Positions 1 to 64,000 of a DNA stretch of 64,000 nt are shown in pieces. Positions within the stretch are counted from its first letter, which is position 1; every line of letters begins with the position of its first letter. The translations under genes and the position numbers were made by a program. The notes beneath the pieces are model-generated. The model did not search any database and was not told where the DNA came from. It worked only from the letters and a program-made list of their open reading frames with translations. Origin of the DNA: Methanospirillum hungatei (GTDB lineage: Archaea > Halobacteriota > Methanomicrobia > Methanomicrobiales > Methanospirillaceae); assembly GCF_019263745.1 (NCBI RefSeq), contig NZ_CP077107.1, forward strand, positions 1,550,001 to 1,614,000. Direction: 5' to 3'.

Positions 1-1845
1 CCATCGTGATGGTTCAGGTCTGGCCTGTGGATGCTGGTGACCGGTGACAAAGGCTTCACGAAACAAAGCCCTGATAGGTCCGGGAATTCGATCATAGGGA
101 GGAGCATACTCAGGAGAATACAACCCGGGAATCTTCTTTTCATATGCAAATAACCCTCGAAGGATCTTATCAGGGGTTGTTGGTGCATCTTCAATGAGCG
201 GGCCACGTGCCTGATATGGATGGGCCCCCTGCATTAAAAACCGAAAGATGAGAACCGCAAGAGCAAACCGATCTGCAAAGAGCCGGTCAATATCCTCCTT
301 TTCAAAAGATCCGTCGATTAGTTCAGGGGGGAGATATTCACCAGTTCCAACCCTGCAAAACCATGTTTTCGAAGAAAGAGGATCCGTTATCTGAAATGAA
401 TCGGTATCAATCAGGCAGATATCTCCTGACGCACTGATGAACACATTGTTCTCCCGAAGATCCCCAATACAATGTCCGGAGGAATGAACAACATCAACAA
501 TCCTGGCAAGACGTCCGGCAGATTTCAGACAAAACGAAAAGTCCTGCACCGGCTTATCGTACCAGGTATGAACCGGAGTATACCGCTCATCCAGCCGGGT
601 CATCAAATATCCCATAAACCGTGACTGGGATGATGCCGAAGTGATAACTCCGGTCGGCCAGCACATCCCTGTTCCAGGAGGAGTCTTGAGTGGACTGTTC
701 TGCATTGCCCGAATCTTCTCTTCCATCTCCGGACAACTCCGATGTGGATGAAAAACCTTGACACATCGGTGATCATCCCCCTCAACATACCAGATCTCAC
801 CTTCTCCTCCGGATTTTCCAGATGAGATGATCTGGAGAGGGGAGCCCTTCTCATCAAGGACCGTCATCCGGGACCTGGTTTTTATTCTGGGCAGGTGTAT
901 TCGCGGTTTGACCGGAGTTTGTAAAGCCTTGGTAATCTCGAGATTTATCGTATACAAACCGGCATTTGTAACAATACCAAGAGGGACAGATGCCGGGACT
1001 GTGCCAGGTAATAACCTGGTATCTGCCCTGATGGTAATGATCGCCACGTCCTGGACAGAGAAAATTGATGGTATTGCAGAAATCCAGGGATATTTTGATG
1101 GGATGGTCCCCCGGAGTGTACCGGTCCCGATATTGCGTATAACAAGCCGTTCTTCAATGATACCCCGCACAGACCAGGATATTCGGATAGATGACGGGGT
1201 AAATTTTGCAATCGGTCCTTTCTCCGGTGAACGATGCAAAGAAACCTCAACCGTTTCTTCCCCGCCATTGGTCCTGATCTGAATTCTCCCAATCGGATGT
1301 CTTGCCTGAGGTGCTTTGGACGAATGAACAACAATTTGGATGACCTGCACAGTTTTTGTCCATATACCCCTGACCGGAACCTCGATCCAGTCATTGAGCG
1401 GTACAGCAGTTCCGGATAAAAATCCAGGTCCGGAATTTCGTATCGTCAGCGAAAAAGAGAGGGTCTCATCTTTAGTAATTCCACAAAACTGAAAATTCTT
1501 TTCATCAAGTTTCAGTGCAGATACCGGAACAGGGGAACGTTTTAGTTTTACTTTCACCCGGACAATTCCACCAGTTGACAGAATATGAACCCATGACTCT
1601 CCTCCGGATGGTGCTTTCTCAGGCCTAATCTGAAGAATGATCCGCTGAACCAGGGGAGTGTTCAGATTCGTATCAAGAACAGTAACCCAGGGAGCATCAG
1701 ATCGGATATTCCCATAAAGCCGGCCCTTTCCTTCATTCATAATAAGGATTTCTTCCCTGACAGGACCGGACGCCAGGGGAGATACATCTATTTCTGTACG
1801 GTCAACCCGGATTTTTGGTTGTGATCCGGATGACACGGCACTCAT
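1..1845 (-). CDS. Protein kinase-like protein with N-terminal Ig-like repeats, partial (TerY-P triad kinase)
   Basis: The minus frame is open from an ATG at 1845 through the left edge, so 615 codons are visible and the C-terminus is missing. Residues 1-320 read as three similar beta-sandwich repeats of about 100 residues, each with a 'R(N/S)xGxGxLxG' core followed by W(V/I). A kinase-like domain follows: a glycine-rich loop GEGEIW near residue 345, a lysine in CVKVF, the catalytic-loop-like GDLRENN near 463, and DTDS in the DFG position near 478. The ATG overlaps the TGA of the upstream PP2C gene (ATGA), so the two are translationally coupled. A kinase next to PP2C and a TerY-like vWA protein matches the known TerY-P triad. 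The target is unknown. Kinase fold is confident; activity is inferred. Confidence 0.8.
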   Translation of the reverse strand, partial: MSAVSSGSQPKIRVDRTEIDVSPLASGPVREEILIMNEGKGRLYGNIRSDAPWVTVLDTNLNTPLVQRIILQIRPEKAPSGGESWVHILSTGGIVRVKVKLKRSPVPVSALKLDEKNFQFCGITKDETLSFSLTIRNSGPGFLSGTAVPLNDWIEVPVRGIWTKTVQVIQIVVHSSKAPQARHPIGRIQIRTNGGEETVEVSLHRSPEKGPIAKFTPSSIRISWSVRGIIEERLVIRNIGTGTLRGTIPSKYPWISAIPSIFSVQDVAIITIRADTRLLPGTVPASVPLGIVTNAGLYTINLEITKALQTPVKPRIHLPRIKTRSRMTVLDEKGSPLQIISSGKSGGEGEIWYVEGDDHRCVKVFHPHRSCPEMEEKIRAMQNSPLKTPPGTGMCWPTGVITSASSQSRFMGYLMTRLDERYTPVHTWYDKPVQDFSFCLKSAGRLARIVDVVHSSGHCIGDLRENNVFISASGDICLIDTDSFQITDPLSSKTWFCRVGTGEYLPPELIDGSFEKEDIDRLFADRFALAVLIFRFLMQGAHPYQARGPLIEDAPTTPDKILRGLFAYEKKIPGLYSPEYAPPYDRIPGPIRALFREAFVTGHQHPQARPEPSRW

Positions 1846-2654
1846 CAGGCAGACTCACCAGAAATCAAAAAGCCAACCGCAAGCGTTAGATCATCTGAAG
1901 ATAATGCCCGCATCCGTGAAGATGACAAAAGATCCTCAATCTCAACATTACAGTCCCGACCTTCCTGATAAAACCGCTCAAGGGATCGTACCAGAGAAGA
2001 AATAAATGGTATATACGGAGCTGCTTGACCATTTTCTTTTCTCATCAGTGCTCCCTGGCATCCGTCGGTTGCAAGAAGAACAGCATCTCCAGGTCCAAAA
2101 GAGACCCGCAAAGATTTTTCCCAGTTGTTTTGAGTCAGAACAGCAGTCTCATTTGCATATTCTGTATTGCCCGGAACAGAGAGCAGGGATACCTCGTTTC
2201 CAGATAAAATCGCACAGGCACCATCACCGATATGTCCACAGGTTACTCCTTCACTGGAGAGGAGGGCAATGAGAATAGTCGTTGCCAGGGATGAAAGGGG
2301 AATATCTTCTGATTCAGCATGAGTAATGAGATCATTTCTCCCTGATCGAATAGCCTTATGAACAATATCAGAACAATCAGGCTTTTCTTGTACGGAAGAA
2401 TCATTCTCGTCGTCTCCTCCAGGTACTTGTCTGAGAGACTGAACAGCAGCCTGAATACTGGAGTGTACAGCAATTTCCGCTCCTTTTCCCCCATATTCTG
2501 CAGAAGAGAGTCCATCTGCTACAGCAAGAATAAGAAAGTCTTTACAGGTATCATAAGCCCAGGCATCTTCACACGGAATTAGATCACGGATATGTCTGGT
2601 TCCTGCGACTGAGGCTCCACATGCAAAAAATTTGTTTAATCCTGAGTCAGGCAT
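1845..2654 (-). CDS. PP2C-family serine/threonine protein phosphatase (TerY-P triad)
   Basis: This encodes 269 residues starting ACGASVAGTRH. PP2C metal-binding signatures are visible: EDAWAYD and ADGLSS near the N-terminus, GHIGDG in the middle, and ATDGCQG later. It would remove phosphate from Ser/Thr residues, presumably opposing the coupled kinase gene. The frame extends upstream to a TTG at 2723, inside the vWA gene. The ATG at 2654 is preferred because it lies 4 bases after the vWA stop and directly precedes the conserved domain. The stop overlaps the kinase ATG. Length is normal for a compact bacterial/archaeal PP2C. The protein looks soluble, with no membrane segment. Confidence 0.85.
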   Translation of the reverse strand: MPDSGLNKFFACGASVAGTRHIRDLIPCEDAWAYDTCKDFLILAVADGLSSAEYGGKGAEIAVHSSIQAAVQSLRQVPGGDDENDSSVQEKPDCSDIVHKAIRSGRNDLITHAESEDIPLSSLATTILIALLSSEGVTCGHIGDGACAILSGNEVSLLSVPGNTEYANETAVLTQNNWEKSLRVSFGPGDAVLLATDGCQGALMRKENGQAAPYIPFISSLVRSLERFYQEGRDCNVEIEDLLSSSRMRALSSDDLTLAVGFLISGESA

Positions 2655-2658
2655 AGGA

Positions 2659-3360
2659 TTACAACTGAATGATACCCCAGCCTTCAGGACCAACCGGGTT
2701 TTCAAGAGATATCTGTTCACCAATCCGGGAATCTGATATCTGGGAAAGGCTTTTTGAGAGCCATAAAAACATATCAGCCCATTTTGCCTCCTTGAGCATA
2801 AGAGGAGTCCGACCCGGAGGTGAAATCTCCCGAAGCAGGATCATATTTGCCTGATCAACCCCAAGAGCCCAGAACAAGAATTTATGATCATGTTCTCCAC
2901 CATGGACCGCATGTATGACCTCTTCCCATTTTCCATCACCTTTTCGCATGTCTGTCGGTTGACCATCAGTAATCAAAAAAACCCATGGCCGGTAATAATC
3001 GGTCCCAATTCTGCGATACTCAGCCTTTCTATCTTCTACTATTCGGATCGCTTCAAGAATCGCCTCACCCATCGGAGTATAACCACCAGCCACCAGTTCT
3101 GGAGGTTCAAACTCAGACATTCCCGTAAAAGGCCTGACAAGTTCAACACCTTTCCCAAAAGTAATAACAGCAAGATCAATTCGTTTTACAGCTAAATCAT
3201 CCTCTTTCAGTTCATCGGTGAGAATCCTGAGGCCTTCATTTAACTCTGCAATTTTATTGCCTGACATTGATGCAGAAGTGTCAAGGACCAGAACCGTAGC
3301 ACAGTGGGGATGTTGCGGATATGGAATATCAACGATATCTTCCAGTTTATCTTCGCCCAT
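2659..3360 (-). CDS. TerY-like vWA domain protein
   Basis: This is a 233-residue single von Willebrand A domain. The metal-ion-dependent adhesion site is complete: DTSAS at residues 27-31, a threonine in GGYTPMG near 95, and ITDGQPTD near 130. TerY-type vWA proteins are usually encoded with a PP2C phosphatase and a kinase, and that is the order here: vWA, PP2C, kinase, all minus strand and nearly without gaps. The vWA protein probably acts as a metal-dependent scaffold or substrate for the other two; this is inferred from the family. It is the first gene of the operon. The intergenic region shared with the divergent protease gene contains a TATA-like ACTTATAAAA and a perfect palindrome. Confidence 0.85.
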   Translation of the reverse strand: MGEDKLEDIVDIPYPQHPHCATVLVLDTSASMSGNKIAELNEGLRILTDELKEDDLAVKRIDLAVITFGKGVELVRPFTGMSEFEPPELVAGGYTPMGEAILEAIRIVEDRKAEYRRIGTDYYRPWVFLITDGQPTDMRKGDGKWEEVIHAVHGGEHDHKFLFWALGVDQANMILLREISPPGRTPLMLKEAKWADMFLWLSKSLSQISDSRIGEQISLENPVGPEGWGIIQL

Positions 3361-3392
3361 TATCTGAAAATTGGCCGGTAACTTATAAAATG

Positions 3393-3407
3393 ATTGTTAA
3401 TAACAAT
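3393..3407. promoter_or_regulatory. Perfect 15-base palindrome between divergent genes
   Basis: ATTGTTA-A-TAACAAT is a perfect inverted repeat in the 85-base gap between the vWA operon (minus) and the hydrogenase protease gene (plus). It lies next to a TATA-like ACTTATAAAA at 3381-3390. The position suits an operator for a dimeric regulator of one or both transcripts. No binding protein can be named from sequence. Confidence 0.4.
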
Positions 3408-3445
3408 CCGGATAATTCAAGGTATGAGGACGCTGACTATACCAT

Positions 3446-3907
3446 GTGTATCTTGTTCTGGGAGTTGGAAATGATCTGCTTGGAGATGACGGTGTTGGTC
3501 CGTATGTTGCAGAGGCACTACATAATTCGGAATGGGAGGTATTAAATGCCGGAATTGTTCCGGAAAATTTCATTCGTCCGATCCGAACTCGGAAACCTGA
3601 TATCATCGTGATAGTCGATGCGGTTGATATGGGATCTGCACCAGGCACTATCAGAATAATACCATCAGAGTATATCAGAGATGTAGGTATTGGGACACAT
3701 CAGATGTCTCTCGCATACCTCATCGATCAGGTCTCACCATGGTCGAAGATATACTTTATCGGAATACAGCCAGGTTGCCTTGATCCAGATACACCGCTCA
3801 CCGTGCCGGTTCGTTCTGCTGCAGATTCTCTCATAACCATCATCAGGTCACATGACTTTGACAAGGTATTAGTCCTGGGAAAAGAAGATGCAAAGGAACA
3901 AGATTGA
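3446..3907 (+). CDS. Hydrogenase maturation protease (HycI/HyaD family)
   Basis: This encodes 153 residues of the M52 family, which cleaves the C-terminal tail of [NiFe]-hydrogenase large subunits after nickel insertion. The signature GVGNDLLGDDGVG sits at the N-terminus with metal-binding Asp/Glu positions. DAVDMG in the middle and GTHQMS near residue 92 match the other conserved sites. The start is GTG at 3446, because an in-frame stop lies just upstream and no ATG is in frame; family members begin within a few residues of this motif. No hydrogenase structural gene is in the window, so the partner (F420-reducing or membrane-bound hydrogenase) is elsewhere. Confidence 0.88.
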   Translation: MYLVLGVGNDLLGDDGVGPYVAEALHNSEWEVLNAGIVPENFIRPIRTRKPDIIVIVDAVDMGSAPGTIRIIPSEYIRDVGIGTHQMSLAYLIDQVSPWSKIYFIGIQPGCLDPDTPLTVPVRSAADSLITIIRSHDFDKVLVLGKEDAKEQD

Positions 3908-3955
3908 TTTCTGCTGCAGGAAATATTATATACAAATTTCTGAGGGTGAATAAAT

Positions 3956-4390
3956 ATGCAATATGAAAATATCGATAGCGCTGAGATGGCCGAGATGGCA
4001 TTGTCACAGGCCGTTGATGAGCATATTGAAAAAAGCCAGGAGGCTATTGATCGTTTATCTGAACTTGAAAAGCTTATTTTACAATGGAATCAGGAAGACA
4101 TCAAAGCCCTTCGTGCCTATATTCAGGAGATGCGGACGTTACTGGTGAAAAATTTCCAGGTAAAAATTGAAAATTTTATAAATATGAGGGCAATTCCTGG
4201 CATGAGGATTCCTGAAGAGATAAAACAGATGTACAAAATAATATCTGTTGACAAGAAGGGATTGGCTCTCTATGGTGCAGAGATGGATAAAATTGCCCAT
4301 ATTACAAAGATAACAGAACATTTTAAAAAGAAGAAAGAAGCCGCCCAGGCAGCAGCAGAAGCAAAGGCGAAAGAAAAAGCGAAAAAATAA
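3956..4390 (+). CDS. Small coiled-coil protein, unknown function
   Basis: This encodes 144 residues and is not recognised. It is strongly helical: residues 10-70 have heptad-like leucine/isoleucine spacing, and the C-terminus (about 123-144) is a lysine/alanine/glutamate run. It has no cysteine, no signal peptide and no membrane segment. A good ribosome site (GGGTGA) precedes the ATG. It lies 48 bases after the hydrogenase protease gene on the same strand, so co-transcription is possible. It converges on the helicase gene that follows. A structural or nucleic-acid-associated role is possible from the basic tail, but is not shown. Confidence 0.7.
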   Translation: MQYENIDSAEMAEMALSQAVDEHIEKSQEAIDRLSELEKLILQWNQEDIKALRAYIQEMRTLLVKNFQVKIENFINMRAIPGMRIPEEIKQMYKIISVDKKGLALYGAEMDKIAHITKITEHFKKKKEAAQAAAEAKAKEKAKK

Positions 4391-4408
4391 CCCGAATACC
4401 CTCGTGAC

Positions 4409-6658
4409 CTAAGATGAGATAGTTCTGAGAAGAGCCAGACAGCCCTTTTTATCAAGCGGCTGGTTATCATTCCCACATTTCGGTGAGTAAATACAGGCAG
4501 GACATCCATCTGCACATTGACATTCGCGAACCATGGACTCTGATGACTGGCAGAGCTCTTCATAAATATGATATGCACGCTCTGCTAGACCAATACCACC
4601 CTCATATCCGTCATAAATAAAGATAACCGGTTTTCCCTGACATTCTGAAGAACTTGTTGTAGATAATCCTCCAAGATCCCACCTATCACAGAGTACATGA
4701 AATGGCATCATCGCGATCAGGGCATGTTCTGTACCATGCAGAGAGCCTCCGATGTCCCGATCTGATCCAATTGCTGCCATTCCTGCCAAAGAAAGTTCAA
4801 TCCATACAGATATAGTCTCAAAGGTTATGGGTTCAAGTGAGAGCGGTTCGGTTGAGATCGTCTTTTCATCAATAAGCCGCCGGTATCCATGATACAATTC
4901 AGACACTTCAACCCGACCGAGAAACAAGGTGCCTGCGGAAATTTCCCGACTCATGAGCCGTTCCCGTATCTCGATCCCGGTTTGTTGATTTACCTTGGTG
5001 TAATATCCGGGATCCTCTTTCATCGCAAGGATCCGGTGGCGGTCAAAATCCCAGCTGGCAACGATGTAGCGTTCACCCTGGTGAATCAGAACCGCACCCG
5101 GATGAGCCTCTCTGCATGCCTGTCTGACATCAAGGGTCTCTATTACCCGGCTTTTTACTTCAACTGTCCAGACCTCACTTATCAGGGAGAGAGAGACCAA
5201 TTCACTTGCCCGTTTTCTCCCGGTGTAGACATATCCCCGTGGTGTCCTGGCAATAAGACCATTCTCAACGAGAGCATCAAGGTGTCCTGAAATCCCTTTT
5301 CCAAACCACCGGATATCTGATTCGGGCTGAATGGGAAGTTCTGATGAGGCACAGAGCAGTTGTCCTGACAGGATGTAGGGGTTTTTTGTATCAATAATTG
5401 CATGTTCGTGGGGACGGGCAAAAAATTCCGTTGGATGCCTCATAAAGAACTGATCCAGGGGATTTTGCATCGCAATGAGTATAGCAAGCGAATCCGCTGT
5501 TGATCTCCCGGCTCGTCCGGCCTGCTGCCAGACAGACATCATCGTTCCTGGATAGCCGGTTAAAATAACCGCGTCAAGTGATCCAATATCGATCCCAAGT
5601 TCAAGGGCATTTGTCGAGACCAGCCCTCTCATCATTCCGGCTTTCAGGTTCCGCTCCAGTTCCTGCCTCTCTTTTGGGAGATACCCAGCCCGATATGCAG
5701 CAATACTGTTCATCTTCTCAGGGGATTTTTGACGAAGACTGTTTTTGGTCCAAACAGAGACCAGTTCAGTCATCCGTCGAGATCCAGTAAAGCAGAGAGA
5801 CTGAAGACCTGAATCAACCAGGATGGAGAGTATTTCTGCACTCTCTGAATAAACTGATCGGGGTTGTGCCATCTCCTGGTATGGGTTATACAAAACAAAA
5901 TACCGTGACCCGGTCGGAGCACCACTGGTATCAATTATCGTCATCTCTCTTCCGGTCAATTGGCACGCAAAATCTGCGGGATTTGCAAGGGTTGCTGACG
6001 AGAGAAAAAACTGTGGGGCTGAACCATAATGATCACAAATCCGGAGCAACCGTCGGATGAGAAGGGCCATACTGCTACCAAATACCCCCCGGTACTGGTG
6101 AGCCTCATCAAGAATGACATACTCCAGTCTTGAAAAAAATGATGACCATTGCCGGTGCCACGGGAGGATCTGATGCAGTTCGTACGGGTTTGTCAGGATT
6201 AAACCAGCCTGGGATCGTATCAGTGGCCGATCATACTGAGGAGTATCCCCGTCATAAATCGCCGGATCAAGCTGCATCCCGGTTGATTTCTCAAGATCCC
6301 TGATGGTCCTGAGCTGGTCACGGGTCAGAGCTTTTGCCGGATAAATGGCAAGAGCGGTTGCATCCCGTACCTGTTCCCGGATGGTAAGAAATGGTAACAG
6401 AAAAGAAAGCGTTTTTCCTGATGCCGTCGGGGTACAGAGAATAACATCCTCCCCTGCTGCGATTGCCCTGATGGCTTCGGTCTGATGAGAGTAAAGAGAA
6501 ATCCCTTCCCTGAACAACCATTCTTTCACCCGGTCAGGTAAAACTTCAGGACACGAACTATATATAGCATCTTTCCCGGGAATTTTATGAATATATGCAA
6601 TATGGCTGGAGTACCGCCGGTTCTCCAGGACAAGCTCAAGAAAACCGGAGACGCTCAT
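4409..6658 (-). CDS. mrfA: DEAD/DEAH-box helicase with DUF1998 domain (MrfA/YprA-like)
   Basis: This superfamily 2 helicase of about 749 residues shows TPTASGKT (Walker A), LDEAHQYRG (Walker B), SSATLAN (motif III) and GRAGR (motif VI). The C-terminal DUF1998 region ends in a four-cysteine zinc site, CQCADGCPACIYSPKCG. In Bacillus subtilis, MrfA (YprA) is a 3'-5' helicase that repairs mitomycin damage with the nuclease MrfB. Here the next gene upstream is a MrfB-like nuclease overlapping by 23 bases, so the pairing is conserved. The frame begins at a TTG at 6694, but the ATG at 6658 is preferred. Function in methanogens is inferred from the bacterial pair. Confidence 0.88.
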   Translation of the reverse strand: MSVSGFLELVLENRRYSSHIAYIHKIPGKDAIYSSCPEVLPDRVKEWLFREGISLYSHQTEAIRAIAAGEDVILCTPTASGKTLSFLLPFLTIREQVRDATALAIYPAKALTRDQLRTIRDLEKSTGMQLDPAIYDGDTPQYDRPLIRSQAGLILTNPYELHQILPWHRQWSSFFSRLEYVILDEAHQYRGVFGSSMALLIRRLLRICDHYGSAPQFFLSSATLANPADFACQLTGREMTIIDTSGAPTGSRYFVLYNPYQEMAQPRSVYSESAEILSILVDSGLQSLCFTGSRRMTELVSVWTKNSLRQKSPEKMNSIAAYRAGYLPKERQELERNLKAGMMRGLVSTNALELGIDIGSLDAVILTGYPGTMMSVWQQAGRAGRSTADSLAILIAMQNPLDQFFMRHPTEFFARPHEHAIIDTKNPYILSGQLLCASSELPIQPESDIRWFGKGISGHLDALVENGLIARTPRGYVYTGRKRASELVSLSLISEVWTVEVKSRVIETLDVRQACREAHPGAVLIHQGERYIVASWDFDRHRILAMKEDPGYYTKVNQQTGIEIRERLMSREISAGTLFLGRVEVSELYHGYRRLIDEKTISTEPLSLEPITFETISVWIELSLAGMAAIGSDRDIGGSLHGTEHALIAMMPFHVLCDRWDLGGLSTTSSSECQGKPVIFIYDGYEGGIGLAERAYHIYEELCQSSESMVRECQCADGCPACIYSPKCGNDNQPLDKKGCLALLRTISS

Positions 6659-7721
6659 ACCATTCCCGGACAAGCCTGGTAAGAAGGAAGGCAAGACTTA
6701 CGACATCCTGCCGGTTGTGTTCGACAATCGGAACCAGGGGGCCGGGATTATGTGTCTGCATATACCGGCAGTACCATTCCGGAACCAGGGCTCCGGGCAG
6801 GTCATCATCTCGGGTAATCTGTAGTATTCTGCTCTCAAGTGTACCAAGCCTGCAGTCAGGAATGGTATATTTCCACAGCCTTCGTGAGGGATGAAGCAGA
6901 TCGAAATGGGGAACAGATGGAAGTGGTGGAAGGCCGTAATAGGCAAGGCGGTCTGCAATATAAGGGATATCAAAACTTCTCCCGTTAAAACTTACAAAAA
7001 CCGCATCATCCGGAATCTCATCAAGAAATGCACACAGTGCCGGAGCTTCCTCACCAAAATCCCGCAAAAGATATTGTTTGACCTGGAACTGTCCATCTTT
7101 AAAAAACCCAAGTCCTATAAGAATAAGTGGCCGGCCAAAAATCCCCAGTGTTTCAATATCAACAAATCTGAAAGATTCAGGTTTAAAAAGACCGGATGTC
7201 AAGAGGGTAAGGGGATGAGATGCACCTTTTCGTGCTGTAAGTAACCGGCAGATATCCACCGGCTCCCGTTCCAAGACCTCAAGGACACTACATGCCAAAG
7301 GTCGGAACTTTCGTTGCATTGCAAGATCTTCAAGTGTTTTACACCCCCGGTTTCTGAGTCTGACAGACATGGCCGGTCCGATTCCCCGGACAAGTGTGAG
7401 TTCTTTTCGGAAGAGTCTGTCAAGTTCCGTGATACTGGTATCCATCAGGGGGGCAGAAAACCGGGAATGAAGGACATAATATAATCCTTCCTGGTTTGTA
7501 TATTCCTCACCAGGCAGACAATCCTCAAGATAGGTTCCTTCATATTCACGACAAAGTCTGGATAATAAATAATTTTTTTCAAAAAACACAGATTCTTTTA
7601 CCGGATATCGGTTCAGACCAAGTCTGAATACATTATCATGAGGGACGACAGTGTATTCAGGTGCTGCTGCTATTCGTTCCTGCCACCGTCTTCCTATACC
7701 TGCGAGATCTGCCCCTGCCAT
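6636..7721 (-). CDS. mrfB: RNase H-like DEDDh exonuclease (MrfB/YprB-like)
   Basis: This encodes 361 residues. A helix-hairpin-helix stretch (VRGIGPAMSVRLRNRG) lies near residues 115-130. An RNase H-like exonuclease domain follows, with FVDIETLG (D and E), NGRSFDIPYI (D), and EHNRQDVVSL (H and D); these are the five DEDDh catalytic positions. In B. subtilis, MrfB is the metal-dependent exonuclease partner of the MrfA helicase in mitomycin-lesion excision. The gene lies upstream of and overlaps mrfA, the reverse of the bacterial gene order. The B. subtilis protein carries a C-terminal TPR region that is not evident here, so this looks like a minimal nuclease form. Confidence 0.85.
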   Translation of the reverse strand: MAGADLAGIGRRWQERIAAAPEYTVVPHDNVFRLGLNRYPVKESVFFEKNYLLSRLCREYEGTYLEDCLPGEEYTNQEGLYYVLHSRFSAPLMDTSITELDRLFRKELTLVRGIGPAMSVRLRNRGCKTLEDLAMQRKFRPLACSVLEVLEREPVDICRLLTARKGASHPLTLLTSGLFKPESFRFVDIETLGIFGRPLILIGLGFFKDGQFQVKQYLLRDFGEEAPALCAFLDEIPDDAVFVSFNGRSFDIPYIADRLAYYGLPPLPSVPHFDLLHPSRRLWKYTIPDCRLGTLESRILQITRDDDLPGALVPEWYCRYMQTHNPGPLVPIVEHNRQDVVSLAFLLTRLVREWYERLRFS

Positions 7722-7794
7722 GACTCAAGTACGGTCTCCAGATGGGCATATAAAATGTGATACCCACGGGGTGAAAGTGAACGAACAGATGGAT

Positions 7795-8427
7795 CTATTT
7801 TTTTATTCGATCCTTACAGGGTTTTTCTTCAGAGATTCCCGTTACAGCCTCGGTTCCTATCCGATAGGCATCAATGAGAGCAGTTGGATGTCCAGTGATG
7901 CCCCCATATCCATCCATATTTCTGGCAAGAACACCAGTACAGTGAGTAAATCCCAGGATGTTAAAAAGAGCTCGCATCATCGGAAAAGCAGTATCAAAAA
8001 CATCATCCTGGTCCATACCGGCAGTAGAGAGAAAATATCCCCTGCGGAGGGTTTTTTCATCAGGGCTGATGATATGACTGCCCATTTTAAAAAACCGGAC
8101 CCAGAGATAATGAGCGCGATCAATAAATGATTTCAGCTCGGTTGTAATCCCCATCGTGTAAATCGGAGAACTTACCACGATACAGTCTGCGGTTAGGAGT
8201 CGGTCATATAATACCCGGGCATCATCATCCATGATACAGTTGCCGGTTTTATGACATGCATTACACCCTTTACATGATGAGTAGGCAAGCTTCGATAACA
8301 GTACCTTCTCAACATTACCGCCGGCATCAGCAGCTCCTTCTAAGAACCGGTCCAACAATTGCTCGGTATTTCCATGACGCCTTGGACTTCCCATAAGACC
8401 GATCACCGTGACCGGGGATTTTCTCAT
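7795..8427 (-). CDS. NADPH-dependent FMN reductase / flavodoxin-fold flavoprotein
   Basis: This encodes 210 residues with a flavodoxin-like fold. The N-terminal GSPRRHGNT is the FMN phosphate loop. A cysteine motif, CKGCNACHKTGNC, follows near residues 53-65, as in iron-sulfur flavoproteins (Isf). SSPIYTMG near 85 is the second FMN loop. Such proteins transfer electrons from ferredoxin or NAD(P)H to O2, H2O2 or other acceptors in methanogens. The ATG overlaps the TGA of the next upstream flavoprotein (ATGA). It is the last gene of a redox operon running back to 10471. Exact substrate unknown. Confidence 0.85.
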   Translation of the reverse strand: MRKSPVTVIGLMGSPRRHGNTEQLLDRFLEGAADAGGNVEKVLLSKLAYSSCKGCNACHKTGNCIMDDDARVLYDRLLTADCIVVSSPIYTMGITTELKSFIDRAHYLWVRFFKMGSHIISPDEKTLRRGYFLSTAGMDQDDVFDTAFPMMRALFNILGFTHCTGVLARNMDGYGGITGHPTALIDAYRIGTEAVTGISEEKPCKDRIKK

Positions 8428-9038
8428 GAAAGCCGCTCCTTCATCATCGCAACCAGGTTCTGTGATATCCGGGCAGCCTCACTCTTCGCGGTAGGATGCG
8501 TAGCTATCGCCCCTTTCTCATCCACATTCCTGATCATGAGATATGAAAGGTCTTTGTTTTTCACATCTATCACATGAAAAAAGCATTTTACGACAGGAAT
8601 TGCAGCATCAAACACATAATCCCAGTCCTGCCCTGCTGTTGACAAAAACAGTCCGAATCGTTTTCCTACCCGCTCAGGAGGGACCACCGGGAGATGTAAG
8701 ACATATTTCCGTGACCTGAAGACCTGGGCACGGTCAACGAGTGCTTTTGCCTGGGCACAGATGCTCATACAATAAATCGGTGATGAAAGAATAATGCAGT
8801 CTGCTTCAATTATCTGATCATGAAGAGCATCCATCCCGTCATGTTGTACACAATAATTGAGTTTTTCGCAGGCATTACACCCTCGGCAGGGCTGAATATC
8901 AGCATCTGTCAGGACAATCTTTGATACACGAACAGACGGATCATGTTTCATCTCTTCAATAACCCAGTCAAGAAGCATCTCAGAGTTGCCATGACGCCGG
9001 GGACTCCCGGCGATTGCAAGCACTCGGATCGGTTTCAT
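8424..9038 (-). CDS. Flavodoxin-fold iron-sulfur flavoprotein-like protein
   Basis: This encodes 204 residues, a paralogue of the following gene. It starts MKPIRVLAIAGSPRRHGNS, with the FMN loop at the N-terminus. CRGCNACEKLNYC near residue 52 is the cluster-type cysteine motif, and SSPIYCMS is the second flavin loop. The frame extends upstream to 9086 into the peroxiredoxin gene. The ATG at 9038 is chosen because it puts the beta-strand and FMN loop at the N-terminus, as in its paralogues, and avoids the overlap. It lies 7 bases after the peroxiredoxin stop. Probable role: an electron carrier for peroxide or oxygen reduction with the neighbouring genes. Confidence 0.85.
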   Translation of the reverse strand: MKPIRVLAIAGSPRRHGNSEMLLDWVIEEMKHDPSVRVSKIVLTDADIQPCRGCNACEKLNYCVQHDGMDALHDQIIEADCIILSSPIYCMSICAQAKALVDRAQVFRSRKYVLHLPVVPPERVGKRFGLFLSTAGQDWDYVFDAAIPVVKCFFHVIDVKNKDLSYLMIRNVDEKGAIATHPTAKSEAARISQNLVAMMKERLS

Positions 9039-9045
9039 AAAAAAA

Positions 9046-9702
9046 TTAGAGTTTTTTAAAGCAGAGATACCAGTCTTTACACTCATATCCCTGAGTCAGA
9101 CGAACCTTTGCATCTTCAGTAGTAGCCGGAGCCGGAACCACTACTTTATCACCAGGCTGCCAGTTTGCCGGAGTTGCAACACCAGCTTTGTCTGTTGTCT
9201 GAAGCGCCTTTAAAAGCCGGATAACTTCTGGAATATACCGGCCATTGCTCAGCGGGTAATAGATCATTGCCCGTAAAATACCCTTGTCATCGATGAAAAA
9301 TACAGCTCTGACTGCCGCTGTAGAACTCTGCCCTGGATGAATCATCCCATATCGTGAAGCAACATTCATGTCAAGGTCTGCAATAATCGGGAAGGGAATT
9401 TCAACCCCCATCTTCTCCTTGACATTCATTACCCAGGCCAGGTGGGAATGAACACTGTCAATGGAAAGGCCAATTAACTGGGTATTTAATGCTTTAAACT
9501 CATCAGCAGCTTCAGTAAAGGCAATAAACTCAGTCGTACAGACCGGAGTGAAATCAGCAGGATGCGAAAAGAGCACCACCCATTTGCCTTTCAGGTCTGA
9601 TAGTTTCAGTTTTCCATGAGTTGTAACCGCTTCGAAATCCGGAGCAGGTTCTCCAAGCACCGGGAACCCGACACAGTCACATTCTTCTTCTTCATAACAC
9701 AT
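9046..9702 (-). CDS. Peroxiredoxin (1-Cys/Prx6-type, archaeal)
   Basis: This encodes 218 residues of the AhpC/TSA family. The catalytic motif [11 protein letters not shown] holds the peroxidatic cysteine near residue 53. The C-terminal domain typical of the long archaeal Prx6 group follows, ending in YECKDWYLC with extra cysteines that could act as resolving thiols. It reduces H2O2 and organic peroxides. It sits between an AhpD-like gene and two flavoproteins in one operon. A GAGGAGGT ribosome site overlaps the end of the upstream gene. The first ten residues ([10 protein letters not shown]) carry three cysteines, an unusual extension. Confidence 0.92.
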
Positions 9703-9708
9703 AGGGCA

Positions 9709-10047
9709 TCACATGACCTCCTCTTCGATCACTTTTCCATTTACATAGGCCGGCATTCCAGCCAGAAGATACGCAACGCGGAGCGCTTCTTCGACCTCAT
9801 CCTTGGTTACACCCAAAGATTTTGCACCAACCATCTGAGCCTTGATTGCGTGCTGATCCCGCATGGACGTGGCAATTGCAATCGCGATGAGCTTTTTTGT
9901 TTTTCGAGACAATGCCCCGTCATCCCAGATATACTGATCTAAACGAAGAATCATCTCATGCATATCAGGATCGGTTTCAGCAAGTTTTTTGAATATCTTT
10001 GGAACTTTGCCGATCTTCTTCTCGAGATCATCCATTCCGGAGCTCAT
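9709..10047 (-). CDS. Carboxymuconolactone decarboxylase / AhpD-like protein without cysteines
   Basis: This encodes 112 residues with the CMD/AhpD helical fold: an N-terminal PKIFKKL segment, the central LSRKTKKLIAIAIATS helix, and the C-terminal AGMPAY segment. AhpD proteins normally use a CxxC pair next to the central helix to reduce peroxiredoxin. Here that place reads SMRDQHAIKAQ, and the whole protein has no cysteine, though the histidine is kept. It therefore cannot be a thiol reductase. It may be a decarboxylase-type or binding member. It lies directly upstream of peroxiredoxin, with its stop within the Prx ribosome-site region. Confidence 0.8.
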   Translation of the reverse strand: MSSGMDDLEKKIGKVPKIFKKLAETDPDMHEMILRLDQYIWDDGALSRKTKKLIAIAIATSMRDQHAIKAQMVGAKSLGVTKDEVEEALRVAYLLAGMPAYVNGKVIEEEVM

Positions 10048-10052
10048 GATCC

Positions 10053-10178
10053 TTACCCCTGCAGAACCATCGGTTCACCACAGCAGATAAGTTCTCCGCC
10101 TCCGACTTCCAGGACTTTTACGACGTTTCCGCAGATTTCACACTCAAAAACCTGTCCTTCATCAGATACATTTACCAT
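10053..10178 (-). CDS. Desulforedoxin-like rubredoxin-fold protein (41 aa)
   Basis: The gene encodes 41 residues, [18 protein letters not shown] at the start, with a CEIC pair and a later adjacent CC pair (LICCGEP). This is the Fe(Cys)4 pattern of desulforedoxin and of the N-terminal domain of desulfoferrodoxin. A strong ribosome site (GAGGTGA, 5-base spacing) precedes the ATG. It sits 5 bases upstream of the AhpD-like gene in the redox operon. It likely passes single electrons to a peroxide- or superoxide-reducing partner. No catalytic superoxide reductase domain is attached. Confidence 0.85.
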
Positions 10179-10243
10179 AGAAATCACCTCTTTGATACGT
10201 ATTCAACAGACTGTACTTTAGTGCCGGCTGTGAAAAAAGAAAA

Positions 10244-10471
10244 TTACCGTTTTGGTGGGTTGATTGCATCCTCTGGAGTCTTCACATCCTCACGAATGTG
10301 GGTCATGGGGAAGCAATCATACATTTCACAGGCACATGCGGGGCATTTTCGCAAATCCTGTTCAGCCTCGGTAAATTCAAGTGATTTTCCACAATCAATA
10401 CAAACGTATTTACCCGGGCCGACCTTTTCACCAGCCTTTGCCTTTTTTTGTTCGGTCACGGTTTTCACCAT
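10244..10471 (-). CDS. Small zinc-ribbon / rubredoxin-like protein
   Basis: This encodes about 75 residues with a CIDC pair and a CPACAC group about 18 residues later. That is a zinc-ribbon or rubredoxin-like metal site, followed by YDCFPMTH. The start at 10471 is preferred over the ATG at 10483, because GGATGAT sits at proper distance from 10471 but abuts 10483. It is the first gene of the minus-strand redox operon (zinc ribbon, desulforedoxin, AhpD-like, peroxiredoxin, two flavoproteins). It is divergent from a third flavoprotein gene at 10628. Function unknown; an electron-transfer role is inferred only from context. Confidence 0.7.
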   Translation of the reverse strand: MVKTVTEQKKAKAGEKVGPGKYVCIDCGKSLEFTEAEQDLRKCPACACEMYDCFPMTHIREDVKTPEDAINPPKR

Positions 10472-10627
10472 ATCAGTAATCATCCTTGATCTTTATAACT
10501 GATTCGAAACCGTACATTCCGGTATTTACCTGATAATCAAAGAATCCGGGCAGAGTTGTGTTGTCGGTGAAAAAACAGATATAAGAAGGCAGGTTCTTAA
10601 AGGCTGAAGCTGTGAACACTATATAGT

Positions 10628-11227
10628 ATGAAACCACAGGTCCTTGCGCTTCTGGGAAGCCCGCTCCCTGAAGGAAATACTGCAAAACTTCTCAAACAAG
10701 CGATTGCCGGAGCAGAAAAAGCAGGTTGTGAAGTAACGCTCATTGATGTGCCATCACTTGAATTCTCATCATGCAGGGAGATGTATTACTGCAAGGAGCA
10801 GGGTTCCTGCATCATGGAAGATGATATGAAAAAGATGTATCCTCTTTTAAAATCCATGGATAGTCTCATCATCGCAACGCCGGTCATGACAATGGGAGTT
10901 CCCGGCCATTTAAAATCATTCTTTGATAGATGTCAGGTATTTTACTGTGCAAAATATATCCGTAGCGATCCCCTCATTCCAAAAGAAAAAAGAAAAACCC
11001 GAAAGACACTTCTGTTATCGATCAGTGGAATGAACCTGCCGAATAATTTTGATGGTATCAAAATCTCGACCCTTGCATTTTGTGATATTCTGGACTGCCG
11101 GCTGGCTGATGAACTGCTCATCAGGGATATGGATAATAAAGTAGACCTTGACCAATACCCGGATCTTCTAAAAGAAGCATTTGATAAAGGATTCGCCCTT
11201 GGTTCAGCACTTACCAAAAACTCATGA
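10628..11227 (+). CDS. Flavodoxin-fold NAD(P)H-dependent FMN reductase family protein
   Basis: This encodes 199 residues, the third member of this family in the window. LLGSPLPEGNT is the FMN loop. SSCREMYYCKEQGSC near residues 47-61 keeps a cysteine cluster but with altered spacing. ATPVMTMGVPG is the second flavin loop. It is transcribed divergently from the redox operon, with about 145 bases between them. A TATA-like GATATAAG lies near 10576. Its stop abuts the radC stop (convergent). Likely an electron carrier in oxidative defence; substrate not identifiable. Confidence 0.85.
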   Translation: MKPQVLALLGSPLPEGNTAKLLKQAIAGAEKAGCEVTLIDVPSLEFSSCREMYYCKEQGSCIMEDDMKKMYPLLKSMDSLIIATPVMTMGVPGHLKSFFDRCQVFYCAKYIRSDPLIPKEKRKTRKTLLLSISGMNLPNNFDGIKISTLAFCDILDCRLADELLIRDMDNKVDLDQYPDLLKEAFDKGFALGSALTKNS

Positions 11228-11905
11228 TTACAGATATCCAAGGGACCGGAGGGAGTTTACCCCTCCTTTCGTTATGATGATATGATCCAGGAGTTGGATA
11301 CCAAGGATTGTTCCAGCCTCACAAAGCTGTTTTGTTACAGTAATATCTGCCTGACTTGGTTCAGGATTTCCGGACGGATGATTATGAACGCAGATTATGG
11401 CTGCTGCCCGGTCAGTGATAGCATCTGCAAAAACCTCACGCGGATGGACTAAACTATGATTTAAAAGACCCATCGTTATTATCCTTGCCATGATTACTTC
11501 AGATGCCCCATTCAGGGTAATACACAGAAAATGTTCCTGAAGTTTATGTCCGATATCTATGACTTCAGGTATCTGTAAAATATCTTCGGGCTCAGATATT
11601 CTTATCGGATCCAGAATATCAGGAGTACCGTATCGACGGGCCAACTCAAAGCATGCGATTAGCCGTGATGATTTCGCAGGTCCAATCCCTTTAATATTAA
11701 GAAGTGTTTCATAAGACGGGAGATTGTTTTTTTCCATAAGCTCAGCAACTTTTCGCGAGATGGAGAAAACATCACAATTTTTGTTGCCATTATCCAGAAT
11801 TATCGCAATGAGTTCTTCGTCCTTTAATGCTTGTGCACCTTTTTGTGCGATCTTTTCTCTTGGCCGGTCACAGGGATCGATCTCATTCATCCGTTTGGGA
11901 GGCAT
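11228..11905 (-). CDS. radC: RadC/JAB-domain protein
   Basis: This 225-residue RadC-family protein has an N-terminal helix-hairpin-helix region (NIKGIGPAKSSRL near residue 68) and a C-terminal MPN/JAMM domain. The metalloprotease-like motif HNHPSGNPEPSQAD sits near residue 174 with both histidines and the aspartate. Its real activity is unsettled; the old DNA-repair assignment from Escherichia coli was withdrawn. It is divergent from rubrerythrin, with about 97 bases between them. Full length for the family. Confidence 0.92.
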   Translation of the reverse strand: MPPKRMNEIDPCDRPREKIAQKGAQALKDEELIAIILDNGNKNCDVFSISRKVAELMEKNNLPSYETLLNIKGIGPAKSSRLIACFELARRYGTPDILDPIRISEPEDILQIPEVIDIGHKLQEHFLCITLNGASEVIMARIITMGLLNHSLVHPREVFADAITDRAAAIICVHNHPSGNPEPSQADITVTKQLCEAGTILGIQLLDHIIITKGGVNSLRSLGYL

Positions 11906-11966
11906 AGGTGTGCCCTCACTGGTTAATCCACCAGGTACATGAGATTACTGTTTTATCACATCTTCT

Positions 11967-11980
11967 CGAAACACTTATAC
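11967..11980 (+). promoter_or_regulatory. BRE/TATA promoter of rubrerythrin (leaderless)
   Basis: CGAAA followed by CACTTATAC has the form of an archaeal BRE plus TATA box. The box centre is about 27 bases before the rubrerythrin ATG at 12003, so transcription should start at or near the start codon. No ribosome site precedes that ATG, which agrees. Confidence 0.55.
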
Positions 11981-12002
11981 TCATTGATTTCAAGTAATCA
12001 GT

Positions 12003-12503
12003 ATGGCGACAAAAGACAATCTTATGGCAGGGTTTGCCGGAGAGTCTCAGGCAAACCGAAAATATGCATCATTTTCAGAAAAAGCAGCAGAAGAAGGATT
12101 TCCGAAAGTAGCCACCCTCTTTAAAGCTGCATCACTTGCAGAAGAGATTCATGCCCGGCGTCACCTGCAGGTGTATGGAATCCCCTCCACCCTTGAAAAT
12201 CTGAAAGCATCAATTGAAGGTGAAACTGAAGAATTTACCGAGATGTATCCAGGATTTATCAAGGAATCGCAGGCTGAAGGGAATGAAGATGCAACCCGTT
12301 CATTCACATTTGCCATGAAAGCTGAACAGGTTCATGCCGGACTGTATGAAAAAGCTCTTGCAGCAGTAAAAGATGGAAAAGATCTCGAGGTTTCAAAGGT
12401 GTATCTCTGTCCTGTCTGTGGAAACGTTGCTCTTGAATCAGCTCCAGGGGCCTGTCCTATCTGTGGTGTTCCGGGTAAAAAATTCCTGGAAGTTACCCTC
12501 TAA
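12003..12503 (+). CDS. rbr: Rubrerythrin
   Basis: This encodes 166 residues. The four-helix di-iron domain shows AGESQANRKY and AEEIHARRH early, then the paired ExxH-type motifs, including KAEQVHAGLYEKAL. The C-terminal rubredoxin-like domain has CPVCG and CPICG. Rubrerythrin reduces H2O2 with electrons from rubredoxin-type carriers, and is typical of anaerobes. The gene ends the redox island that begins at 7795, although it has its own leaderless promoter. Length and domain order are standard. Confidence 0.95.
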   Translation: MATKDNLMAGFAGESQANRKYASFSEKAAEEGFPKVATLFKAASLAEEIHARRHLQVYGIPSTLENLKASIEGETEEFTEMYPGFIKESQAEGNEDATRSFTFAMKAEQVHAGLYEKALAAVKDGKDLEVSKVYLCPVCGNVALESAPGACPICGVPGKKFLEVTL

Positions 12504-12722
12504 CCCTGTTTTTGTCTTTACATAATACCAGATTTTTGATCTCGAAGAGACAACCCAGTTGATATCTTCTAGAGGATCCAATAGATCTCAACCCACAATA
12601 CTTGTTTTGTCAGTATGGTGAGGAATTTTTTGGGTGGCAGAAGACATACTTAAAATAGTATATAAAATTAAAGTTTTTGGACGCCCCATAAAACTTCTAT
12701 TAATAATCTGATTACCAAGAGA
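12504..12722 (+). promoter_or_regulatory. Promoter region of SLOG copy 1
   Basis: This gap holds no gene. AGTATATAAAATTA at 12657-12670 is a good TATA box, which puts the expected transcript start near 12690. The conserved leader begins about 30 bases later at 12723. Confidence 0.45.
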
Positions 12723-12781
12723 ATGTGTTCACCTGTGGCATCCTGGTGCTGATGACACGGCGGACAAAGAAGTGATTGACC
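12723..12781 (+). promoter_or_regulatory. Conserved 5' leader, SLOG copy 1
   Basis: This leader aligns with those at 13556 and 14628: ATG, TGTTCAC, a GGCATCCTG-type core, GCTG, then a purine-rich stretch and GACCATGAA. TGTG near the 5' end can pair with a CAC downstream, and the inner GCATCCTGGTGC can form a small hairpin. A nine-codon upstream frame begins at 12723 and stops at 12752, but its frame is not conserved in all copies, so conservation is at nucleotide level. Confidence 0.5.
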
Positions 12782-13195
12782 ATGAAGAAACTCATCGTTT
12801 CAGGACTTCGAACCTGTAAACGGAAAGATATCGTCTTTACTGAGATCTCAAAATATATTGCAGAGATTGGTGGCGTAGACGAGATCATTTCCGGAGGTAT
12901 GGAGGGCGTTGACCTTCTGGCCAAGGAATATGCACAAGAAAATGGAATCAAACATGTGGAGTTTGTGCCAGACTGGCAAAGCCATATAAATGCGGCAAGT
13001 TTCATCCGGGACGCCCGGATGGTTGAATATGGGACACACCTGCTTGTCCTGTCAAACGGAATCAGCAAGGAATCATTAAACCTCATCGAAGAGGCACGTA
13101 AAAACCGCCTCACCATTAAGACGATCGGCGTATTCAAAGGAATGTCTGAACAGGAAACAGGGTACGCCGGAGCATACCCCGGAACATTCTACTAA
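12782..13195 (+). CDS. SLOG-fold protein (DUF2493/YspA-like), copy 1
   Basis: This encodes 137 residues with a Rossmann-like SLOG fold: KLIVSGLRTC at the N-terminus (strand 1 and loop), SGGMEGVDLLAKEYA near residues 38-52 (the GG-x-GVD nucleotide-binding signature), then INAASFIRDARM and HLLVLSNG. SLOG proteins bind or process nucleotide-derived ligands and are frequent in conflict and stress systems. ATG 12782 is chosen by alignment with the other copies; a TTG lies 6 bases upstream. Two hairpins follow the stop. It is the most divergent of the three copies. No ligand or effector can be named. Confidence 0.8.
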   Translation: MKKLIVSGLRTCKRKDIVFTEISKYIAEIGGVDEIISGGMEGVDLLAKEYAQENGIKHVEFVPDWQSHINAASFIRDARMVEYGTHLLVLSNGISKESLNLIEEARKNRLTIKTIGVFKGMSEQETGYAGAYPGTFY

Positions 13196-13198
13196 TGC

Positions 13199-13275
13199 CT
13201 GAGGGAATTCCTCCATCCCTCAGATATGTTCACCCAATACCTCCCTCAAATATGAGAAAATCCCCCCTTCTCATA
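13199..13275 (+). terminator. Two 3' hairpins after SLOG copy 1
   Basis: CTGAGGG (13199-13205) pairs with CCCTCAG (13217-13223). A second hairpin, TATGAGAA (13251-13258) with TTCTCATA (13268-13275), has a C-rich loop. The second type recurs after both other copies. Confidence 0.55.
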
Positions 13276-13555
13276 CTTTATCTCTTCTGACTGATAATCC
13301 GTCATAATATTCAGATTTCATCAACTCTGTGAAATTCTGGATATAATCCATCATCCATCTATAGGATGGATCGATCTCACCAGGTCAAAAAAACCAACGA
13401 GATAAAGTAAGGAAATTGCCATCATATTTTTAAACTGACAGATAATTGCAGATTTGTGATGAGAAAATTATTGAAACGGGCTGCATACATATATTAAAAT
13501 ATATGCAATTTGTACATCTTAAAAATAACCTAGTTAAATACATGAATACAAGCAT
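13276..13555. other. Intergenic region between SLOG copies 1 and 2
   Basis: I see no gene in this stretch. It is AT-rich near 13480-13545, with several TATA-like runs (ATATATTAAAATATATG at about 13490-13506, then TTAAATAC) that could drive copy 2. Confidence 0.4.
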
Positions 13556-13615
13556 ATGTGTTCACTTGTGGTAACCCGGAGCTGGTGACACAACGAACAT
13601 GTGGAGAGAATGACC
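13556..13615 (+). promoter_or_regulatory. Conserved 5' leader, SLOG copy 2
   Basis: Same architecture as copy 1. TGTG-T-TCAC at the 5' side can pair with GTGA-CACA, giving 8 base pairs with one bulge, the clearest version of the stem. A ten-codon upstream frame runs 13556-13588. A ribosome site, GGAGA, lies 9 bases before the chosen ATG. Confidence 0.5.
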
Positions 13616-14026
13616 ATGAAAAAACTCATTGTTACAGGACTTCGGACCTGCGAAAGAAAAGACCTCGTATATGCAGAAATTTCCAAATACATCTCTGAAG
13701 TAGGTGGAGTTGACGAGATAATATCCGGTGGATCAAATGGTGTTGACCAGTTCACCAAACAATATGCACAGGAACATGGGATCAAGTTCAAAGAATTTGC
13801 CCCTGATTTCCAGAGCCACATCAACGCAGCGACCTTCATCAGAGATTCACAAATGGCCGAATATGCATCGCACCTGCTTGTTCTCTCAAACGGTATCAGC
13901 AAGGAGTCAAAGAATCTGATCACCGAAGCTCGGGCAAACAATCTTCAGATCAAAAGTGTCGGAGGATTTGAAGGACGATCTGAATCAGAGACATTCCATG
14001 CAGGCGTAATTCCATCCCTGTACTAA
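13616..14026 (+). CDS. SLOG-fold protein (DUF2493/YspA-like), copy 2
   Basis: This encodes 136 residues, starting MKKLIVTGLRTCERKD. SGGSNGVDQFTKQYA is the ligand-loop signature, and INAATFIRDSQM and HLLVLSNGISKESKN match copies 1 and 3. It is much closer to copy 3 than to copy 1. The ATG at 13616 has the best spacing from GGAGA (9 bases); in-frame starts at 13601 (GTG) and 13610 are possible. It has its own leader and 3' hairpin, so it is a separate transcription unit rather than part of an operon with copy 1. Confidence 0.8.
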   Translation: MKKLIVTGLRTCERKDLVYAEISKYISEVGGVDEIISGGSNGVDQFTKQYAQEHGIKFKEFAPDFQSHINAATFIRDSQMAEYASHLLVLSNGISKESKNLITEARANNLQIKSVGGFEGRSESETFHAGVIPSLY

Positions 14027-14066
14027 TCCTACATTACAACCATAACTTAAGATCTCTATTACCTGA

Positions 14067-14097
14067 CATGAGATACACCCTCCTTTTCTCATGTTTT
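14067..14097 (+). terminator. 3' hairpin after SLOG copy 2
   Basis: CATGAGA (14067-14073) pairs with TCTCATG (14087-14093) around a C/T-rich loop, followed by TTTTC. It matches the hairpins after copies 1 and 3. Confidence 0.55.
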
Positions 14098-14111
14098 CAT
14101 TATAGCATAAT

Positions 14112-14145
14112 GCGAATCTTTTCGAAATAATTCCGAAAAATTCGC
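14112..14145. repeat. Long imperfect inverted repeat
   Basis: GCGAAT-C-TTTTCG pairs with CGAAAA-ATTCGC, giving 12 base pairs with a single bulged C and a 9-base loop. It lies downstream of SLOG copy 2 and its hairpin. It could be an RNA stem or an operator; no T-run follows. Confidence 0.45.
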
Positions 14146-14290
14146 TTAAACTATGTAGTGCATTTTGAGTGCACGCCTTTGAATAATCTTCTTTTCTATC
14201 CGATTATTCCAAAACGTTTATTAAGGCACTATAAACATAAATTCCGCTCAATTTGACTTTTTTAAGCAGCATCATTCTGAAATTTTTTTT

Positions 14291-14420
14291 GAAAGGCACA
14301 GGAGAGGCTGCGTGCTATGAATGTTCGCATCATTCCAAAAACATTCCAAATCCTCTACCCGGCAGCAATCACAGTGAATAAGGACTATTGCTATAAACCA
14401 TGAACCTATCCTGTGCTTTC
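14291..14420 (+). ncRNA. Candidate structured RNA, unknown family
   Basis: In a 540-base gene-free stretch, GAAAGGCACAGGAGAGG (14291-14307) pairs with CCTATCCTGTGCTTTC (14405-14420): 15 base pairs with one bulge and one mismatch. Inside, ATGAATG-TTCG-CATCAT (about 14317-14333) is a hairpin with a UUCG tetraloop closed by G-C. CTGC (14308-14311) can pair with GCAG (14362-14365), and AGCAAT (14364-14369) with ATTGCT (14387-14392); these two partly exclude each other. A TATA-like ACTATAAAC lies near 14227. The strand is assumed from the neighbouring genes. No known RNA family was recognised. Confidence 0.4.
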
Positions 14421-14627
14421 ACAGCAGGTTTACATCGAACAATCTATGATCCTTCGTATACTATGACCGATCCTATGCAGTGCCGATCCATGTAAACGAA
14501 ATACAGATAAGGTTCCCAGCTCGGTCCTGAATCATTGATGGATTTTTCAAAGAACAAAAATGCATACCTTAATACTATGCTATATGTCGACCCTAAAAAA
14601 TACCTATTTTTATACACAAATGCAAGG

Positions 14628-14689
14628 ATGTTTGTTCACACCTGGCATCCTGATGCTGGTTAAATAACAATTCAAAGGAGAGAATGACC
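14628..14689 (+). promoter_or_regulatory. Conserved 5' leader, SLOG copy 3
   Basis: This is the third copy of the leader. It keeps the ATG, TGTTCAC and GGCATCCTGATGCTGG core, with GCAT-CCTG-ATGC a perfect small hairpin. TTGTT and AACAA replace the TGTGT/ACACA closing pair of copy 2, which suggests covariation. An AAAGGAG ribosome site (14675-14680) precedes the gene. An eleven-codon upstream frame runs 14628-14663. Confidence 0.5.
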
Positions 14690-15100
14690 ATGAAAAAACT
14701 CATCGTTTCCGGACTTAGGACCTGCGAAAGAAAAGACCTCGTATATGCAGAAATCAACAAGTTCATCTCTGAGATTGGTGGCGTAGATGAGATCATATCC
14801 GGTGGGTCAATGGGCGTTGATATGTACACCAAGCGATATGCAGAAGAGCACGGAATCAAATTCAAGGAATTTGCTCCGGATTTTCAGAGCCATATCAATG
14901 CAGCAACCTTTGTGAGAGACTCTCAGATGGCTGAATATGGGACCCATCTGCTTGTTCTTTCAAATGGGATCAGCAAAGAATCCAAAAACCTGATCACTGA
15001 AGCAAAAGCCAACAACCTTGTGATAAAAAGCGTTGGTGGATTTGAGGGACGATCTGAGACTGAGACATTCTATCCCGGTGCAATTCCATCTCCCTATTAA
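14690..15100 (+). CDS. SLOG-fold protein (DUF2493/YspA-like), copy 3
   Basis: This encodes 136 residues starting MKKLIVSGLRTCERKD, nearly identical in pattern to copy 2. SGGSMGVDMYTKRYA is the binding-loop signature, followed by INAATFVRDSQM and HLLVLSNG. The ATG at 14690 is 9 bases after AAAGGAG. The three proteins keep the fold and the same C-terminal FEGRSE(T/S)ET region, so all three look functional rather than decaying duplicates. The separation from copy 2 (663 bases) contains a possible structured RNA and its own promoter. Confidence 0.8.
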   Translation: MKKLIVSGLRTCERKDLVYAEINKFISEIGGVDEIISGGSMGVDMYTKRYAEEHGIKFKEFAPDFQSHINAATFVRDSQMAEYGTHLLVLSNGISKESKNLITEAKANNLVIKSVGGFEGRSETETFYPGAIPSPY

Positions 15101-15141
15101 ATCCTGACATCTATTCTTTAGATCTCCTCAGTTATCACCTG

Positions 15142-15168
15142 GATGAGAAACACCCCTCTATTCTCATC
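15142..15168 (+). terminator. 3' hairpin after SLOG copy 3
   Basis: GATGAGAA (15142-15149) pairs with TTCTCATC (15161-15168) around a C-rich loop, matching the hairpins after the other two SLOG genes. Confidence 0.55.
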
Positions 15169-15294
15169 TCAATAAACAAAATTGTTCTTCTGAACAATCC
15201 ATATATCAATTCTGAGTTATGCAGTGTAGAATCATCAGCTTGAAGTGGTATCACGTCATGAATTTTGAACAGAGCAGATGGGAACCAAACCGGT

Positions 15295-16608
15295 ATGACA
15301 TCAAGTCCTGACTCAACATTACATATCCTGATTGTTGAAGACAACCGAACACAGGCAGAGTATCTCAGGCACCTTCTTGAGAAGAAAGGGCATCAGGTTA
15401 CGGTTGCAAACAATGGATATGAAGCAATTGAAAGAATCCAAGAAAAAAAGCCAGACATCATCCTGACCGATGTTATGATGCCGGACATGGATGGGTATAC
15501 ACTCTGCAAAACGGTGAAAAAAGACGAAAAATCTTCTGATATCCCGATAATTCTTGTAACACACCTGTATAGTCCGGTCGACGTTATCAAGGGCCTTGAG
15601 GCTGGTGCTGATAACTTCATCATCAAACCTTATGATCCGGAGTATATCTTTTCACGAATTGCCAGTATCATGCAGGCAAAAGAACACCCAAAAAATGAAG
15701 AATCATACCAGCCTCTGGATGTGGTGTTCTCGAGTGAAGTGCATACCATCGCCTCAAGCAGGATGCAGATCCTCAATATTCTTCTCTCCACCTATGAGAC
15801 GGCAGTGAAAAACAATAGTGAACTGCAGGTAGCTCACGAGCGCCTTCATTACACGAACGCTCAATTGCAGAAATTGATCGAAGATCTTGAGCAGACAAAT
15901 GAATCACTACACCTGAAAAACCTTGAGCGGGGGAGACTTGAAACTGCATTACATACCGCAACTGAAAAAATTGAAACTCTCTCTGCTGCGCTCAGACAAA
16001 TAACCAATACACAGGTAAAACAATCTGCTGATCTCCTGGCAGAGTGTGATGAAAACCGGCCTGATTCAAGTGAAACGGTGAAAGATGCATACCATTTGAT
16101 GAAGAACGCGGTGACCACTCTCTTAAATACACAATCCTATATCAGATCAGGATCAGGACAACGGACCTGGCAACCAGCAAGAAATCTTATCCACTCAGCT
16201 ATCACCACTATTCGCACGCAGGCAATCAGATATGAAAACCTGATTCCGGAGGACATTGAGGTATATGTTGATTCCTGTCTTGGAACCATCATGACCGATA
16301 TCGTCCTGGCATTACAGGATCCAAGCCTAAAGGCAGGAGAGATTCGGTTCTCATTTCACGTAACTGAAAACGGGTACTCATTATTTCTGGAGAATGATGG
16401 TCAGGGTATACCCGAAAGTGATAAAGAGAGGATCTTTTCTGTCGAAGAAGGGCTCAACATCCTCCCTCCTCTTTACCTGGTCAGGGAAGTGCTGAAGATG
16501 AGTGGTCTTACTATCGCCGAGACCGGAGTTCCCGGACATGGAACCAGGTACGAAATTGCAATACCAGAAGGATCCATCCGGTTTGCATCAGATATCACAA
16601 GACCCTGA
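15295..16608 (+). CDS. Response regulator receiver protein with degenerate histidine kinase-like ATPase
   Basis: This encodes 437 residues. A receiver domain occupies about residues 8-125: VEDN acidic pocket, TDVMMPDMDG with the phospho-aspartate, ILVTHL, and FIIKPYD with the conserved lysine. A long coiled coil follows (about 170-240). A C-terminal HATPase-like domain keeps ENDGQGIP and GHGTRYEIAIP (G1/G2 boxes). No phosphoacceptor HExxNPL-type motif is visible in the dimerisation region, so autophosphorylation is doubtful. The ATG at 15295 is preferred over a TTG at 15265. A hairpin terminator follows. The next gene is an HTH-PAS regulator that may belong to the same circuit. Confidence 0.82.
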   Translation: MTSSPDSTLHILIVEDNRTQAEYLRHLLEKKGHQVTVANNGYEAIERIQEKKPDIILTDVMMPDMDGYTLCKTVKKDEKSSDIPIILVTHLYSPVDVIKGLEAGADNFIIKPYDPEYIFSRIASIMQAKEHPKNEESYQPLDVVFSSEVHTIASSRMQILNILLSTYETAVKNNSELQVAHERLHYTNAQLQKLIEDLEQTNESLHLKNLERGRLETALHTATEKIETLSAALRQITNTQVKQSADLLAECDENRPDSSETVKDAYHLMKNAVTTLLNTQSYIRSGSGQRTWQPARNLIHSAITTIRTQAIRYENLIPEDIEVYVDSCLGTIMTDIVLALQDPSLKAGEIRFSFHVTENGYSLFLENDGQGIPESDKERIFSVEEGLNILPPLYLVREVLKMSGLTIAETGVPGHGTRYEIAIPEGSIRFASDITRP

Positions 16609-16611
16609 TCT

Positions 16612-16644
16612 CCTACAACGAGTAGGTGTTCAAACCTTTTTTTT
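16612..16644 (+). terminator. Intrinsic-type terminator after the receiver gene
   Basis: CCTAC (16612-16616) pairs with GTAGG (16622-16626), followed by T8 at 16637-16644, just after the stop at 16608. Confidence 0.6.
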
Positions 16645-16904
16645 GAATAAGAAAATCTCTGATAATTTCAGATAAGGTCAGAGAAGAAAAGACATTACCT
16701 CATGAAACAGGGGTATTAAGGAAGGGTATCGTTCTCGTATCCCGGAGAACACATGTTCAAAGTGAAGTTATATTGTCCCCTGTTCGTTTGTGTGTGTGAT
16801 TTTGCGTTCAGAGCAGACTCCGGCTCAAGGCAGTGAGAACAAGTCCCACACACATGAGCATATCATATTCATCCTGGTGAAATTAAAACCCAGATAAAAA
16901 GGTG
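16645..16904. other. Gene-free stretch with possible nested stem
   Basis: No gene is visible. GAACA-CA-TGTTC (16747-16758) is a short palindrome. TGTGTGTG (16791-16798) pairs with CACACACA (16847-16854). Inside it, GTTC/GAAC (16806-16809, 16837-16840) and GAGC/GCTC (16811-16814, 16823-16826) nest in register. It could be a small RNA or the upstream control region of the PAS regulator. Confidence 0.3.
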
Positions 16905-16920
16905 GCCGAAAGAATAAATC
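16905..16920 (+). promoter_or_regulatory. BRE/TATA promoter of HTH-PAS gene (leaderless)
   Basis: CCGAAAG followed by AATAAATC has BRE/TATA form. Its centre is about 26 bases before the GTG at 16943, which lacks a ribosome site, so a leaderless transcript is expected and the GTG start is supported. Confidence 0.5.
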
Positions 16921-16942
16921 TTATTAACAAGAACATAAAATC

Positions 16943-19597
16943 GTGGATTCCGGCAGTTCAAAAATAAACCAGGATATTCTTACTACCTTTACTCTCGGAA
17001 AAAAATCCCTGAGTATATCTGATATCTCCCGACTGTCTGGTCATCATCGGCATACAGTAGCACGATACCTGGACAATCTGGTCTCTTCTGGAAAGTTGGA
17101 GATGCGTCAACATGGGCAGAAGAAAAAATACTATCTATCAGATATCCAGCCGGAGTCCTCCATTCTTAATTTTTCCCCCCATATGCTCATCATTCTCAAT
17201 ATTGATCTGACCATCCGGTGGGCAAATGACTCATTTTTGCGCATGATCAATACAACAATAGAAGCGATATCAAATCTGAGTATTGAAGCATTACACCTCG
17301 ACGACCTCTTCGGTCCTGACCTTGTTGCAGCAATCCGGATGATTCGGACAGGAGAGACCAGATCAGAAGAGGCGCGGATAGAGCGGGAAGATAAAGTTAC
17401 CCTGTATCTTTTTACTATCTCATCAGTATCATTCCAGGAACGTCCTGCCCTTGTCATCACCGGTGAGGATGTCACAGAAAAAAGAGCACTCCAGGAAGCA
17501 ATCCGAACCAGTGAATCCAATCTCCGGCTGATTACCGAAAGTGTCCATGATATGATCATCAGGTGGGAGACTGACGGAACCATCTCATATGTCTCTCCTG
17601 CTTGTGAGCTCTTAACCGGGTATGTCTCACAGGAACTGATGGAAAAGAAGATATCAGAATTTATACATCCTGAAGATCTTCCAAGATTTCAGAATGGGAA
17701 CCATGAACAGACTGTTAACTGGTCACGGCTTCCCTCATCATTCAGATTCAGAACACTGAAAGGAAAATGGATATGGTTTGAAACCACAACAACGCCCCGA
17801 CTCTCTGAATCAGGTGAGATACTTGACTATATTTCAGTATGGCGTGATATTACCGCCTGGCTTGAAGCAGAGACAAAACTTGCACTGAGCGAGGAAAAAT
17901 ATCGCCGGCTCTTTGAGGGCGCAAAAGATGCCATTATCCTGATGGAACTTACTGAAAATTTAAATCATGCCAGATTCCGGGAAGTAAACAACCTTACCTG
18001 CCAGATGACCGGATACACGTACCAGGAGTTTTTAACCCTCTCTCTTTCTGATATCATCCCCTCTTCAATGCAGGTTTTTTTTCAGGAGGTTGTCGAAACA
18101 TTCAGACAAAATGAACAGGCTTTTTTTGAAATTGACCTGGTGAGAAAAGACAAATCGACTCTTCCGGTGGAGGTGAATGCCCACCTGTTTTACCTGCAGG
18201 GAAAACCGGTTGTATTAGCAATCACCCGTGATATTACCGAACAAAGAAAGACAGAAGCTGCTATCAAAGAAGCTCATCAGAGACTTGAAGACATTTTAGA
18301 ATTTCTTCCTGATCCGGTTTTTGTCCTGGATGCACAAGGAGAGGTAACAGCGTGGAACCGTGCTATGGAAGAACTAACCGGCACCAGAAAGAATGACATT
18401 ATCGGAAAGCCCGACTATGCCTGTGCTATGTCATTTTATCATCAAAAAAGACCAGTCCTCGCTGATTACATATTAAGCAGGGATGAATCAATCCTGTTCC
18501 GGTATAATAATACAGATATTGACGGTGACAAGATCACAGCTGATGTTCAGACCCTCCACCCAGTTACAAAAAACCGGATATGGCTTTGGATTAAAGCTGC
18601 TCCAATATACAACCTACAGGGAGAGATCATTGGCATTATTGAGACACTTCGCGACATCAGCGAAAGAAAAATAATGGAACTCGAGATCCGAAAACAAAAC
18701 GCGATATTTGAAGCAGTAAGCCGGGCAGCCTCTGATATCCTTCAGTCAAAATCATTCGAGGATGCAGCACTCCGGACAATTGGTCTTATCGGGGAGGCAA
18801 CATCTGTCGGAAAGGTATGTCTGCTTGAAAAAGCACCGGCGAGCAGCCTTCAGCTTATCAAATCCGAACTTGAATGGGATGCAAAAACCGGTGTAGCAGG
18901 AAGAACCAGGTCACCTTTTTCGCTTCGGATAAAGAGTGAAAAAGATACCTCTGTCATCCAGTCTGTCTTTTCCGAAGAAAAACCGGTCTACAGCATGGTA
19001 AAAGATCTCAGTGAAGAAGACCGACGGGTACTGGAGCCATATGGAGTAAAATCTATCTTACTTGTGCCCATCCGAATCAGAAAAGATATCTGGGGGGCAG
19101 TCGGGTTTCTTGAATCCAATTTTGAACGGGTGTGGAGCAGAAAGGAGATCAGTGCTGTTGAAATTGGTGCATCACTGATAGGAAGCGCCATCATGCGATT
19201 TGAAGCAGGAGAAAACCTTGAGAAGAGTGAGAAGCAGTTCAGGACTCTGGCGCAGAACATTCCAGGAATTGTATTCAGGGTTTCACTTGCCGGTTCAGAT
19301 ATGGAATTTTATAATGATCACCTGGAATCAGTTACCGGATACTCAGCAAAAGAACTTGCATCTGGGCAGATAAGTTCTCTCATCCCACTCATCTTTCCGG
19401 ATGATAAACAACGGGTGATTCAGGCGAAAAAAGAATCCATTAAGACCGGAGAATCATACGAGATTGAGTACCGGATTATTGATAAATTCGGTCATATCAG
19501 GGTTATGAGTGAACGGGGAAGACCAGTAGCGGATGAGAAAGGTCTGGTTGTAAGTATTGATGGAATTATCCAGGAAGTCAACGGAGCTTTCGGATAG
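16943..19597 (+). CDS. HTH domain, multi-PAS and GAF sensory regulator
   Basis: This encodes 884 residues. Residues 1-65 form a winged helix-turn-helix (SISDISRLSGHHRHTVARYL). PAS-type domains follow at about 75-180, 190-310, 320-435 and 445-570 (for example FLPDPVFVLDAQGEVTAWNR). A GAF domain spans about 580-740, and a last PAS domain about 760-880. There is no histidine kinase or other output domain, so the N-terminal HTH is the likely output: a ligand- or redox-responsive DNA-binding regulator. This layout is common in Methanomicrobiales. The GTG start agrees with a leaderless promoter. It is followed by a clear terminator. Confidence 0.85.
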   Translation: MDSGSSKINQDILTTFTLGKKSLSISDISRLSGHHRHTVARYLDNLVSSGKLEMRQHGQKKKYYLSDIQPESSILNFSPHMLIILNIDLTIRWANDSFLRMINTTIEAISNLSIEALHLDDLFGPDLVAAIRMIRTGETRSEEARIEREDKVTLYLFTISSVSFQERPALVITGEDVTEKRALQEAIRTSESNLRLITESVHDMIIRWETDGTISYVSPACELLTGYVSQELMEKKISEFIHPEDLPRFQNGNHEQTVNWSRLPSSFRFRTLKGKWIWFETTTTPRLSESGEILDYISVWRDITAWLEAETKLALSEEKYRRLFEGAKDAIILMELTENLNHARFREVNNLTCQMTGYTYQEFLTLSLSDIIPSSMQVFFQEVVETFRQNEQAFFEIDLVRKDKSTLPVEVNAHLFYLQGKPVVLAITRDITEQRKTEAAIKEAHQRLEDILEFLPDPVFVLDAQGEVTAWNRAMEELTGTRKNDIIGKPDYACAMSFYHQKRPVLADYILSRDESILFRYNNTDIDGDKITADVQTLHPVTKNRIWLWIKAAPIYNLQGEIIGIIETLRDISERKIMELEIRKQNAIFEAVSRAASDILQSKSFEDAALRTIGLIGEATSVGKVCLLEKAPASSLQLIKSELEWDAKTGVAGRTRSPFSLRIKSEKDTSVIQSVFSEEKPVYSMVKDLSEEDRRVLEPYGVKSILLVPIRIRKDIWGAVGFLESNFERVWSRKEISAVEIGASLIGSAIMRFEAGENLEKSEKQFRTLAQNIPGIVFRVSLAGSDMEFYNDHLESVTGYSAKELASGQISSLIPLIFPDDKQRVIQAKKESIKTGESYEIEYRIIDKFGHIRVMSERGRPVADEKGLVVSIDGIIQEVNGAFG

Positions 19598-19599
19598 GA

Positions 19600-19628
19600 A
19601 TTGTAGACCTACAATAAGCCTTTTTTTT
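19600..19628 (+). terminator. Intrinsic-type terminator after the PAS regulator
   Basis: ATTGTAG-AC-CTACAAT (19600-19615) is a perfect inverted repeat two bases after the stop. A T8 run follows at 19621-19628. Confidence 0.65.
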
Positions 19629-19724
19629 GAGATCTATCAGAATAAGATCTTTGGATGCACAAATGGTGTCCAAACGAGGATCTATTGAGAGACCGGGATA
19701 TGCCCGGAGGATACGATCAAACTA

Positions 19725-19967
19725 TCATTCACAAAAAGCGGCTTCAAACGGAAGTTGGTTGTGACAATATCTGAAATGTCTGCGAATCGCGACACTTCTG
19801 CTAATCGGATTAATCCTGGGCGGGTGGTGATACACTGCAGACATTGAGTGATAAATAAAATACTCTCCTCTGCCGGTTTTATACATAAATGAACCTCTTT
19901 CTTCTCGTTCTCCAATCAGAGTCGAGGTTCTCGTGTCATATAACTGACCATCAATAATTGTTCTCAC
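19725..19967 (-). CDS. Small conserved-type hypothetical protein
   Basis: This encodes about 80 residues from a GTG at 19967; a TTG at 19982 is the alternative. The N-terminal RTIIDGQLYDTRTSTLIGE, then MYKTGRGEYFIYHS and NPISRSVAIRR, resemble small bacterial and archaeal proteins of pattern 'II(D/N)GKxYDTxTAxxIG ... LYxTxxGxxFLY ... PISxxxA', often found near mobile or phage-like genes. No function is known to me. It lies alone between the PAS regulator and the hemerythrin, with a TATA-like ACATATAAC upstream near 20016. Recognition is by pattern only. Confidence 0.5.
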   Translation of the reverse strand: MRTIIDGQLYDTRTSTLIGEREERGSFMYKTGRGEYFIYHSMSAVYHHPPRINPISRSVAIRRHFRYCHNQLPFEAAFCE

Positions 19968-20050
19968 GAATAACCTACGCAAAAATGCGCCTAATAAAAA
20001 AGTTATCAGAGATGTTATATGTATCGGTCAGACACCCGATTATTCTTTGA

Positions 20051-20458
20051 TCAAATTTTGCCGGCCTTTTTCAAAAAAGGGATGTATTCCTGGTTAACAA
20101 TAGAAAGATGCTCATTTAACCAGTTCGTTAAAAATATCGTGACTTCAGCGGTAAGTCCCTCATCGCAGGCATCATATTTTAATCTGAAGTCATCCACTTT
20201 TGCAATGAATGCATCATGAAACAAGCGGTGTTCCTCCAGTTCTGAATAACCGGCTTTCTCCATGAGTGTTTCTTCTGCCTGAAAATGAGTTGTGGCATAG
20301 TTGCCCATTTCTTCAATCACATATGAGAGTTCTTCTTTTCCCTTCTTTTGTGCTATTGCCTCAATCATCCGGTTTAACAGTGATATCAGGTGTTTGTGTT
20401 GCTCGTCCAAAGAAGCAACACCTGTTGCATACATTTCATCCCATACGATAAATGCCAT
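20051..20458 (-). CDS. Bacteriohemerythrin
   Basis: This encodes 135 residues of a four-helix oxygen-binding di-iron protein. Ligand motifs: LDEQHK (His), HFQAEE (His, Glu), HRLFH (two His) and NEHLSIVNQEY (His). In the last motif the usual HxxxxD aspartate is replaced by asparagine (HLSIVN), so one bridging carboxylate may be missing. The N-terminal W(D/S)xxxxxGVxxxDEQH pattern is intact. In methanogens such proteins may bind or deliver O2 to detoxifying enzymes. It stands alone, transcribed away from the PAS regulator. Confidence 0.9.
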   Translation of the reverse strand: MAFIVWDEMYATGVASLDEQHKHLISLLNRMIEAIAQKKGKEELSYVIEEMGNYATTHFQAEETLMEKAGYSELEEHRLFHDAFIAKVDDFRLKYDACDEGLTAEVTIFLTNWLNEHLSIVNQEYIPFLKKAGKI

Positions 20459-20522
20459 CAGAATCCTCTCTCTCAGTGGTAACGAAGACTATAATAATAC
20501 TCCATTTTTTTCTCTGTAATGC

Positions 20523-21056
20523 TTAATCAGCGGTTTTTCGGGTGATAAGGAATTGAATTGTTCCCTCTTCTTTTCCTGGTCCGTTAAACAAAAAACCGCT
20601 TTTTTGAAGAACACGCACCGATGGGACAAGATGTGGATAGGTGTGTGCATATATCTGCTCCACATCCCTGACAGAGAATGCATAAGTCAGAATAGCCTTC
20701 ACCGCCTCTGTAGCATACCCGTGGTTTTGAAAATCAGTGAGAACTGAATATCCAAGTTCACAGGAATTGTCATCATTTGTGAACAATCCCCCACCTCCGA
20801 TCAGAATATCCCGTCCATTTAGAATCCGGGAAGTTTGAATCCAATACCACGAGCAGAGCCGGACCTCATCGGCCTGTAGCATGGAGATGAACTGGTGAAG
20901 GGTTTCTTCAGTCACCAGTGGCGGAGGCCAGCACCCTGGGATATCTGCATCCAGCAGGGCGGACAATTTCGGTGATTTTTCAAGTTCTGCGATACACGTT
21001 TCAACCGTTACAGGAACAAGCCTGAGACGATCACTCATCAGTTGTTGTGTTGTCAT
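20523..21056 (-). CDS. GNAT-family N-acetyltransferase (RimJ/RimL-like)
   Basis: This encodes 177 residues. It starts SDRLRLVPVT, typical of the RimJ/RimL group, with CELGYSVLTDFQNHGYATEA as the acetyl-CoA binding region (Q/RxxGxG/A-like) and SVRVLQKSGF near the C-terminus. It would transfer an acetyl group to an amine; the substrate (protein N-terminus or small molecule) is not predictable. It is separated from the hemerythrin gene by 64 bases on the same strand. Confidence 0.88.
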   Translation of the reverse strand: MTTQQLMSDRLRLVPVTVETCIAELEKSPKLSALLDADIPGCWPPPLVTEETLHQFISMLQADEVRLCSWYWIQTSRILNGRDILIGGGGLFTNDDNSCELGYSVLTDFQNHGYATEAVKAILTYAFSVRDVEQIYAHTYPHLVPSVRVLQKSGFLFNGPGKEEGTIQFLITRKTAD

Positions 21057-21060
21057 TTAT

Positions 21061-21306
21061 CCGAATTATGAAAATTTAGCTATCGCTACAAAAATACACG
21101 CTCTATTATCCGGAGAAGGGTTCACCTATGAAAAACACACCATTGTGAACAAAAGCCATCCCGGACTTGCATATCATAGGATCTCTTTTGATCAATCATG
21201 GCATCACCTACATGATCATTGGATGACCGACCATATCAATTCTGAGATGTGCAGGTATCAACCAAAAATGGAAATAAAATTAATGAAGCCACCAAAATTG
21301 TACTGA
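21061..21306 (+). other. Possible gene remnant without a start codon
   Basis: A plus frame stays open from inside the acetyltransferase antisense region to TGA at 21304-21306. It gives a plausible protein-like tail (SGEGFTYEKHTIVNKSHPG) but has no ATG, GTG or TTG at its head. The TGA abuts the next gene's ATG. It may be a decayed 3' end or chance. Confidence 0.25.
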
Positions 21307-22236
21307 ATGTATAAAGGAGCAGCCCGACTTCACATGGTTATTATCGTTATCCTGCTCATAATATTTTCAGGTAATGCAGGATGTAGTGATAAAAAATCAG
21401 ACTTGGATCCCTACATTGAAGATCAAATTGATATCCGCAATTCAGAGAATAACCAGGAAATTGAATATGGAAATTCAAATTACTCACAAATAGATGCAAT
21501 ACAAGTCAGGGACGATCTTATCAGTGTAATATCAAAAGAATTACTCCTGATTGATACCAGCATGACGGCACATTCAATCCGGATTTCACAAAGCACGCCA
21601 AATAAGAACGAAAAGAAAAAAATCCTTGCAGAAATCAGAAATATTTCCCCTCATATACAAAGTCCGATTATTCTTGACAAAAATCTCATAATAACCGAAG
21701 TTGCATATGATGAATACGAAGATCTCGTTGGTTCTGATTTATCAGACCAGGACCATCTCAATGAAGTGGTTCGGACAGGAGAACCAGTGATGGGAACCTT
21801 GATTCAGACTGTTGAAGGAATTCCTGCTATTCCGGTTAGCTATCCGATCCTGGTAAATAATACCGTCTCCGGAGTACTTTCAATACTGGTTGATCAAAAG
21901 ACATTATTCGCTGATGCAATCCTTGTTGCAGATCGTGATAACAGATGTAACGTTTACGTCCTCCAGCCTGACGGACAAATACTCTATGATAATGAACCAG
22001 ATAAAACGGAAAAAAATACCATTGGTAATTCAGGGAGCATGGACAACTCAATAATCAAAAAAACAATAGGACAAATTGAGACAGAGAATTCAGGGAATGA
22101 AACCGTTGTGATCCAAAGCGAGGATTATCCAGAAAGCAATAATAGAACTCATGATATAGTATGGGACACTATTGCGTTTCATGGAAAAGAATGGAAAATA
22201 ATTGTCATCAAACCACTGAACAACATATCCAACTAA
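21307..22236 (+). CDS. Lipoprotein with extracellular cache-like sensor domain
   Basis: This encodes 309 residues. The N-terminus has a charged head, a hydrophobic stretch and SGNAGC, a lipobox-like cysteine near residue 26. The rest is an extracellular domain with cache-type motifs: GSDLSDQDHLNEVVRTGEPV near 160 and a second strand set ending in WKIIVIKP. No cytoplasmic output domain exists. The start at 21307 is preferred to 21334 because it gives the basic signal head. It opens a run of six secreted proteins. Ligand unknown. Confidence 0.7.
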   Translation: MYKGAARLHMVIIVILLIIFSGNAGCSDKKSDLDPYIEDQIDIRNSENNQEIEYGNSNYSQIDAIQVRDDLISVISKELLLIDTSMTAHSIRISQSTPNKNEKKKILAEIRNISPHIQSPIILDKNLIITEVAYDEYEDLVGSDLSDQDHLNEVVRTGEPVMGTLIQTVEGIPAIPVSYPILVNNTVSGVLSILVDQKTLFADAILVADRDNRCNVYVLQPDGQILYDNEPDKTEKNTIGNSGSMDNSIIKKTIGQIETENSGNETVVIQSEDYPESNNRTHDIVWDTIAFHGKEWKIIVIKPLNNISN

Positions 22237-22329
22237 TAACCCCCATACTGGAACCATCCAGATCATCAATTTAACCAGAAGGAAGTGAGAACCGAAAACA
22301 ATTTCCCTGTTAACGTGAACTTCTCGTTT

Positions 22330-23985
22330 ATGAGAGTGGATATCCACAATATCATCTGCATTTTTCTGATGGTCATGGCAGCATGTATTATGCCATGTAT
22401 CGCAGACGAAGAGAATGAGTCGATAATAATTGACCCTGAAGATATTCCCGGACCTTTCCCTTTCCCTGAACCAGCAGGCGATGATACCCCGATCCCGATG
22501 CCCGGGCCGGTTGATATACCAATAGGAGGGGATACCGGGTGGTACAAGATTACATCAAATCCATCTGGTGCACAGGTGATCTTTGATGGATCTGATATAG
22601 GGACTACCCCTGCAATAGTGGAAATTTTTTCCACCGGAACTCCATATCACACTGTTCGGGTTGAAAAAACAGGATACGAACCATGGACTCGGGAACTCAG
22701 CAATAATCCTGGTTCTGGAGAAACCCTAAAAATACATGCAAACCTGGTCCCAGTCTCCTGTTGCACCAGTCTTCGTATTACTTCCGCTCCATCCGGGGCT
22801 ATGCTCTCTATTAATGGAGTATTTCATGGATACACCCCAAAAACCATTGATAACATCAGATATGGTTCATATCAGATATCACTGAGTCGTGAAGGATACG
22901 AACCATGGAGCAGGTATATCAGGGTAAGCCCTGACGAAGAGAACAGTTACTATATTGTCCTTGAGCCGATGTTTGCACCGATAACTTCAGGAACCCTGAT
23001 GGTTGAATCATATCCGGAAGGAGCGGATATTATACTTGACCGGACAAACAGAGGAAAAACACCACGAACCCTGACTCTTCCGGAAGGATCTCATTCCCTG
23101 ACCATAAATTTGCCCGGATACCAGCAATACTCAACATCCCTCTTTATCAGGGATAAAGAGCAGGCCCGTATCAGTGCCCAACTGATCCCGACAGGAAATG
23201 CCCCGGTACCCCCCGTTACCCCGGTTCCCGTTATCGTTGCATCACCTGTCACCTCTGCAGGATTTACTCCTGATGACCTGGTAACTCAGGGAGTAAAAGC
23301 AGCAGACATGTATGAACAAATAGGGCTCTCTGCATTCATCTCTGAAGTAAACAATCCATCCGGAGAATTATCTCATCAGAATATGTCAATATCAGTCCTG
23401 GCGGAAAACGGCACCCTCCTTGCAGACCCTGTCTCTTCCATGTGGGTGAATGAAAATATTACCAGTTATGCTGATCAGAATAGTGTTCCCTATGGCAATG
23501 CCAGACTCATGATTGCGAAGTCTGGAGGAGGAGCACTGTATGAAAATGATCTCTCCAATACAACCTCAACAGGAAATGTGCTCCTGACCGTAGTACAGCC
23601 GATCAAGGATGATATTGTCATATCCACATCATATTCGCTTAATACACCCATTCCACTCATCACATCAGAGATTGTAGAACTCCTCTCTTCAGAAGAGATA
23701 ATAAACCAGGATTCAGTAGATCTGTCAATACACGAAGAAACAATTCTCTTAGAACCCAATGAGGACCAGAATATATTCAACCAGACTGATGTTCATGGCA
23801 CCAGATCACTTCCGGTAATTCAGGCACTGGCATTCCAGGGTGGTGGGTACTGTTACATTCCAGAGCCATCCGGAGCAGATTTAACCCTTGCATATGTCAC
23901 AGGAGAGAAAGATGGACTGGCAACAGTCAGATGGGTAACAAAATCAGGCAGAGAAACCACAAAGCATGAATTAATTCACTCTTAG
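22330..23985 (+). CDS. PEGA-domain surface protein with C-terminal cache-like region
   Basis: This encodes about 551 residues with a signal peptide (IICIFLMVMAACIM) and a proline-rich linker. Three PEGA domains follow at roughly 70-140, 145-215 and 225-290, each with the core SxPSGAxxxxxGxxxGxTP...GYEPW. A proline/valine linker leads to a C-terminal region of about 250 residues with sensor-like segments (ADMYEQIGLSAFISEVNNP). PEGA domains are common on archaeal and bacterial envelopes. A GTG at 22285 would extend the N-terminus by 15 residues. It lies 93 bases after the lipoprotein sensor gene. Confidence 0.78.
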   Translation: MRVDIHNIICIFLMVMAACIMPCIADEENESIIIDPEDIPGPFPFPEPAGDDTPIPMPGPVDIPIGGDTGWYKITSNPSGAQVIFDGSDIGTTPAIVEIFSTGTPYHTVRVEKTGYEPWTRELSNNPGSGETLKIHANLVPVSCCTSLRITSAPSGAMLSINGVFHGYTPKTIDNIRYGSYQISLSREGYEPWSRYIRVSPDEENSYYIVLEPMFAPITSGTLMVESYPEGADIILDRTNRGKTPRTLTLPEGSHSLTINLPGYQQYSTSLFIRDKEQARISAQLIPTGNAPVPPVTPVPVIVASPVTSAGFTPDDLVTQGVKAADMYEQIGLSAFISEVNNPSGELSHQNMSISVLAENGTLLADPVSSMWVNENITSYADQNSVPYGNARLMIAKSGGGALYENDLSNTTSTGNVLLTVVQPIKDDIVISTSYSLNTPIPLITSEIVELLSSEEIINQDSVDLSIHEETILLEPNEDQNIFNQTDVHGTRSLPVIQALAFQGGGYCYIPEPSGADLTLAYVTGEKDGLATVRWVTKSGRETTKHELIHS

Positions 23986-24068
23986 GAAATATTCATTGGA
24001 ATAAAGGCTGATTTTGGGAATCACACACCTCCGGAAAGTTCATCACTTCCCGGATCAAAGCCTGCCTT

Positions 24069-26765
24069 ATGTATTCTCGTCTGGTGTGTATTCCGATCAT
24101 TCTTATCCTCTTCTGCATCCCTGTTCTTGCAGATCCGGTAACAATTCCTCTCGGGGGGGAGGTATACCTGGGAGAAGAGGGGCTTGACATTCATCTGGCA
24201 GTACCTTATCCGTACACCTCAATTGCATACTATGCTGCAGGATCATCACCGGGAAGGGATCAACCACTTGATATCATGCAGGTAAGTCAAAACAGGTTTA
24301 GTGTAATTGCCGATCTCTTTTATGACAAGACCGGTGCATGGTATCAGTGGGACCCGGTCCGGGGGATGCCAGGTCAGGTAGCATTCATTGTCAGAAATCC
24401 ACGGATATCGCTCAAGGTAATGGACAGGAACACGATGAGCGATAGATCATATGGAACAGCTTCGAAAGGAACTCCCTTGGTTATTCAGGTCGAAACCAAC
24501 ATCGCGGGTATCACCCGTCGTCCAGATTTTGGGTATAATGACGGCCCCTTGAAGATCCAGATCATGACCCCTGGCGGAGGAACACTTTCCGGCGTTGTTA
24601 CTCCCGGGGGAGGACAATACCAGTTCAGTTCTTTTATTCCGACAGGAGAACTTGGCTATGCTCCTCCCATTGAGTCAGGTGGATGGGATACCGGATGGAG
24701 TGGGTATGAATCAGGCCTATACAGAATTGAACCACAATTCGCCGTCAACCGGATGGATGATAATCTCAGATCATATTCTGGAAGATATACCCTCAGGGGA
24801 ACAGAAGTAACCCTCGGTACAGAGCGGGCAGGCCTACATGCAACAACCGACCGGGTTGTCAGAGGAGATCCATTCGGGGTGACGATAACCGGATCACCAG
24901 GCACTCCGTACGTTGTATGGGTTGAAGGAGGAAGCGGAAGCGGACGTTCTGGTGATCAGCCACCTATGATCCTCTCATCACAGGAAGGAGTCAGACAGGA
25001 TCGCCCGGATGGTCCGTTTACTATTGGATCATACCGGCCATATGGAAAAGACAGAACACTCAAAGAGATCGTTCCCGGGTATCCTTACAGCGGAGTGTAC
25101 TATTACGCTGAAGTAAATCCTGACAGAAATGGGAGGAGAACGGTAGAATTCCGGACAAGCCAGGAGACAGATGACCAGAGATATACCATTCACATTGAAG
25201 GGCCGGTTGGTGCTGCAAATCCAAAATATGACAAGATCCAGGTTGAAGTAGTAAAGGGATCCGTCTCTCTTACAACCGGTGCTGACACCTTCACCATCGG
25301 AGAAGAGATCAGGCTTCGTGGTGTCAATACTGGTTCCTGTGACACGTACCTCTTCATAACCGGGCCTAATCTGCCATCTGCTGGTGGAAGACTTGATGCA
25401 CCACGACGAGCGGTTGTCAATGGGAATCCGTCCAGTTTCACCATGGCTGATAGTGATTGTGAAACATGGGACTACCGGTTATATACCGGCAACCTTGGCC
25501 TGGATGCAGGGACATATACCATCTATGCTGTTTCTACTCCTTCAGATCGATACCATCTGGACAGAACTACCTGGGAGACGATCCCCATCACCCTGACACG
25601 ACCATACATTTCTGTTTCAAGCAGAAGAATGACTGTAGCCCAGGGAGACGAACTGACCATTACCGGCTCATCAGGAGGAAATCCGGATGCAGGAGTAGCA
25701 ATCTGGATATTTGGCAGGAATTTCTTCTGGTATGACACCGCGAGCGTTGAACGGGGAGGATATTTCTCCTATGATCTCTCCAGAGCAATGACCTCGGACA
25801 TGGCACCAGGAGAATATTCGGTCATAGTTCAGCACCCAATGGCTGATGGTGAATTTAACCTCTGGCCTGACAGAAACCGGGAAGTTGTTCTTGGCACAAC
25901 ACCCTGGTGGGGAGCACCAGTCTTCAGGGTTGGTGGACCGGGAGCACTACAGGGCCCTGCTGCAGCTTCTGCACTCATAAACGCGTTGTCAAGCCAATTC
26001 ATTGATGATACCTACACAGAGTATTCAATATTTATTCAGAATCCAAAGATTGGAATTGACCGTGAGTCATTAACCGGCACAATAGACACTCCAATTATCA
26101 TTTCAGGCACGACAAACATTGCTCCTGACTCAAAGATTCTGATTGAAGTTACGGATGAGCAGTTCGGTCCAACACAAAAGGGTTCATCAGGTGAATGGGC
26201 AGGATATTCAGGAACCACCACAACCTTTGCCGGACCAGCAGGTGAACAGGAGTACCTCTTTGAAATTCCTGCAGGAACCCTTCCGGCTTCGACATACCAG
26301 GTTCTGATCCAGGCAGTATCATCACCAGGGACCGCATCTGGTGTACTGACGGTTGAATATCCGGTCGTAGAGACAATTACACCAACGGTTGTAACCCCGA
26401 ATATCACCCTGAATAATACCACGACACCAACAATTACAATAACTCCGGTAATAACTGCTAAAATTGTAAACGAAACAATTCAGATTACCCACACACAGAC
26501 CCCGGTTTCCATCGATGTTCCATATAAGGATATGGTAAACATCCAGGAACTCATGAACAGGAGTCGTGAACCGCCGGTGTTACTTGGATTAGGAATAACC
26601 CTTGGCCTGTTACTTGCAGGGCTTGTTGTAGTCCTATATTCATGGCAGCAGAGGAAAAAAGAAACTGAAACAAAAGAACCTGAAGAAACAGATAATCAGG
26701 AAAAGATAACAAACGAAGATGCACCTGTGCAGCCACAGGCTGATGAAAGCCAGGATGAGTCATAG
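24069..26765 (+). CDS. DUF3821-type surface protein with C-terminal membrane anchor
   Basis: This encodes 898 residues. The signal peptide (LVCIPIILILFCIPVLA) is followed by a domain starting VTIPLGGEVYLGEEGLDI, which matches my memory of the DUF3821 domain of Methanomicrobiales surface proteins. Repeated Ig-like segments of about 100 residues carry GDPFGVTITG, GEEIRLRGVN, GDELTITGSS and similar openings. A threonine/proline linker precedes one transmembrane helix (LLGLGITLGLLLAGLVVVLY) and an acidic cytoplasmic tail. It is probably a cell-envelope or sheath-associated protein. The family assignment is from recall and needs a profile search. Confidence 0.72.
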   Translation: MYSRLVCIPIILILFCIPVLADPVTIPLGGEVYLGEEGLDIHLAVPYPYTSIAYYAAGSSPGRDQPLDIMQVSQNRFSVIADLFYDKTGAWYQWDPVRGMPGQVAFIVRNPRISLKVMDRNTMSDRSYGTASKGTPLVIQVETNIAGITRRPDFGYNDGPLKIQIMTPGGGTLSGVVTPGGGQYQFSSFIPTGELGYAPPIESGGWDTGWSGYESGLYRIEPQFAVNRMDDNLRSYSGRYTLRGTEVTLGTERAGLHATTDRVVRGDPFGVTITGSPGTPYVVWVEGGSGSGRSGDQPPMILSSQEGVRQDRPDGPFTIGSYRPYGKDRTLKEIVPGYPYSGVYYYAEVNPDRNGRRTVEFRTSQETDDQRYTIHIEGPVGAANPKYDKIQVEVVKGSVSLTTGADTFTIGEEIRLRGVNTGSCDTYLFITGPNLPSAGGRLDAPRRAVVNGNPSSFTMADSDCETWDYRLYTGNLGLDAGTYTIYAVSTPSDRYHLDRTTWETIPITLTRPYISVSSRRMTVAQGDELTITGSSGGNPDAGVAIWIFGRNFFWYDTASVERGGYFSYDLSRAMTSDMAPGEYSVIVQHPMADGEFNLWPDRNREVVLGTTPWWGAPVFRVGGPGALQGPAAASALINALSSQFIDDTYTEYSIFIQNPKIGIDRESLTGTIDTPIIISGTTNIAPDSKILIEVTDEQFGPTQKGSSGEWAGYSGTTTTFAGPAGEQEYLFEIPAGTLPASTYQVLIQAVSSPGTASGVLTVEYPVVETITPTVVTPNITLNNTTTPTITITPVITAKIVNETIQITHTQTPVSIDVPYKDMVNIQELMNRSREPPVLLGLGITLGLLLAGLVVVLYSWQQRKKETETKEPEETDNQEKITNEDAPVQPQADESQDES

Positions 26766-26931
26766 TAACAATACTCAACTCCCAACTCTGTGCAATATAA
26801 GCGAGAAATAAAAACCAGGTGTTCTCCTATCAAACACCATCTTTTATATAATATATTGGATAATTGGATCATACAGATATCTGGCCTGTTTATGGGATGT
26901 AAGCCCCCGGTATCCGGAACGGTGGTATTGG

Positions 26932-28395
26932 ATGAAGGATGAAGAGGACATGCTCGAACTTCTCGACGATGAGGGGACGGCCGATCAGCTTGACCTGGAG
27001 CTGGATGAGCCTGATGAGGATTCTTTCCCCGAATCAGAGAATATAAAAAATAGTGCTGCGCCTGAAGCGGATGATTCAGAGGAATCGGGGGGGCGCGAAC
27101 TTGAAATTGATATCAGATTAATTATCATCGCAATTGTTGCTATTGCCGCGATAATTCTTGCAGGTGTTTTTTTTGTAATGCCTATGCTGACGCCATCCGG
27201 CCCACCGGTGGTCGTAATAACGCCAAGTCAGACAGGAGAAGACGTCTACTTGTATTATGAAGAAGGGCCTGATTTGCATCAGCAGGATGTGAAGTTTACC
27301 CTCGATGGCGTTCAGATACCGCAGGAAAAACTTTCGATGATGGGGGGATATTCCTGGCCGTGGCCACAAGGAGCTGTGCTGAAAATAGATACGTCTGGTT
27401 ATCCAAAGCCGGCAACGGTTGCACTTGTCTACACCAAAGGAGATGGAGAAATTCTCCTGTATTCAACATCAGCAAATCCTACCCCGACTCCAACACCGAC
27501 TCCAACTCCGGAACCTACACCTGAACCGGTTCTAACACCTGAAGTTCTGATTCCGACACAAAACATGACGGTATCAAACAATACATCAGAACAGATGCCA
27601 CTCTATGACTTGGCTAGAGAGACCGGGCTCATCAAATTTGATGCAATGCCTACAATGGGAATTCAGCCCCTTGTCGTTCAGTTTGCTGACCAGACCCAGG
27701 TTTGTGCACAAAACAGATCATGGTCCTTTGGTGATGGCATGACATCTAATACCCGGTATCCTGAGCACATTTACCCATTCCCAGGTACGTACATCGCAAG
27801 CCTGGATATGGTATTTTGTGATCCTGATGAGGCATCATTATCACCAGACAAAGAGATCGTGGTATTCCCGATTGTTAGACAGGATACCCTCCTTTCAGGG
27901 CCGGGATCAGCCAGTATCGATGCAGGTGGGCAGTTGTTCTTCACCGTAAAGGGACCAGGAATGCTCATCCGGGTAGGTGGAAAAGACCATTACCTGAACA
28001 AAGATGATCTGGTTAGAATTGATCTCAATGACGGTGGAACAGGATCAATCTCCATTATTAATAACGCAATTGTCCAGTTCAACTTTGAAAATGTGACAAT
28101 ATGGGTGAATGGAAAGGAGTTTGAATCCGGGTGGCTGACAAATATCAATATTAATCAGTACGGGAAAATTGCGGCATCTGATATTACCATGCGGTTCACA
28201 GCTCAACAACCAGGTTTGAAAGGACTCGTGAACGGTGGACCAGTGATACAGGCAGAATCAGGCCAGACAGTCGTACTGCATAATGTCGGGCCTGATTCAA
28301 CAGGCAAACTCCTCTATAGCGTTCAGGATGGGGCAGGTTTTAACTTCAGGGGAGGGATTGAATCATATGAGATTACAACCCCTCTTTTACAATAA
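26932..28395 (+). CDS. PKD-domain membrane-anchored surface protein
   Basis: This encodes 487 residues. An acidic N-terminal cytoplasmic segment (about 1-60) precedes one transmembrane helix (LIIIAIVAIAAIILAGVFF). An extracellular domain with MMGGYSWPWPQG follows, then a (TP)n linker, then a PKD domain (SWSFGDG) near 265-310. The C-terminal domain of about 170 residues ends with GPDSTGKLLY and FNFRGGIESYEI. That terminal domain, and the WPW segment, recur in the next gene, so the two are paralogues. No catalytic motif is visible. Likely envelope structure or adhesion. Confidence 0.75.
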   Translation: MKDEEDMLELLDDEGTADQLDLELDEPDEDSFPESENIKNSAAPEADDSEESGGRELEIDIRLIIIAIVAIAAIILAGVFFVMPMLTPSGPPVVVITPSQTGEDVYLYYEEGPDLHQQDVKFTLDGVQIPQEKLSMMGGYSWPWPQGAVLKIDTSGYPKPATVALVYTKGDGEILLYSTSANPTPTPTPTPTPEPTPEPVLTPEVLIPTQNMTVSNNTSEQMPLYDLARETGLIKFDAMPTMGIQPLVVQFADQTQVCAQNRSWSFGDGMTSNTRYPEHIYPFPGTYIASLDMVFCDPDEASLSPDKEIVVFPIVRQDTLLSGPGSASIDAGGQLFFTVKGPGMLIRVGGKDHYLNKDDLVRIDLNDGGTGSISIINNAIVQFNFENVTIWVNGKEFESGWLTNININQYGKIAASDITMRFTAQQPGLKGLVNGGPVIQAESGQTVVLHNVGPDSTGKLLYSVQDGAGFNFRGGIESYEITTPLLQ

Positions 28396-28470
28396 AGAAG
28401 CGATAATTAATACAGACAGGATATTCTATGCGGGGGTATAGATATCCACCGAAAGGGATGGAAAAGGGAT

Positions 28471-29973
28471 ATGGGTAAAGAACATGCAATGACACAGATT
28501 CAGACAATTATGGTCATGTCCGTGATCATGATTGTGTTGTTTCTTCTGGGAGTAATCCTTGTTATCTGGAATCCGATTCCAGAACGGATCCCCCAGGCAT
28601 CTATTAGTATTGAAGGCGAAGGCGACTCCATTGTAATGCAGCACATGAATGGTGATTCATTCTCTTCTGACCGGCTTGTCATCAAGGTAAACGGAGATGT
28701 TCAGCCAAACCAGAACATGAATTTCCAGGGCGGAACCTGGCCATGGTCACCGGGAGAGCGGATTCAGTTTTATTACCCACTCCCAGATGCACCACGATTG
28801 GTTGAGGTCTATTACCTGACCGATAAAGGAGAAAGCCTTCTTATAGATAAAGCAAGGCTCGAACCGCCACCGGTTGTTTCTGCAACACCATTGCCGGTTG
28901 AGATGGTGCTTCCGGTTACACCAACACCACTTCCAACAAATATTCCGGTTAATGTTAAGGATGCAAATCCCATGCAACCGCCGGTCAGTGATTTTACTGC
29001 TGAACCCAGGGTAGGCGATCCACCACTTACCGTAACATTTCATGATTTGAGTTATGGAGCGGTCAGTGATTTTCTCTGGAGCTTTGGCGATGGTTCCACT
29101 TCAACACTCCAAAACCCGGTTCATACCTATTTCGTCCCGGGATCATACTCAGTAAGCCTCCTGGTATCCAATGCCTATGGATCCAATCGAAGAACTGCAG
29201 GTGATTTCATCATGATTGGTTCTCCTCCGGTTGCAAAATTCCTGGCAGAACCAACAATAGGACAGGCTCCATTGACTGTCCAGTTTACTGATCTCTCCAC
29301 CGGAAGCCCAAAGAGTTGGGAATGGTCATTTGGAGACGGAAGCCAGTCATCAGATAAAAATCCGGTTCATATATTCCAGAATGCCGGTGACTATAATGTT
29401 ACCCTGCGGGTCACCAATGCGTACGGAACTGACAAGTATTCCCCTGAGATCGGCATTAATGTCACTGCTCCAACCCTCATGGATGTATATCTGACCGGCA
29501 GTGTCAATGGTGGCCTGATACCAGATGGATATGTCAAGCTCAGAGTCACTGACCCGGCGAGTTCAATGAAGGTTGCTGGAAAGATCTACGCCTTTGAACC
29601 TGGTGATATGATCCAACTTATATATGGTCCTGGATCATCAGACGGTACTATCTCCACAGATAAAAACAGGTTTACTGCGTTTAATTTCAATGATATCACC
29701 CTGGTTAAGAATGGAGAAACTCTGGCACGTGGACCGGTCAACAGCTTCACCCTTGGTGGTTTTGACAGCTATGCGTCAACCCTCAATCTGACTATGCCAA
29801 AAGGTGACCGGTACACAACCCTGTATATAAACTCAGAACCTTACAAGTATGTTGAGAGCCCCCGGATTCAGTTTGCAGGAATCGGACCTGACAGTTCCGG
29901 CCGGTTCTTTTACCAGAAATCTGCCCAGAATATGAATTTCCAGGGTGGAATAGCCGAACTTACCCTTGGGTAG
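28471..29973 (+). CDS. Membrane-anchored surface protein with two PKD domains
   Basis: This encodes 500 residues. An N-terminal transmembrane helix (VIMIVLFLLGVILVIW) precedes an extracellular domain containing MNFQGGTWPWSPG. Two PKD domains follow, each with a (F/W)SFGDGS signature (about 170-250 and 255-340). A C-terminal domain of about 160 residues ends in GPDSSGRFFYQ and NMNFQGGIAELTLG. Both non-PKD domains are shared with the preceding gene, which lacks the second PKD and has a longer cytoplasmic head. Tandem duplication is the simplest reading. Confidence 0.75.
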   Translation: MGKEHAMTQIQTIMVMSVIMIVLFLLGVILVIWNPIPERIPQASISIEGEGDSIVMQHMNGDSFSSDRLVIKVNGDVQPNQNMNFQGGTWPWSPGERIQFYYPLPDAPRLVEVYYLTDKGESLLIDKARLEPPPVVSATPLPVEMVLPVTPTPLPTNIPVNVKDANPMQPPVSDFTAEPRVGDPPLTVTFHDLSYGAVSDFLWSFGDGSTSTLQNPVHTYFVPGSYSVSLLVSNAYGSNRRTAGDFIMIGSPPVAKFLAEPTIGQAPLTVQFTDLSTGSPKSWEWSFGDGSQSSDKNPVHIFQNAGDYNVTLRVTNAYGTDKYSPEIGINVTAPTLMDVYLTGSVNGGLIPDGYVKLRVTDPASSMKVAGKIYAFEPGDMIQLIYGPGSSDGTISTDKNRFTAFNFNDITLVKNGETLARGPVNSFTLGGFDSYASTLNLTMPKGDRYTTLYINSEPYKYVESPRIQFAGIGPDSSGRFFYQKSAQNMNFQGGIAELTLG

Positions 29974-30026
29974 AAGGGTATCGGCAACCTTTCATTCTTG
30001 GCATACGATACCATAAGCACACACGT

Positions 30027-31007
30027 ATGTCTGCTGTGCATGTTTCATTCATATTCGCCATCCTTTTACTGAGCACAATCCTCCAAGGGTCTGTCTTAGC
30101 TGATACTCCTCTGTATTCTACAGACTTTACAGACAGCACCGGATGGGAAACAAACAGTCCGTCCTCATTTTACCTGGATAATCAGACTGGACGATACCAT
30201 TACCAGATCACAGGCGGAACCGGATCATATGCCTATTATCCGCTTGCAGAAGCCTTCACAGGTCCGTTCACCCTCGAATTTGATGTATATCCGGAAAAGA
30301 CAGAAGAAAAAAGTTCATTCAGATTTGGTTTTGGGACCGAAGGATATGACAGTCAGAAAGGGCCACTTGTTCTAGCAGAATTATACAACCAGAATGGAGA
30401 ACAGGCATTCTCGCTGACAGGAATATCCAAGGAAAACCTTCTCTCTCAAACATTTTCAATTCCAGGGAAAGCAAACTATAGCGGAAAAACAGTCAAATTT
30501 TCAGATAAGGAAGAGTATCATTTCAGGATAACCTGGTACCCGGTTGAAAAACGGATTAGCCTTACTGTCACCTCTCCTGGTGAGAGCACTCCAATATTTA
30601 GTCATTTTGTCATGATCACCGGAAAGATGGAAGAGTTTTCCCACCTGTTCCTGACATCCATTGGTGAGGGCCAGAATGGAGTAAAAGCCGAAGGATTTAT
30701 TGATAATATCAGTTTAGTCTCGCTCAGTTCAGTCATGGCAACCCCGGAACCAACCAACACACCAGATGAAGCAGTTCCTACCCCAACCCTGGTGACCAGT
30801 GTGACAAGCGGAGCAGTACCTCCAAATGAGACAACAGAAATGACCAATGGACAAGAAATAACACCGGTTACAGAGTCCATAGAGCCACTCCCTGACAGGA
30901 CTCCTCTTCCGGCACCACCAACCCCGGTTCCGACAGAGCAGGCAGGTGTTCTACCACTCGCCGGCCTTTTTGGACTCTGTATTGCATGCCTATTCTGGAG
31001 ACGATAA
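30027..31007 (+). CDS. Secreted LamG-like surface protein with C-terminal anchor
   Basis: This encodes 326 residues. The signal peptide is followed by a jelly-roll-like domain (STDFTDSTGWET ... FTLEFDVYPEK ... GFIDNISLV) of about 200 residues, then a Thr/Pro-rich spacer. A C-terminal hydrophobic segment (LPLAGLFGLCIACLFW) ends in RR. This tail resembles archaeal sorting or anchoring tails, but I cannot match a specific PGF/PEF-type signal. Its stop lies one base before the next ATG, so it shares an operon with the marker 8 gene. Confidence 0.7.
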   Translation: MSAVHVSFIFAILLLSTILQGSVLADTPLYSTDFTDSTGWETNSPSSFYLDNQTGRYHYQITGGTGSYAYYPLAEAFTGPFTLEFDVYPEKTEEKSSFRFGFGTEGYDSQKGPLVLAELYNQNGEQAFSLTGISKENLLSQTFSIPGKANYSGKTVKFSDKEEYHFRITWYPVEKRISLTVTSPGESTPIFSHFVMITGKMEEFSHLFLTSIGEGQNGVKAEGFIDNISLVSLSSVMATPEPTNTPDEAVPTPTLVTSVTSGAVPPNETTEMTNGQEITPVTESIEPLPDRTPLPAPPTPVPTEQAGVLPLAGLFGLCIACLFWRR

Positions 31008-31008
31008 T

Positions 31009-31857
31009 ATGGATGAACATATCATCGAAGCAGCCGGAAAATGCAGAGTCGTTGTCAGGGATGGGAACGTCGTTGAGATCGGAGAACCAGTTATCACCGA
31101 TTGCCCTCTTGCAAGACGGTTTGCCTGTCCGGTAACTGAAATGACACCAAAAGCCATCCGGAATAATATTCAGAACCGGATTGATTCGTTTGGTATGTGC
31201 ACACAAAACCGTGAACTCTTATCAGAAGAACCATTTGTGGGATTTGGTGCATCAGAGGTAATGAGTACAGCTCTTTCCAGGAGGTTTATCGATGCGGCAG
31301 TTATCGCCTGTGACGGAGCAGGCACGGTTGTCATTACCGATCCAAAGATGGTGCAGGGAATAGGCGGGAGAATGTCAGGACTTGTCAGTACTTCACCCAT
31401 TCCAGATATCATCAGCCGGATTATTGAAGGAGGGGGGATTGTTCCTGATCAAAAAAATGCATTAATGAACCCAGTTTCCGGGGTCAGGGCGGCTCATGAT
31501 GCAGGATATGACCATCTGATAGTAACCATCAGCAAACCTGAAGATGCACAAACTGTTCGGGAAGAAGATCAGGATGCAATAATCATCGCAGTTCATACCA
31601 CAGGATATTCAGATACCGATGCGGATATGGTGTGCACATATGCAGATATAGTTACTGCCTGTGCTTCAAAAACTGTCCGGGAGCGATGTGGACCGTCAGC
31701 TCTGCTCCAGGCAGGATCGACGGTTCCGGTTTATGCACTCACTACTCAGGGAAAATACCTCATCCTTCTTCGGATGGCTGCCATAGAAAATCCCCTCTAT
31801 GTTACCCATGCACATCTTCCGGTACATGGAGAAAAGAGCCCCCATCCCCTCATCTGA
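31009..31857 (+). CDS. Methanogenesis marker protein 8 (DUF2099)
   Basis: This encodes 282 residues. The family pattern is clear: HIIEAAGKCRVVVRDGNVVE at the start, RIDSFGMCT, FGASEVM, CDGAGTVVI, VQGIGGRMSGL, TACASKTVRE and LLQAGSTVPVYALT. Marker 8 proteins occur almost only in methanogens and have no firmly established function. Conserved cysteines and glycine loops suggest a cofactor- or metal-linked role. The ATG at 31009 has GGAG 8 bases upstream. It begins one base after a surface-protein gene, an odd neighbourhood for a methanogenesis-linked gene. Confidence 0.88.
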   Translation: MDEHIIEAAGKCRVVVRDGNVVEIGEPVITDCPLARRFACPVTEMTPKAIRNNIQNRIDSFGMCTQNRELLSEEPFVGFGASEVMSTALSRRFIDAAVIACDGAGTVVITDPKMVQGIGGRMSGLVSTSPIPDIISRIIEGGGIVPDQKNALMNPVSGVRAAHDAGYDHLIVTISKPEDAQTVREEDQDAIIIAVHTTGYSDTDADMVCTYADIVTACASKTVRERCGPSALLQAGSTVPVYALTTQGKYLILLRMAAIENPLYVTHAHLPVHGEKSPHPLI

Positions 31858-31898
31858 CAGACACCTATATATCTCCATAAAAAAAATCCAAACAGCTA

Positions 31899-33104
31899 AT
31901 GGTTGTACTACGGACAGGAATGCTCATTATCATGTGCATTTCTCTTTTTTCCGGCCTATGTCTGGCAACTGAACTGCCGGAGGATATAGTTTTTGTAACT
32001 GAGGAATATCCGCCATTTAGTTATCTTGAAAATGGAGTTCCAGCAGGTCTTTCTGTTGAACTTCTCGAAACTGCATTAAAAAGAGCGAACATAGAATTTT
32101 CCTCTGATCAGATCCGCCTGATGGCATGGCCTGATGCATATCGGACAGCATTAACCACAAATGGCACAGGCCTTTTCTCAACAGCACGGACACCAGAACG
32201 AGAAAACCTGTTTCGCTGGGCTGGTCCCCTGATGCAATGCCCAGTTGTCCTTTTTTCAGAGAATCCGAATCTGAAAACCGACAGGCCTGCAAACCAGGAT
32301 CTTAAAGTTGTTGCCATCAGGGATGATATCGGAGAACAGGTTGCGCTCGATGCAGGAATCTCAAAAGAGAACATATTCCTCGTCACGACGCCAAGTGAAG
32401 CAGTTCAGCGAGTCATCGACGGCACATCTGATGCATGGGCATATGGTCATTACCCTGGAGAAAGCCTGATTCAGACTATTGCTGAAGATCCTGATTCATT
32501 TTACATTCTGGATGAACTAACCAGGTCCACCTACTACATCGCATTTAACCAAAATACTGAACCAGGTTTTATTGAAATCATCCAGAACGAACTTGATGCA
32601 ATGAAACAGGATCAGGAGCAAGGGGGTATCAGTACCTATGAAAAGATTGTGGGGAAGTACATCGGACCGATTTGTGCAGAAAAAACACACCCCAGGCAAC
32701 AGATAACAGATCTTGTTAACCTGACCGCTGATGCAATAAGCCGTGATGCAACCGGAACTCTTGCAGACATTCAGGCAGGAAAACATCCCTATTTAGACCG
32801 TAATGATCCATCTTTGTATGTTTTCATCTATGACACCAGTGTAACCCTCATAACACAGGCAGGCCGACCAGACCTTGCCGGAGTTCATTTTGCTGGAAAG
32901 CCAGATGTATCTGGAAAAAATTTCCGGGATGATATCGTAACCGGAGCTATGAAAGAAGGAACAGGTTTTGTCACTTACACGTATTCAAATCCCCTTGAAA
33001 CAGGAATTTTCTTTAAAGAGGCGTATTACACCCTGGTCACCGGGAGTGACAAAAAACAGTATGTGGTATGTGCCGGACGATATGTCCCCTGTGACGAAAC
33101 ATAA
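31899..33104 (+). CDS. Solute-binding protein family 3 domain fused to cache-like domain
   Basis: This encodes 401 residues with a signal peptide. A family 3 solute-binding domain covers about residues 28-255 (TEEYPPFSYLENGVPAGLSVEL; FSTARTPERENLFRWAGP). A C-terminal cache-type domain (about 265-400) contains LAGVHFAGKPDVSGKNFRDD and FFKEAYYTLVTGSDKKQYVV. No permease or ATPase genes are adjacent, so it is probably an extracytoplasmic sensor or a subunit used with a distant partner. The signal peptide, rather than a membrane anchor, implies a secreted or loosely attached product. Confidence 0.8.
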   Translation: MVVLRTGMLIIMCISLFSGLCLATELPEDIVFVTEEYPPFSYLENGVPAGLSVELLETALKRANIEFSSDQIRLMAWPDAYRTALTTNGTGLFSTARTPERENLFRWAGPLMQCPVVLFSENPNLKTDRPANQDLKVVAIRDDIGEQVALDAGISKENIFLVTTPSEAVQRVIDGTSDAWAYGHYPGESLIQTIAEDPDSFYILDELTRSTYYIAFNQNTEPGFIEIIQNELDAMKQDQEQGGISTYEKIVGKYIGPICAEKTHPRQQITDLVNLTADAISRDATGTLADIQAGKHPYLDRNDPSLYVFIYDTSVTLITQAGRPDLAGVHFAGKPDVSGKNFRDDIVTGAMKEGTGFVTYTYSNPLETGIFFKEAYYTLVTGSDKKQYVVCAGRYVPCDET

Positions 33105-33110
33105 CACGAC

Positions 33111-33740
33111 TCATTCTCTTTTCTTTTTCACATGAAACAGGCGTGTCTGTTCTTCCCGCTCGATCTCTTCCCGTGCGGCGGTGATAGTTGCAATAGACCT
33201 GGTCAATGCCGGAATGACCACATGCTCAAGTGCTTTTACACGCCTTGTTATCCGCTCAATCTCTCCCAACAACCGACTGAGTGTTGCAGCATTTCCTGCA
33301 TATGCAATGATGGCATCCACTAAATTTTCATACGCATCCGCCAGATCATCAATGACAAGTGAGGTTCCAAGGAGCCCGTATCCCCGCTCGACAAGGTCAG
33401 TTCTGACATTAGTTCCGGTAATCACCGGCACCCTGATACCAAAGAGATTTTTTTCTGAAACCTCAATTTCAGTCTTTGATTCAACCGAATATGCTGCGAT
33501 TGTAACATTGAGCATTCCCTCAATCATGTACGCCGGAGCGATGAGATGACGAACCCGGTTATGTCTGATACGCAAAAGATCATACTCAACCTTTACCTGT
33601 GGAGCAAGTCTTGAAACTTCGAGAATGAGGCCGTCCAGTTTCATCTGCAATATCTTGTATGAGCGATTGGCAATACGAAGCCTGTTTCGGAGAATAAGAA
33701 GCTCTGATTTTGTGGGTCTGACATCACGAAGATACGGCAT
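33111..33740 (-). CDS. atpD: A-type ATP synthase subunit D
   Basis: This encodes 209 residues, beginning VRPTKSELLILRNRLRIANRSYKILQ-like, the classic subunit D N-terminus. It continues with an all-helical body and ends with a basic tail. Subunit D is the central rotor shaft of the A1 head. It follows subunit C by 2 bases. The A, B, E, F, H, I and K genes are not in the window. In complete archaeal operons C and D are not adjacent, so this pair is a rearranged, separate locus. Length is normal. Confidence 0.9.
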   Translation of the reverse strand: MPYLRDVRPTKSELLILRNRLRIANRSYKILQMKLDGLILEVSRLAPQVKVEYDLLRIRHNRVRHLIAPAYMIEGMLNVTIAAYSVESKTEIEVSEKNLFGIRVPVITGTNVRTDLVERGYGLLGTSLVIDDLADAYENLVDAIIAYAGNAATLSRLLGEIERITRRVKALEHVVIPALTRSIATITAAREEIEREEQTRLFHVKKKRE

Positions 33741-33742
33741 CC

Positions 33743-34858
33743 TTACATCACCAGATGTTGTCTGATGAAATCCGGACTGACACCAAACTGTTTCCCCCTC
33801 GCAATAGCCCGAAGATTCATGACCTCATATCGTTTATGTTCGAGATATGACAACAGTGGCAATACAGAGAACGGATGACGCCGGGAAAGACCATCCAGGT
33901 GATGAAGAAGCATTCCATTGACGGCAAGCATCACGGTATACAAAGGAGTTTTATGAGCCGCCCATCGTCTCCATACTACATCAGCAGCATCTGCCTCACA
34001 GACACTCTCATCACACCGTAAATTACGAAGCGCCTCGGTCAGGATAGATAAAATCCCGGCCCTTCCAAGCTCACGGACAAACTCTTCCCGGTCAGTAACC
34101 TGGTACAGTCGCTGAAAATCCTGGGATGACAGGTACCCTCCCTGAATCATGTATGGAGTGATATCACTGACTTTACTTCCTGCCCGAAGCCTGAACACAT
34201 TCCTGATATTGAAAATATCTATCTCAAATTTGAGATGGGGCACTATCACGTCACCACCCCTAATTCCATATCTCGCTTCAAAGAGCAGATTCTGGTAATA
34301 GGCAAGATAAAGGTCATTTTCGAGCTCTGCAAAAAGACCACGACGATATCCGGATGCTATCTTTGAACTGATCAGGGAATGGTGTTTCCAGGAGGGTAAA
34401 TTTTCTGCTATCTCCTGAATCGTTCGTAGAGTGAGCAGATGAGTAAAACAGGATGGTTCAATGACACCTGCCGGAATTAAAACTGCCTCGATTCTGTCAT
34501 CCGGAATATGAAACTGGCACCCCCGCATAATGAGCATCACATTCTCAATATCCCATCGAGAAAAATACAGTTCAGCGAGTTCCCGCAGAGCACCAGGAGC
34601 AATTGATAAAATATTTCGGTACGTTGCCGCAAGATTTGCAGTAAGAGCATGTTCAATTAAAGAGATTTCTGAATACTGTGATGAGAGCGTATGCACTTCT
34701 TCATGATACCCTGATTCACCAATGAACCTGATAATCTGTGAGAGTTCCATATTCAAGAGCCGGTTATACTGATCTTCAGTGATCAGGCTTTTTTTCCGCA
34801 GACCAATCCGTGTGCAGATATACCGGTATGAAGAAGGAGTAATCAGATAATGGTGCAT
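33743..34858 (-). CDS. atpC: A-type ATP synthase subunit C
   Basis: This encodes 371 residues of the V/A-type subunit C (d-like) family, with ARYGIRGGDVIVPHLKFEIDIFNIRNVFRLR as the recognisable core (quoted in part: KFEIDIFNIRNVFR). Subunit C couples the central shaft to the membrane rotor ring. Length is standard. It is first of a two-gene operon with atpD. A CAGGAAAGAT ribosome site abuts the ATG, and a TATA-like run at 34885-34897 is shared with the divergent PP2C gene. Confidence 0.85.
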   Translation of the reverse strand: MHHYLITPSSYRYICTRIGLRKKSLITEDQYNRLLNMELSQIIRFIGESGYHEEVHTLSSQYSEISLIEHALTANLAATYRNILSIAPGALRELAELYFSRWDIENVMLIMRGCQFHIPDDRIEAVLIPAGVIEPSCFTHLLTLRTIQEIAENLPSWKHHSLISSKIASGYRRGLFAELENDLYLAYYQNLLFEARYGIRGGDVIVPHLKFEIDIFNIRNVFRLRAGSKVSDITPYMIQGGYLSSQDFQRLYQVTDREEFVRELGRAGILSILTEALRNLRCDESVCEADAADVVWRRWAAHKTPLYTVMLAVNGMLLHHLDGLSRRHPFSVLPLLSYLEHKRYEVMNLRAIARGKQFGVSPDFIRQHLVM

Positions 34859-34884
34859 ATCTTTCCTGTGAATATTCCGTTCGA

Positions 34885-34897
34885 TACGATATATATG
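34885..34897. promoter_or_regulatory. TATA-like run between atpCD and a PP2C gene
   Basis: CGATATATATGAG lies in the 82-base gap between divergent genes. It could supply the TATA element for atpC (27-40 bases to the ATG) or for the phosphatase. Confidence 0.35.
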
Positions 34898-34940
34898 AGA
34901 CAGGTATTTCCCCTATTCAGTACCAAGAAAGGATGAGAAG

Positions 34941-35711
34941 ATGATCCAATTACTCCGGATAGCTGCAATAACCAATATCGGACAACATCGAAGACGCAAT
35001 GAAGACAGCATGTTGGTGGGAACCAAAATCTATGCCGGCACTTCCATGGATATGCCCCAGGTTTTCGACATTCAGTCCCTACCGGTCATCCTTGCCGTGG
35101 CAGATGGAATTGGTGGCAGCGTTGCCGGAGATATTGCAAGTAGTGAAGTAATGTTGTGTCTTGCCCGCCCACCCTGTCCTGATGGTGAAGAAAAACTCAC
35201 AGAGCGGATATTACAATCAGCAGCATCCCTTCAGAATATAGTCCGAAAAAATCCTACTCTCGATGGAATGGGAACAACCCTGGCAGGTGTTCTCTGCCTG
35301 AAAAAAGATTTAATTATCTTCTCCTGTGGTGATTCAAGAGTGTACCTCGGCTCTCCTCACCACCGCCTCACCCAGATGACGCGGGATCACTCGGTTATTC
35401 AGGAGATGATAGAGGCAGGCACATTAACCGAACAAAAAGCACGTTCACATCCACTTGGTCACATTATCACATCCAGCCTGTCAGGCGGAAAACATCGTCT
35501 TCCCCCGGACATCAGGATCTCAAAAACAGATGCTATGCCAGGATCACGTCTGATTATTTGTACTGACGGAGTATGGGATTATGGTGGAGAGGAATTTATT
35601 GAGGCTGCACGTTCTGGTGATCCAGAGACAGCAGCGTTAAACATACTGCATATCTGCTATCAGGCCGGAGCACCAGATAACATCACCCTGATAATCGTTG
35701 ATCTCCAATAG
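34941..35711 (+). CDS. PP2C-family protein phosphatase
   Basis: This encodes 256 residues. PP2C metal motifs: QHRRRNEDSM, ADGIGGS, GMGTTLAG, FSCGDSRVYL, TRDHS and CTDGVWD. APDNITLIIVD closes the domain. It is a stand-alone Ser/Thr phosphatase with an intact set of metal-binding aspartates, closer to the standard bacterial PP2C than the triad member at 1845. An AAGGATGAGAAG ribosome site precedes the ATG. No kinase is adjacent, so its partner may be elsewhere. It converges on a secreted-protein gene. Confidence 0.9.
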   Translation: MIQLLRIAAITNIGQHRRRNEDSMLVGTKIYAGTSMDMPQVFDIQSLPVILAVADGIGGSVAGDIASSEVMLCLARPPCPDGEEKLTERILQSAASLQNIVRKNPTLDGMGTTLAGVLCLKKDLIIFSCGDSRVYLGSPHHRLTQMTRDHSVIQEMIEAGTLTEQKARSHPLGHIITSSLSGGKHRLPPDIRISKTDAMPGSRLIICTDGVWDYGGEEFIEAARSGDPETAALNILHICYQAGAPDNITLIIVDLQ

Positions 35712-35720
35712 AGAAGCTGA

Positions 35721-36251
35721 TTAGAAATCATCCCATTTATTATTCCGGTCTTCAATAACCACCAATGCAAGCGTAGTAAAATCGTTCGTACCAGTCCCTG
35801 CTTCCTTTCTGGTATTCCAGGGATCTATCTTCATGGTCAGATGAGCAGGCATCAGGGGAATGTCCTGGGGAATCATGTATCGAAGCGTATACATTGCGGA
35901 TGTTCCACCTTTGTGGGGGATAAACTCACCATGAACCGGAATCAGTTTTGTATCCCCGAGCCATGCCTCCACCGGAACATTTCCAGGTGCAGTATCATCT
36001 CCACCCTGATTATAAACAATTATACTTGGATTTACTGATCGACCCGGACGTGTCGTAGAATAATCTCCCGCAAGGGTTGCCTTTTGTAAAACATAATCAT
36101 GACCGGATGCTCCAGTATTCAAAGCCGTCTTGTCAGGGACAGAGAAGATAATGGGCGATACATTTGTTTTGTTCTCTTCTGCAAGGACATATCCGGAAAC
36201 AGATACCAGCAGGAGGAGAACCAGCATTGGAAATAGTGAATAAATGTTCAT
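35721..36251 (-). CDS. Secreted protein with CARDB-like beta domain
   Basis: This encodes 176 residues with a signal peptide (LVLLLLVSVSGYVLA). One extracellular beta-sandwich follows, with RPGRSVNPSIIVYNQGGDDTA-type sequence, which resembles CARDB/Ig-like adhesion modules (SVNPSIIVYNQGGD). No anchor is visible. It lies alone between convergent and divergent neighbours. Function unknown; an envelope role is inferred. Confidence 0.65.
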   Translation of the reverse strand: MNIYSLFPMLVLLLLVSVSGYVLAEENKTNVSPIIFSVPDKTALNTGASGHDYVLQKATLAGDYSTTRPGRSVNPSIIVYNQGGDDTAPGNVPVEAWLGDTKLIPVHGEFIPHKGGTSAMYTLRYMIPQDIPLMPAHLTMKIDPWNTRKEAGTGTNDFTTLALVVIEDRNNKWDDF

Positions 36252-36346
36252 AATATTCCTCGAAAATGCAAATGACGGGAACGACCTGTAAGAAGAATCT
36301 TCTCTTTACTATCGGCCAAAGAATCCATAATATTTCCGGCTCTTAT

Positions 36347-36541
36347 TTAAAAGAGCCCAATCCAGGCCACATAAGAGAAGATGACCATGAAGACAAGGAT
36401 GATAACCAGCCCTTTGTAGAGACAGGAATGACAAATGCCACTGCTGATGTGCATACAATCAGAACAATGGTTTTCTTTGCATATCCGACACGAATGATCT
36501 CCGAAGCGATCCTCATGATGAACGCATGGGGTGCTGGTCAT
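36347..36541 (-). CDS. Small membrane protein with cysteine/histidine metal-site and one TM helix
   Basis: This encodes about 64 residues. It carries CVHHEDRFGDHSCRICKENHC, SDC and GICHSC, six cysteines plus histidines in a B-box-like zinc pattern (CVHHEDR, CRIC, CSDC, CHSC). One C-terminal transmembrane helix follows (GLVIILVFMVIFSYVAW). Such small B-box-plus-TM proteins occur in methanogens and bacteria but I know no function. The ATG at 36541 is placed just before the metal site; an ATG at 36574 is in frame. Confidence 0.6.
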   Translation of the reverse strand: MTSTPCVHHEDRFGDHSCRICKENHCSDCMHISSGICHSCLYKGLVIILVFMVIFSYVAWIGLF

Positions 36542-36710
36542 ACTATAATATAGTTCTTCAGTTCGAAAAAACATAATCCTTCATCAGTTGTTCCGAAGAT
36601 TATCCTCGAATGCACAGATATTTCGTCAATGAGACTATTGTAAAAGAGATGATTCTTTCAGATGAGCCGGCAAATACAGTACAGACTTTATTCATAATTT
36701 GGGGAGATGG

Positions 36711-37601
36711 ATGACAGGGGAGTTTAAATCTCTGAAAAGAAGAATCTTCGATGCCATAAACGACAAGGATGATGGAGGAAAACCAGATCATATCTTTGAT
36801 TTTTTTATCATCGGTGTCATCATCCTGAATGTGGTAATGATATTTCTCGAAACATATCCGGCAATATATGCAAAATATCATGGCACATTTCTCTTATTTG
36901 AATATTTTACGATTGCAATTTTTACCGGTGAATATTTTCTCAGGGTATGGACCTGCACCTATTATCCTGATTTTGCAGACCCATTCTTTGGTAGAATCCG
37001 GTATATCTTTTCCATAACTCTTATCATTGATTTTTTTGCAGTATTCCCGTTTTACCTGTCATTACTCCTTCCTCTCGACCACCATATTGTTCAATTTCTC
37101 CGGCTCTTCCGCCTGTTTCGTGTTTTAAAACTTCTCAGGTATTATGGATCTATTGACGTCATATTTCAGGTCATAAAGAAAAACAGTCAGTATTTATTCT
37201 CAATTATTGTCATTCTCCTTATTTTTCTCTCATTTAGTTCATACTTGTTTTATATGTTCGAATCAGCAGTACAGCCGGATAACGTAAAAGACTTTGATGA
37301 TGCATTCTGGTGGGCTATTGAAACGACCAGCACAGTCGGATATGGGGATGTGTTTCCGGTCACGGAGATAGGAAAATTGTTTACGGTCATTATCATGTTG
37401 ATTGGAATCGGCCTTATTGCTCTTCCAACCGGAATACTTGCTTCAGGATTTCTTGAGGAGATGAAATTACGAAGTGACCCTATGGCAACATCTACCCAGC
37501 CTTCAATTGCTGATGAGATTCGAAAGCTTAACCAATTATTAGAAGAAGGACTTCTTACTGAGGATGAATTCAGGATAGGAAAAGAGAAATTGCTACGATG
37601 A
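36711..37601 (+). CDS. Voltage-gated potassium channel-like protein (VIC family)
   Basis: This encodes 296 residues with six membrane segments. The S4-like helix FLRLFRLFRVLKLLRYYG has regularly spaced arginines. The pore filter is TTSTVGYGDV near residue 208, the K+ selectivity signature. After S6 (IGIGLIALPTGILASGF) is a cytoplasmic tail ending in a short SHOCT-like motif (IRKLNQLLEEGLLTEDEF). It should carry K+ in response to membrane voltage. The ATG at 36711 has GGGGAGA just upstream; a TTG at 36699 is in frame. It stands alone. Confidence 0.92.
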   Translation: MTGEFKSLKRRIFDAINDKDDGGKPDHIFDFFIIGVIILNVVMIFLETYPAIYAKYHGTFLLFEYFTIAIFTGEYFLRVWTCTYYPDFADPFFGRIRYIFSITLIIDFFAVFPFYLSLLLPLDHHIVQFLRLFRLFRVLKLLRYYGSIDVIFQVIKKNSQYLFSIIVILLIFLSFSSYLFYMFESAVQPDNVKDFDDAFWWAIETTSTVGYGDVFPVTEIGKLFTVIIMLIGIGLIALPTGILASGFLEEMKLRSDPMATSTQPSIADEIRKLNQLLEEGLLTEDEFRIGKEKLLR

Positions 37602-37646
37602 ATCCTGATTTTACTTATCAGAAGGGAAAAAATTGTCCCTGTTTTT

Positions 37647-38240
37647 TTAACAGGTCTTGGCTGCATCGAGAGCAGCTTTTAATGCATCTTCGGCGATACC
37701 AAGAGTCTTGGCTGCATTCGTCATACCAGGTCCGCCCTCTCCAGGTGTGCCCATCGCAGCTTTTAAAGCATCTTCAGATACACCGAGCTGTGCTGCAATT
37801 GCCGCATTATCTGGTCGTGGTTGCCCGGGTTCCTGGGTGCCCATCGCAGCTTTTAAAGCATCTTCTGTCACGCCTAGTTTTTTTGCCATCGATGTGTAAT
37901 CCACCGTTGGTCTCTCCTTCATACCCATCGCTGATTTTAAAGCGTCTTCAGTAACACCAAGGGTTTTCGCAGCAGATGCAAAATCCATGCCCTTTTCACC
38001 TGAGCTCATTGCAGCCTTCAGGGCATCTTCCGTGACGCCCAGAGTTTTTGCTGCTGATGCAAAATCAGGACCCGGGTGAATCGCAGATTTTAATGCATCC
38101 TCTGTAATGCCCAGAGTAGCTGCTGCTTTTGTATAGTCAGTACAGTCTTTTGGTGGCTCTGGCTTATCATCTGCACTTGCACAACAGACAAAGAGAGCAG
38201 CCAGACAAAAAATACTCAATATCGTGTAGATTGTCTTCAT
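37647..38240 (-). CDS. Secreted helical-repeat protein (LGVTEDALKAAM repeats)
   Basis: This encodes 197 residues with a signal peptide ending FVCCASA. Six copies follow of a roughly 12-17-residue unit with consensus AAKTLGVTEDALKAAM, separated by spacers of 8-16 residues that are Gly/Pro-rich. Each unit looks like a short helix-turn-helix, similar to LGV(S/T)ED-type modules seen in secreted bacterial proteins. No catalytic residues are evident. The ATG at 38240 is preferred over the adjacent one because of GGTGA spacing. It is divergent from the CotH gene. Confidence 0.75.
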   Translation of the reverse strand: MKTIYTILSIFCLAALFVCCASADDKPEPPKDCTDYTKAAATLGITEDALKSAIHPGPDFASAAKTLGVTEDALKAAMSSGEKGMDFASAAKTLGVTEDALKSAMGMKERPTVDYTSMAKKLGVTEDALKAAMGTQEPGQPRPDNAAIAAQLGVSEDALKAAMGTPGEGGPGMTNAAKTLGIAEDALKAALDAAKTC

Positions 38241-38243
38241 CAT

Positions 38244-38615
38244 GTCACCAATCTCTTACATGAAGAAATTTTCAGAGAGCAAAAAAAAGACGTGATCCAC
38301 CTATTTAATAAAAGAACATCTGAAAGGTTGTAATGCACAACCATTCGGTGTAATATTTCATCAATTCATGCATATTCTGCAATATGCAAGTATCCGGTTC
38401 CCTGCTAAACAACCTGCTGAATTCACATATAATGGATGTGAGAATCACATACTGATAAGTTGTATCTTTCAACCATCACAATCTGCTTTTTTTATATTAC
38501 ATTCAGGTGAGGTATCTGTCTTCAGGCAGCTATCGCCCGAATCATTTTCACGAGACCACTTTAGGGACCACCAGAGAAATTCCGGGTGGTATGAATCATA
38601 TTAGAAGAGTATCAT
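38244..38615. other. Gene-free region with three hairpins before cotH-like gene
   Basis: No gene is seen. GGTTGT-AATGC-ACAACC (38326-38342) is a 6-bp hairpin. TGCATATT-CTGC-AATATGCA (38369-38388) is a perfect 8-bp hairpin with a tetraloop. ACCACC (38567-38572) pairs with GGTGGT (38585-38590) just before the cotH ribosome region. The region lies between divergent genes and may regulate both. Confidence 0.45.
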
Positions 38616-40310
38616 ATGAAACCGACTCATTTTACAAAAAAGATGGCTACACTGATTCTTGTTGCATCATGTATACTACTTATGCAGGCAGTAAGTGCTG
38701 ATTCAAATGAGATTTCCTCAAGCCAAGCATCAGATACACCCCCTGACTACGAAACAGTCTTTCCAGATGATGAGATCAGGGAGATATACATAACTATCAC
38801 TCCTCAAAACTGGACCGAGATGCAGGAAGATATGGAGACCAAGTATGGGGAGTTTGGAAGCGGGAGCATGCCTGGACACGACAGGATGGGTGCTCCTGGT
38901 GGGAATAGAACCGGATTTAACATATCAGCTGGGATGAACATGGCAAAACCGCCAGATGGGAACGGACCAGGGTTCATGAACCAGGAAGACCCGGTATATG
39001 TTCCCGCTACCATCTCCTGTAATGGTGAAACATGGGACCATGTGGGTGTCAGGTATAAAGGAGTAAACTCTCTGATGACCGCATGGAGCGAAGGAATTGG
39101 AAAAATATCCTTGAAAGTAGACATGGATCACTATGAGGATGAGTTCCCGGATACAAAAAACCAGAAATTTTACGGATTTAAAGAGTTGAATTTGCAGTCC
39201 GGAATGTCAGATGTCTCCGTGATACGAGAAAAACTGGCCCCAGAAATCTTTCAGGATGCAGGAGTAATCGCCCCGGAGACCGCCTATTACAAGGTCTACG
39301 TTGACAAAGGGGATGGATTTGAATATTTCGGCCTCTACACACTGGTAGAAAGCATCGACGATACGGTTATTGAGACCCAGTTCTCAAATGGAACGGGAAA
39401 TCTCTACAAACCGGAGGGAGAGGGTGCGACATTTGCATATGGAAAATTAAACCTCACGCATTTTGAGAAGAAAACCAATGAAAATGAAGAGGATTACTCA
39501 GATATAGAACAGCTCTATACTATTCTACACTCTGGAACCAGAACCGAAGATCCGGAATCATGGCGATCAGAATTTGAATCGGTCTTTGATGTTTCAGAAT
39601 TTCTTACCTGGCTTGCTACCAATACGCTCATGAATAACTGGGACACATATGGTGGAAATTCACGGAACTATTACCTGTATAATAATCCGGATACCGGGAC
39701 ATTTAGTTGGATTCCCTGGGACAATAATTACGCATTCATGGAAGGGATGGGTAAAGGCTTTGGTGGAGCAGGCCCTGACAGAATGAACAGGACGCAGGAA
39801 TTCGGATTTATGCCACCTGAAGGAATGAACATAACTATCCCTGGTATGCAGGGATTCGGACCAGGCATGGATCCGGCAGGAATGAACAATCCGGAGCAGT
39901 TTGGTGCTATGCCACCTGATGGGATGAATATGACAATGCCCGAAATGGATGAGCAATTCAGACCAGGTATGGGAATGGGAGGGAGTGTATCATTTTCGAT
40001 GGAGAATGTAACAGACCGGTGGCCGCTTATCAGATATCTTATGGACGATGAGGAGTATCATGTACAATATGTTCAAATTCTTAAAACTGTAGCAGAATCC
40101 AGCTTTAACACCACAAACCTGGAAAAAATCTGTGATCAGTATCATGATCTTATTCAATCATCTGTTATCGGACCGGACGGTGAAAGAGAAGGATACACGT
40201 ACCTAACTAATGAATCAGATTTCGATGCTGCATTTGAAGAGATAAAAAGTCATATCAGATCCCAATATGCGAAAGCGATGGAGTATGTAGATTCTCAATC
40301 ATCAGATTAA
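38616..40310 (+). CDS. CotH-family secreted kinase-like protein
   Basis: This encodes 564 residues with a signal peptide. The CotH fold is recognisable: VGVRYKGVNSL, a VIREKLAPEIFQDAG helix, YFGLYTLVESIDD, NNWDTYGGNSRNYYLY and SWIPWDNNYAF with the metal-binding aspartate. Two methionine/glycine/proline-rich insertions (about 90-130 and 385-455, pattern PPEGMNI, GMDPAGMN) interrupt it; such insertions are seen in secreted archaeal CotH proteins. Related CotH proteins phosphorylate spore-coat proteins in Bacillus. The following minus-strand DUF4956 and VTC genes are its usual genomic companions. Confidence 0.85.
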   Translation: MKPTHFTKKMATLILVASCILLMQAVSADSNEISSSQASDTPPDYETVFPDDEIREIYITITPQNWTEMQEDMETKYGEFGSGSMPGHDRMGAPGGNRTGFNISAGMNMAKPPDGNGPGFMNQEDPVYVPATISCNGETWDHVGVRYKGVNSLMTAWSEGIGKISLKVDMDHYEDEFPDTKNQKFYGFKELNLQSGMSDVSVIREKLAPEIFQDAGVIAPETAYYKVYVDKGDGFEYFGLYTLVESIDDTVIETQFSNGTGNLYKPEGEGATFAYGKLNLTHFEKKTNENEEDYSDIEQLYTILHSGTRTEDPESWRSEFESVFDVSEFLTWLATNTLMNNWDTYGGNSRNYYLYNNPDTGTFSWIPWDNNYAFMEGMGKGFGGAGPDRMNRTQEFGFMPPEGMNITIPGMQGFGPGMDPAGMNNPEQFGAMPPDGMNMTMPEMDEQFRPGMGMGGSVSFSMENVTDRWPLIRYLMDDEEYHVQYVQILKTVAESSFNTTNLEKICDQYHDLIQSSVIGPDGEREGYTYLTNESDFDAAFEEIKSHIRSQYAKAMEYVDSQSSD

Positions 40311-40780
40311 TTTCCTCTTTCTTTTTCTACGATATTTAAGGAGTGTTCTTATTTTGCTCTCCATCAGGACTCCTGAAGGTTCATCGAGTATTATCTGTCA
40401 GATGATTGTATCCTCACTGGTTCACGACTTTAGGAATATGTTCATAGTAAATATGATCCATGCTTATTCCTGGTTTCAGGGTCTTCTTGGGGTGTCCATC
40501 ATTACCAGTGGTTGCCTTGTATCAGTAATAATATCCAACCACTGTATTCAATAGATTATTTCAGTTATTATATCGCCTACACCTGAAATTTCCGACCGGT
40601 TGAACCAACGAACATGTATATGGAGTGCATTAACCAGAACCCATCAGGCTGTGTGCGGGATGATCTGAAAAAAGAGATTATGGAGAGGATTTGAGATAAT
40701 AGATGTAATGAGTTTTATCCCATTCTTATGTAACGATAAAACAGGAATACACGTTTTCCAAAAAATAAGTTATTCATTCT
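40311..40780. other. Gene-poor 470-base region
   Basis: No convincing gene. A pyrimidine-rich run after the CotH stop may end transcription. A short plus frame at 40615-40695 could encode a peptide of 26 residues (MYMECINQNPSGCVRDDL...), which reads protein-like but lacks a ribosome site. The rest is AT-rich and featureless. Confidence 0.35.
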
Positions 40781-41431
40781 TCATGGTTCTGAAGTGATCG
40801 GTTTTTCCACTGATATCGTATCAAAACCGGAACTTTTTTTGGGAACGACTGGAGATCCCTCTTCATAGGTAATTACAATATCTGCTGAATCCCGGATAAA
40901 ATCTATCTCAACAATTTCTACCTGGGTAATCGCAAGTCCGGTCCGATCTCTCAAATCTTCGATTAACCGTTCATGCTCATCAGCACGAATCAGATCAATC
41001 TTCTCATACCTGATAAGTTTCTTCTGATCATATCGAAATCCCCATTTTTGTTCAAGAATCCAGAGAACTCCGATGATCACGAAATCAGAGAGACATAACT
41101 TTACGATATCTCCGCTGTTATACAAGATTGAGTTCATAATTGGGAGGGCAACCATGACAAAAAGATAGGTCATCTCCCGAATTGGAACAGTATCTGTCCG
41201 GTACCTGAGAACAGAAAACAAGGCAAAGAGACCAAAACCAACTCCTATTGAAAGTTCGACTGAGGTAAACAGTCCCATCACCAGGTAAATGACGGTTGAA
41301 AATGCAAGAAAGGTAAATATGTAATCCTGTGCCCGCTTTACTGGGTAAAAAATCCCTCGGGCAATGATCACCGTTGCAAGAAGATTGATAAGAATCCCGG
41401 CAAGGAATGAACTGTATGTTTCAATTACCAT
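40781..41431 (-). CDS. DUF4956 integral membrane protein
   Basis: This encodes 216 residues. Several hydrophobic helices lie in the first 120 residues (FLAGILINLLATVIIARGI; FGLFALFSVLRYRTDTVPIREMTYLF). The conserved RYRTDTVPIREMTYLF core identifies DUF4956. The C-terminal cytosolic part is soluble. Function is unknown; the family is nearly always next to VTC polyphosphate polymerase genes and often to CotH, as here. Its ATG overlaps the VTC stop by a few bases, so it is translated after it. Confidence 0.85.
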   Translation of the reverse strand: MVIETYSSFLAGILINLLATVIIARGIFYPVKRAQDYIFTFLAFSTVIYLVMGLFTSVELSIGVGFGLFALFSVLRYRTDTVPIREMTYLFVMVALPIMNSILYNSGDIVKLCLSDFVIIGVLWILEQKWGFRYDQKKLIRYEKIDLIRADEHERLIEDLRDRTGLAITQVEIVEIDFIRDSADIVITYEEGSPVVPKKSSGFDTISVEKPITSEP

Positions 41432-42222
41432 AGCACCTGACCTCCATTGGTGAGCTTGCTCAAGAACCGGAGAACAATCCGGAAGTTATTATGTTTTACC
41501 AAATCGCCATACAGAAGTGATATTCCTATGCAATATTTAGAAAATCCCTTTGGCCTGAGCCGCATTGAATTCAAACACTCAAAAGCCGGTGAACAGGTGT
41601 GATCGGAACTTCGTTTGATCTCAGCGATAACAATATCCGAAAGCAGAATGTTCATCGATTCTGAATGATAGGTCAGATCAATGTCAAGTGTGATTCGTTC
41701 CGGATGAACTGCAGAAACGAGCGTAATCCTTTGGTACTCATTGATTAAGACAGGTTTATACTGTGAATAATCTAAGGGAAAACATGATGAGAGAAAGTCC
41801 CGGATATCTGATCCAAGCTGGGTCATGACCCCTCCGGTCTGAAGTCGGTGCTTGACTGTTCGTCCGGTGTTTTTCTTCTCCTTGACCTCAAGGAACGTAA
41901 GATCTGAACCGATATAGGATCGGGTTCTCACTTTGTACCGTGGTTTTCTCCCATTGTGATGAGCAAGGTATAACTGAAATTCTGGAGAGTCATAATAAGT
42001 CGTTGAATACGTTTGGACCTTCTTGCCATCCACTTCAAAGACCCGGTACGTATCAGGGAGGTTTGAGAGGAGATGAAGAGCCTGCTTAGTTGTGAGCAGG
42101 TATTTTGATTCTTTGCGGTTTTGGAGGTTCGCATGATCCATTTCTGAAATGCCAATCGGCTGGAACCTTGATAGGATTGAACTCAAAGAGAGCTTATCAA
42201 GAGTGGGATATGAAGGCTCCAT
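41425..42222 (-). CDS. VTC-domain polyphosphate polymerase-like protein
   Basis: This encodes 265 residues. The VTC tunnel-fold signature is present: RKESKYLLT, YYDSPEF, RKPRYKVRTR, FLEVKEKKNTGRTVKHR and ITLDIDLTY, with the basic residues that bind nucleotide phosphates and EIKRSS. In yeast, the VTC4 domain makes polyphosphate from ATP. The start at 42222 is chosen because GGGAGG sits 5 bases upstream. A TATA-like site lies at 42254-42268. It forms an operon with DUF4956, which may be the membrane partner. Confidence 0.88.
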   Translation of the reverse strand: MEPSYPTLDKLSLSSILSRFQPIGISEMDHANLQNRKESKYLLTTKQALHLLSNLPDTYRVFEVDGKKVQTYSTTYYDSPEFQLYLAHHNGRKPRYKVRTRSYIGSDLTFLEVKEKKNTGRTVKHRLQTGGVMTQLGSDIRDFLSSCFPLDYSQYKPVLINEYQRITLVSAVHPERITLDIDLTYHSESMNILLSDIVIAEIKRSSDHTCSPAFECLNSMRLRPKGFSKYCIGISLLYGDLVKHNNFRIVLRFLSKLTNGGQVLW

Positions 42223-42253
42223 TTTATGCCTCCCATTCAGACGTAAAGTCACG

Positions 42254-42268
42254 AATATAATATAGAAT
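42254..42268 (-). promoter_or_regulatory. TATA-like promoter of VTC-DUF4956 operon
   Basis: On the minus strand TTCTATATTATATTC lies about 35-45 bases before the VTC ATG. Transcription should start near 42235, leaving a short leader that contains the GGGAGG ribosome site. Confidence 0.45.
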
Positions 42269-42611
42269 ATTTTGTTTTTTCATTCATATCTGTCCTTAAT
42301 TCCTAAATGAAACAATTAATGAGTTTGAATTGTCGATCGTGTAATTTTTGGGGAATAATCTCATTTTCCTTTCATGAACAAGAAGACGAATACTTCTTTG
42401 ATGAGATATGATCCATGAGACAATCATTGATTATCCGGGTGTATTGTTAAATATTTTACAACCAATGAGTAGGATATCCGAAAAAAATAACTGTAATTTA
42501 CTTTATTCATTCCATTTTTGATAATAAAGATAATGCATTCAATTCCCCTTCTGTCGGTTTTTCGGGGTTTTGTCTTCGATAAATCCTTCTCAGAGAAAGA
42601 GGAAAAACAGG
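42269..42611. other. Intergenic region, no gene
   Basis: I see no coding region. The stretch is AT-rich with several T/A runs and lies between the VTC operon and the end of the zinc-finger gene. A CGGTTTTTCGGGG segment near 42555 is the only GC-rich part. Confidence 0.4.
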
Positions 42612-42845
42612 TTAATTTTTCTCAGGAGCATACGTGTTGAACATCTCATCCCCTACACATTCCCTGGCATATTTGCACCACTGCACACAGGATACAATAT
42701 CATTGAATATCTCAAGATTACAGCCCTGACAGGTTGCTTTCATATCATCGGAGAAAATTTCAACTTCTTCACCACAGCGAGGACAGATTTTTATCTCCAG
42801 GGTTGGTGATTTCAGATTGGATACACCCGGACATGTATGTATCAT
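42612..42845 (-). CDS. Small zinc-finger protein
   Basis: This encodes 77 residues. CPRCG and CQGC form a zinc-ribbon, followed by EIFND, then VSCVQWCKYARECVG with three further cysteines. The pattern recurs in small methanogen proteins; I cannot name a function. The ATG at 42845 is supported by a minus-strand TATA (CTATAAAAATCAC, 42863-42874) about 25 bases upstream, implying a leaderless message. A longer frame extends upstream to 42953 but lacks sense there. Confidence 0.65.
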   Translation of the reverse strand: MIHTCPGVSNLKSPTLEIKICPRCGEEVEIFSDDMKATCQGCNLEIFNDIVSCVQWCKYARECVGDEMFNTYAPEKN

Positions 42846-43186
42846 ACCAGAGATCTGACGGTGATTTTTATAGCCTTTGCGTCGTTGAAAAAAACATCCT
42901 GAATTTTTCACAAAATCTTTGTGAGAGAGAAATTGTATGAAAACCAGGAACATCCTTTACACTATACAGGACACGCAATTATTTTTGATGATTTCCAAAA
43001 TAATCGCCTTAACCTATAAATTCATTAAAATCCTAAACGATTTACGAGAATCTGATCACCATGACAAACAGAAATCTTCGTATTATAATTATGGCTATTT
43101 CAAAGATATTCATACAACACTGAAAAATGGGAATAATAATCAAAAACCAGGAAATCACCAGCCATACCTGCACACCGGTCTGAACC
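42846..43186. other. Intergenic region between divergent genes with an inverted repeat
   Basis: TCACAAA-ATC-TTTGTGA (42908-42924) is a perfect 7-bp inverted repeat, 40 bases upstream of the zinc-finger TATA. ATTATAATTAT near 43083 is a TATA candidate for the AAA gene. No gene is visible. Confidence 0.4.
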
Positions 43187-44620
43187 ATGGAACCCATCAC
43201 TCATCTAAAAGAAGAGATCCAGATTCTCTGTGCCGGGTTTTCTTCGCATTTCATCGAACGTGACGAGGAAATACGTGGTGCCATCCTTGCAATCCTCTCA
43301 AATGAAAACATCCTCTATCTCGGTCCTCCTGGAACTGCGAAAACATATCTTGCTCAGAACATTTGTAATTCTATCAAAGGGGCAGAATTTTTTTCCTATC
43401 TCCTGACGAGGTTTACCACTCCGGAAGAGATTTTCGGCCCACTGTCACTTCAATCCCTTGAACGTGATGAATTCAGGAGAAAGACCGAGGGATGCCTCCC
43501 TTCCTCTCATATCGCTTTTCTTGACGAGATCTTTAAGGCGAACAGTTCTATCCTCAACAGCCTGCTCACCATCTTAAACGAGCGACGGTTTCATAATGGA
43601 ACTGACATTATCAATACGCCTCTTCTGACAGTATTCGGAGCATCAAATGAACTCCCTGAAGAAGATGAAAACCTTGAGGCACTTTATGACCGATTTCTCT
43701 TCAGGTATGATGTCCGGTACATTCAGAGTCCGGATAATGTGAGAACACTGCTCTTTTGTACTGACACTTCATTTATTCCCCCGGTAACTCTCACTACGGA
43801 TAAGGTAGCCCAGATCCGGAATCAGGCGAGGTCTGTTTCCATCCCCGAAGAAGTGCAGAATAGTATCCTCTCCTTAAAACGGCAGCTCGAACATCAGGAT
43901 GGAGAAGATGATGAAAATGTTCGGGTGTCTGATCGGCGGTGGAAGAAGATAACCGGAGTGCTCAAGGTTGCAGCAGCCGCAAATGGGACTAAAACAGTTG
44001 ACAGGACCATGCTCCTCCTATTGCAGCATCTCCTCTGGGACCTGCCAGAACAGAAAGATCGGATTCGGTCCATCATAATCGAACATATGGTCACTGGAGG
44101 AACGGATACGAAAAGGCTTGAGGTGGGAATCCGACAGGTGTATCGGATGCTTACCCAGGAGGATGGGATCCACGAAAATGCCCGGTTACCAGTTCCTGTC
44201 TTCGCTCATGACAGTGACGGGAACAAGCAGAAGATTATCTCATTTGGAGAACTGATCGCGGCTTCAAAAGAGAAAAAATATTATTATTTTTCGATTGAGA
44301 CCTCATTTTCAACCGGGTACCCGTTCTCTCAAATAATGGGAATATTAGAGAGTGAGTACCAGTTTTCGCCCAAAAGATACCAGGCTTCAGAAATCCGGGA
44401 GATCTGTGAGGCAGAGTATGCCAATCTCATGGAGGAATATCAGAAATTTGTAAACACTGTCAGAGACGATAGTAATCTACTGAAACAAAACCTTGAAGCA
44501 AATATCTGGCTCACATGCTCTGATATTGATGAAGTGCTATCTGTTCGGCAGAATTACCTTGCCTGGTTGCCTCTCCTTGAAGAGAATATGAATGCCCTTT
44601 CTGTTGCTATCCGGTCCTGA
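43187..44620 (+). CDS. MoxR/RavA-like AAA+ ATPase
   Basis: This encodes 477 residues. LGPPGTAKT (Walker A), LDEIFKANSS (Walker B with sensor) and ASNELPEE are present. RFTTPEEIFGPLS is the MoxR-type insertion. The C-terminal half is longer than a plain MoxR, as in RavA. MoxR/RavA ATPases act with a vWA partner as chaperones for metal-cofactor or respiratory enzymes. That partner follows 6-18 bases downstream. In E. coli, RavA-ViaA works on fumarate reductase and Nuo; the archaeal target is unknown. Confidence 0.85.
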   Translation: MEPITHLKEEIQILCAGFSSHFIERDEEIRGAILAILSNENILYLGPPGTAKTYLAQNICNSIKGAEFFSYLLTRFTTPEEIFGPLSLQSLERDEFRRKTEGCLPSSHIAFLDEIFKANSSILNSLLTILNERRFHNGTDIINTPLLTVFGASNELPEEDENLEALYDRFLFRYDVRYIQSPDNVRTLLFCTDTSFIPPVTLTTDKVAQIRNQARSVSIPEEVQNSILSLKRQLEHQDGEDDENVRVSDRRWKKITGVLKVAAAANGTKTVDRTMLLLLQHLLWDLPEQKDRIRSIIIEHMVTGGTDTKRLEVGIRQVYRMLTQEDGIHENARLPVPVFAHDSDGNKQKIISFGELIAASKEKKYYYFSIETSFSTGYPFSQIMGILESEYQFSPKRYQASEIREICEAEYANLMEEYQKFVNTVRDDSNLLKQNLEANIWLTCSDIDEVLSVRQNYLAWLPLLEENMNALSVAIRS

Positions 44621-44638
44621 ATTCCAGTGACTAATACC

Positions 44639-46522
44639 ATGAACCCCTTTCTTTCCAGCCCAGAACCTTTGTATCCCAACTCACCTATTGGAAGAAACCT
44701 TGTCCGTGATATTGCCATTGTGCCCCGTCGAATTTCCTACAATATTCGTGAGGAACTTGTATCAATTATGGTTCTGGAGCTTATGGAAGGGATACATTGC
44801 ACAATTCGTGATTCGCATAAGTTCAGGGAGCGGTATGGGATCTTCTACCAGATTCTTATCCACCTTCGTTATTCTCCATTGTGGCATGAAATACAGGACC
44901 TGGCCGGAGATTCTCCGGAGACTGCAGCTCCTGCAGCCCGTTTTTTCATTACCAAGATACTTGACCTTCTTGATAGGGCTTATGTTCCTGGAACGGAGCT
45001 TTATGCAGATATTGATGAAGAGATACAGGCATTTCTTGTTGCTCTGGAGCATTCAGGTGATGAAACGGTACAGGATAAACCAGATACCATGACCACTGAT
45101 CTGTCATCTCTTCTTCATGAACTTACAGAACTCCTCTCCAGACTGACAACCGATGACCTTGGTTATCCACCAGTGTTGAATGAGTTCTGTAGGGATTGCA
45201 TGACTGCCATTGAACATTGTAAGGATGGAGAAGAGCAGAAAGAACACCAATCAGCCCCTGAATCGAATACCCTTGAAAATCTACTTGATGAGTTTGAACA
45301 GGCGGTTCATGATCTTGAAAAGAAAGCAGATCCTGAAAAGGACGATTCAGGTGGAACGAAAACCAGTGTACCGCAGAACGGACCAGGAGGGCATGGAGAA
45401 GGTACTATCCGGGCAGATAATCTCTCACGGATTGCATCTCTTATCCATAAGATTTTGGATCATTTCCAGGGACAGGACATGCAATTGACTGAATTGGATG
45501 GGATACAGCCTGAGTTTTGGAAGTCTGGAGAAGAGTCCAGAAGACTCCAGTCCATTCTTCAAAAGACTGTCATTGATCCTGCCAGTTCTCTCATTCAATC
45601 TCTGGATCCTCACCGGAGAGCGATACGGTTTCTTGCTGAGGCCCAACCTGGGACTGACTGGGGGCTGGATATGACTTCAGAAAAGATAGCAGTGATTGAG
45701 AAACTGGAGCTGTTTGCGAGGTATGCGGAGAAGAATCAGGAGCTAAAACGAATTATACGGCAGATCGGGAGAATGAGATATGACATTGGTGTTCTTTCTC
45801 ATGGTATCTCTCCGATGAGTAGATCAGAGATGTACTCTATCACCCGATCCAGGGATATCGCCCGTCTTCTCCCAATTGAAATGGTGAAAATATCACATCC
45901 AAAATTAAAATTAAAATTCTTTGCTGATTTTTCCGAGGGAAAACTACTTACCTATAATCTTAAGGGCCCAGGGCAGGCAGGTGGCAAACCAAAGAAGAAA
46001 ATGGGGCCGGTTGTTGCCCTTGTGGATACATCCGGGTCAATGAACGGATTTCCAGAAACGATTGCCAAGTCGATTATATTTGCACTTGCAACCCGGATGG
46101 TGCGAGAGAAACGGGATGTAAAGGTGATTCTCTTCTCCGGTCCGGGTGATACGAGTGAGATTGAGATGTCACCGGAGAGGATGATGACTGACGGGTTTCT
46201 GTTATTTCTTCAGAGATCATTTGGAGGAGGGACTGATTTTATGACCGCCCTCTATTCAGGTCTTGAATCGCTCCACCAGCCAGCTTTTCGGGGTGCTGAC
46301 CTGCTTTTCCTGACTGATGGTGTCTCTGAGATCTCGGGCAGGGGAGTAATCACCGAGTGGAAACGGGTGAAAAAAGAGCAGGATGCCCGAATTTTTTCGT
46401 TTATTATCGGCGGAGATGATGTAGGAGGACTGTCATCGATTTCAGATTATGTTTACTTTATAGAGGAGGATCCAGAGAGGATGCTCCGGATTATCCCATC
46501 TCCTGATAATCCGGCATTGTGA
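44639..46522 (+). CDS. vWA-domain protein (ViaA-like), partner of RavA-like ATPase
   Basis: This encodes about 627 residues. The N-terminal two-thirds is helical with low-complexity acidic and lysine-rich stretches. The C-terminal vWA domain shows VALVDTSGSMNG (DxSxS), GGGTDF (Thr) and FLTDGVSE. This order, a long helical region then vWA at the end, matches ViaA. The preceding gene is the RavA-like ATPase, 6-18 bases away. The ATG at 44639 is chosen over a GTG at 44627. A repeat-rich noncoding stretch follows the stop. Confidence 0.85.
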   Translation: MNPFLSSPEPLYPNSPIGRNLVRDIAIVPRRISYNIREELVSIMVLELMEGIHCTIRDSHKFRERYGIFYQILIHLRYSPLWHEIQDLAGDSPETAAPAARFFITKILDLLDRAYVPGTELYADIDEEIQAFLVALEHSGDETVQDKPDTMTTDLSSLLHELTELLSRLTTDDLGYPPVLNEFCRDCMTAIEHCKDGEEQKEHQSAPESNTLENLLDEFEQAVHDLEKKADPEKDDSGGTKTSVPQNGPGGHGEGTIRADNLSRIASLIHKILDHFQGQDMQLTELDGIQPEFWKSGEESRRLQSILQKTVIDPASSLIQSLDPHRRAIRFLAEAQPGTDWGLDMTSEKIAVIEKLELFARYAEKNQELKRIIRQIGRMRYDIGVLSHGISPMSRSEMYSITRSRDIARLLPIEMVKISHPKLKLKFFADFSEGKLLTYNLKGPGQAGGKPKKKMGPVVALVDTSGSMNGFPETIAKSIIFALATRMVREKRDVKVILFSGPGDTSEIEMSPERMMTDGFLLFLQRSFGGGTDFMTALYSGLESLHQPAFRGADLLFLTDGVSEISGRGVITEWKRVKKEQDARIFSFIIGGDDVGGLSSISDYVYFIEEDPERMLRIIPSPDNPAL

Positions 46523-46529
46523 CTTTTGT

Positions 46530-46842
46530 GACCGGAGAAAAAACAGGCTGATCGGAGATGACCGGAGAAAATTTTTCTCCACCACTTTTCTCTTCAGATT
46601 CGCAAGCCGGGTCCAGAATGGCTTTGGTACCCACTTTTTCACCTGACCGGAGAAAACCGCCGGGGGGAGAGAGGAGGACATATTGGGCTATGTGTGCACT
46701 CTGTACCCAGATTTTTTCTCCGGTCATTCTCTAAGTAATTATTAATCAGATTATTCTAAGAATACTCTTTATTCTGCTCTTCTTTGGGTGGAGAAAAATT
46801 TTCTCCAGGGGGCCGCTGACATTCTCCGGTCTCTCCGGTAAC
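46530..46842. repeat. Cluster of GACCGGAGAAAA repeats and palindromes
   Basis: Within 313 bases, GACCGGAGAAAA occurs at 46530, 46560 and 46645. The reverse TTTTCTCCGGTC is at 46714-46725, and shorter CTCCGGT halves are near 46821 and 46832. Two perfect 17-base palindromes, GGAGAAAA-T-TTTTCTCC (46564-46580) and GGAGAAAA-A-TTTTCTCC (46790-46806), are included. No convincing gene overlaps. The repeats could be multiple binding sites of one regulator or remains of a mobile repeat. Confidence 0.6.
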
Positions 46843-47004
46843 TAGTTTTGATTTACCTGTTCCAGAGTCTGATGGAACATCATCATGATCGTTTTTCTTC
46901 GGACTATGTACTGTCTCCATCTTCATCCCGATCATTGTTGTCATTTCGGTTAAAATCCCCGGATAACCCCTATTTTTAAAAAGATCCAAAAAAAGAATTG
47001 AATC
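46843..47004. other. Tail of the gap before rubredoxin
   Basis: No gene supported. A minus frame of 77 residues (46756-46989) overlaps the repeats and lacks recognisable features, so it is not called. Confidence 0.3.
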
Positions 47005-47166
47005 TTAAGAAACTTTCTCGAACACTTCTTTCCCCTCCAGGCAGAGCGGACAGAGCCAGTCATCAGGGAGATCTTCAAATGCAGTACCGGGTGGAATTTG
47101 ATTTTTTTCATCACCCTTTGCGGGATCATACACATATCCACAAACTGTGCATTCATATGAATCCAT
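47005..47166 (-). CDS. Rubredoxin
   Basis: This encodes 53 residues, [15 protein letters not shown] at the start and DDWLCPLC later, giving the Fe(Cys)4 site. It is full length for rubredoxin. ATG 47166 is preceded by AGAAGGA at 9 bases; the longer upstream frame is not supported. It lies 78 bases after hcp on the same strand, so it probably donates electrons to Hcp. Confidence 0.92.
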
Positions 47167-47244
47167 TTGCATCATTCCTTCTAATCCAATCTTATTAAAT
47201 AAATCACAAGGAACCGGTATAAACATCTGCTATCTAGGATCTAT

Positions 47245-48861
47245 TCAGGCAGGAACCATCCGTTTCATGTCTTCTTCTACAGTGCTGTTCTTGCCGATGT
47301 TGAAATTATCAACCAGAACCTTCAGCACTCCGGGGGAAACAAATCCAGGGAGTTTCGGCCCAAGAGTGATATTTTTTACCCCGAGCGAGAGCAGAGCATA
47401 CAGCACAAGACAGGCCTTCTGCTCATACCAGGCAATATTGTATGAGATAGGAAGTTCATTGATATCAACACCGAATGCTTTGGCGAGTGCCTGTGCAATA
47501 ACTACGAGTGAATAACAATCATTGCACTGACCTGCATCTATCACCCGGGGGATGCCTCCGATAGTTCCAAGATCCAGGAAATTGTACCGGAACTTGGCAC
47601 AACCAGCGGTCAGGATCACGGTATCTTTTGGAAGAGCTAATGCAAAATCCGTGTAGTATTGGCGCTCAGCCCGACGTCCGTCACATCCGGCCATAACAAT
47701 AAATCTCTTGATATCTCCGTTCTTTACCGCTTCAACAACGGTACCTGCCAGTGCAAGAACCGCTTCATGAGCACAGCCAGTGATAAGATCACGACCATTT
47801 GTCCCTGGATCCGAGGGGGGCTGACAGGTTTTTGCATGCTCAATGACCTTTGAGAAGTCCTTAGTTCCATCTGTTGATTTCGCAATATGCTTAACTCCAG
47901 GATATCCTGCTGGTCCGGTGGTATAGATCTTGTCCTTGTATTGATCCTTGGGTGGCACGATACAATTCGTAGTGACGACAATAGGACCGTTGAACTTCTC
48001 AAACTCCTCTTTCTGGTGCCACCAGGAAGATCCGTAGTTCCCAACAAGGTGAGAGAACTTCTTCAGGTTTGGGTAAGCATTTGCGGGTAACATTTCTCCA
48101 TGAGTGTAGATATCAACACCACTATCTTTGGACTGCTCCAGGAGCTGTTCCAGGTCACGAAGGTCGTGACCTGTGATGAGAATACCTGGTTTCGTACCTG
48201 CCGTGGTTTTTACCGAAGTAATCTCAGGATTCCCATACGTTTTAGAATTTGCAGAATCGAGCAGTGCAAGCACTTTTACCCCCACTGAACCACACTCAAG
48301 AACCAGGGCGGTCATCTGATCAGCCGGCAGAACGCGAAGAGTCGAATCCAGTCCTTTCTGGATAAATTTCGTAATTTCATCATCCGTGTATCCGAGCATC
48401 TCGGCATGATGATAGTAGGCAGCGAGTCCTTTCAAACCAAAGATCAACATTGCTTGAAGGGAATGAACATCATCATCGACATGTGCAAGGTCAGCGATTT
48501 CTTTCGCTTTGGCTTGGATATCAGCATCACTCTTTGGTGTCCAGGTACAGGCATCTGGTTCGTTGTCTCCTGATTTCGGTATGGCATCCCTAATGATAAC
48601 TGCTTGATTGATTAATTCCTTAATTCTCTGGTCGTCGAAGTTAGTATTCGTCAGGGTTGCGAACAGAGCCTCGGTGATAAAAGATCCAGCATCTTTGTTA
48701 CCCTCTCCCTTTACAATTGCAGGTATGTTTCTCGCTGATATCCCTTTGCATAGATAAATAAGCACATCCTGGAAACCTGCGGTGTGATCCTCTTTTCCAC
48801 AAACGCCTTTCACAGTACATCCGGTTCCCCGGGCGGTTTCTTCACATTGATAACAAAACAT
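47245..48861 (-). CDS. hcp: Hybrid cluster protein (hydroxylamine reductase / NO reductase type)
   Basis: This encodes 538 residues. The N-terminal four-cysteine motif (MFCYQCEET ... GCTVKGVCG) binds the cubane. The catalytic hybrid cluster residues are present in the C-terminal half: ECGS, TNCIVPP, TGCAHE, TAGCAKFRYN and QCNDCYS. Hcp removes nitric oxide or hydroxylamine under nitrosative stress. A GGAGATAA ribosome site precedes the ATG. It is divergent from an HxlR-type regulator, with two inverted repeats between them, and followed by rubredoxin. Confidence 0.95.
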   Translation of the reverse strand: MFCYQCEETARGTGCTVKGVCGKEDHTAGFQDVLIYLCKGISARNIPAIVKGEGNKDAGSFITEALFATLTNTNFDDQRIKELINQAVIIRDAIPKSGDNEPDACTWTPKSDADIQAKAKEIADLAHVDDDVHSLQAMLIFGLKGLAAYYHHAEMLGYTDDEITKFIQKGLDSTLRVLPADQMTALVLECGSVGVKVLALLDSANSKTYGNPEITSVKTTAGTKPGILITGHDLRDLEQLLEQSKDSGVDIYTHGEMLPANAYPNLKKFSHLVGNYGSSWWHQKEEFEKFNGPIVVTTNCIVPPKDQYKDKIYTTGPAGYPGVKHIAKSTDGTKDFSKVIEHAKTCQPPSDPGTNGRDLITGCAHEAVLALAGTVVEAVKNGDIKRFIVMAGCDGRRAERQYYTDFALALPKDTVILTAGCAKFRYNFLDLGTIGGIPRVIDAGQCNDCYSLVVIAQALAKAFGVDINELPISYNIAWYEQKACLVLYALLSLGVKNITLGPKLPGFVSPGVLKVLVDNFNIGKNSTVEEDMKRMVPA

Positions 48862-48880
48862 GGATTATCTCCTTCAGTAT

Positions 48881-48946
48881 GGATATGATACAAGATATCC
48901 TTTGCATATTAAATTATTAATAATAGAGAGTATCAGAAAATATACT
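48881..48946. promoter_or_regulatory. Shared promoter region with two inverted repeats (hcp / hxlR)
   Basis: GGATAT (48881-48886) and ATATCC (48895-48900) form one inverted repeat; AGTAT (48929-48933) and ATACT (48942-48946) form another. An AT-rich core (ATTAAATTATTAATAAT, 48907-48923) can serve as TATA for both directions. The second repeat abuts the regulator's GTG. HxlR proteins bind such palindromes, so self- and hcp-control is likely. Confidence 0.5.
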
Positions 48947-49306
48947 GTGCAAGAGATCTGCACTGTCAATATGACAGTGAAATACCTGACCCGGAAATGG
49001 ACCTTCCTTATAATCCTGGAGTTGTACAAGGGAGATAAGTATACCCGCCGGTTTTCTGAGCTGAAAGATGCATTAGAAGAGATAACTCCGAAGATCCTTT
49101 CAGAGAGGCTAAAAGAACTTGAAGAGGAAGGAATTATTTTAAAAAAGGTTGATGCGACCTCATTTCCGGTAAGATGCGACTATACGCTCACCGAAAGTGG
49201 TCTTGACCTGGTTGAGATTATCCGGGGGATTAAGAAATGGGCTTTGAAATGGAAGATCGACAATATTCCCTGTGGGGAGCAGGATTGTAAAAACTGTGTA
49301 CTCTGA
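48947..49306 (+). CDS. HxlR-family winged-helix regulator
   Basis: This encodes about 119 residues. CTVNMTVKYLTRKWTFLIIL is the HxlR opening with its conserved cysteine. FSELKDALEEITPKILSERL is the recognition helix, and YTLTESG closes the wing. The GTG at 48947 is preferred over upstream frame starts because a TATA lies about 30 bases upstream (leaderless) and the conserved cysteine is retained. The C-terminal tail holds three more cysteines (CGEQDCKNC), which may sense redox or nitrosative stress. It is divergent from hcp. Confidence 0.82.
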   Translation: MQEICTVNMTVKYLTRKWTFLIILELYKGDKYTRRFSELKDALEEITPKILSERLKELEEEGIILKKVDATSFPVRCDYTLTESGLDLVEIIRGIKKWALKWKIDNIPCGEQDCKNCVL

Positions 49307-49400
49307 TACTACCTATGAGAAACAACAAAATTAATCAGGATTTAATGAAAACCACCCCTCTGATTGTCATACTCAAAAACCGAATCTGACAAAAGAAAGG

Positions 49401-50030
49401 TCAAGGTTTTTCAAAGAGGATAGTATAATTAAATCTGCTTCCATCCCACACCTTTTCCACAAATCCAGTTTCATTGGCAAGCTCTCGAACCGCCTTTACT
49501 CTCTGGAAGTGCGGATCCCGAATTGTCTCCTCAATAAGTAATAGTCCACCGGATTTCAACGCCCCATAAATCTCTTTCATTGCTCTTTTACGGTCAGGAA
49601 TCTCACCAAGAACAGTGATCATAACAATACGGTCATACCTCTCCGGCTCAAGTTTTCCTTCTCCAATACCCCCCTGTAGATACATGATGTTTCCGTCTCC
49701 GTCTTTATCTGCCCTTTTTTTCACCTCTTCAAGCATACCTTCCTGTATATCCATCGCAGTGACTGTCCCGAAAGGACCGATGAGTTTTGCCATGGGAATA
49801 GACAACCTTCCAGGACCACACCCAGCATCAAGAACCTGCATACCAGAAGAGAGATTCAGATGTTTGAGGGTCTTTTTTGTCCGGCCACTCATCCATGAAA
49901 ACGGAGGATCCAACATCCATTTCATCCACACCGGACAAGGGAGTGACCGGCGCTGTGATGCAAACCTCCATCCGAGAGAGAGGATAACTATAACCAAAAA
50001 GAGAATGCCAATGAAAATTAAAAGATCCAT
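49401..50030 (-). CDS. SAM-dependent methyltransferase with N-terminal membrane helix
   Basis: This encodes 209 residues. One transmembrane helix (LLIFIGILFLVIVILSLGW) lies at the N-terminus. A class I methyltransferase domain follows: VLDAGCGPGR (SAM loop, motif I), VTAMDIQEGM (motif II) and DRIVMITVLGEI. A membrane-tethered methyltransferase may act on lipids or quinone-like cofactors; the substrate is not predictable. The ATG at 50030 is preferred over an upstream one at 50069. It lies alone, convergent with the HxlR gene. Confidence 0.85.
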   Translation of the reverse strand: MDLLIFIGILFLVIVILSLGWRFASQRRSLPCPVWMKWMLDPPFSWMSGRTKKTLKHLNLSSGMQVLDAGCGPGRLSIPMAKLIGPFGTVTAMDIQEGMLEEVKKRADKDGDGNIMYLQGGIGEGKLEPERYDRIVMITVLGEIPDRKRAMKEIYGALKSGGLLLIEETIRDPHFQRVKAVRELANETGFVEKVWDGSRFNYTILFEKP

Positions 50031-50222
50031 TCTCTGATGTATTCTGCATGAGACATAAATAAACCACATCTTCTTGTCTCGTGTGTATGTCCTCCTCCCG
50101 GATTTGGAGAAAAAAAGAGGGCAATCACAAATTTTGAGATAACAAATGGAATATATAGGCTGGATTTCGCATCAAAGTTATAAGAGGAACTCTTTTTAAA
50201 AGGAACTCACATAATCCAGAAT

Positions 50223-51716
50223 ATGGTTTTTGCATATGGGCCGAGATCGAGGATCTTTCTATCTCTATGTGCTGGGATACTTCTCATATCACTCACTGGT
50301 TTTGCAGATATGCAATCAGAACCGTTACCTTCAAACGATTCTCCATATAATCTGGTTTTTTACACTGAACCTCTCCCCCCATATAATTATGAAGAAAATG
50401 GGACGATAAAAGGGCTTTCTATCGATCTCCTTACAGCAATTATACAAAAATCAGGATATGTAGTACCTGCTGATCATATCCAGATCGTTCCCTGGGAAAC
50501 TGCATTGGAGAATGCTCTCACACAGAACAATTCCGTTGTTTTTTCAACCGGAAGAACCCCTGAACGAGAAGGATTATTTCAGTGGGTCGGACCCATATCA
50601 ATAGAGCGTGATGTTCTTTTTGCTCACCCAAAGGCTAACCTATCCATAGAGAAACCTGCTGATCTTAAAGAATTCCGCATCGGTGTTACACCCGGCCATG
50701 CCGGAACAGAGATGCTTCTGAATGCTGGTGTGAACAAAGAGCAGATTGTTACCGAAGCAAATATTTCTGAACTTATCCGGATGCTTGAGTCTGGTGAGAT
50801 TGATCTCTGGTGTTATCCAGAACTTACCGGAAGGTATTACGCCGAGCAGGTAACCGGTAATTATTATGCATTCAATGTAGTATATCCACTTGAAGAGATG
50901 GGCATCTATTATGCCTTTCATCGTGATGTATCAAATGCTACCGTTCATGCATTTCAGCAGGCACTTGATGAGTTGAAAACAGATAAAGATGAAACAGGAG
51001 TCAGTGAGTACGAGCGGATTCTTGGCAGGTATAATCCTGCAACTGGTCTGTCACACCTGACATATCTGACAGAGGAATGGGCACCATATAATTATGAGAA
51101 AGATGGTGTCCCTGCAGGGATTTCAATAGATATTCTTGAAAAAGTGTTTGAATCATTACATGTTAACAAAACACGTGAGGATGTGCATTTTGTTCCGCTC
51201 TCAGAGGGATTCAAAAAGATGCAGACTGAAAACGGAACCGTTCTCTTTTCTATAGTGCGATCTCCAGAGCGGGAAGCACTGTACCAGTGGGCAGGCCCAT
51301 TTACGAAAGGTCGGTTTGTTCTCTATGCCCCTTCATCCAGGAATATTACCCTTTCTTCAACAGAAGATTTGAATAACTATACCATCGGAACGGTGCAGGG
51401 AACCATAGAAAATACCCTCCTTACCAATATCGGGGTTTTATCCGATCATATTACGAGCGGACTTCATCCTCATGATCTTATCCGGATGCTTGAAGAAGGA
51501 ACCGTTGATATCTGGGCTACCGGAGATAGTACCGGAAGATACGAAATGGTGAAAAACGGCATAAACCCTGACAAGTATGAGATTGTATATACATTACAAG
51601 AGGATGATTTTTATTTTATTTTTACTCCCGATGTTCCCGAATCGCTCATTCATTCATTTAACCAGACCCTCATGATGATAGTGAATGAGAAAGAGAAGGC
51701 AGGAGACAGTACATAA
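50223..51716 (+). CDS. Tandem solute-binding protein family 3 domains
   Basis: This encodes 497 residues with a signal peptide. Two family 3 solute-binding domains follow (about 40-270 and 275-490). Each starts with a TE(P/W)-x-PYNYE(E/K)xG segment and has a FS(T/I)xR(T/S)PERE signature. It is related to the first domain of the protein at 31899. No transporter genes are near, so it may sense amino acids or similar ligands outside the cell. The domain duplication within one chain is uncommon. Confidence 0.8.
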   Translation: MVFAYGPRSRIFLSLCAGILLISLTGFADMQSEPLPSNDSPYNLVFYTEPLPPYNYEENGTIKGLSIDLLTAIIQKSGYVVPADHIQIVPWETALENALTQNNSVVFSTGRTPEREGLFQWVGPISIERDVLFAHPKANLSIEKPADLKEFRIGVTPGHAGTEMLLNAGVNKEQIVTEANISELIRMLESGEIDLWCYPELTGRYYAEQVTGNYYAFNVVYPLEEMGIYYAFHRDVSNATVHAFQQALDELKTDKDETGVSEYERILGRYNPATGLSHLTYLTEEWAPYNYEKDGVPAGISIDILEKVFESLHVNKTREDVHFVPLSEGFKKMQTENGTVLFSIVRSPEREALYQWAGPFTKGRFVLYAPSSRNITLSSTEDLNNYTIGTVQGTIENTLLTNIGVLSDHITSGLHPHDLIRMLEEGTVDIWATGDSTGRYEMVKNGINPDKYEIVYTLQEDDFYFIFTPDVPESLIHSFNQTLMMIVNEKEKAGDST

Positions 51717-51789
51717 AAAAGGCTGTTATCTCCTCTTTTTATAGTTATAGGGCATTCTATCAGGTATCGATCAGGTGAAATTTCCCTAC

Positions 51790-53529
51790 ATGTCAGATGA
51801 AGTTACAAAAAGGAAAGATTCTGCATCATCTCTAATAAAGCGATTGTTGCATTATACCCCAGGCCTTCAGCATCTATCCACCTACCAGCGTGAATGGTTC
51901 AGAAATGACCTGGTTGCAGGAGCAGTAGTATTCGCTGTCCTTATTCCTTCGAACCTGGCGTACGGAGAATTAGCAGGATTTACACCAGTTTTTGGCCTAT
52001 ATGCAGGATTTGTAGCCATGCTTGCATATGCCCTCTTCAGCAGTTCACGTCAGATCATCATCGGACCTGAATCCACGACTGCAATCCTGCTTGCAACCAC
52101 CGTAGCGCCTCTTGCCATGGGAGATTCTGTACGATATGCAGTACTTGCAGGTGCTCTTGCCCTATTCGTCGGGCTTATCTGTCTGTTGGCCGGCCGGTTC
52201 AGACTGGGTTTTGTATCTGATTTCTTTTCAAAGCCAATCCTTACCGGATATATCACCGGAACCTCCATTGTTGTCATAATCAGTCAGCTCGGAAAGATGT
52301 TTGGAATAAGTCTCTCGAGCGTGGAGATCTCTGACAAATTCTTTGAACTTATCAGCAAACTGGACCAGACACACATGCTGACCCTGGCGTTTGGCATCAT
52401 CACCCTGATCATCCTTTTCTGCATCCGGATTTTTGCACCCCGTCTTCCCGGGCCCCTGATTGTTGTCGTCGGTGCAATTGTTGTGTCCACAGTGTTTCAT
52501 CTTGAAGAGTTCGGCATTGCGATCGTTGGGGATATCGCCAGCGGACTCCCTGAAATGCATATTCCACTCATCAGTTTTTCTGATTTTCAGGTTCTGATTC
52601 CTGCTGCAATCGCAATCTCGGTGATCATGTTTACTGATGGGACACTGACCGGCCGGGTATTTGCGAAAAAGAATCACTATAAACTCGATTCTAACAAGGA
52701 ACTTATCGCCTTCGGAGCAGCGAATATTTGTACCGGATTTTTTCAGGGATTTCCTGTCGGGGCCAGTCAGACAAAGACTGCTGTTAATGACAGTGCCGGA
52801 GGGAAAAGCCAGCTATCAAGCATCATTGCGGCAGGACTGGTCATTCTCTTTCTTATCTTCTTTACTTCGGTCCTGAGCAATCTCCCCCTGGTCGCCCTTG
52901 GTGCCATTGTGATCGTCGCCGGATACAGCCTGATTGACATCGGGGAATTTAGATCCATCTATCAGGCCAGGCGGAGTGAGTTTGTTCTGGCAATTCTTAC
53001 CCTGGTTGGCGTTCTGGTCTTCGGCTTGATTGAAGGAGTTGCCCTCGCCGTCGGTTTCTCTCTGCTCGAATTTATCAGGCGGATTTATCGCCCGCACAGT
53101 TCGATTCTTGGTATTCATGAAGGGAAAGATGGATTTCATGGAGTTTCTTCTGAAGGAGAGAAATTCTTCTTCCCCGGATTGGTTGTTTATAAATTTGATG
53201 CTCCGCTTTTCTTTGCGAATGCATCATATTTTTCTTCAAATCTCTCATCCGTTCTTTCTACATCTGAAGAACCGGTCAGATACCTGCTCCTTGATGCAGA
53301 AGCGATTACGGATCTCGATTCATCGGCATCAGATATGCTCCGGGAGCTGATCGAAGAACTTCATGAAAAGAAGATTATTGTAGGTATTACCGGAGCAGGG
53401 TGTATGCTTATCGAGATGATGCACAAGACAGGAATAGAAGAGATTGTCGGATTAGAGAATATCTTTCCCACGATCCGGTCTGGGATTATTGCCTTTGGAG
53501 AGCGGTATCTCGAGGATCAGGAATCCTGA
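51790..53529 (+). CDS. SulP-family anion transporter with STAS domain
   Basis: This encodes about 579 residues. Ten or more membrane segments include the SulP signature (AVLIPSNLAYGELAG) and GPESTTAILLA. FFQGFPVGASQTKTAVND is a second conserved block. A C-terminal STAS domain (about 440-575) contains LLLDAEAITDLDSSASDML with the phosphorylatable-type serine. It transports sulfate or another anion. GGTGA lies about 10 bases before the ATG at 51790; a GTG at 51775 is also in frame. Full length. Confidence 0.9.
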   Translation: MSDEVTKRKDSASSLIKRLLHYTPGLQHLSTYQREWFRNDLVAGAVVFAVLIPSNLAYGELAGFTPVFGLYAGFVAMLAYALFSSSRQIIIGPESTTAILLATTVAPLAMGDSVRYAVLAGALALFVGLICLLAGRFRLGFVSDFFSKPILTGYITGTSIVVIISQLGKMFGISLSSVEISDKFFELISKLDQTHMLTLAFGIITLIILFCIRIFAPRLPGPLIVVVGAIVVSTVFHLEEFGIAIVGDIASGLPEMHIPLISFSDFQVLIPAAIAISVIMFTDGTLTGRVFAKKNHYKLDSNKELIAFGAANICTGFFQGFPVGASQTKTAVNDSAGGKSQLSSIIAAGLVILFLIFFTSVLSNLPLVALGAIVIVAGYSLIDIGEFRSIYQARRSEFVLAILTLVGVLVFGLIEGVALAVGFSLLEFIRRIYRPHSSILGIHEGKDGFHGVSSEGEKFFFPGLVVYKFDAPLFFANASYFSSNLSSVLSTSEEPVRYLLLDAEAITDLDSSASDMLRELIEELHEKKIIVGITGAGCMLIEMMHKTGIEEIVGLENIFPTIRSGIIAFGERYLEDQES

Positions 53530-53623
53530 ACTGAATGGCGGGAAGGGGATAAAATGTAATCTGTCCTGATTCCCGCCGCTGGATTATTCCAGTGATACCT
53601 ATAAATACTATTCATCATTCGGT

Positions 53624-53782
53624 TTAGGTTTCTGTCTTTTCAGGTAATCGGCAATTATTACAGAGAATGCAGCCAATCCAAGAGCATTCCTGTATCATGG
53701 GGATTGTGACAGTACTAATAATAAATGAATCACCCAGATATACATCAGCATAGATGTCCCTGGTAATGAGAATGTCATTCAT
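53624..53782 (-). CDS. Possible small protein overlapping the STAS gene end
   Basis: A 52-residue frame begins at an ATG that overlaps the preceding stop by 8 bases, so it could be coupled. MNDILITRDIYADVYLGDSF reads protein-like. After about residue 28 a neighbouring frame gives a better tail (NALGLAAFSVIIADYLKRQK, a membrane helix with a charged end), which suggests a frameshift or chance. Low support. Confidence 0.3.
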   Translation of the reverse strand: MNDILITRDIYADVYLGDSFIISTVTIPMIQECSWIGCILCNNCRLPEKTET

Positions 53783-55073
53783 CAGTTTCAATCTCCGAGA
53801 TGTACGCTATTGCCCCATGAATGGTGCGAAGTCGTGAATCATCCATAAGATGCCGCATGTCCAGAAACTCCCCGTTATTCATGAGATGCCGTATCTTCGA
53901 TCCGATATCAGGTTCGGGAGAGAGTAGGGATTTTTTAAAAACCACTCCATGAGTATGCAGTGATATCTCCGAAAGCCCTCTGTTTGCCGGATGGATATAT
54001 GATAGAGCAGAGAGTTGTTCAGGCTGAAATTCTGACAGATCATGGGTGAGGTCTATGCCGATCCCAAAAGCGATGATGCTCTCTCCTGCATACTCAAATG
54101 AATCTGACACCTCAATCCATTCATCCACATTGCCGGGGTCCATGATTGAACCCCCGTTCATTGGGGCTCTCTCTGGAACCGGCGGATGAGTGATCCCTGA
54201 GCTTCTGACACCTCCCGACTCTCCGATAAGTGCAATCGCGATTATTCCTGAATAATCCGGCCTCATCTTCCTGGCATGGCCAAAGATCCTCTTATAGACC
54301 TGACTGAGGGAGATCCCATCTGGTGTGTCTGATGTAAGTGTCAGAGTTTCCTGGAAATGGCCCCTGAGTGCGGCATTAAATCCAGTATAAATCCTGACTT
54401 CCCCGGTATCGGTAATAGGAATAAAAAAATCCGGGGTTTTATTCCCATCGGTCGGGAGCCAGACAATGGATCCCTGCAAGGTTATCATCTCACCGAGCAA
54501 TTCTCGTGCCATTTCGGGACTTTCAGCCATGGCACCAAGTCCAATGGAGTATTCACAATCCGAAAATCGAACCAGTCGTACCTTGTCCGGACTGATTTGT
54601 GCATACAAAACCCGTGAAAGACTTCCAGTCAGGTGAAGGGTAGCTTTTTCAGTGCAAACGGTCTGGATCTCAATACTCCCTCCATCTATGGTATACTGCA
54701 CGGTATCAGGATCATGCTGTTTTTCTGCACAGACATCATGAATGATTGAAAGAACCGTGCGGGCATCAGGTTCTGTCTGGAATATTTTATGCATCCCGGC
54801 CATCTGGAGGACATTCATGATAAAAGGAGATACATTGCTGAGGAAGACCTTTCCGTCCCTTGGTGCGACCTGTTTTCGTGCCATCACCATCACCCGGAGG
54901 CCGGCACTACTAAGGTATGGAACATCAGTGAGATCAAACAAGACAAACCGGATGGTATCCGTCATGCCTGCCGCCAGTGCATCCTGTAACAGTCCTGATC
55001 CATGACCGTCCAACCTGCCTTTCGGTGCTAATATAAGGGTATGTTCAATGATCGTGGTCCTGATATCCATCAC
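53775..55073 (-). CDS. STAS-domain protein with uncharacterised C-terminal region
   Basis: This encodes 432 residues. An N-terminal STAS (anti-anti-sigma type) domain covers about 1-110: APKGRLDGHG and LTDVPYLSSAGLRVMVMARK, with the serine in the usual phosphorylation place. The remaining 320 residues are not recognised; they include a beta-rich segment with IEIQTVCTEKATLHLTGS and EYSIGLGAM. STAS proteins of this kind pair with PP2C phosphatases and kinases in partner-switching circuits; such genes are elsewhere in the window (1-3360, 34941). A methionine doublet makes the start uncertain by one codon. Confidence 0.75.
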   Translation of the reverse strand: MMDIRTTIIEHTLILAPKGRLDGHGSGLLQDALAAGMTDTIRFVLFDLTDVPYLSSAGLRVMVMARKQVAPRDGKVFLSNVSPFIMNVLQMAGMHKIFQTEPDARTVLSIIHDVCAEKQHDPDTVQYTIDGGSIEIQTVCTEKATLHLTGSLSRVLYAQISPDKVRLVRFSDCEYSIGLGAMAESPEMARELLGEMITLQGSIVWLPTDGNKTPDFFIPITDTGEVRIYTGFNAALRGHFQETLTLTSDTPDGISLSQVYKRIFGHARKMRPDYSGIIAIALIGESGGVRSSGITHPPVPERAPMNGGSIMDPGNVDEWIEVSDSFEYAGESIIAFGIGIDLTHDLSEFQPEQLSALSYIHPANRGLSEISLHTHGVVFKKSLLSPEPDIGSKIRHLMNNGEFLDMRHLMDDSRLRTIHGAIAYISEIETDE

Positions 55074-55142
55074 ATCAGGGGGTTGGCATATAAGCTGATA
55101 AAGCTATGAGGGGGGACTATGGGAAAAAAAGAGAATAGGATA

Positions 55143-57344
55143 TCACACGTGGATAGGTGCCTGGATTCCTGATTGCGTCCCACCAGGCTCTTTTACTGGG
55201 ACATGTACATGTTTGCCATCCCACTCAGAGAACTGGTGCAGGCATACGGTCAGGTCTCGGGTGAAGGCAAAATACCCAATCTGGGTGCTCCGGCAGAGTT
55301 TCATAGCCATGTCCATGAGGCCACGGGGATCAGGGCGAGCCTCTCCAAGCCAGATATGGAAGATATTACCACCGTCCACAATCGGAAAGAAGACATGTTC
55401 TATCTCTGCACGGCGTGCAAGGGTGATGTCTGCACCAGGAGCGACATGGGTGCCGTTCGTATAGTAGATCGGAAGGTCACGAGTATCGCCAAGACGGGAT
55501 AAAGCAACTTCAAGATTACCCTTGATAACCTGCTTTGCCCCTTCGTGAAACTCCCTGCGGAGGAGATCAGCAACGGCAAATCGCTGACCGGTTGTTTCTG
55601 CAGGAGTCCGTGCAAGGGCGATAGTCATCCCGTGCTTTCTGGTAAGCTCCTGGCTGTAGAGTTCCATCTCGGTCATTGCTAGAACCCCGAGGCGGAACGC
55701 GTCATCTGACTCATGGAGTTGATGACCGGTGAAGTGCTGGACCAATTCATTCAGGCCGACAATTCCTATGGTATAGACAAGCCCGTCAAAGTCAACCGCC
55801 ATAGCACCTCGCTCACTGGTCTTCGGATCACGTGGTCGCTGCATGGCAAAAGGCATCCGGTTACTCTTTTTGATATGTTCCATCCACCGGAGTTTTATCT
55901 TAAAAACCTCAACGGCGGTATCCATCATAGACCGAAGTTCAGCAAAGAGCCGCTCCTCATCGCCATGTGCCTTGTAGGAGGCCCGGGGACAGTTGAGTGA
56001 GACGACACCCCAGGATCCCATGGAAAAGTGCATCCCATCCTCGAAATAGAGTTTTTTATCAAAGTCCGCGTCCTGATCCGCCATAGTTGAGAACTGGTAA
56101 GCACAACACTGATAGCATGAAATCCCCTCCCCGGCACCACGATATGCCGGAAGCTGATTATCATAGTAGGGTGTCCCGAATTTTGAAGCAAGTTCGAAGG
56201 TCAGAAGATAGAGATCTTCATAGGTCGGGAGATCTGGGTGAGCCTTATTGAACTCTTCATCTTCATGCATGAAATCCGGTTCGATGCTAATCTCCGGTTT
56301 AGGGAAATTAAAGGGTTTTCCCCAGTAGTCTCCGACAAGCATGACCTCCATGAGTGCTTTAAAGAGCAGCCTGACTTCACGCTCACATGCTCCATACGTC
56401 TGGAGCGGGGCTTCTTTTCCATTCCAGACCTTTCCCTTATATACACAGGGCTTATCTTTCCACAACTTTGGAACCCCTGGAGAGAGTTGAACAGACGAGA
56501 AGACGAGTTGTCCACCACGGGCGACCATCATCTGGGTCATCTCATAGACAAACATCTGCATCAGCTGTTTCATCTCTTCATAGGGCATATTTGCAAAGTA
56601 TGGCGCCAGAAAGGTAAGGAAATTATAGTACCCCTGACCGCCGGCAAAGTTAGTCTGGGCACTTCCAAGTGCTTTTACTGCGTGAAGTACGGCAACCTCC
56701 GCCCGGTTTGCAGGCCCGGCAACCGATGCCTTGGTACCATTTCCGTCAGGCATGAGTCCATAATAGAAGAAATACCGGAGATCCCAATCCTGACAGAATG
56801 GTCTGGTTCCGAAATACTCAAGATCATGGATATGAATATCTCCGCACAGGTGCCGGTCAGCAAGGTGTGGAGGAAGTTGTAGGAGATACTGTTCCTTGCT
56901 AATCTTGTCTGCCTTCTTTTTATGGGATGTTTCTGCATTCTCCTGTAGGTTTGCATTATCCTTTGCTTCAAATCCCCTGCCGACATCTATCTGATGAGCG
57001 TCATAAACAGGAGTCCCTACCCTCGTGCAGACATTCCGCCACTGAATCCTCCCCCGCTCGATCAGGATGATATTCATGATCTCCCTGATCAAGGGGCCGG
57101 ACAAGGTGCGCAAGTTAAGTTTTTTGATACGATCTTCAACTTCCCTGGCTATTTCCTGTGCAGTTTCCTCGTCGGCTCCATCAAATCCATAAAAAATTTC
57201 AACGAGCCTTGTCTCTTTCAGGATCTGTTTTACTATCCGGTCCCGGTCCCACTCCAGGATATGCCCGTCACTGGTCCTGACCGGTGGCATTGACGGAATT
57301 GCTATGCCGTCAAGTGTAGTCTGGCGTGTAATCCCTGCCACCAC
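55143..57344 (-). CDS. nrdD: Anaerobic ribonucleoside-triphosphate reductase, class III, C-terminally truncated
   Basis: This encodes 733 residues. An ATP-cone occupies about 20-110 (VRTSDGHILEWDRDRIVKQI). The catalytic domain has HIHDLEYF, GGQGYYNFL, VSLNCPRASY with the active-site cysteine, and IGYFAFTRDLTVC. Class III reductases normally end with a four-cysteine zinc site and RxxGY, the glycyl-radical motif. Here the protein stops about 30 residues after that last cysteine (ending GGTQSGIQAPIHV) with neither element; no other frame restores them. The nrdH gene lies 5 bases upstream. The activase nrdG is not in the window. Confidence 0.88.
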   Translation of the reverse strand: MVAGITRQTTLDGIAIPSMPPVRTSDGHILEWDRDRIVKQILKETRLVEIFYGFDGADEETAQEIAREVEDRIKKLNLRTLSGPLIREIMNIILIERGRIQWRNVCTRVGTPVYDAHQIDVGRGFEAKDNANLQENAETSHKKKADKISKEQYLLQLPPHLADRHLCGDIHIHDLEYFGTRPFCQDWDLRYFFYYGLMPDGNGTKASVAGPANRAEVAVLHAVKALGSAQTNFAGGQGYYNFLTFLAPYFANMPYEEMKQLMQMFVYEMTQMMVARGGQLVFSSVQLSPGVPKLWKDKPCVYKGKVWNGKEAPLQTYGACEREVRLLFKALMEVMLVGDYWGKPFNFPKPEISIEPDFMHEDEEFNKAHPDLPTYEDLYLLTFELASKFGTPYYDNQLPAYRGAGEGISCYQCCAYQFSTMADQDADFDKKLYFEDGMHFSMGSWGVVSLNCPRASYKAHGDEERLFAELRSMMDTAVEVFKIKLRWMEHIKKSNRMPFAMQRPRDPKTSERGAMAVDFDGLVYTIGIVGLNELVQHFTGHQLHESDDAFRLGVLAMTEMELYSQELTRKHGMTIALARTPAETTGQRFAVADLLRREFHEGAKQVIKGNLEVALSRLGDTRDLPIYYTNGTHVAPGADITLARRAEIEHVFFPIVDGGNIFHIWLGEARPDPRGLMDMAMKLCRSTQIGYFAFTRDLTVCLHQFSEWDGKHVHVPVKEPGGTQSGIQAPIHV

Positions 57345-57349
57345 ATCAC

Positions 57350-57604
57350 CTAGCAGAGCTGCAATATTTGATCTTCATTCACGGAATCGCCGCTAAAAAG
57401 TTCCTTAGAGGTCAGAAACTTTTTCCCGACCTGAAGGACAGGGGCCTCCTGGACAAAGACACCATTCACGCGGAGCTCAGTGAGTGCTTTTGCAGACGAC
57501 ATGTCTGCAACCGTGAAAGGAATCTGGTGAGATGTAAGAAAATCCTTGAGAATTTCACAACGCGGACAAAACTCAAGTGTATATACGATAAAGACCGCCC
57601 CCAT
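57350..57604 (-). CDS. nrdH: NrdH-like glutaredoxin
   Basis: This encodes 84 residues of a thioredoxin-fold redoxin. The active-site CPRC lies near residue 13, followed by a DFLTSHQIPFTVADMS strand and VQEAPVLQVGKK, the cis-proline segment. It reduces ribonucleotide reductase; some class III enzymes use such a redoxin instead of formate. It precedes nrdD by 5 bases. The ATG at 57604 is preferred over a GTG at 57613. Confidence 0.85.
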   Translation of the reverse strand: MGAVFIVYTLEFCPRCEILKDFLTSHQIPFTVADMSSAKALTELRVNGVFVQEAPVLQVGKKFLTSKELFSGDSVNEDQILQLC

Positions 57605-57747
57605 AAATATCACATAATGGTATGTCTTTGCATATTGAATAAGGATTTGAGATTATGAACTTCGGCATATAAGGATTCACATACTACAGAGGATAGCATG
57701 AGATCCAAACTCCCTTATCTCATAAGATAAAGACATAATATCGCAGA

Positions 57748-58299
57748 ATGGTTCGTTTATTCGTTGCTATCGACCTTCCTGACGATATCAGTGATCAGTT
57801 CAGGGACGCTCAAAATACTCTGCGTTCATGTAGAGCCCGTCTTACGCTGGTTGAACAGGAGTCAATGCACATCACACTCAAATTTATTGGAGAGGTAAGT
57901 GGTTCTTCCCTCACATCCATCACCGACATACTGCAAACCATCGACGTGCCACCATTCTCGATGGAGGTAGGATTAATTGGAACCAATAGTCAGCGGGCTC
58001 CCCGGGTGGTCTGGGCAGAGGTAAATGATTCAGGACAATGCCGGAATCTTGCCGAGAACATTGATACAGCTTTCTCCTCACTTGGATTTGATCCAGAGAA
58101 AAGAAAGTTCAGGGCACATATTACTATCGCACGAGTTCGTCAGTTCCACCAATCGCTCTTTGATGCTCTGGCAGAGATATCCACATCCTGCTCCGGAACG
58201 ATTCCAGTGAAAGAGTTCATTTTAAAAAAGAGTGAACTCACCCCTGACGGCCCAATATATACAGATATTCTCCGGGTACCTTTACAGGGGAATGCATGA
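57748..58299 (+). CDS. thpR: RNA 2',3'-cyclic phosphodiesterase / 2'-5' RNA ligase family
   Basis: This encodes 183 residues of the LigT/ThpR family. The two HxTx motifs are HITLKF near residue 42 and HITIAR near 129, the catalytic histidines. It acts on 2',3'-cyclic or 2'-5' RNA ends. The stop overlaps the cca start (GCATGA), so the two are translationally coupled. A tRNA-processing role is likely from that context. Full length for the family. Confidence 0.92.
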   Translation: MVRLFVAIDLPDDISDQFRDAQNTLRSCRARLTLVEQESMHITLKFIGEVSGSSLTSITDILQTIDVPPFSMEVGLIGTNSQRAPRVVWAEVNDSGQCRNLAENIDTAFSSLGFDPEKRKFRAHITIARVRQFHQSLFDALAEISTSCSGTIPVKEFILKKSELTPDGPIYTDILRVPLQGNA

Positions 58300-59699
58300 G
58301 ATTTTCTGATCTGGAGCAGTCAGTCCTGGCAGAGATCCGCCCAACCGGGGATGAGTTAGACCGGATGTACGCACTTGCTGACCGGCTTATTGCAGATATC
58401 CAAGCGTCAGGTAAGGCTGATGGGATGATGGTCGGATCTGTTGCCAGAAAGACCTGTGTGCATGGTGATCGCGACCTCGATGTGTTCATGCTTTTTGATC
58501 CTTCCCTCCCACGCGAGGATCTGGAACGGGAGGGATTGGCCCTTGCCTGGAACATCGCAAAGCAATATACTGATACTATCAGGGAGAAGTATGCTGAACA
58601 TCCTTACCTGAACGCCACCATAAAGGGACTTGATGTGGATCTTGTTCCCTGCTACCAGGTACAAGAAGCAACTGGAATTCAAAGTGCAGTTGACCGGACA
58701 CCATTTCATAACCGATACATCAAAGCCCGCATAGATCAGTACACCGATGATGTTCTACTTTTAAAACAGTTTGTCAAAGCAGGAGGAGTGTACGGATCTG
58801 ACCAGATGACCGAGGGATTTGCAGGATACCTGTGCGAACTTCTCATCCTCTATCATGGCGGATTTCATGCCCTGCTCAAAGAAGCTACCCAGTGGAAACC
58901 AGGAAAGTTCATCGATATCGAACAGCATGCAGCAAAATGGTTTGAAGAACCACTTGTTGTCATTGATCCTGTTGATCCATGCAGGAATGTTTCTGCTTCA
59001 GTATCTGAAACAAAACTCCTTGAGTTCATTGAGCTCTGTCAGGGATATTTAAAATCGCCATCCAAGTGGTTTTTTTATCGCCCGCCAATATGTATCCTGA
59101 CCGAAGAAGAGGTGAGTACCTTGTTAAAAGGTCGGGAGTCAGCATTTATCGCAATGACTTTTAAAACTCCGCCGTATATCGAAGACATTGTTGTACCTCA
59201 GCTCAGAAAAAGTCTGCATACCCTGGTTGACCTGCTCAAAAGGAATGAATTTATAATTGCCCGGGCAGATACCTGGATGCTTGAAGACCGGAGCATGTTA
59301 TTATTTGAGCTTCTTGTTGACACCCTCCCTGCAGTCAGGTTTCATGCAGGACCGCCGGTTACTGCTCATGTAAATGCAGCCAAATTTATTGAAAAATATA
59401 TTCACTCCGATATCATATTTGCCGGTCCATTCATCCGCGAAGGCAGATACGGCGTGGAAATGCCACGAAAATACAGGCGGGCACTTGATTTACTCTCCTC
59501 ATCAGAAGTATTTGCAACGGCTCTTGGAAAACATGTAAAACATACCATGAAAGAAGAATATTTAGTATATTCAGGGATGGAATGCTGGCAACCAGGGTTT
59601 GAACCCTTTCTCAGTGAGTTTTTGCAAAAAAGTTCACCACTCGTGAGAATACGACGGGCAGAAGCAAGATCACATACCCCCAGGTTGGAAACTATTTAG
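58296..59699 (+). CDS. cca: Archaeal class I CCA-adding enzyme
   Basis: This encodes 467 residues. The nucleotidyltransferase motif is VGSVARKT followed by DLDVF, with the two catalytic aspartates near residues 60-62. LVPCYQV supplies the third carboxylate region, and the archaeal-type C-terminal domain completes it. It adds CCA to tRNA 3' ends. Its ATG overlaps the thpR stop. Length and order are standard for archaea. Confidence 0.93.
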   Translation: MRFSDLEQSVLAEIRPTGDELDRMYALADRLIADIQASGKADGMMVGSVARKTCVHGDRDLDVFMLFDPSLPREDLEREGLALAWNIAKQYTDTIREKYAEHPYLNATIKGLDVDLVPCYQVQEATGIQSAVDRTPFHNRYIKARIDQYTDDVLLLKQFVKAGGVYGSDQMTEGFAGYLCELLILYHGGFHALLKEATQWKPGKFIDIEQHAAKWFEEPLVVIDPVDPCRNVSASVSETKLLEFIELCQGYLKSPSKWFFYRPPICILTEEEVSTLLKGRESAFIAMTFKTPPYIEDIVVPQLRKSLHTLVDLLKRNEFIIARADTWMLEDRSMLLFELLVDTLPAVRFHAGPPVTAHVNAAKFIEKYIHSDIIFAGPFIREGRYGVEMPRKYRRALDLLSSSEVFATALGKHVKHTMKEEYLVYSGMECWQPGFEPFLSEFLQKSSPLVRIRRAEARSHTPRLETI

Positions 59700-59723
59700 G
59701 TACACAGGAGAAACTTCGCTACC

Positions 59724-61457
59724 ATGACCGCTTCCCGTCCGGTTCATCTTTTCATAATTCTGGCTCTGATGCTCCTTGTAATGCCGGTTTTATCTTCACA
59801 ATCAGATGATCTGATCTCTGACGGGAATGCCTTTTACAGTCAGGGTATGTACTCTGAAGCCATTGAAGCATTTGAACGGGCAATTGAACTTGATCCATCC
59901 AATGCAGCGCCATGGTACAATAAAGGAGTTTCTTTATATAAACTGGGTCAGGTAGATGAGGCAATCGCATCATATGAGGTGGCCATAGGTCTTGATCCCC
60001 GTAACTCTGATTATTGGTACAATAAAGGGAATGCTCTGTATAGCAAAAACCTGCTGAATGAAGCATATGCCGCATATGATGTCGCTATCCAGTTAGATCC
60101 ATATGATGTTCAGGCCTGGATGGCAAAAGGAAATGTTCTCTCTGATCAGCAGCAGTATGAGGAAGCAATCCGTGCATATGATGCAGCAATTCAGATAGAT
60201 CCTGATAATGAAGAGACCTGGTTTGCTAAAGGGAATGCTCATTATAACCAGGGGAACTTTCAGGAAGCAGTCTCTGCATATGAAATAGCCCTGCAAAAAG
60301 ACAGTAAAGATAGTAAAGCATGGTATAACAAGGGAAACGCCCAGTATAATCTTGATAATCTACAGGATGCATTGAAAAGTTATGAGATGGCCCTTACATA
60401 CAATCCAAAGGATGCAGTTGCATTTACCAACAAAGGGATGGCTCTGGCAGATCTTGAGAGATATGAGGACGCCATTGACGCGTATGAGGATGCATTAAGT
60501 ATTGATCCGCAGGATTTGAAGGCATGGACATCACTCGGTCAGGTGTTTACGACACTCAAGCGGTATGAAGATGCAGTAAAAGCATTTCAGATGGCATTAA
60601 AGCTGAACAAAACCGACTCAACCGTCTGGAAAAGTATCGGGGATGTCCTGATGCTGGAAAAACGGTATGATGAGGCATTGGCAGCATATGAGCAGGCAAT
60701 TGCACTTAATCGGAATGATTTCAGTGCCTGGGTTGGTAAGGGGAATGCCCTTTACGGATTGTCACGGAGTAAGGAAGGACTTGCAGTATTTGAGATAACC
60801 TGTACAATGAATCCGCAGTATGCACCAGCCTGGGTTGGTAAGGGGAATTGTCTTTCCGGCCTTGGAAGAATCCAGGAGGCTGACATTGCATATGAAGCAG
60901 CACTTCAGCTTGACCCTCGAAACAGCCAGGCACTTGCTGCAAAAAGTCGAAACCTGGTAACCCTTGGAGATCCGGAGACCGCCCTTACTTCACTGGAACT
61001 GGCTATCAGTGCAGATCCTACGAACATCGCACTTCAGGGGAGAATGGCCGAGATATATGAGAAACTGGGTCGGTACCAGGATGCCCTGGATGTGTGGGAC
61101 TCTGAGGTACTCAACACATCTGATCCCGACCTAGTCCGGAAAGGGAAAGCAACAACCCTCGTGAGGGCCGGACGGGAATCTGAAGCTCTGGCATTGTACC
61201 ATGACATTCTGGTAAAAAGACCAAATTCCGGGATGCTGTATGAGCAGTATGGTGACATCCTGGCTCTCACCGGTAACCGGGAAGGGGCAGAGGATGCCTA
61301 CCGGAAAGCAATGGATATCCAGCCAAACCTTACCGGAATCCTTCTCAAGATTCAGGCACTTGAATCCATACAAAAGGAGACACCCCTGAGCATCATTCCG
61401 ATTGCTGGGGCATTATGTCTCAGTATCGCGTTCTTTTTCAGGAGAAAGCAGCACTAA
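59724..61457 (+). CDS. TPR-repeat surface protein with signal peptide and C-terminal anchor
   Basis: This encodes 577 residues. The signal peptide (FIILALMLLVMPVLS) is followed by about 13-14 tetratricopeptide repeats of pattern 'AxxxxxxxAIxxxPxNxxxWxxKGNxLxxxGRYxEA', in a repeated form between residues 30 and 530 (quoted: WYNKGVSLYKLGQVDEA). A last hydrophobic helix ends in RRKQH, a membrane anchor. TPR arrays bind protein partners; here it probably acts outside the cell. Its 3' end overlaps the convergent clostripain gene by 45 bases. Confidence 0.85.
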   Translation: MTASRPVHLFIILALMLLVMPVLSSQSDDLISDGNAFYSQGMYSEAIEAFERAIELDPSNAAPWYNKGVSLYKLGQVDEAIASYEVAIGLDPRNSDYWYNKGNALYSKNLLNEAYAAYDVAIQLDPYDVQAWMAKGNVLSDQQQYEEAIRAYDAAIQIDPDNEETWFAKGNAHYNQGNFQEAVSAYEIALQKDSKDSKAWYNKGNAQYNLDNLQDALKSYEMALTYNPKDAVAFTNKGMALADLERYEDAIDAYEDALSIDPQDLKAWTSLGQVFTTLKRYEDAVKAFQMALKLNKTDSTVWKSIGDVLMLEKRYDEALAAYEQAIALNRNDFSAWVGKGNALYGLSRSKEGLAVFEITCTMNPQYAPAWVGKGNCLSGLGRIQEADIAYEAALQLDPRNSQALAAKSRNLVTLGDPETALTSLELAISADPTNIALQGRMAEIYEKLGRYQDALDVWDSEVLNTSDPDLVRKGKATTLVRAGRESEALALYHDILVKRPNSGMLYEQYGDILALTGNREGAEDAYRKAMDIQPNLTGILLKIQALESIQKETPLSIIPIAGALCLSIAFFFRRKQH

Positions 61458-62729
61458 ATCCTCATCTTTTGGGCACGAAAGATACCGGATAATAAAACGG
61501 TCCCATGAAGGAGTGATAAATGCACTCTCTCGATAATACTCATAAAAAACCGGATGAATAAGAACAGGTGAAAGAACCGCTATTCCATGAGCACCCGGTA
61601 TGTGCTCATCATGCCGGGAAAAGAGAACGGTTTTATTTATGCCATCACGGACACCGGATGCAGATGCAGAGAGGTAATGCGTCTGTTTCTGGATATTATC
61701 TGCAAAAGAGTAGAGATCCATGGTTGCTTCTTCCAGTTCTCCGGTTCCGGTCAAACCAAATTGTTGTGTATTTTCAAGGGCGATCCTGATACTCAGGCAT
61801 CCTTCGGTGGTTCCTGCAAGGGCATGCAGATCTTTCGCAAACTGATCCAGTTGAGCAGTCAGAAAATCTGCCATCTTAGGATCTAAGAGAGCAATTGTTT
61901 TGCCTGGTCGGGGATTTTTCATATATTCTTCAGCAAGAGTAAAGGCATATTCTTCAACCGATGCATGAGGGTGACTTGAGATATATGAGATCCATTGTTC
62001 ATATGGCCAGCCTTCTGCCGGTTCTGCCTCTTCACTCGCGATTATATATGAAGCGTACGGTGAAAGACCAGAAAGCACTTCAAGGCATCCCATGAGGCAG
62101 GAGTCAAACCCGATAAGATCAATATCCCATGGTCCTGTCCCAAAGCTTTCTGAGAGTTCACCAATGGTAAGACCATCCTCGTCATGGTTCTGGTCAAATA
62201 GCATCCCGGTGTATGCCTGTCCATGTCCGATAAAAATGAGAAAAGTCCGATTTGAAGGATAGTTTTCAGAAATATATGATAAAAACAGGGAAAGCATTTG
62301 AGGGTCTCCCATGTTCGCATTCGGATAATTAATCTGATATGCACTGGTATTGCCAAGTTCACCATCCTCAAGGTCTATCCTGAGGTCGGTCAGGTTCGCT
62401 ATCGTCATCCCATGCCATCCGGGTTTGTCTGCACCTCCATAAGCAGCGAGAATATCAATTGTTTCAGAGAGATTTTCAGCCCCCTTAACGACCTGCTTAA
62501 AATCATCGGTGATGAGCCCCAGCTCCTGCTCAAGAGTCCCGCCTGATGCATAGAGTGCGATGAGAATCGTACTATTTTGATCTGCTGCTGACGGAAATGC
62601 AACAAACGAAAAGAGTAAAAATAAATGGCATATGAAGAAGATGGCTTTTCTCCCTCCAATGCCTGAACTCCTGAATAAACTACCAGTTTTATTCTTCAGG
62701 TTCGTCCACTGATGTGATATTTGTCTCAC
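61413..62729 (-). CDS. Clostripain-like (C11) peptidase family protein
   Basis: This encodes 438 residues with a signal peptide. The catalytic pair is present: FIGHGQAYTG (His) near residue 175 and GFDSCLMG (Cys) near 213, as in clostripain cysteine peptidases that cleave after basic residues. The start is a GTG at 62729, overlapping the upstream gene by 41 bases; no ATG is in frame. The secreted protein would be a surface peptidase. It is the downstream member of two related genes. Confidence 0.85.
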   Translation of the reverse strand: MRQISHQWTNLKNKTGSLFRSSGIGGRKAIFFICHLFLLFSFVAFPSAADQNSTILIALYASGGTLEQELGLITDDFKQVVKGAENLSETIDILAAYGGADKPGWHGMTIANLTDLRIDLEDGELGNTSAYQINYPNANMGDPQMLSLFLSYISENYPSNRTFLIFIGHGQAYTGMLFDQNHDEDGLTIGELSESFGTGPWDIDLIGFDSCLMGCLEVLSGLSPYASYIIASEEAEPAEGWPYEQWISYISSHPHASVEEYAFTLAEEYMKNPRPGKTIALLDPKMADFLTAQLDQFAKDLHALAGTTEGCLSIRIALENTQQFGLTGTGELEEATMDLYSFADNIQKQTHYLSASASGVRDGINKTVLFSRHDEHIPGAHGIAVLSPVLIHPVFYEYYRESAFITPSWDRFIIRYLSCPKDEDLVLLSPEKERDTET

Positions 62730-64000
62730 TCTCCGTAAGATTTACCGCTCCATTTTCAATCTGGAACAGTTTTATTCCTGCATAATCACCAGGTTTGTTC
62801 CCATACTCTGCATAGAGTGCCTGGGCATAGGTGCCATCAGGGAGGATGTCGTAGATAAGTTTTGTATCTTCAGTAATATCCAGTGCACCAATCTCAACCC
62901 ATTCTCCACCAGTTGTAGCAGTCTCATCGATCATCCAGGCATATGAATAAACCGTGTCATTGGGCTTTAATTCAAGATTTTGACGCGAAAACTGCACTAC
63001 TCCATTCGGACGAAGGGTATATGGACAAGCAACGAGTTTGGTTTCTCCGGTTTGCAGATTCACATAGACATTCAGGACCGCAGAGGTATTGAGTGATCCT
63101 CGGATAAGATCAATTTCTGACGTGAACAGGAGAGATCCAGATGGGACAATGGAATCATAACTCATTCCTATCAGGGCATAATTATTGGTATCTTTCGCAT
63201 CCTCCAGGTAAAACCATCGACCATCCCAATCAGGAAGAGTATATTCTCCATTTTCATCAGCTTCAAGGGGCTCATCTCCAAGAAGAATGAGATCATCTCC
63301 ATCAACAGAGTAATACTCTGCATAAACTGATGCTGTATTTGAGGGATCATCTACAACAAAACTGGTTCCTGACGTGACAATCTCAGGTTTTTCTGTGTCC
63401 TGTCCTGATACTTCAAGAAGATTGAAAAAAAACGAATCCCATTCAGGAGCAATCCGTCCATCATCCCCAAGTTCCTCATAGATATCAGGGGTAATACGGC
63501 TTGGGGACATGATAGAAATCCCTCCTGATTCAGGAACAAAGTCATCATTTCGGTGATACAAGACCGTTTCATCAATAAGTGCACCAACGGTAGATACCTC
63601 ATCGGCAAGGTCAGGTGTCTGATTTCCGATGACCATCAGGAACGAACTCAGATCAACCGATGTCTCTCCGCCTTCACGGTTGTCAGCACCATACTTGGCT
63701 GGTACCTGGTATGCTTTCCCAACAATCCGGTATCCGTCCAGAGACTGTGTGTATGGCATCAGGTTGGTACCAAGGTTGTCCAACGCCTCAATCAGGGCTG
63801 GGATCTTCGTAAGGTCGATAACCGAAAGCGTTTTGCCAGTGTCATCAAGACGAGTCATATAGGCGTCCACTATGATTCGACCCAGTTCCTCATACTCTAT
63901 GTCAGGATTATCACCAAGGGCTTTGATCCAGGTTTCATACTCCCAGCCGGTCCCAGGTTCAGTCTCTTCAGATCCAATCATGAGTATCCCATATGGTTCC
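62689..64000 (-). CDS. Clostripain-like (C11) protein, partial, with C-terminal extension
   Basis: The frame enters from the right edge (EPYGIL then MIGSEETEPGTGW, matching PYASYIIASEEAEPAEGW of its neighbour), so the catalytic His/Cys region lies outside the window. 437 codons remain. After the family part (about 1-210), an extension of 220 residues is rich in beta strands (DPSNTASVYAEYYSVDG; LPDWDGRWFYL), absent in the shorter neighbour. The two genes are paralogues in one operon with a 41-base overlap. Confidence 0.8.
   Translation of the reverse strand, partial: EPYGILMIGSEETEPGTGWEYETWIKALGDNPDIEYEELGRIIVDAYMTRLDDTGKTLSVIDLTKIPALIEALDNLGTNLMPYTQSLDGYRIVGKAYQVPAKYGADNREGGETSVDLSSFLMVIGNQTPDLADEVSTVGALIDETVLYHRNDDFVPESGGISIMSPSRITPDIYEELGDDGRIAPEWDSFFFNLLEVSGQDTEKPEIVTSGTSFVVDDPSNTASVYAEYYSVDGDDLILLGDEPLEADENGEYTLPDWDGRWFYLEDAKDTNNYALIGMSYDSIVPSGSLLFTSEIDLIRGSLNTSAVLNVYVNLQTGETKLVACPYTLRPNGVVQFSRQNLELKPNDTVYSYAWMIDETATTGGEWVEIGALDITEDTKLIYDILPDGTYAQALYAEYGNKPGDYAGIKLFQIENGAVNLTESETNITSVDEPEE

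What the first reader, a model, noticed from the sequence alone, without database searches (positions are those of the whole stretch)
55143..57344. NrdD lacks zinc site and glycyl-radical motif
The class III reductase stops soon after the strand that normally leads into CxxC and RxxGY. Without the glycyl radical it cannot be catalytic by the known mechanism, yet the rest, including the active-site cysteine, is intact and nrdH is coupled. Either the missing part is encoded elsewhere, another gene is the active copy, or the radical sits on a separate protein.
Basis: partly seen in the sequence, partly recalled or inferred. Interest (0 to 1): 0.57.

Follow-up and report, generated by a model that had tools for sequence, protein, structure and literature searches.

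The report
Ribonucleotide reductase with detached radical subunit
In Methanospirillum and nearly all of its order, the oxygen-free enzyme that makes DNA building blocks comes as two separate proteins, with the part that stores the essential radical encoded by a small gene far away on the chromosome.

Summary
In detail: the 733-aa NrdD (55143-57344, minus) ends at the strand before the zinc site. It has no RxxGY, and no frame downstream restores one. It is neither a sequencing error nor decay. The genome holds exactly one more NRDD match: a 120-aa protein at G000:C1:1381712-1382071, about 223 kb away, made of an N-terminal zinc-ribbon-like extension, a CxxC-x4-CxxC site and SRVTGYLQDVSGWNAGKQQELKDRQRY. 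This is the missing glycyl-radical domain as a free-standing protein. Of 150 genomes of the order, 118 have both parts, 3 drafts only the body, 5 drafts only the small protein, and 24 neither (the 23 listed all one genus, which uses class II RNR). The small gene follows dys-pyrF in 38 of 38 loci. The window genome has no class I or II RNR, so this split class III enzyme must be its only one. Outside the order NrdD is continuous, but 12 of 80 examined genomes also carry a related stand-alone glycyl-radical protein beside a complete NrdD. That suggests a YfiD-like 'spare part' that became an obligatory subunit. Activity and complex formation are inferred, not shown. I found no description in the searches made.

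The parts
55143..57344 (-). nrdD body: class III RNR catalytic chain without its own zinc/glycyl-radical domain (733 aa)
   Evidence: PF13597 1-514/562, E 1.4e-132; single copy in genome; dN/dS 0.02-0.05 in the five of six comparisons that could be computed
57051..57281 (-). ATP-cone-like N-terminal domain (residues 22-98)
   Evidence: PF03477 E 0.00042, 21.2 bits, below the curated cut-off of 25.8
56793..56795 (-). barrel cysteine C184 (GTRPFCQDW); role as reducing Cys by analogy (recalled)
   Evidence: invariant in 43 of 43 rows; an intein sits exactly here in L216 and L217
56103..56117 (-). finger-loop cysteines C410, C413, C414 (CYQCC), expected thiyl-radical site
   Evidence: invariant in 43 of 43 rows
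55146..55238 (-). non-conserved C-terminal tail (residues 703-733) where continuous NrdDs carry CxxC...RVTGY
   Evidence: mean top-residue frequency 0.54 against 0.83-0.94 over residues 101-695; pLDDT below 50 from residue 698
55242..55244 (-). C701, at the position of the first zinc cysteine of continuous NrdDs; most often Ser in split relatives
   Evidence: Ser in 69% of 36 split rows, Cys in 7 of 7 continuous rows
57350..57613 (-). nrdH-like glutaredoxin/redoxin (87 aa, CPRC), immediately upstream of nrdD
   Evidence: TIGR02196 E 6.2e-07, TIGR02194 E 0.00034; PF00462 E 0.00012, 22.7 bits against a cut-off of 22.9; coordinates

Best explanation
This is a two-protein class III ribonucleotide reductase. 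The large chain (window nrdD) supplies the ATP-cone-like domain, the barrel, the substrate site and the finger-loop cysteine. A separate 120-aa protein (L125 ORF 1489-1851, minus; G000:C1:1381712-1382071), which I will call the detached glycyl-radical subunit, supplies the zinc knuckle and the radical glycine, Gly95 of RVTGY. Proposed cycle: the small protein docks where the C-terminal domain normally lies; NrdG (G000:C1:2909410-2910141) removes a hydrogen from Gly95 using SAM; the glycyl radical makes the thiyl radical on C413/C414; NTP is reduced with electrons delivered through NrdH. Oxygen would then cleave only a cheap, replaceable 13-kDa part. Shown here: gene anatomy, homology, conservation, co-occurrence, synteny, and absence of any other RNR in this genome. 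Inferred: docking, the site of the radical, activation by this NrdG, and activity.
For: Only two PF13597 matches in the genome: positions 1-514 (NrdD) and 503-562 (the small protein, E 2.5e-13). The small protein's residues 77-115 align to residues 697-736 of the P. copri NrdD chain 8p23_A across its RITGY loop, E 7e-06; the radical glycine of that enzyme is Gly711 (PMC11226230, passages). Co-occurrence in 150 order genomes: both 118, body only 3, small only 5, neither 24, read by me from the tables; Fisher p 8e-20, ignoring phylogeny. In Methanospirillum, 10 of 12 genomes have both parts and 2 drafts (67% and 75% complete) have neither; 8 of 12 lack PF02867, among them the single-contig G000 and G459, and 6 of those 8 have both parts. 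NrdG-like protein in 31 of 35 genomes given; the 4 misses are in the genus without NrdD. The body is 68-71% identical to continuous Methanothrix/Methanosalsum NrdD, whose C-terminus is CxxC-x10-CxxC in the seven Methanothrix/Methanotrichaceae loci, then R[VI]TGY. Strong purifying selection on both genes. The small gene lies behind deoxyhypusine synthase and pyrF in 38 of 38 loci.
Against: No biochemical evidence. The two genes and nrdG lie at three distant places in this genome, so there is no operon linking them. Three NrdD-bearing genomes (G038 71%, G086 93%, G139 84% complete) show no small protein, and five drafts have the small protein without the body. The AlphaFold models had shallow alignments (mean pLDDT 71.5 and 66.2) and could not test docking: the radical domain of the continuous control was itself below pLDDT 50.
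Confidence: 0.9

Rival explanations
1. The small protein is only a spare part (as YfiD is for pyruvate formate-lyase) that repairs an otherwise complete NrdD.
For: Stand-alone relatives coexist with a complete NrdD in 12 of 80 phylum genomes given; YfiD/Y06I are the validated precedent and spare parts for other glycyl radical enzymes were proposed (PMC8683613, passages).
Against: No complete NrdD exists in the window genome. In the order, every listed body match that reaches the C-terminal end stops at model positions 500-524, apart from one extra full-length NrdD of another type in G001. With nothing complete to repair, the part must be obligatory here.
Confidence: 0.03
2. The short NrdD is a relic or a non-catalytic regulator, and dNTPs come from another RNR or from salvage.
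For: Class II RNR was found in 22 of 22 other order genomes tested (12 of the NrdD-less genus, 10 others).
Against: The window genome and 7 more of 12 Methanospirillum genomes have no PF02867 match. dN/dS is 0.02-0.05 with active-site residues invariant. The radical-domain protein is retained beside it.
Confidence: 0.03
3. The two halves are rejoined into one chain by protein or RNA trans-splicing.
For: Inteins do occur in NrdD of some members of the order, so splicing elements have entered this gene.
Against: The NrdD tail is about 30 variable residues, too short for a split-intein half (recalled). No intein match to the window NrdD or the small protein in Pfam. The small protein has its own conserved N-terminal extension.
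Confidence: 0.02
4. A sequencing or assembly error removed the C-terminal domain.
For: None found.
Against: Same end in 102 of 102 readable Methanomicrobiales loci from many independent assemblies; no zinc/RxxGY coding remnant in any frame downstream.
Confidence: 0.005

Closest known systems
Continuous class III RNR of Methanothrix/Methanosalsum and of the NrdD3-type enzyme of Methanosarcina barkeri (the latter recalled)
   Same: Body 68-71% identical to the Methanothrix/Methanosalsum rows; CYQCC finger loop; nrdH upstream in L104 and L179; zinc + RVTGY sequence nearly the same as in the detached protein
   Different: There the zinc/glycyl domain is on the same chain, and in L179 and L180 a NrdG-like ORF directly follows nrdD (by inspection).
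YfiD/GrcA and T4 Y06I, autonomous glycyl radical cofactors of pyruvate formate-lyase
   Different: Belongs to the NRDD family with a zinc site, with no Pfam match to a PFL-type Gly_radical domain at E<=1. Obligatory in Methanomicrobiales because no complete large chain exists; YfiD repairs only oxygen-cleaved enzyme (PMC8683613, passages).
Class I RNR (NrdA + NrdB)
   Same: Radical stored on a separate subunit from the catalytic chain
   Different: NrdB is a ferritin-like metalloprotein needing oxygen chemistry; here the subunit is a detached glycyl-radical domain. Analogy only.
nrdD genes of phages broken by introns, inteins or homing endonucleases
   Same: nrdD in pieces
   Different: Phage pieces are adjacent and usually rejoined or interrupted mid-barrel (PMC3653736 and PMC12363816, passages). 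Here the break is exactly at the radical-domain boundary, the piece is about 223 kb away and has its own extension.

Membership tests
Class III ribonucleotide reductase (NrdD) | NRDD catalytic barrel | tested here: met
   PF13597 443.6 bits, TIGR02487 470.5 bits against a cut-off of 326.35; Foldseek best hits are all class III RNRs, model pLDDT 71.5
Class III ribonucleotide reductase (NrdD) | Finger-loop cysteine | tested here: met
   SCYQCCAYQF invariant in 43 rows
Class III ribonucleotide reductase (NrdD) | Zinc site and radical glycine (RxxGY) on the same chain | tested here: not met
   Absent from the chain; present on a separate protein
Class III ribonucleotide reductase (NrdD) | Cognate activase NrdG in the genome | tested here: met
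   TIGR02495 147.1 bits against a cut-off of 131.15, G000:C1:2909566-2910129; specificity for the small protein untested
Class III ribonucleotide reductase (NrdD) | Glycyl radical and NTP reduction | not testable with these tools
   Needs EPR and enzyme assay
NrdD3 subtype | Double cysteine finger loop without the formate-type Met and without the active-site Glu | tested here: inconclusive
   QCCA: double Cys, no Met before it; Glu position not mapped. Definition from PMC9669993 and PMC4493059 passages
Autonomous glycyl radical cofactor (GrcA/YfiD) | PFL-type glycyl-radical domain | tested here: not met
   Small protein matches NRDD, DZR and weak zinc ribbons; no Gly_radical match at E<=1
Autonomous glycyl radical cofactor (GrcA/YfiD) | Coexists with a complete host enzyme it repairs | tested here: not met
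   No complete NrdD in this genome; the condition is met in 12 genomes outside the order
Split intein system | Intein halves on the two pieces | tested here: not met
   No intein domain in either protein

The most novel reading that the evidence does not exclude
A repair 'spare part' became an enzyme subunit. An ancestral archaeon had a complete NrdD plus a free-standing glycyl-radical domain that rescued oxygen-cut enzyme, a stage still seen in some Methanosarcinales-side genomes. In the ancestor of Methanomicrobiales the large chain then lost its own radical domain and became permanently dependent on the detached one, giving an RNR whose radical carrier is a swappable, sacrificial subunit. 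The stand-alone proteins in relatives would be the first spare parts known for a ribonucleotide reductase.
Probability: 0.5. Interest if true: 0.78.

Novelty: new variant of a known kind. Interest (0 to 1): 0.68.

Why it matters
Class III RNRs, like the glycyl radical enzymes named in the papers read here, are described as carrying the radical on their own C-terminus; the validated exceptions there are repair proteins for pyruvate formate-lyase. Here a whole order of methanogens appears to run its anaerobic RNR, in several Methanospirillum genomes the sole source of dNTPs, with the radical on a separate small protein. It makes three questions testable: whether a glycyl-radical domain can be exchanged freely in normal catalysis, whether spare parts exist for enzymes other than pyruvate formate-lyase (an open suggestion in PMC8683613), and whether such a part can turn into an obligatory subunit. 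It also warns that annotators who look only at NrdD would call this enzyme dead.

Tried and rejected
Rejected: frameshift or sequencing error; second complete NrdD; class I/II RNR in this genome; intein or trans-splicing. AlphaFold of the window NrdD and of a continuous Methanotrichaceae NrdD (L110) gave models of mean pLDDT 71.5 and 66.2. The radical domain of the continuous control was below pLDDT 50, so docking could not be judged. The radical-domain tree has only 45 columns: stand-alone versus continuous separates with support 90/92, not decisive, and long branches are flagged. Paper searches found no description of a detached NrdD radical domain. The library holds only open-licence papers, so the M. 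barkeri NrdD3 paper (recalled) was not read, and a mention there or in RNRdb cannot be excluded.

Counts to note: the co-occurrence table was read by hand. Five genomes whose only PF13597 match is at small-protein strength (G056, G099, G131, G145, G148) were not counted as having the body. Six weak small-protein matches (G024, G070, G074, G114, G126, G134, E 6.6e-5 to 6.5e-4, in 371-1147-aa frames) were not counted as the small protein. 23 of the 24 genomes with neither part are listed as genus g24; one is unlisted.

Full report
Observation. The ORF at 55143-57344 (minus, GTG start, 733 aa) is a class III ribonucleotide reductase chain. It matches PF13597 from 1 to 514 of 562 and TIGR02487 from 1 to 531 of 581. 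It stops after ...GYFAFTRDLTVCLHQF plus about 28 residues, with no zinc CxxC pairs and no RxxGY, and none is coded downstream in any frame. The finger-loop cysteines and barrel cysteine are intact and invariant. An nrdH-like gene ends 5 bases upstream. The close relatives are Methanospirillum: L032, titled M. hungatei isolate M59, is 97% identical.

The missing part. The genome (one contig, 3.39 Mb, 99.3% complete) has one NrdD body and exactly two PF13597 matches. The second, positions 503-562, E 2.5e-13, lies in a 120-aa ORF about 223 kb away (L125 1489-1851, minus). It has a Cys-rich N-terminal extension (KCHTC...CPVC, CPLDNCDCSH), then CPLCGEPVCPEC and SRVTGYLQDVSGWNAGKQQELKDRQRY. It aligns to the radical loop of P. 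copri NrdD, whose radical glycine is Gly711 (PMC11226230, passages). So Gly95 of the small protein is the expected radical site. Inference: the radical is on this protein.

It is the rule in the order. Of 150 genomes of the order, 118 have both parts, 3 drafts only the body, 5 drafts only the small protein, and 24 neither. The 23 of those 24 that are listed are all genus g24. Twelve g24 genomes were tested for class II RNR and all had it, and four tested for NrdG had none. All 102 readable Methanomicrobiales C-termini lack RxxGY, while the 8 loci from Methanothrix, other Methanotrichaceae and Methanosalsum are continuous. Residues 101-702 of the split chains are well conserved and the tail after residue 702 is not. 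At the position of the first zinc cysteine, 69% of 36 split rows now have Ser. The small gene stands behind deoxyhypusine synthase and pyrF, same strand, in 38 of 38 order loci examined, and before a CbiZ gene in 35 of 38.

It must work here. The window genome has no PF02867 match, and neither have 7 more of the 12 Methanospirillum genomes. The control rang in 11 of 14 known genomes and in 22 of 22 order relatives. Ten of the 12 Methanospirillum genomes carry both halves and two incomplete ones carry neither; 6 of the 8 without class I/II have both. dN/dS of nrdD against five close relatives is 0.02-0.05; a sixth comparison was saturated. For the small gene against G149 dN is 0.067 and dS 1.74. 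An RNR is needed for de novo dNTPs (established knowledge), so the split enzyme is very probably active. A NrdG-type activase is present.

Where it came from. Outside the order the RVTGY domain sits in 750-840-aa NrdD frames. But 12 of the 80 genomes given to one search also hold a stand-alone protein of 88-194 aa frames; by the tables each also has a second match in a longer NrdD frame, one of them (G431, 208 aa) cut. One copy, G203, has lost its conserved end. Stand-alone forms share a compact CxxC-x4-CxxC zinc site (39 of 39 order loci, one genome in twice; 24 of 24 other loci, being 12 genomes fetched twice), against CxxC-x10-CxxC in the 9 continuous ones that the pattern caught. The 45-column tree puts the stand-alone forms on one side of a branch, support 90/92, and residues 39-117 are alignable. 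This fits one origin as a spare part followed by loss of the large chain's own domain. Transfer between lineages, or convergence on a short zinc loop, is not excluded.

Mechanism. Best supported: NrdG installs a glycyl radical on the small protein, probably when docked on NrdD. The radical passes to C413/C414, and NrdH supplies electrons, as reported for the M. barkeri enzyme (recalled; not read). Only the genetics and sequence steps are shown. Comparison with YfiD: the logic is the same (a small protein completes a large chain), but the family differs (NRDD with zinc, no PFL-type domain) and the dependence is obligatory. The authors of PMC8683613 wrote that only YfiD/Y06I were validated and that spare parts for other glycyl radical enzymes may exist (passages).

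Novelty. In ten paper searches and the passages read from the papers opened I saw no mention of a detached NrdD radical domain. Phage nrdD genes broken by introns or inteins are known but are a different thing. I rate it a new variant of a known kind.

Noticed in passing
L216 (G004:C1:371500-377500) and L217 (G057:C2:71000-76500): NrdD of some Methanomicrobiales carries inteins exactly at the active-site cysteines: GTRPF|C in both, and also CYQC|CAYQF in L216 (Pfam Intein_splicing and LAGLIDADG_3). Other order genomes show 1161-2008-aa NrdD frames.
   Followed up: partly
G001:C1:590703-592373 (L218): One genome of the order has, besides the split enzyme, a complete 569-aa NrdD of a different type ending in RRVSGY.
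   Followed up: no
genus g24 of family f6 (G024, G030, G042 and others): This genus lacks NrdD and the small protein (and NrdG in the four tested); it has class II RNR in 12 of 12 tested.
   Followed up: partly
L175 (G203:C1:2319500-2324500): A stand-alone glycyl-radical protein whose conserved end after GW is replaced by an unrelated tail, probably a decaying spare part.
   Followed up: no
L125 1489-2542: The small gene is fixed behind pyrF (OMP decarboxylase) across the order, an association with pyrimidine nucleotide synthesis.
   Followed up: partly
window 53775-55073 (-): STAS-domain protein of 432 aa directly downstream of nrdD; only the first about 100 residues match STAS, the rest has no Pfam match.
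   Followed up: no
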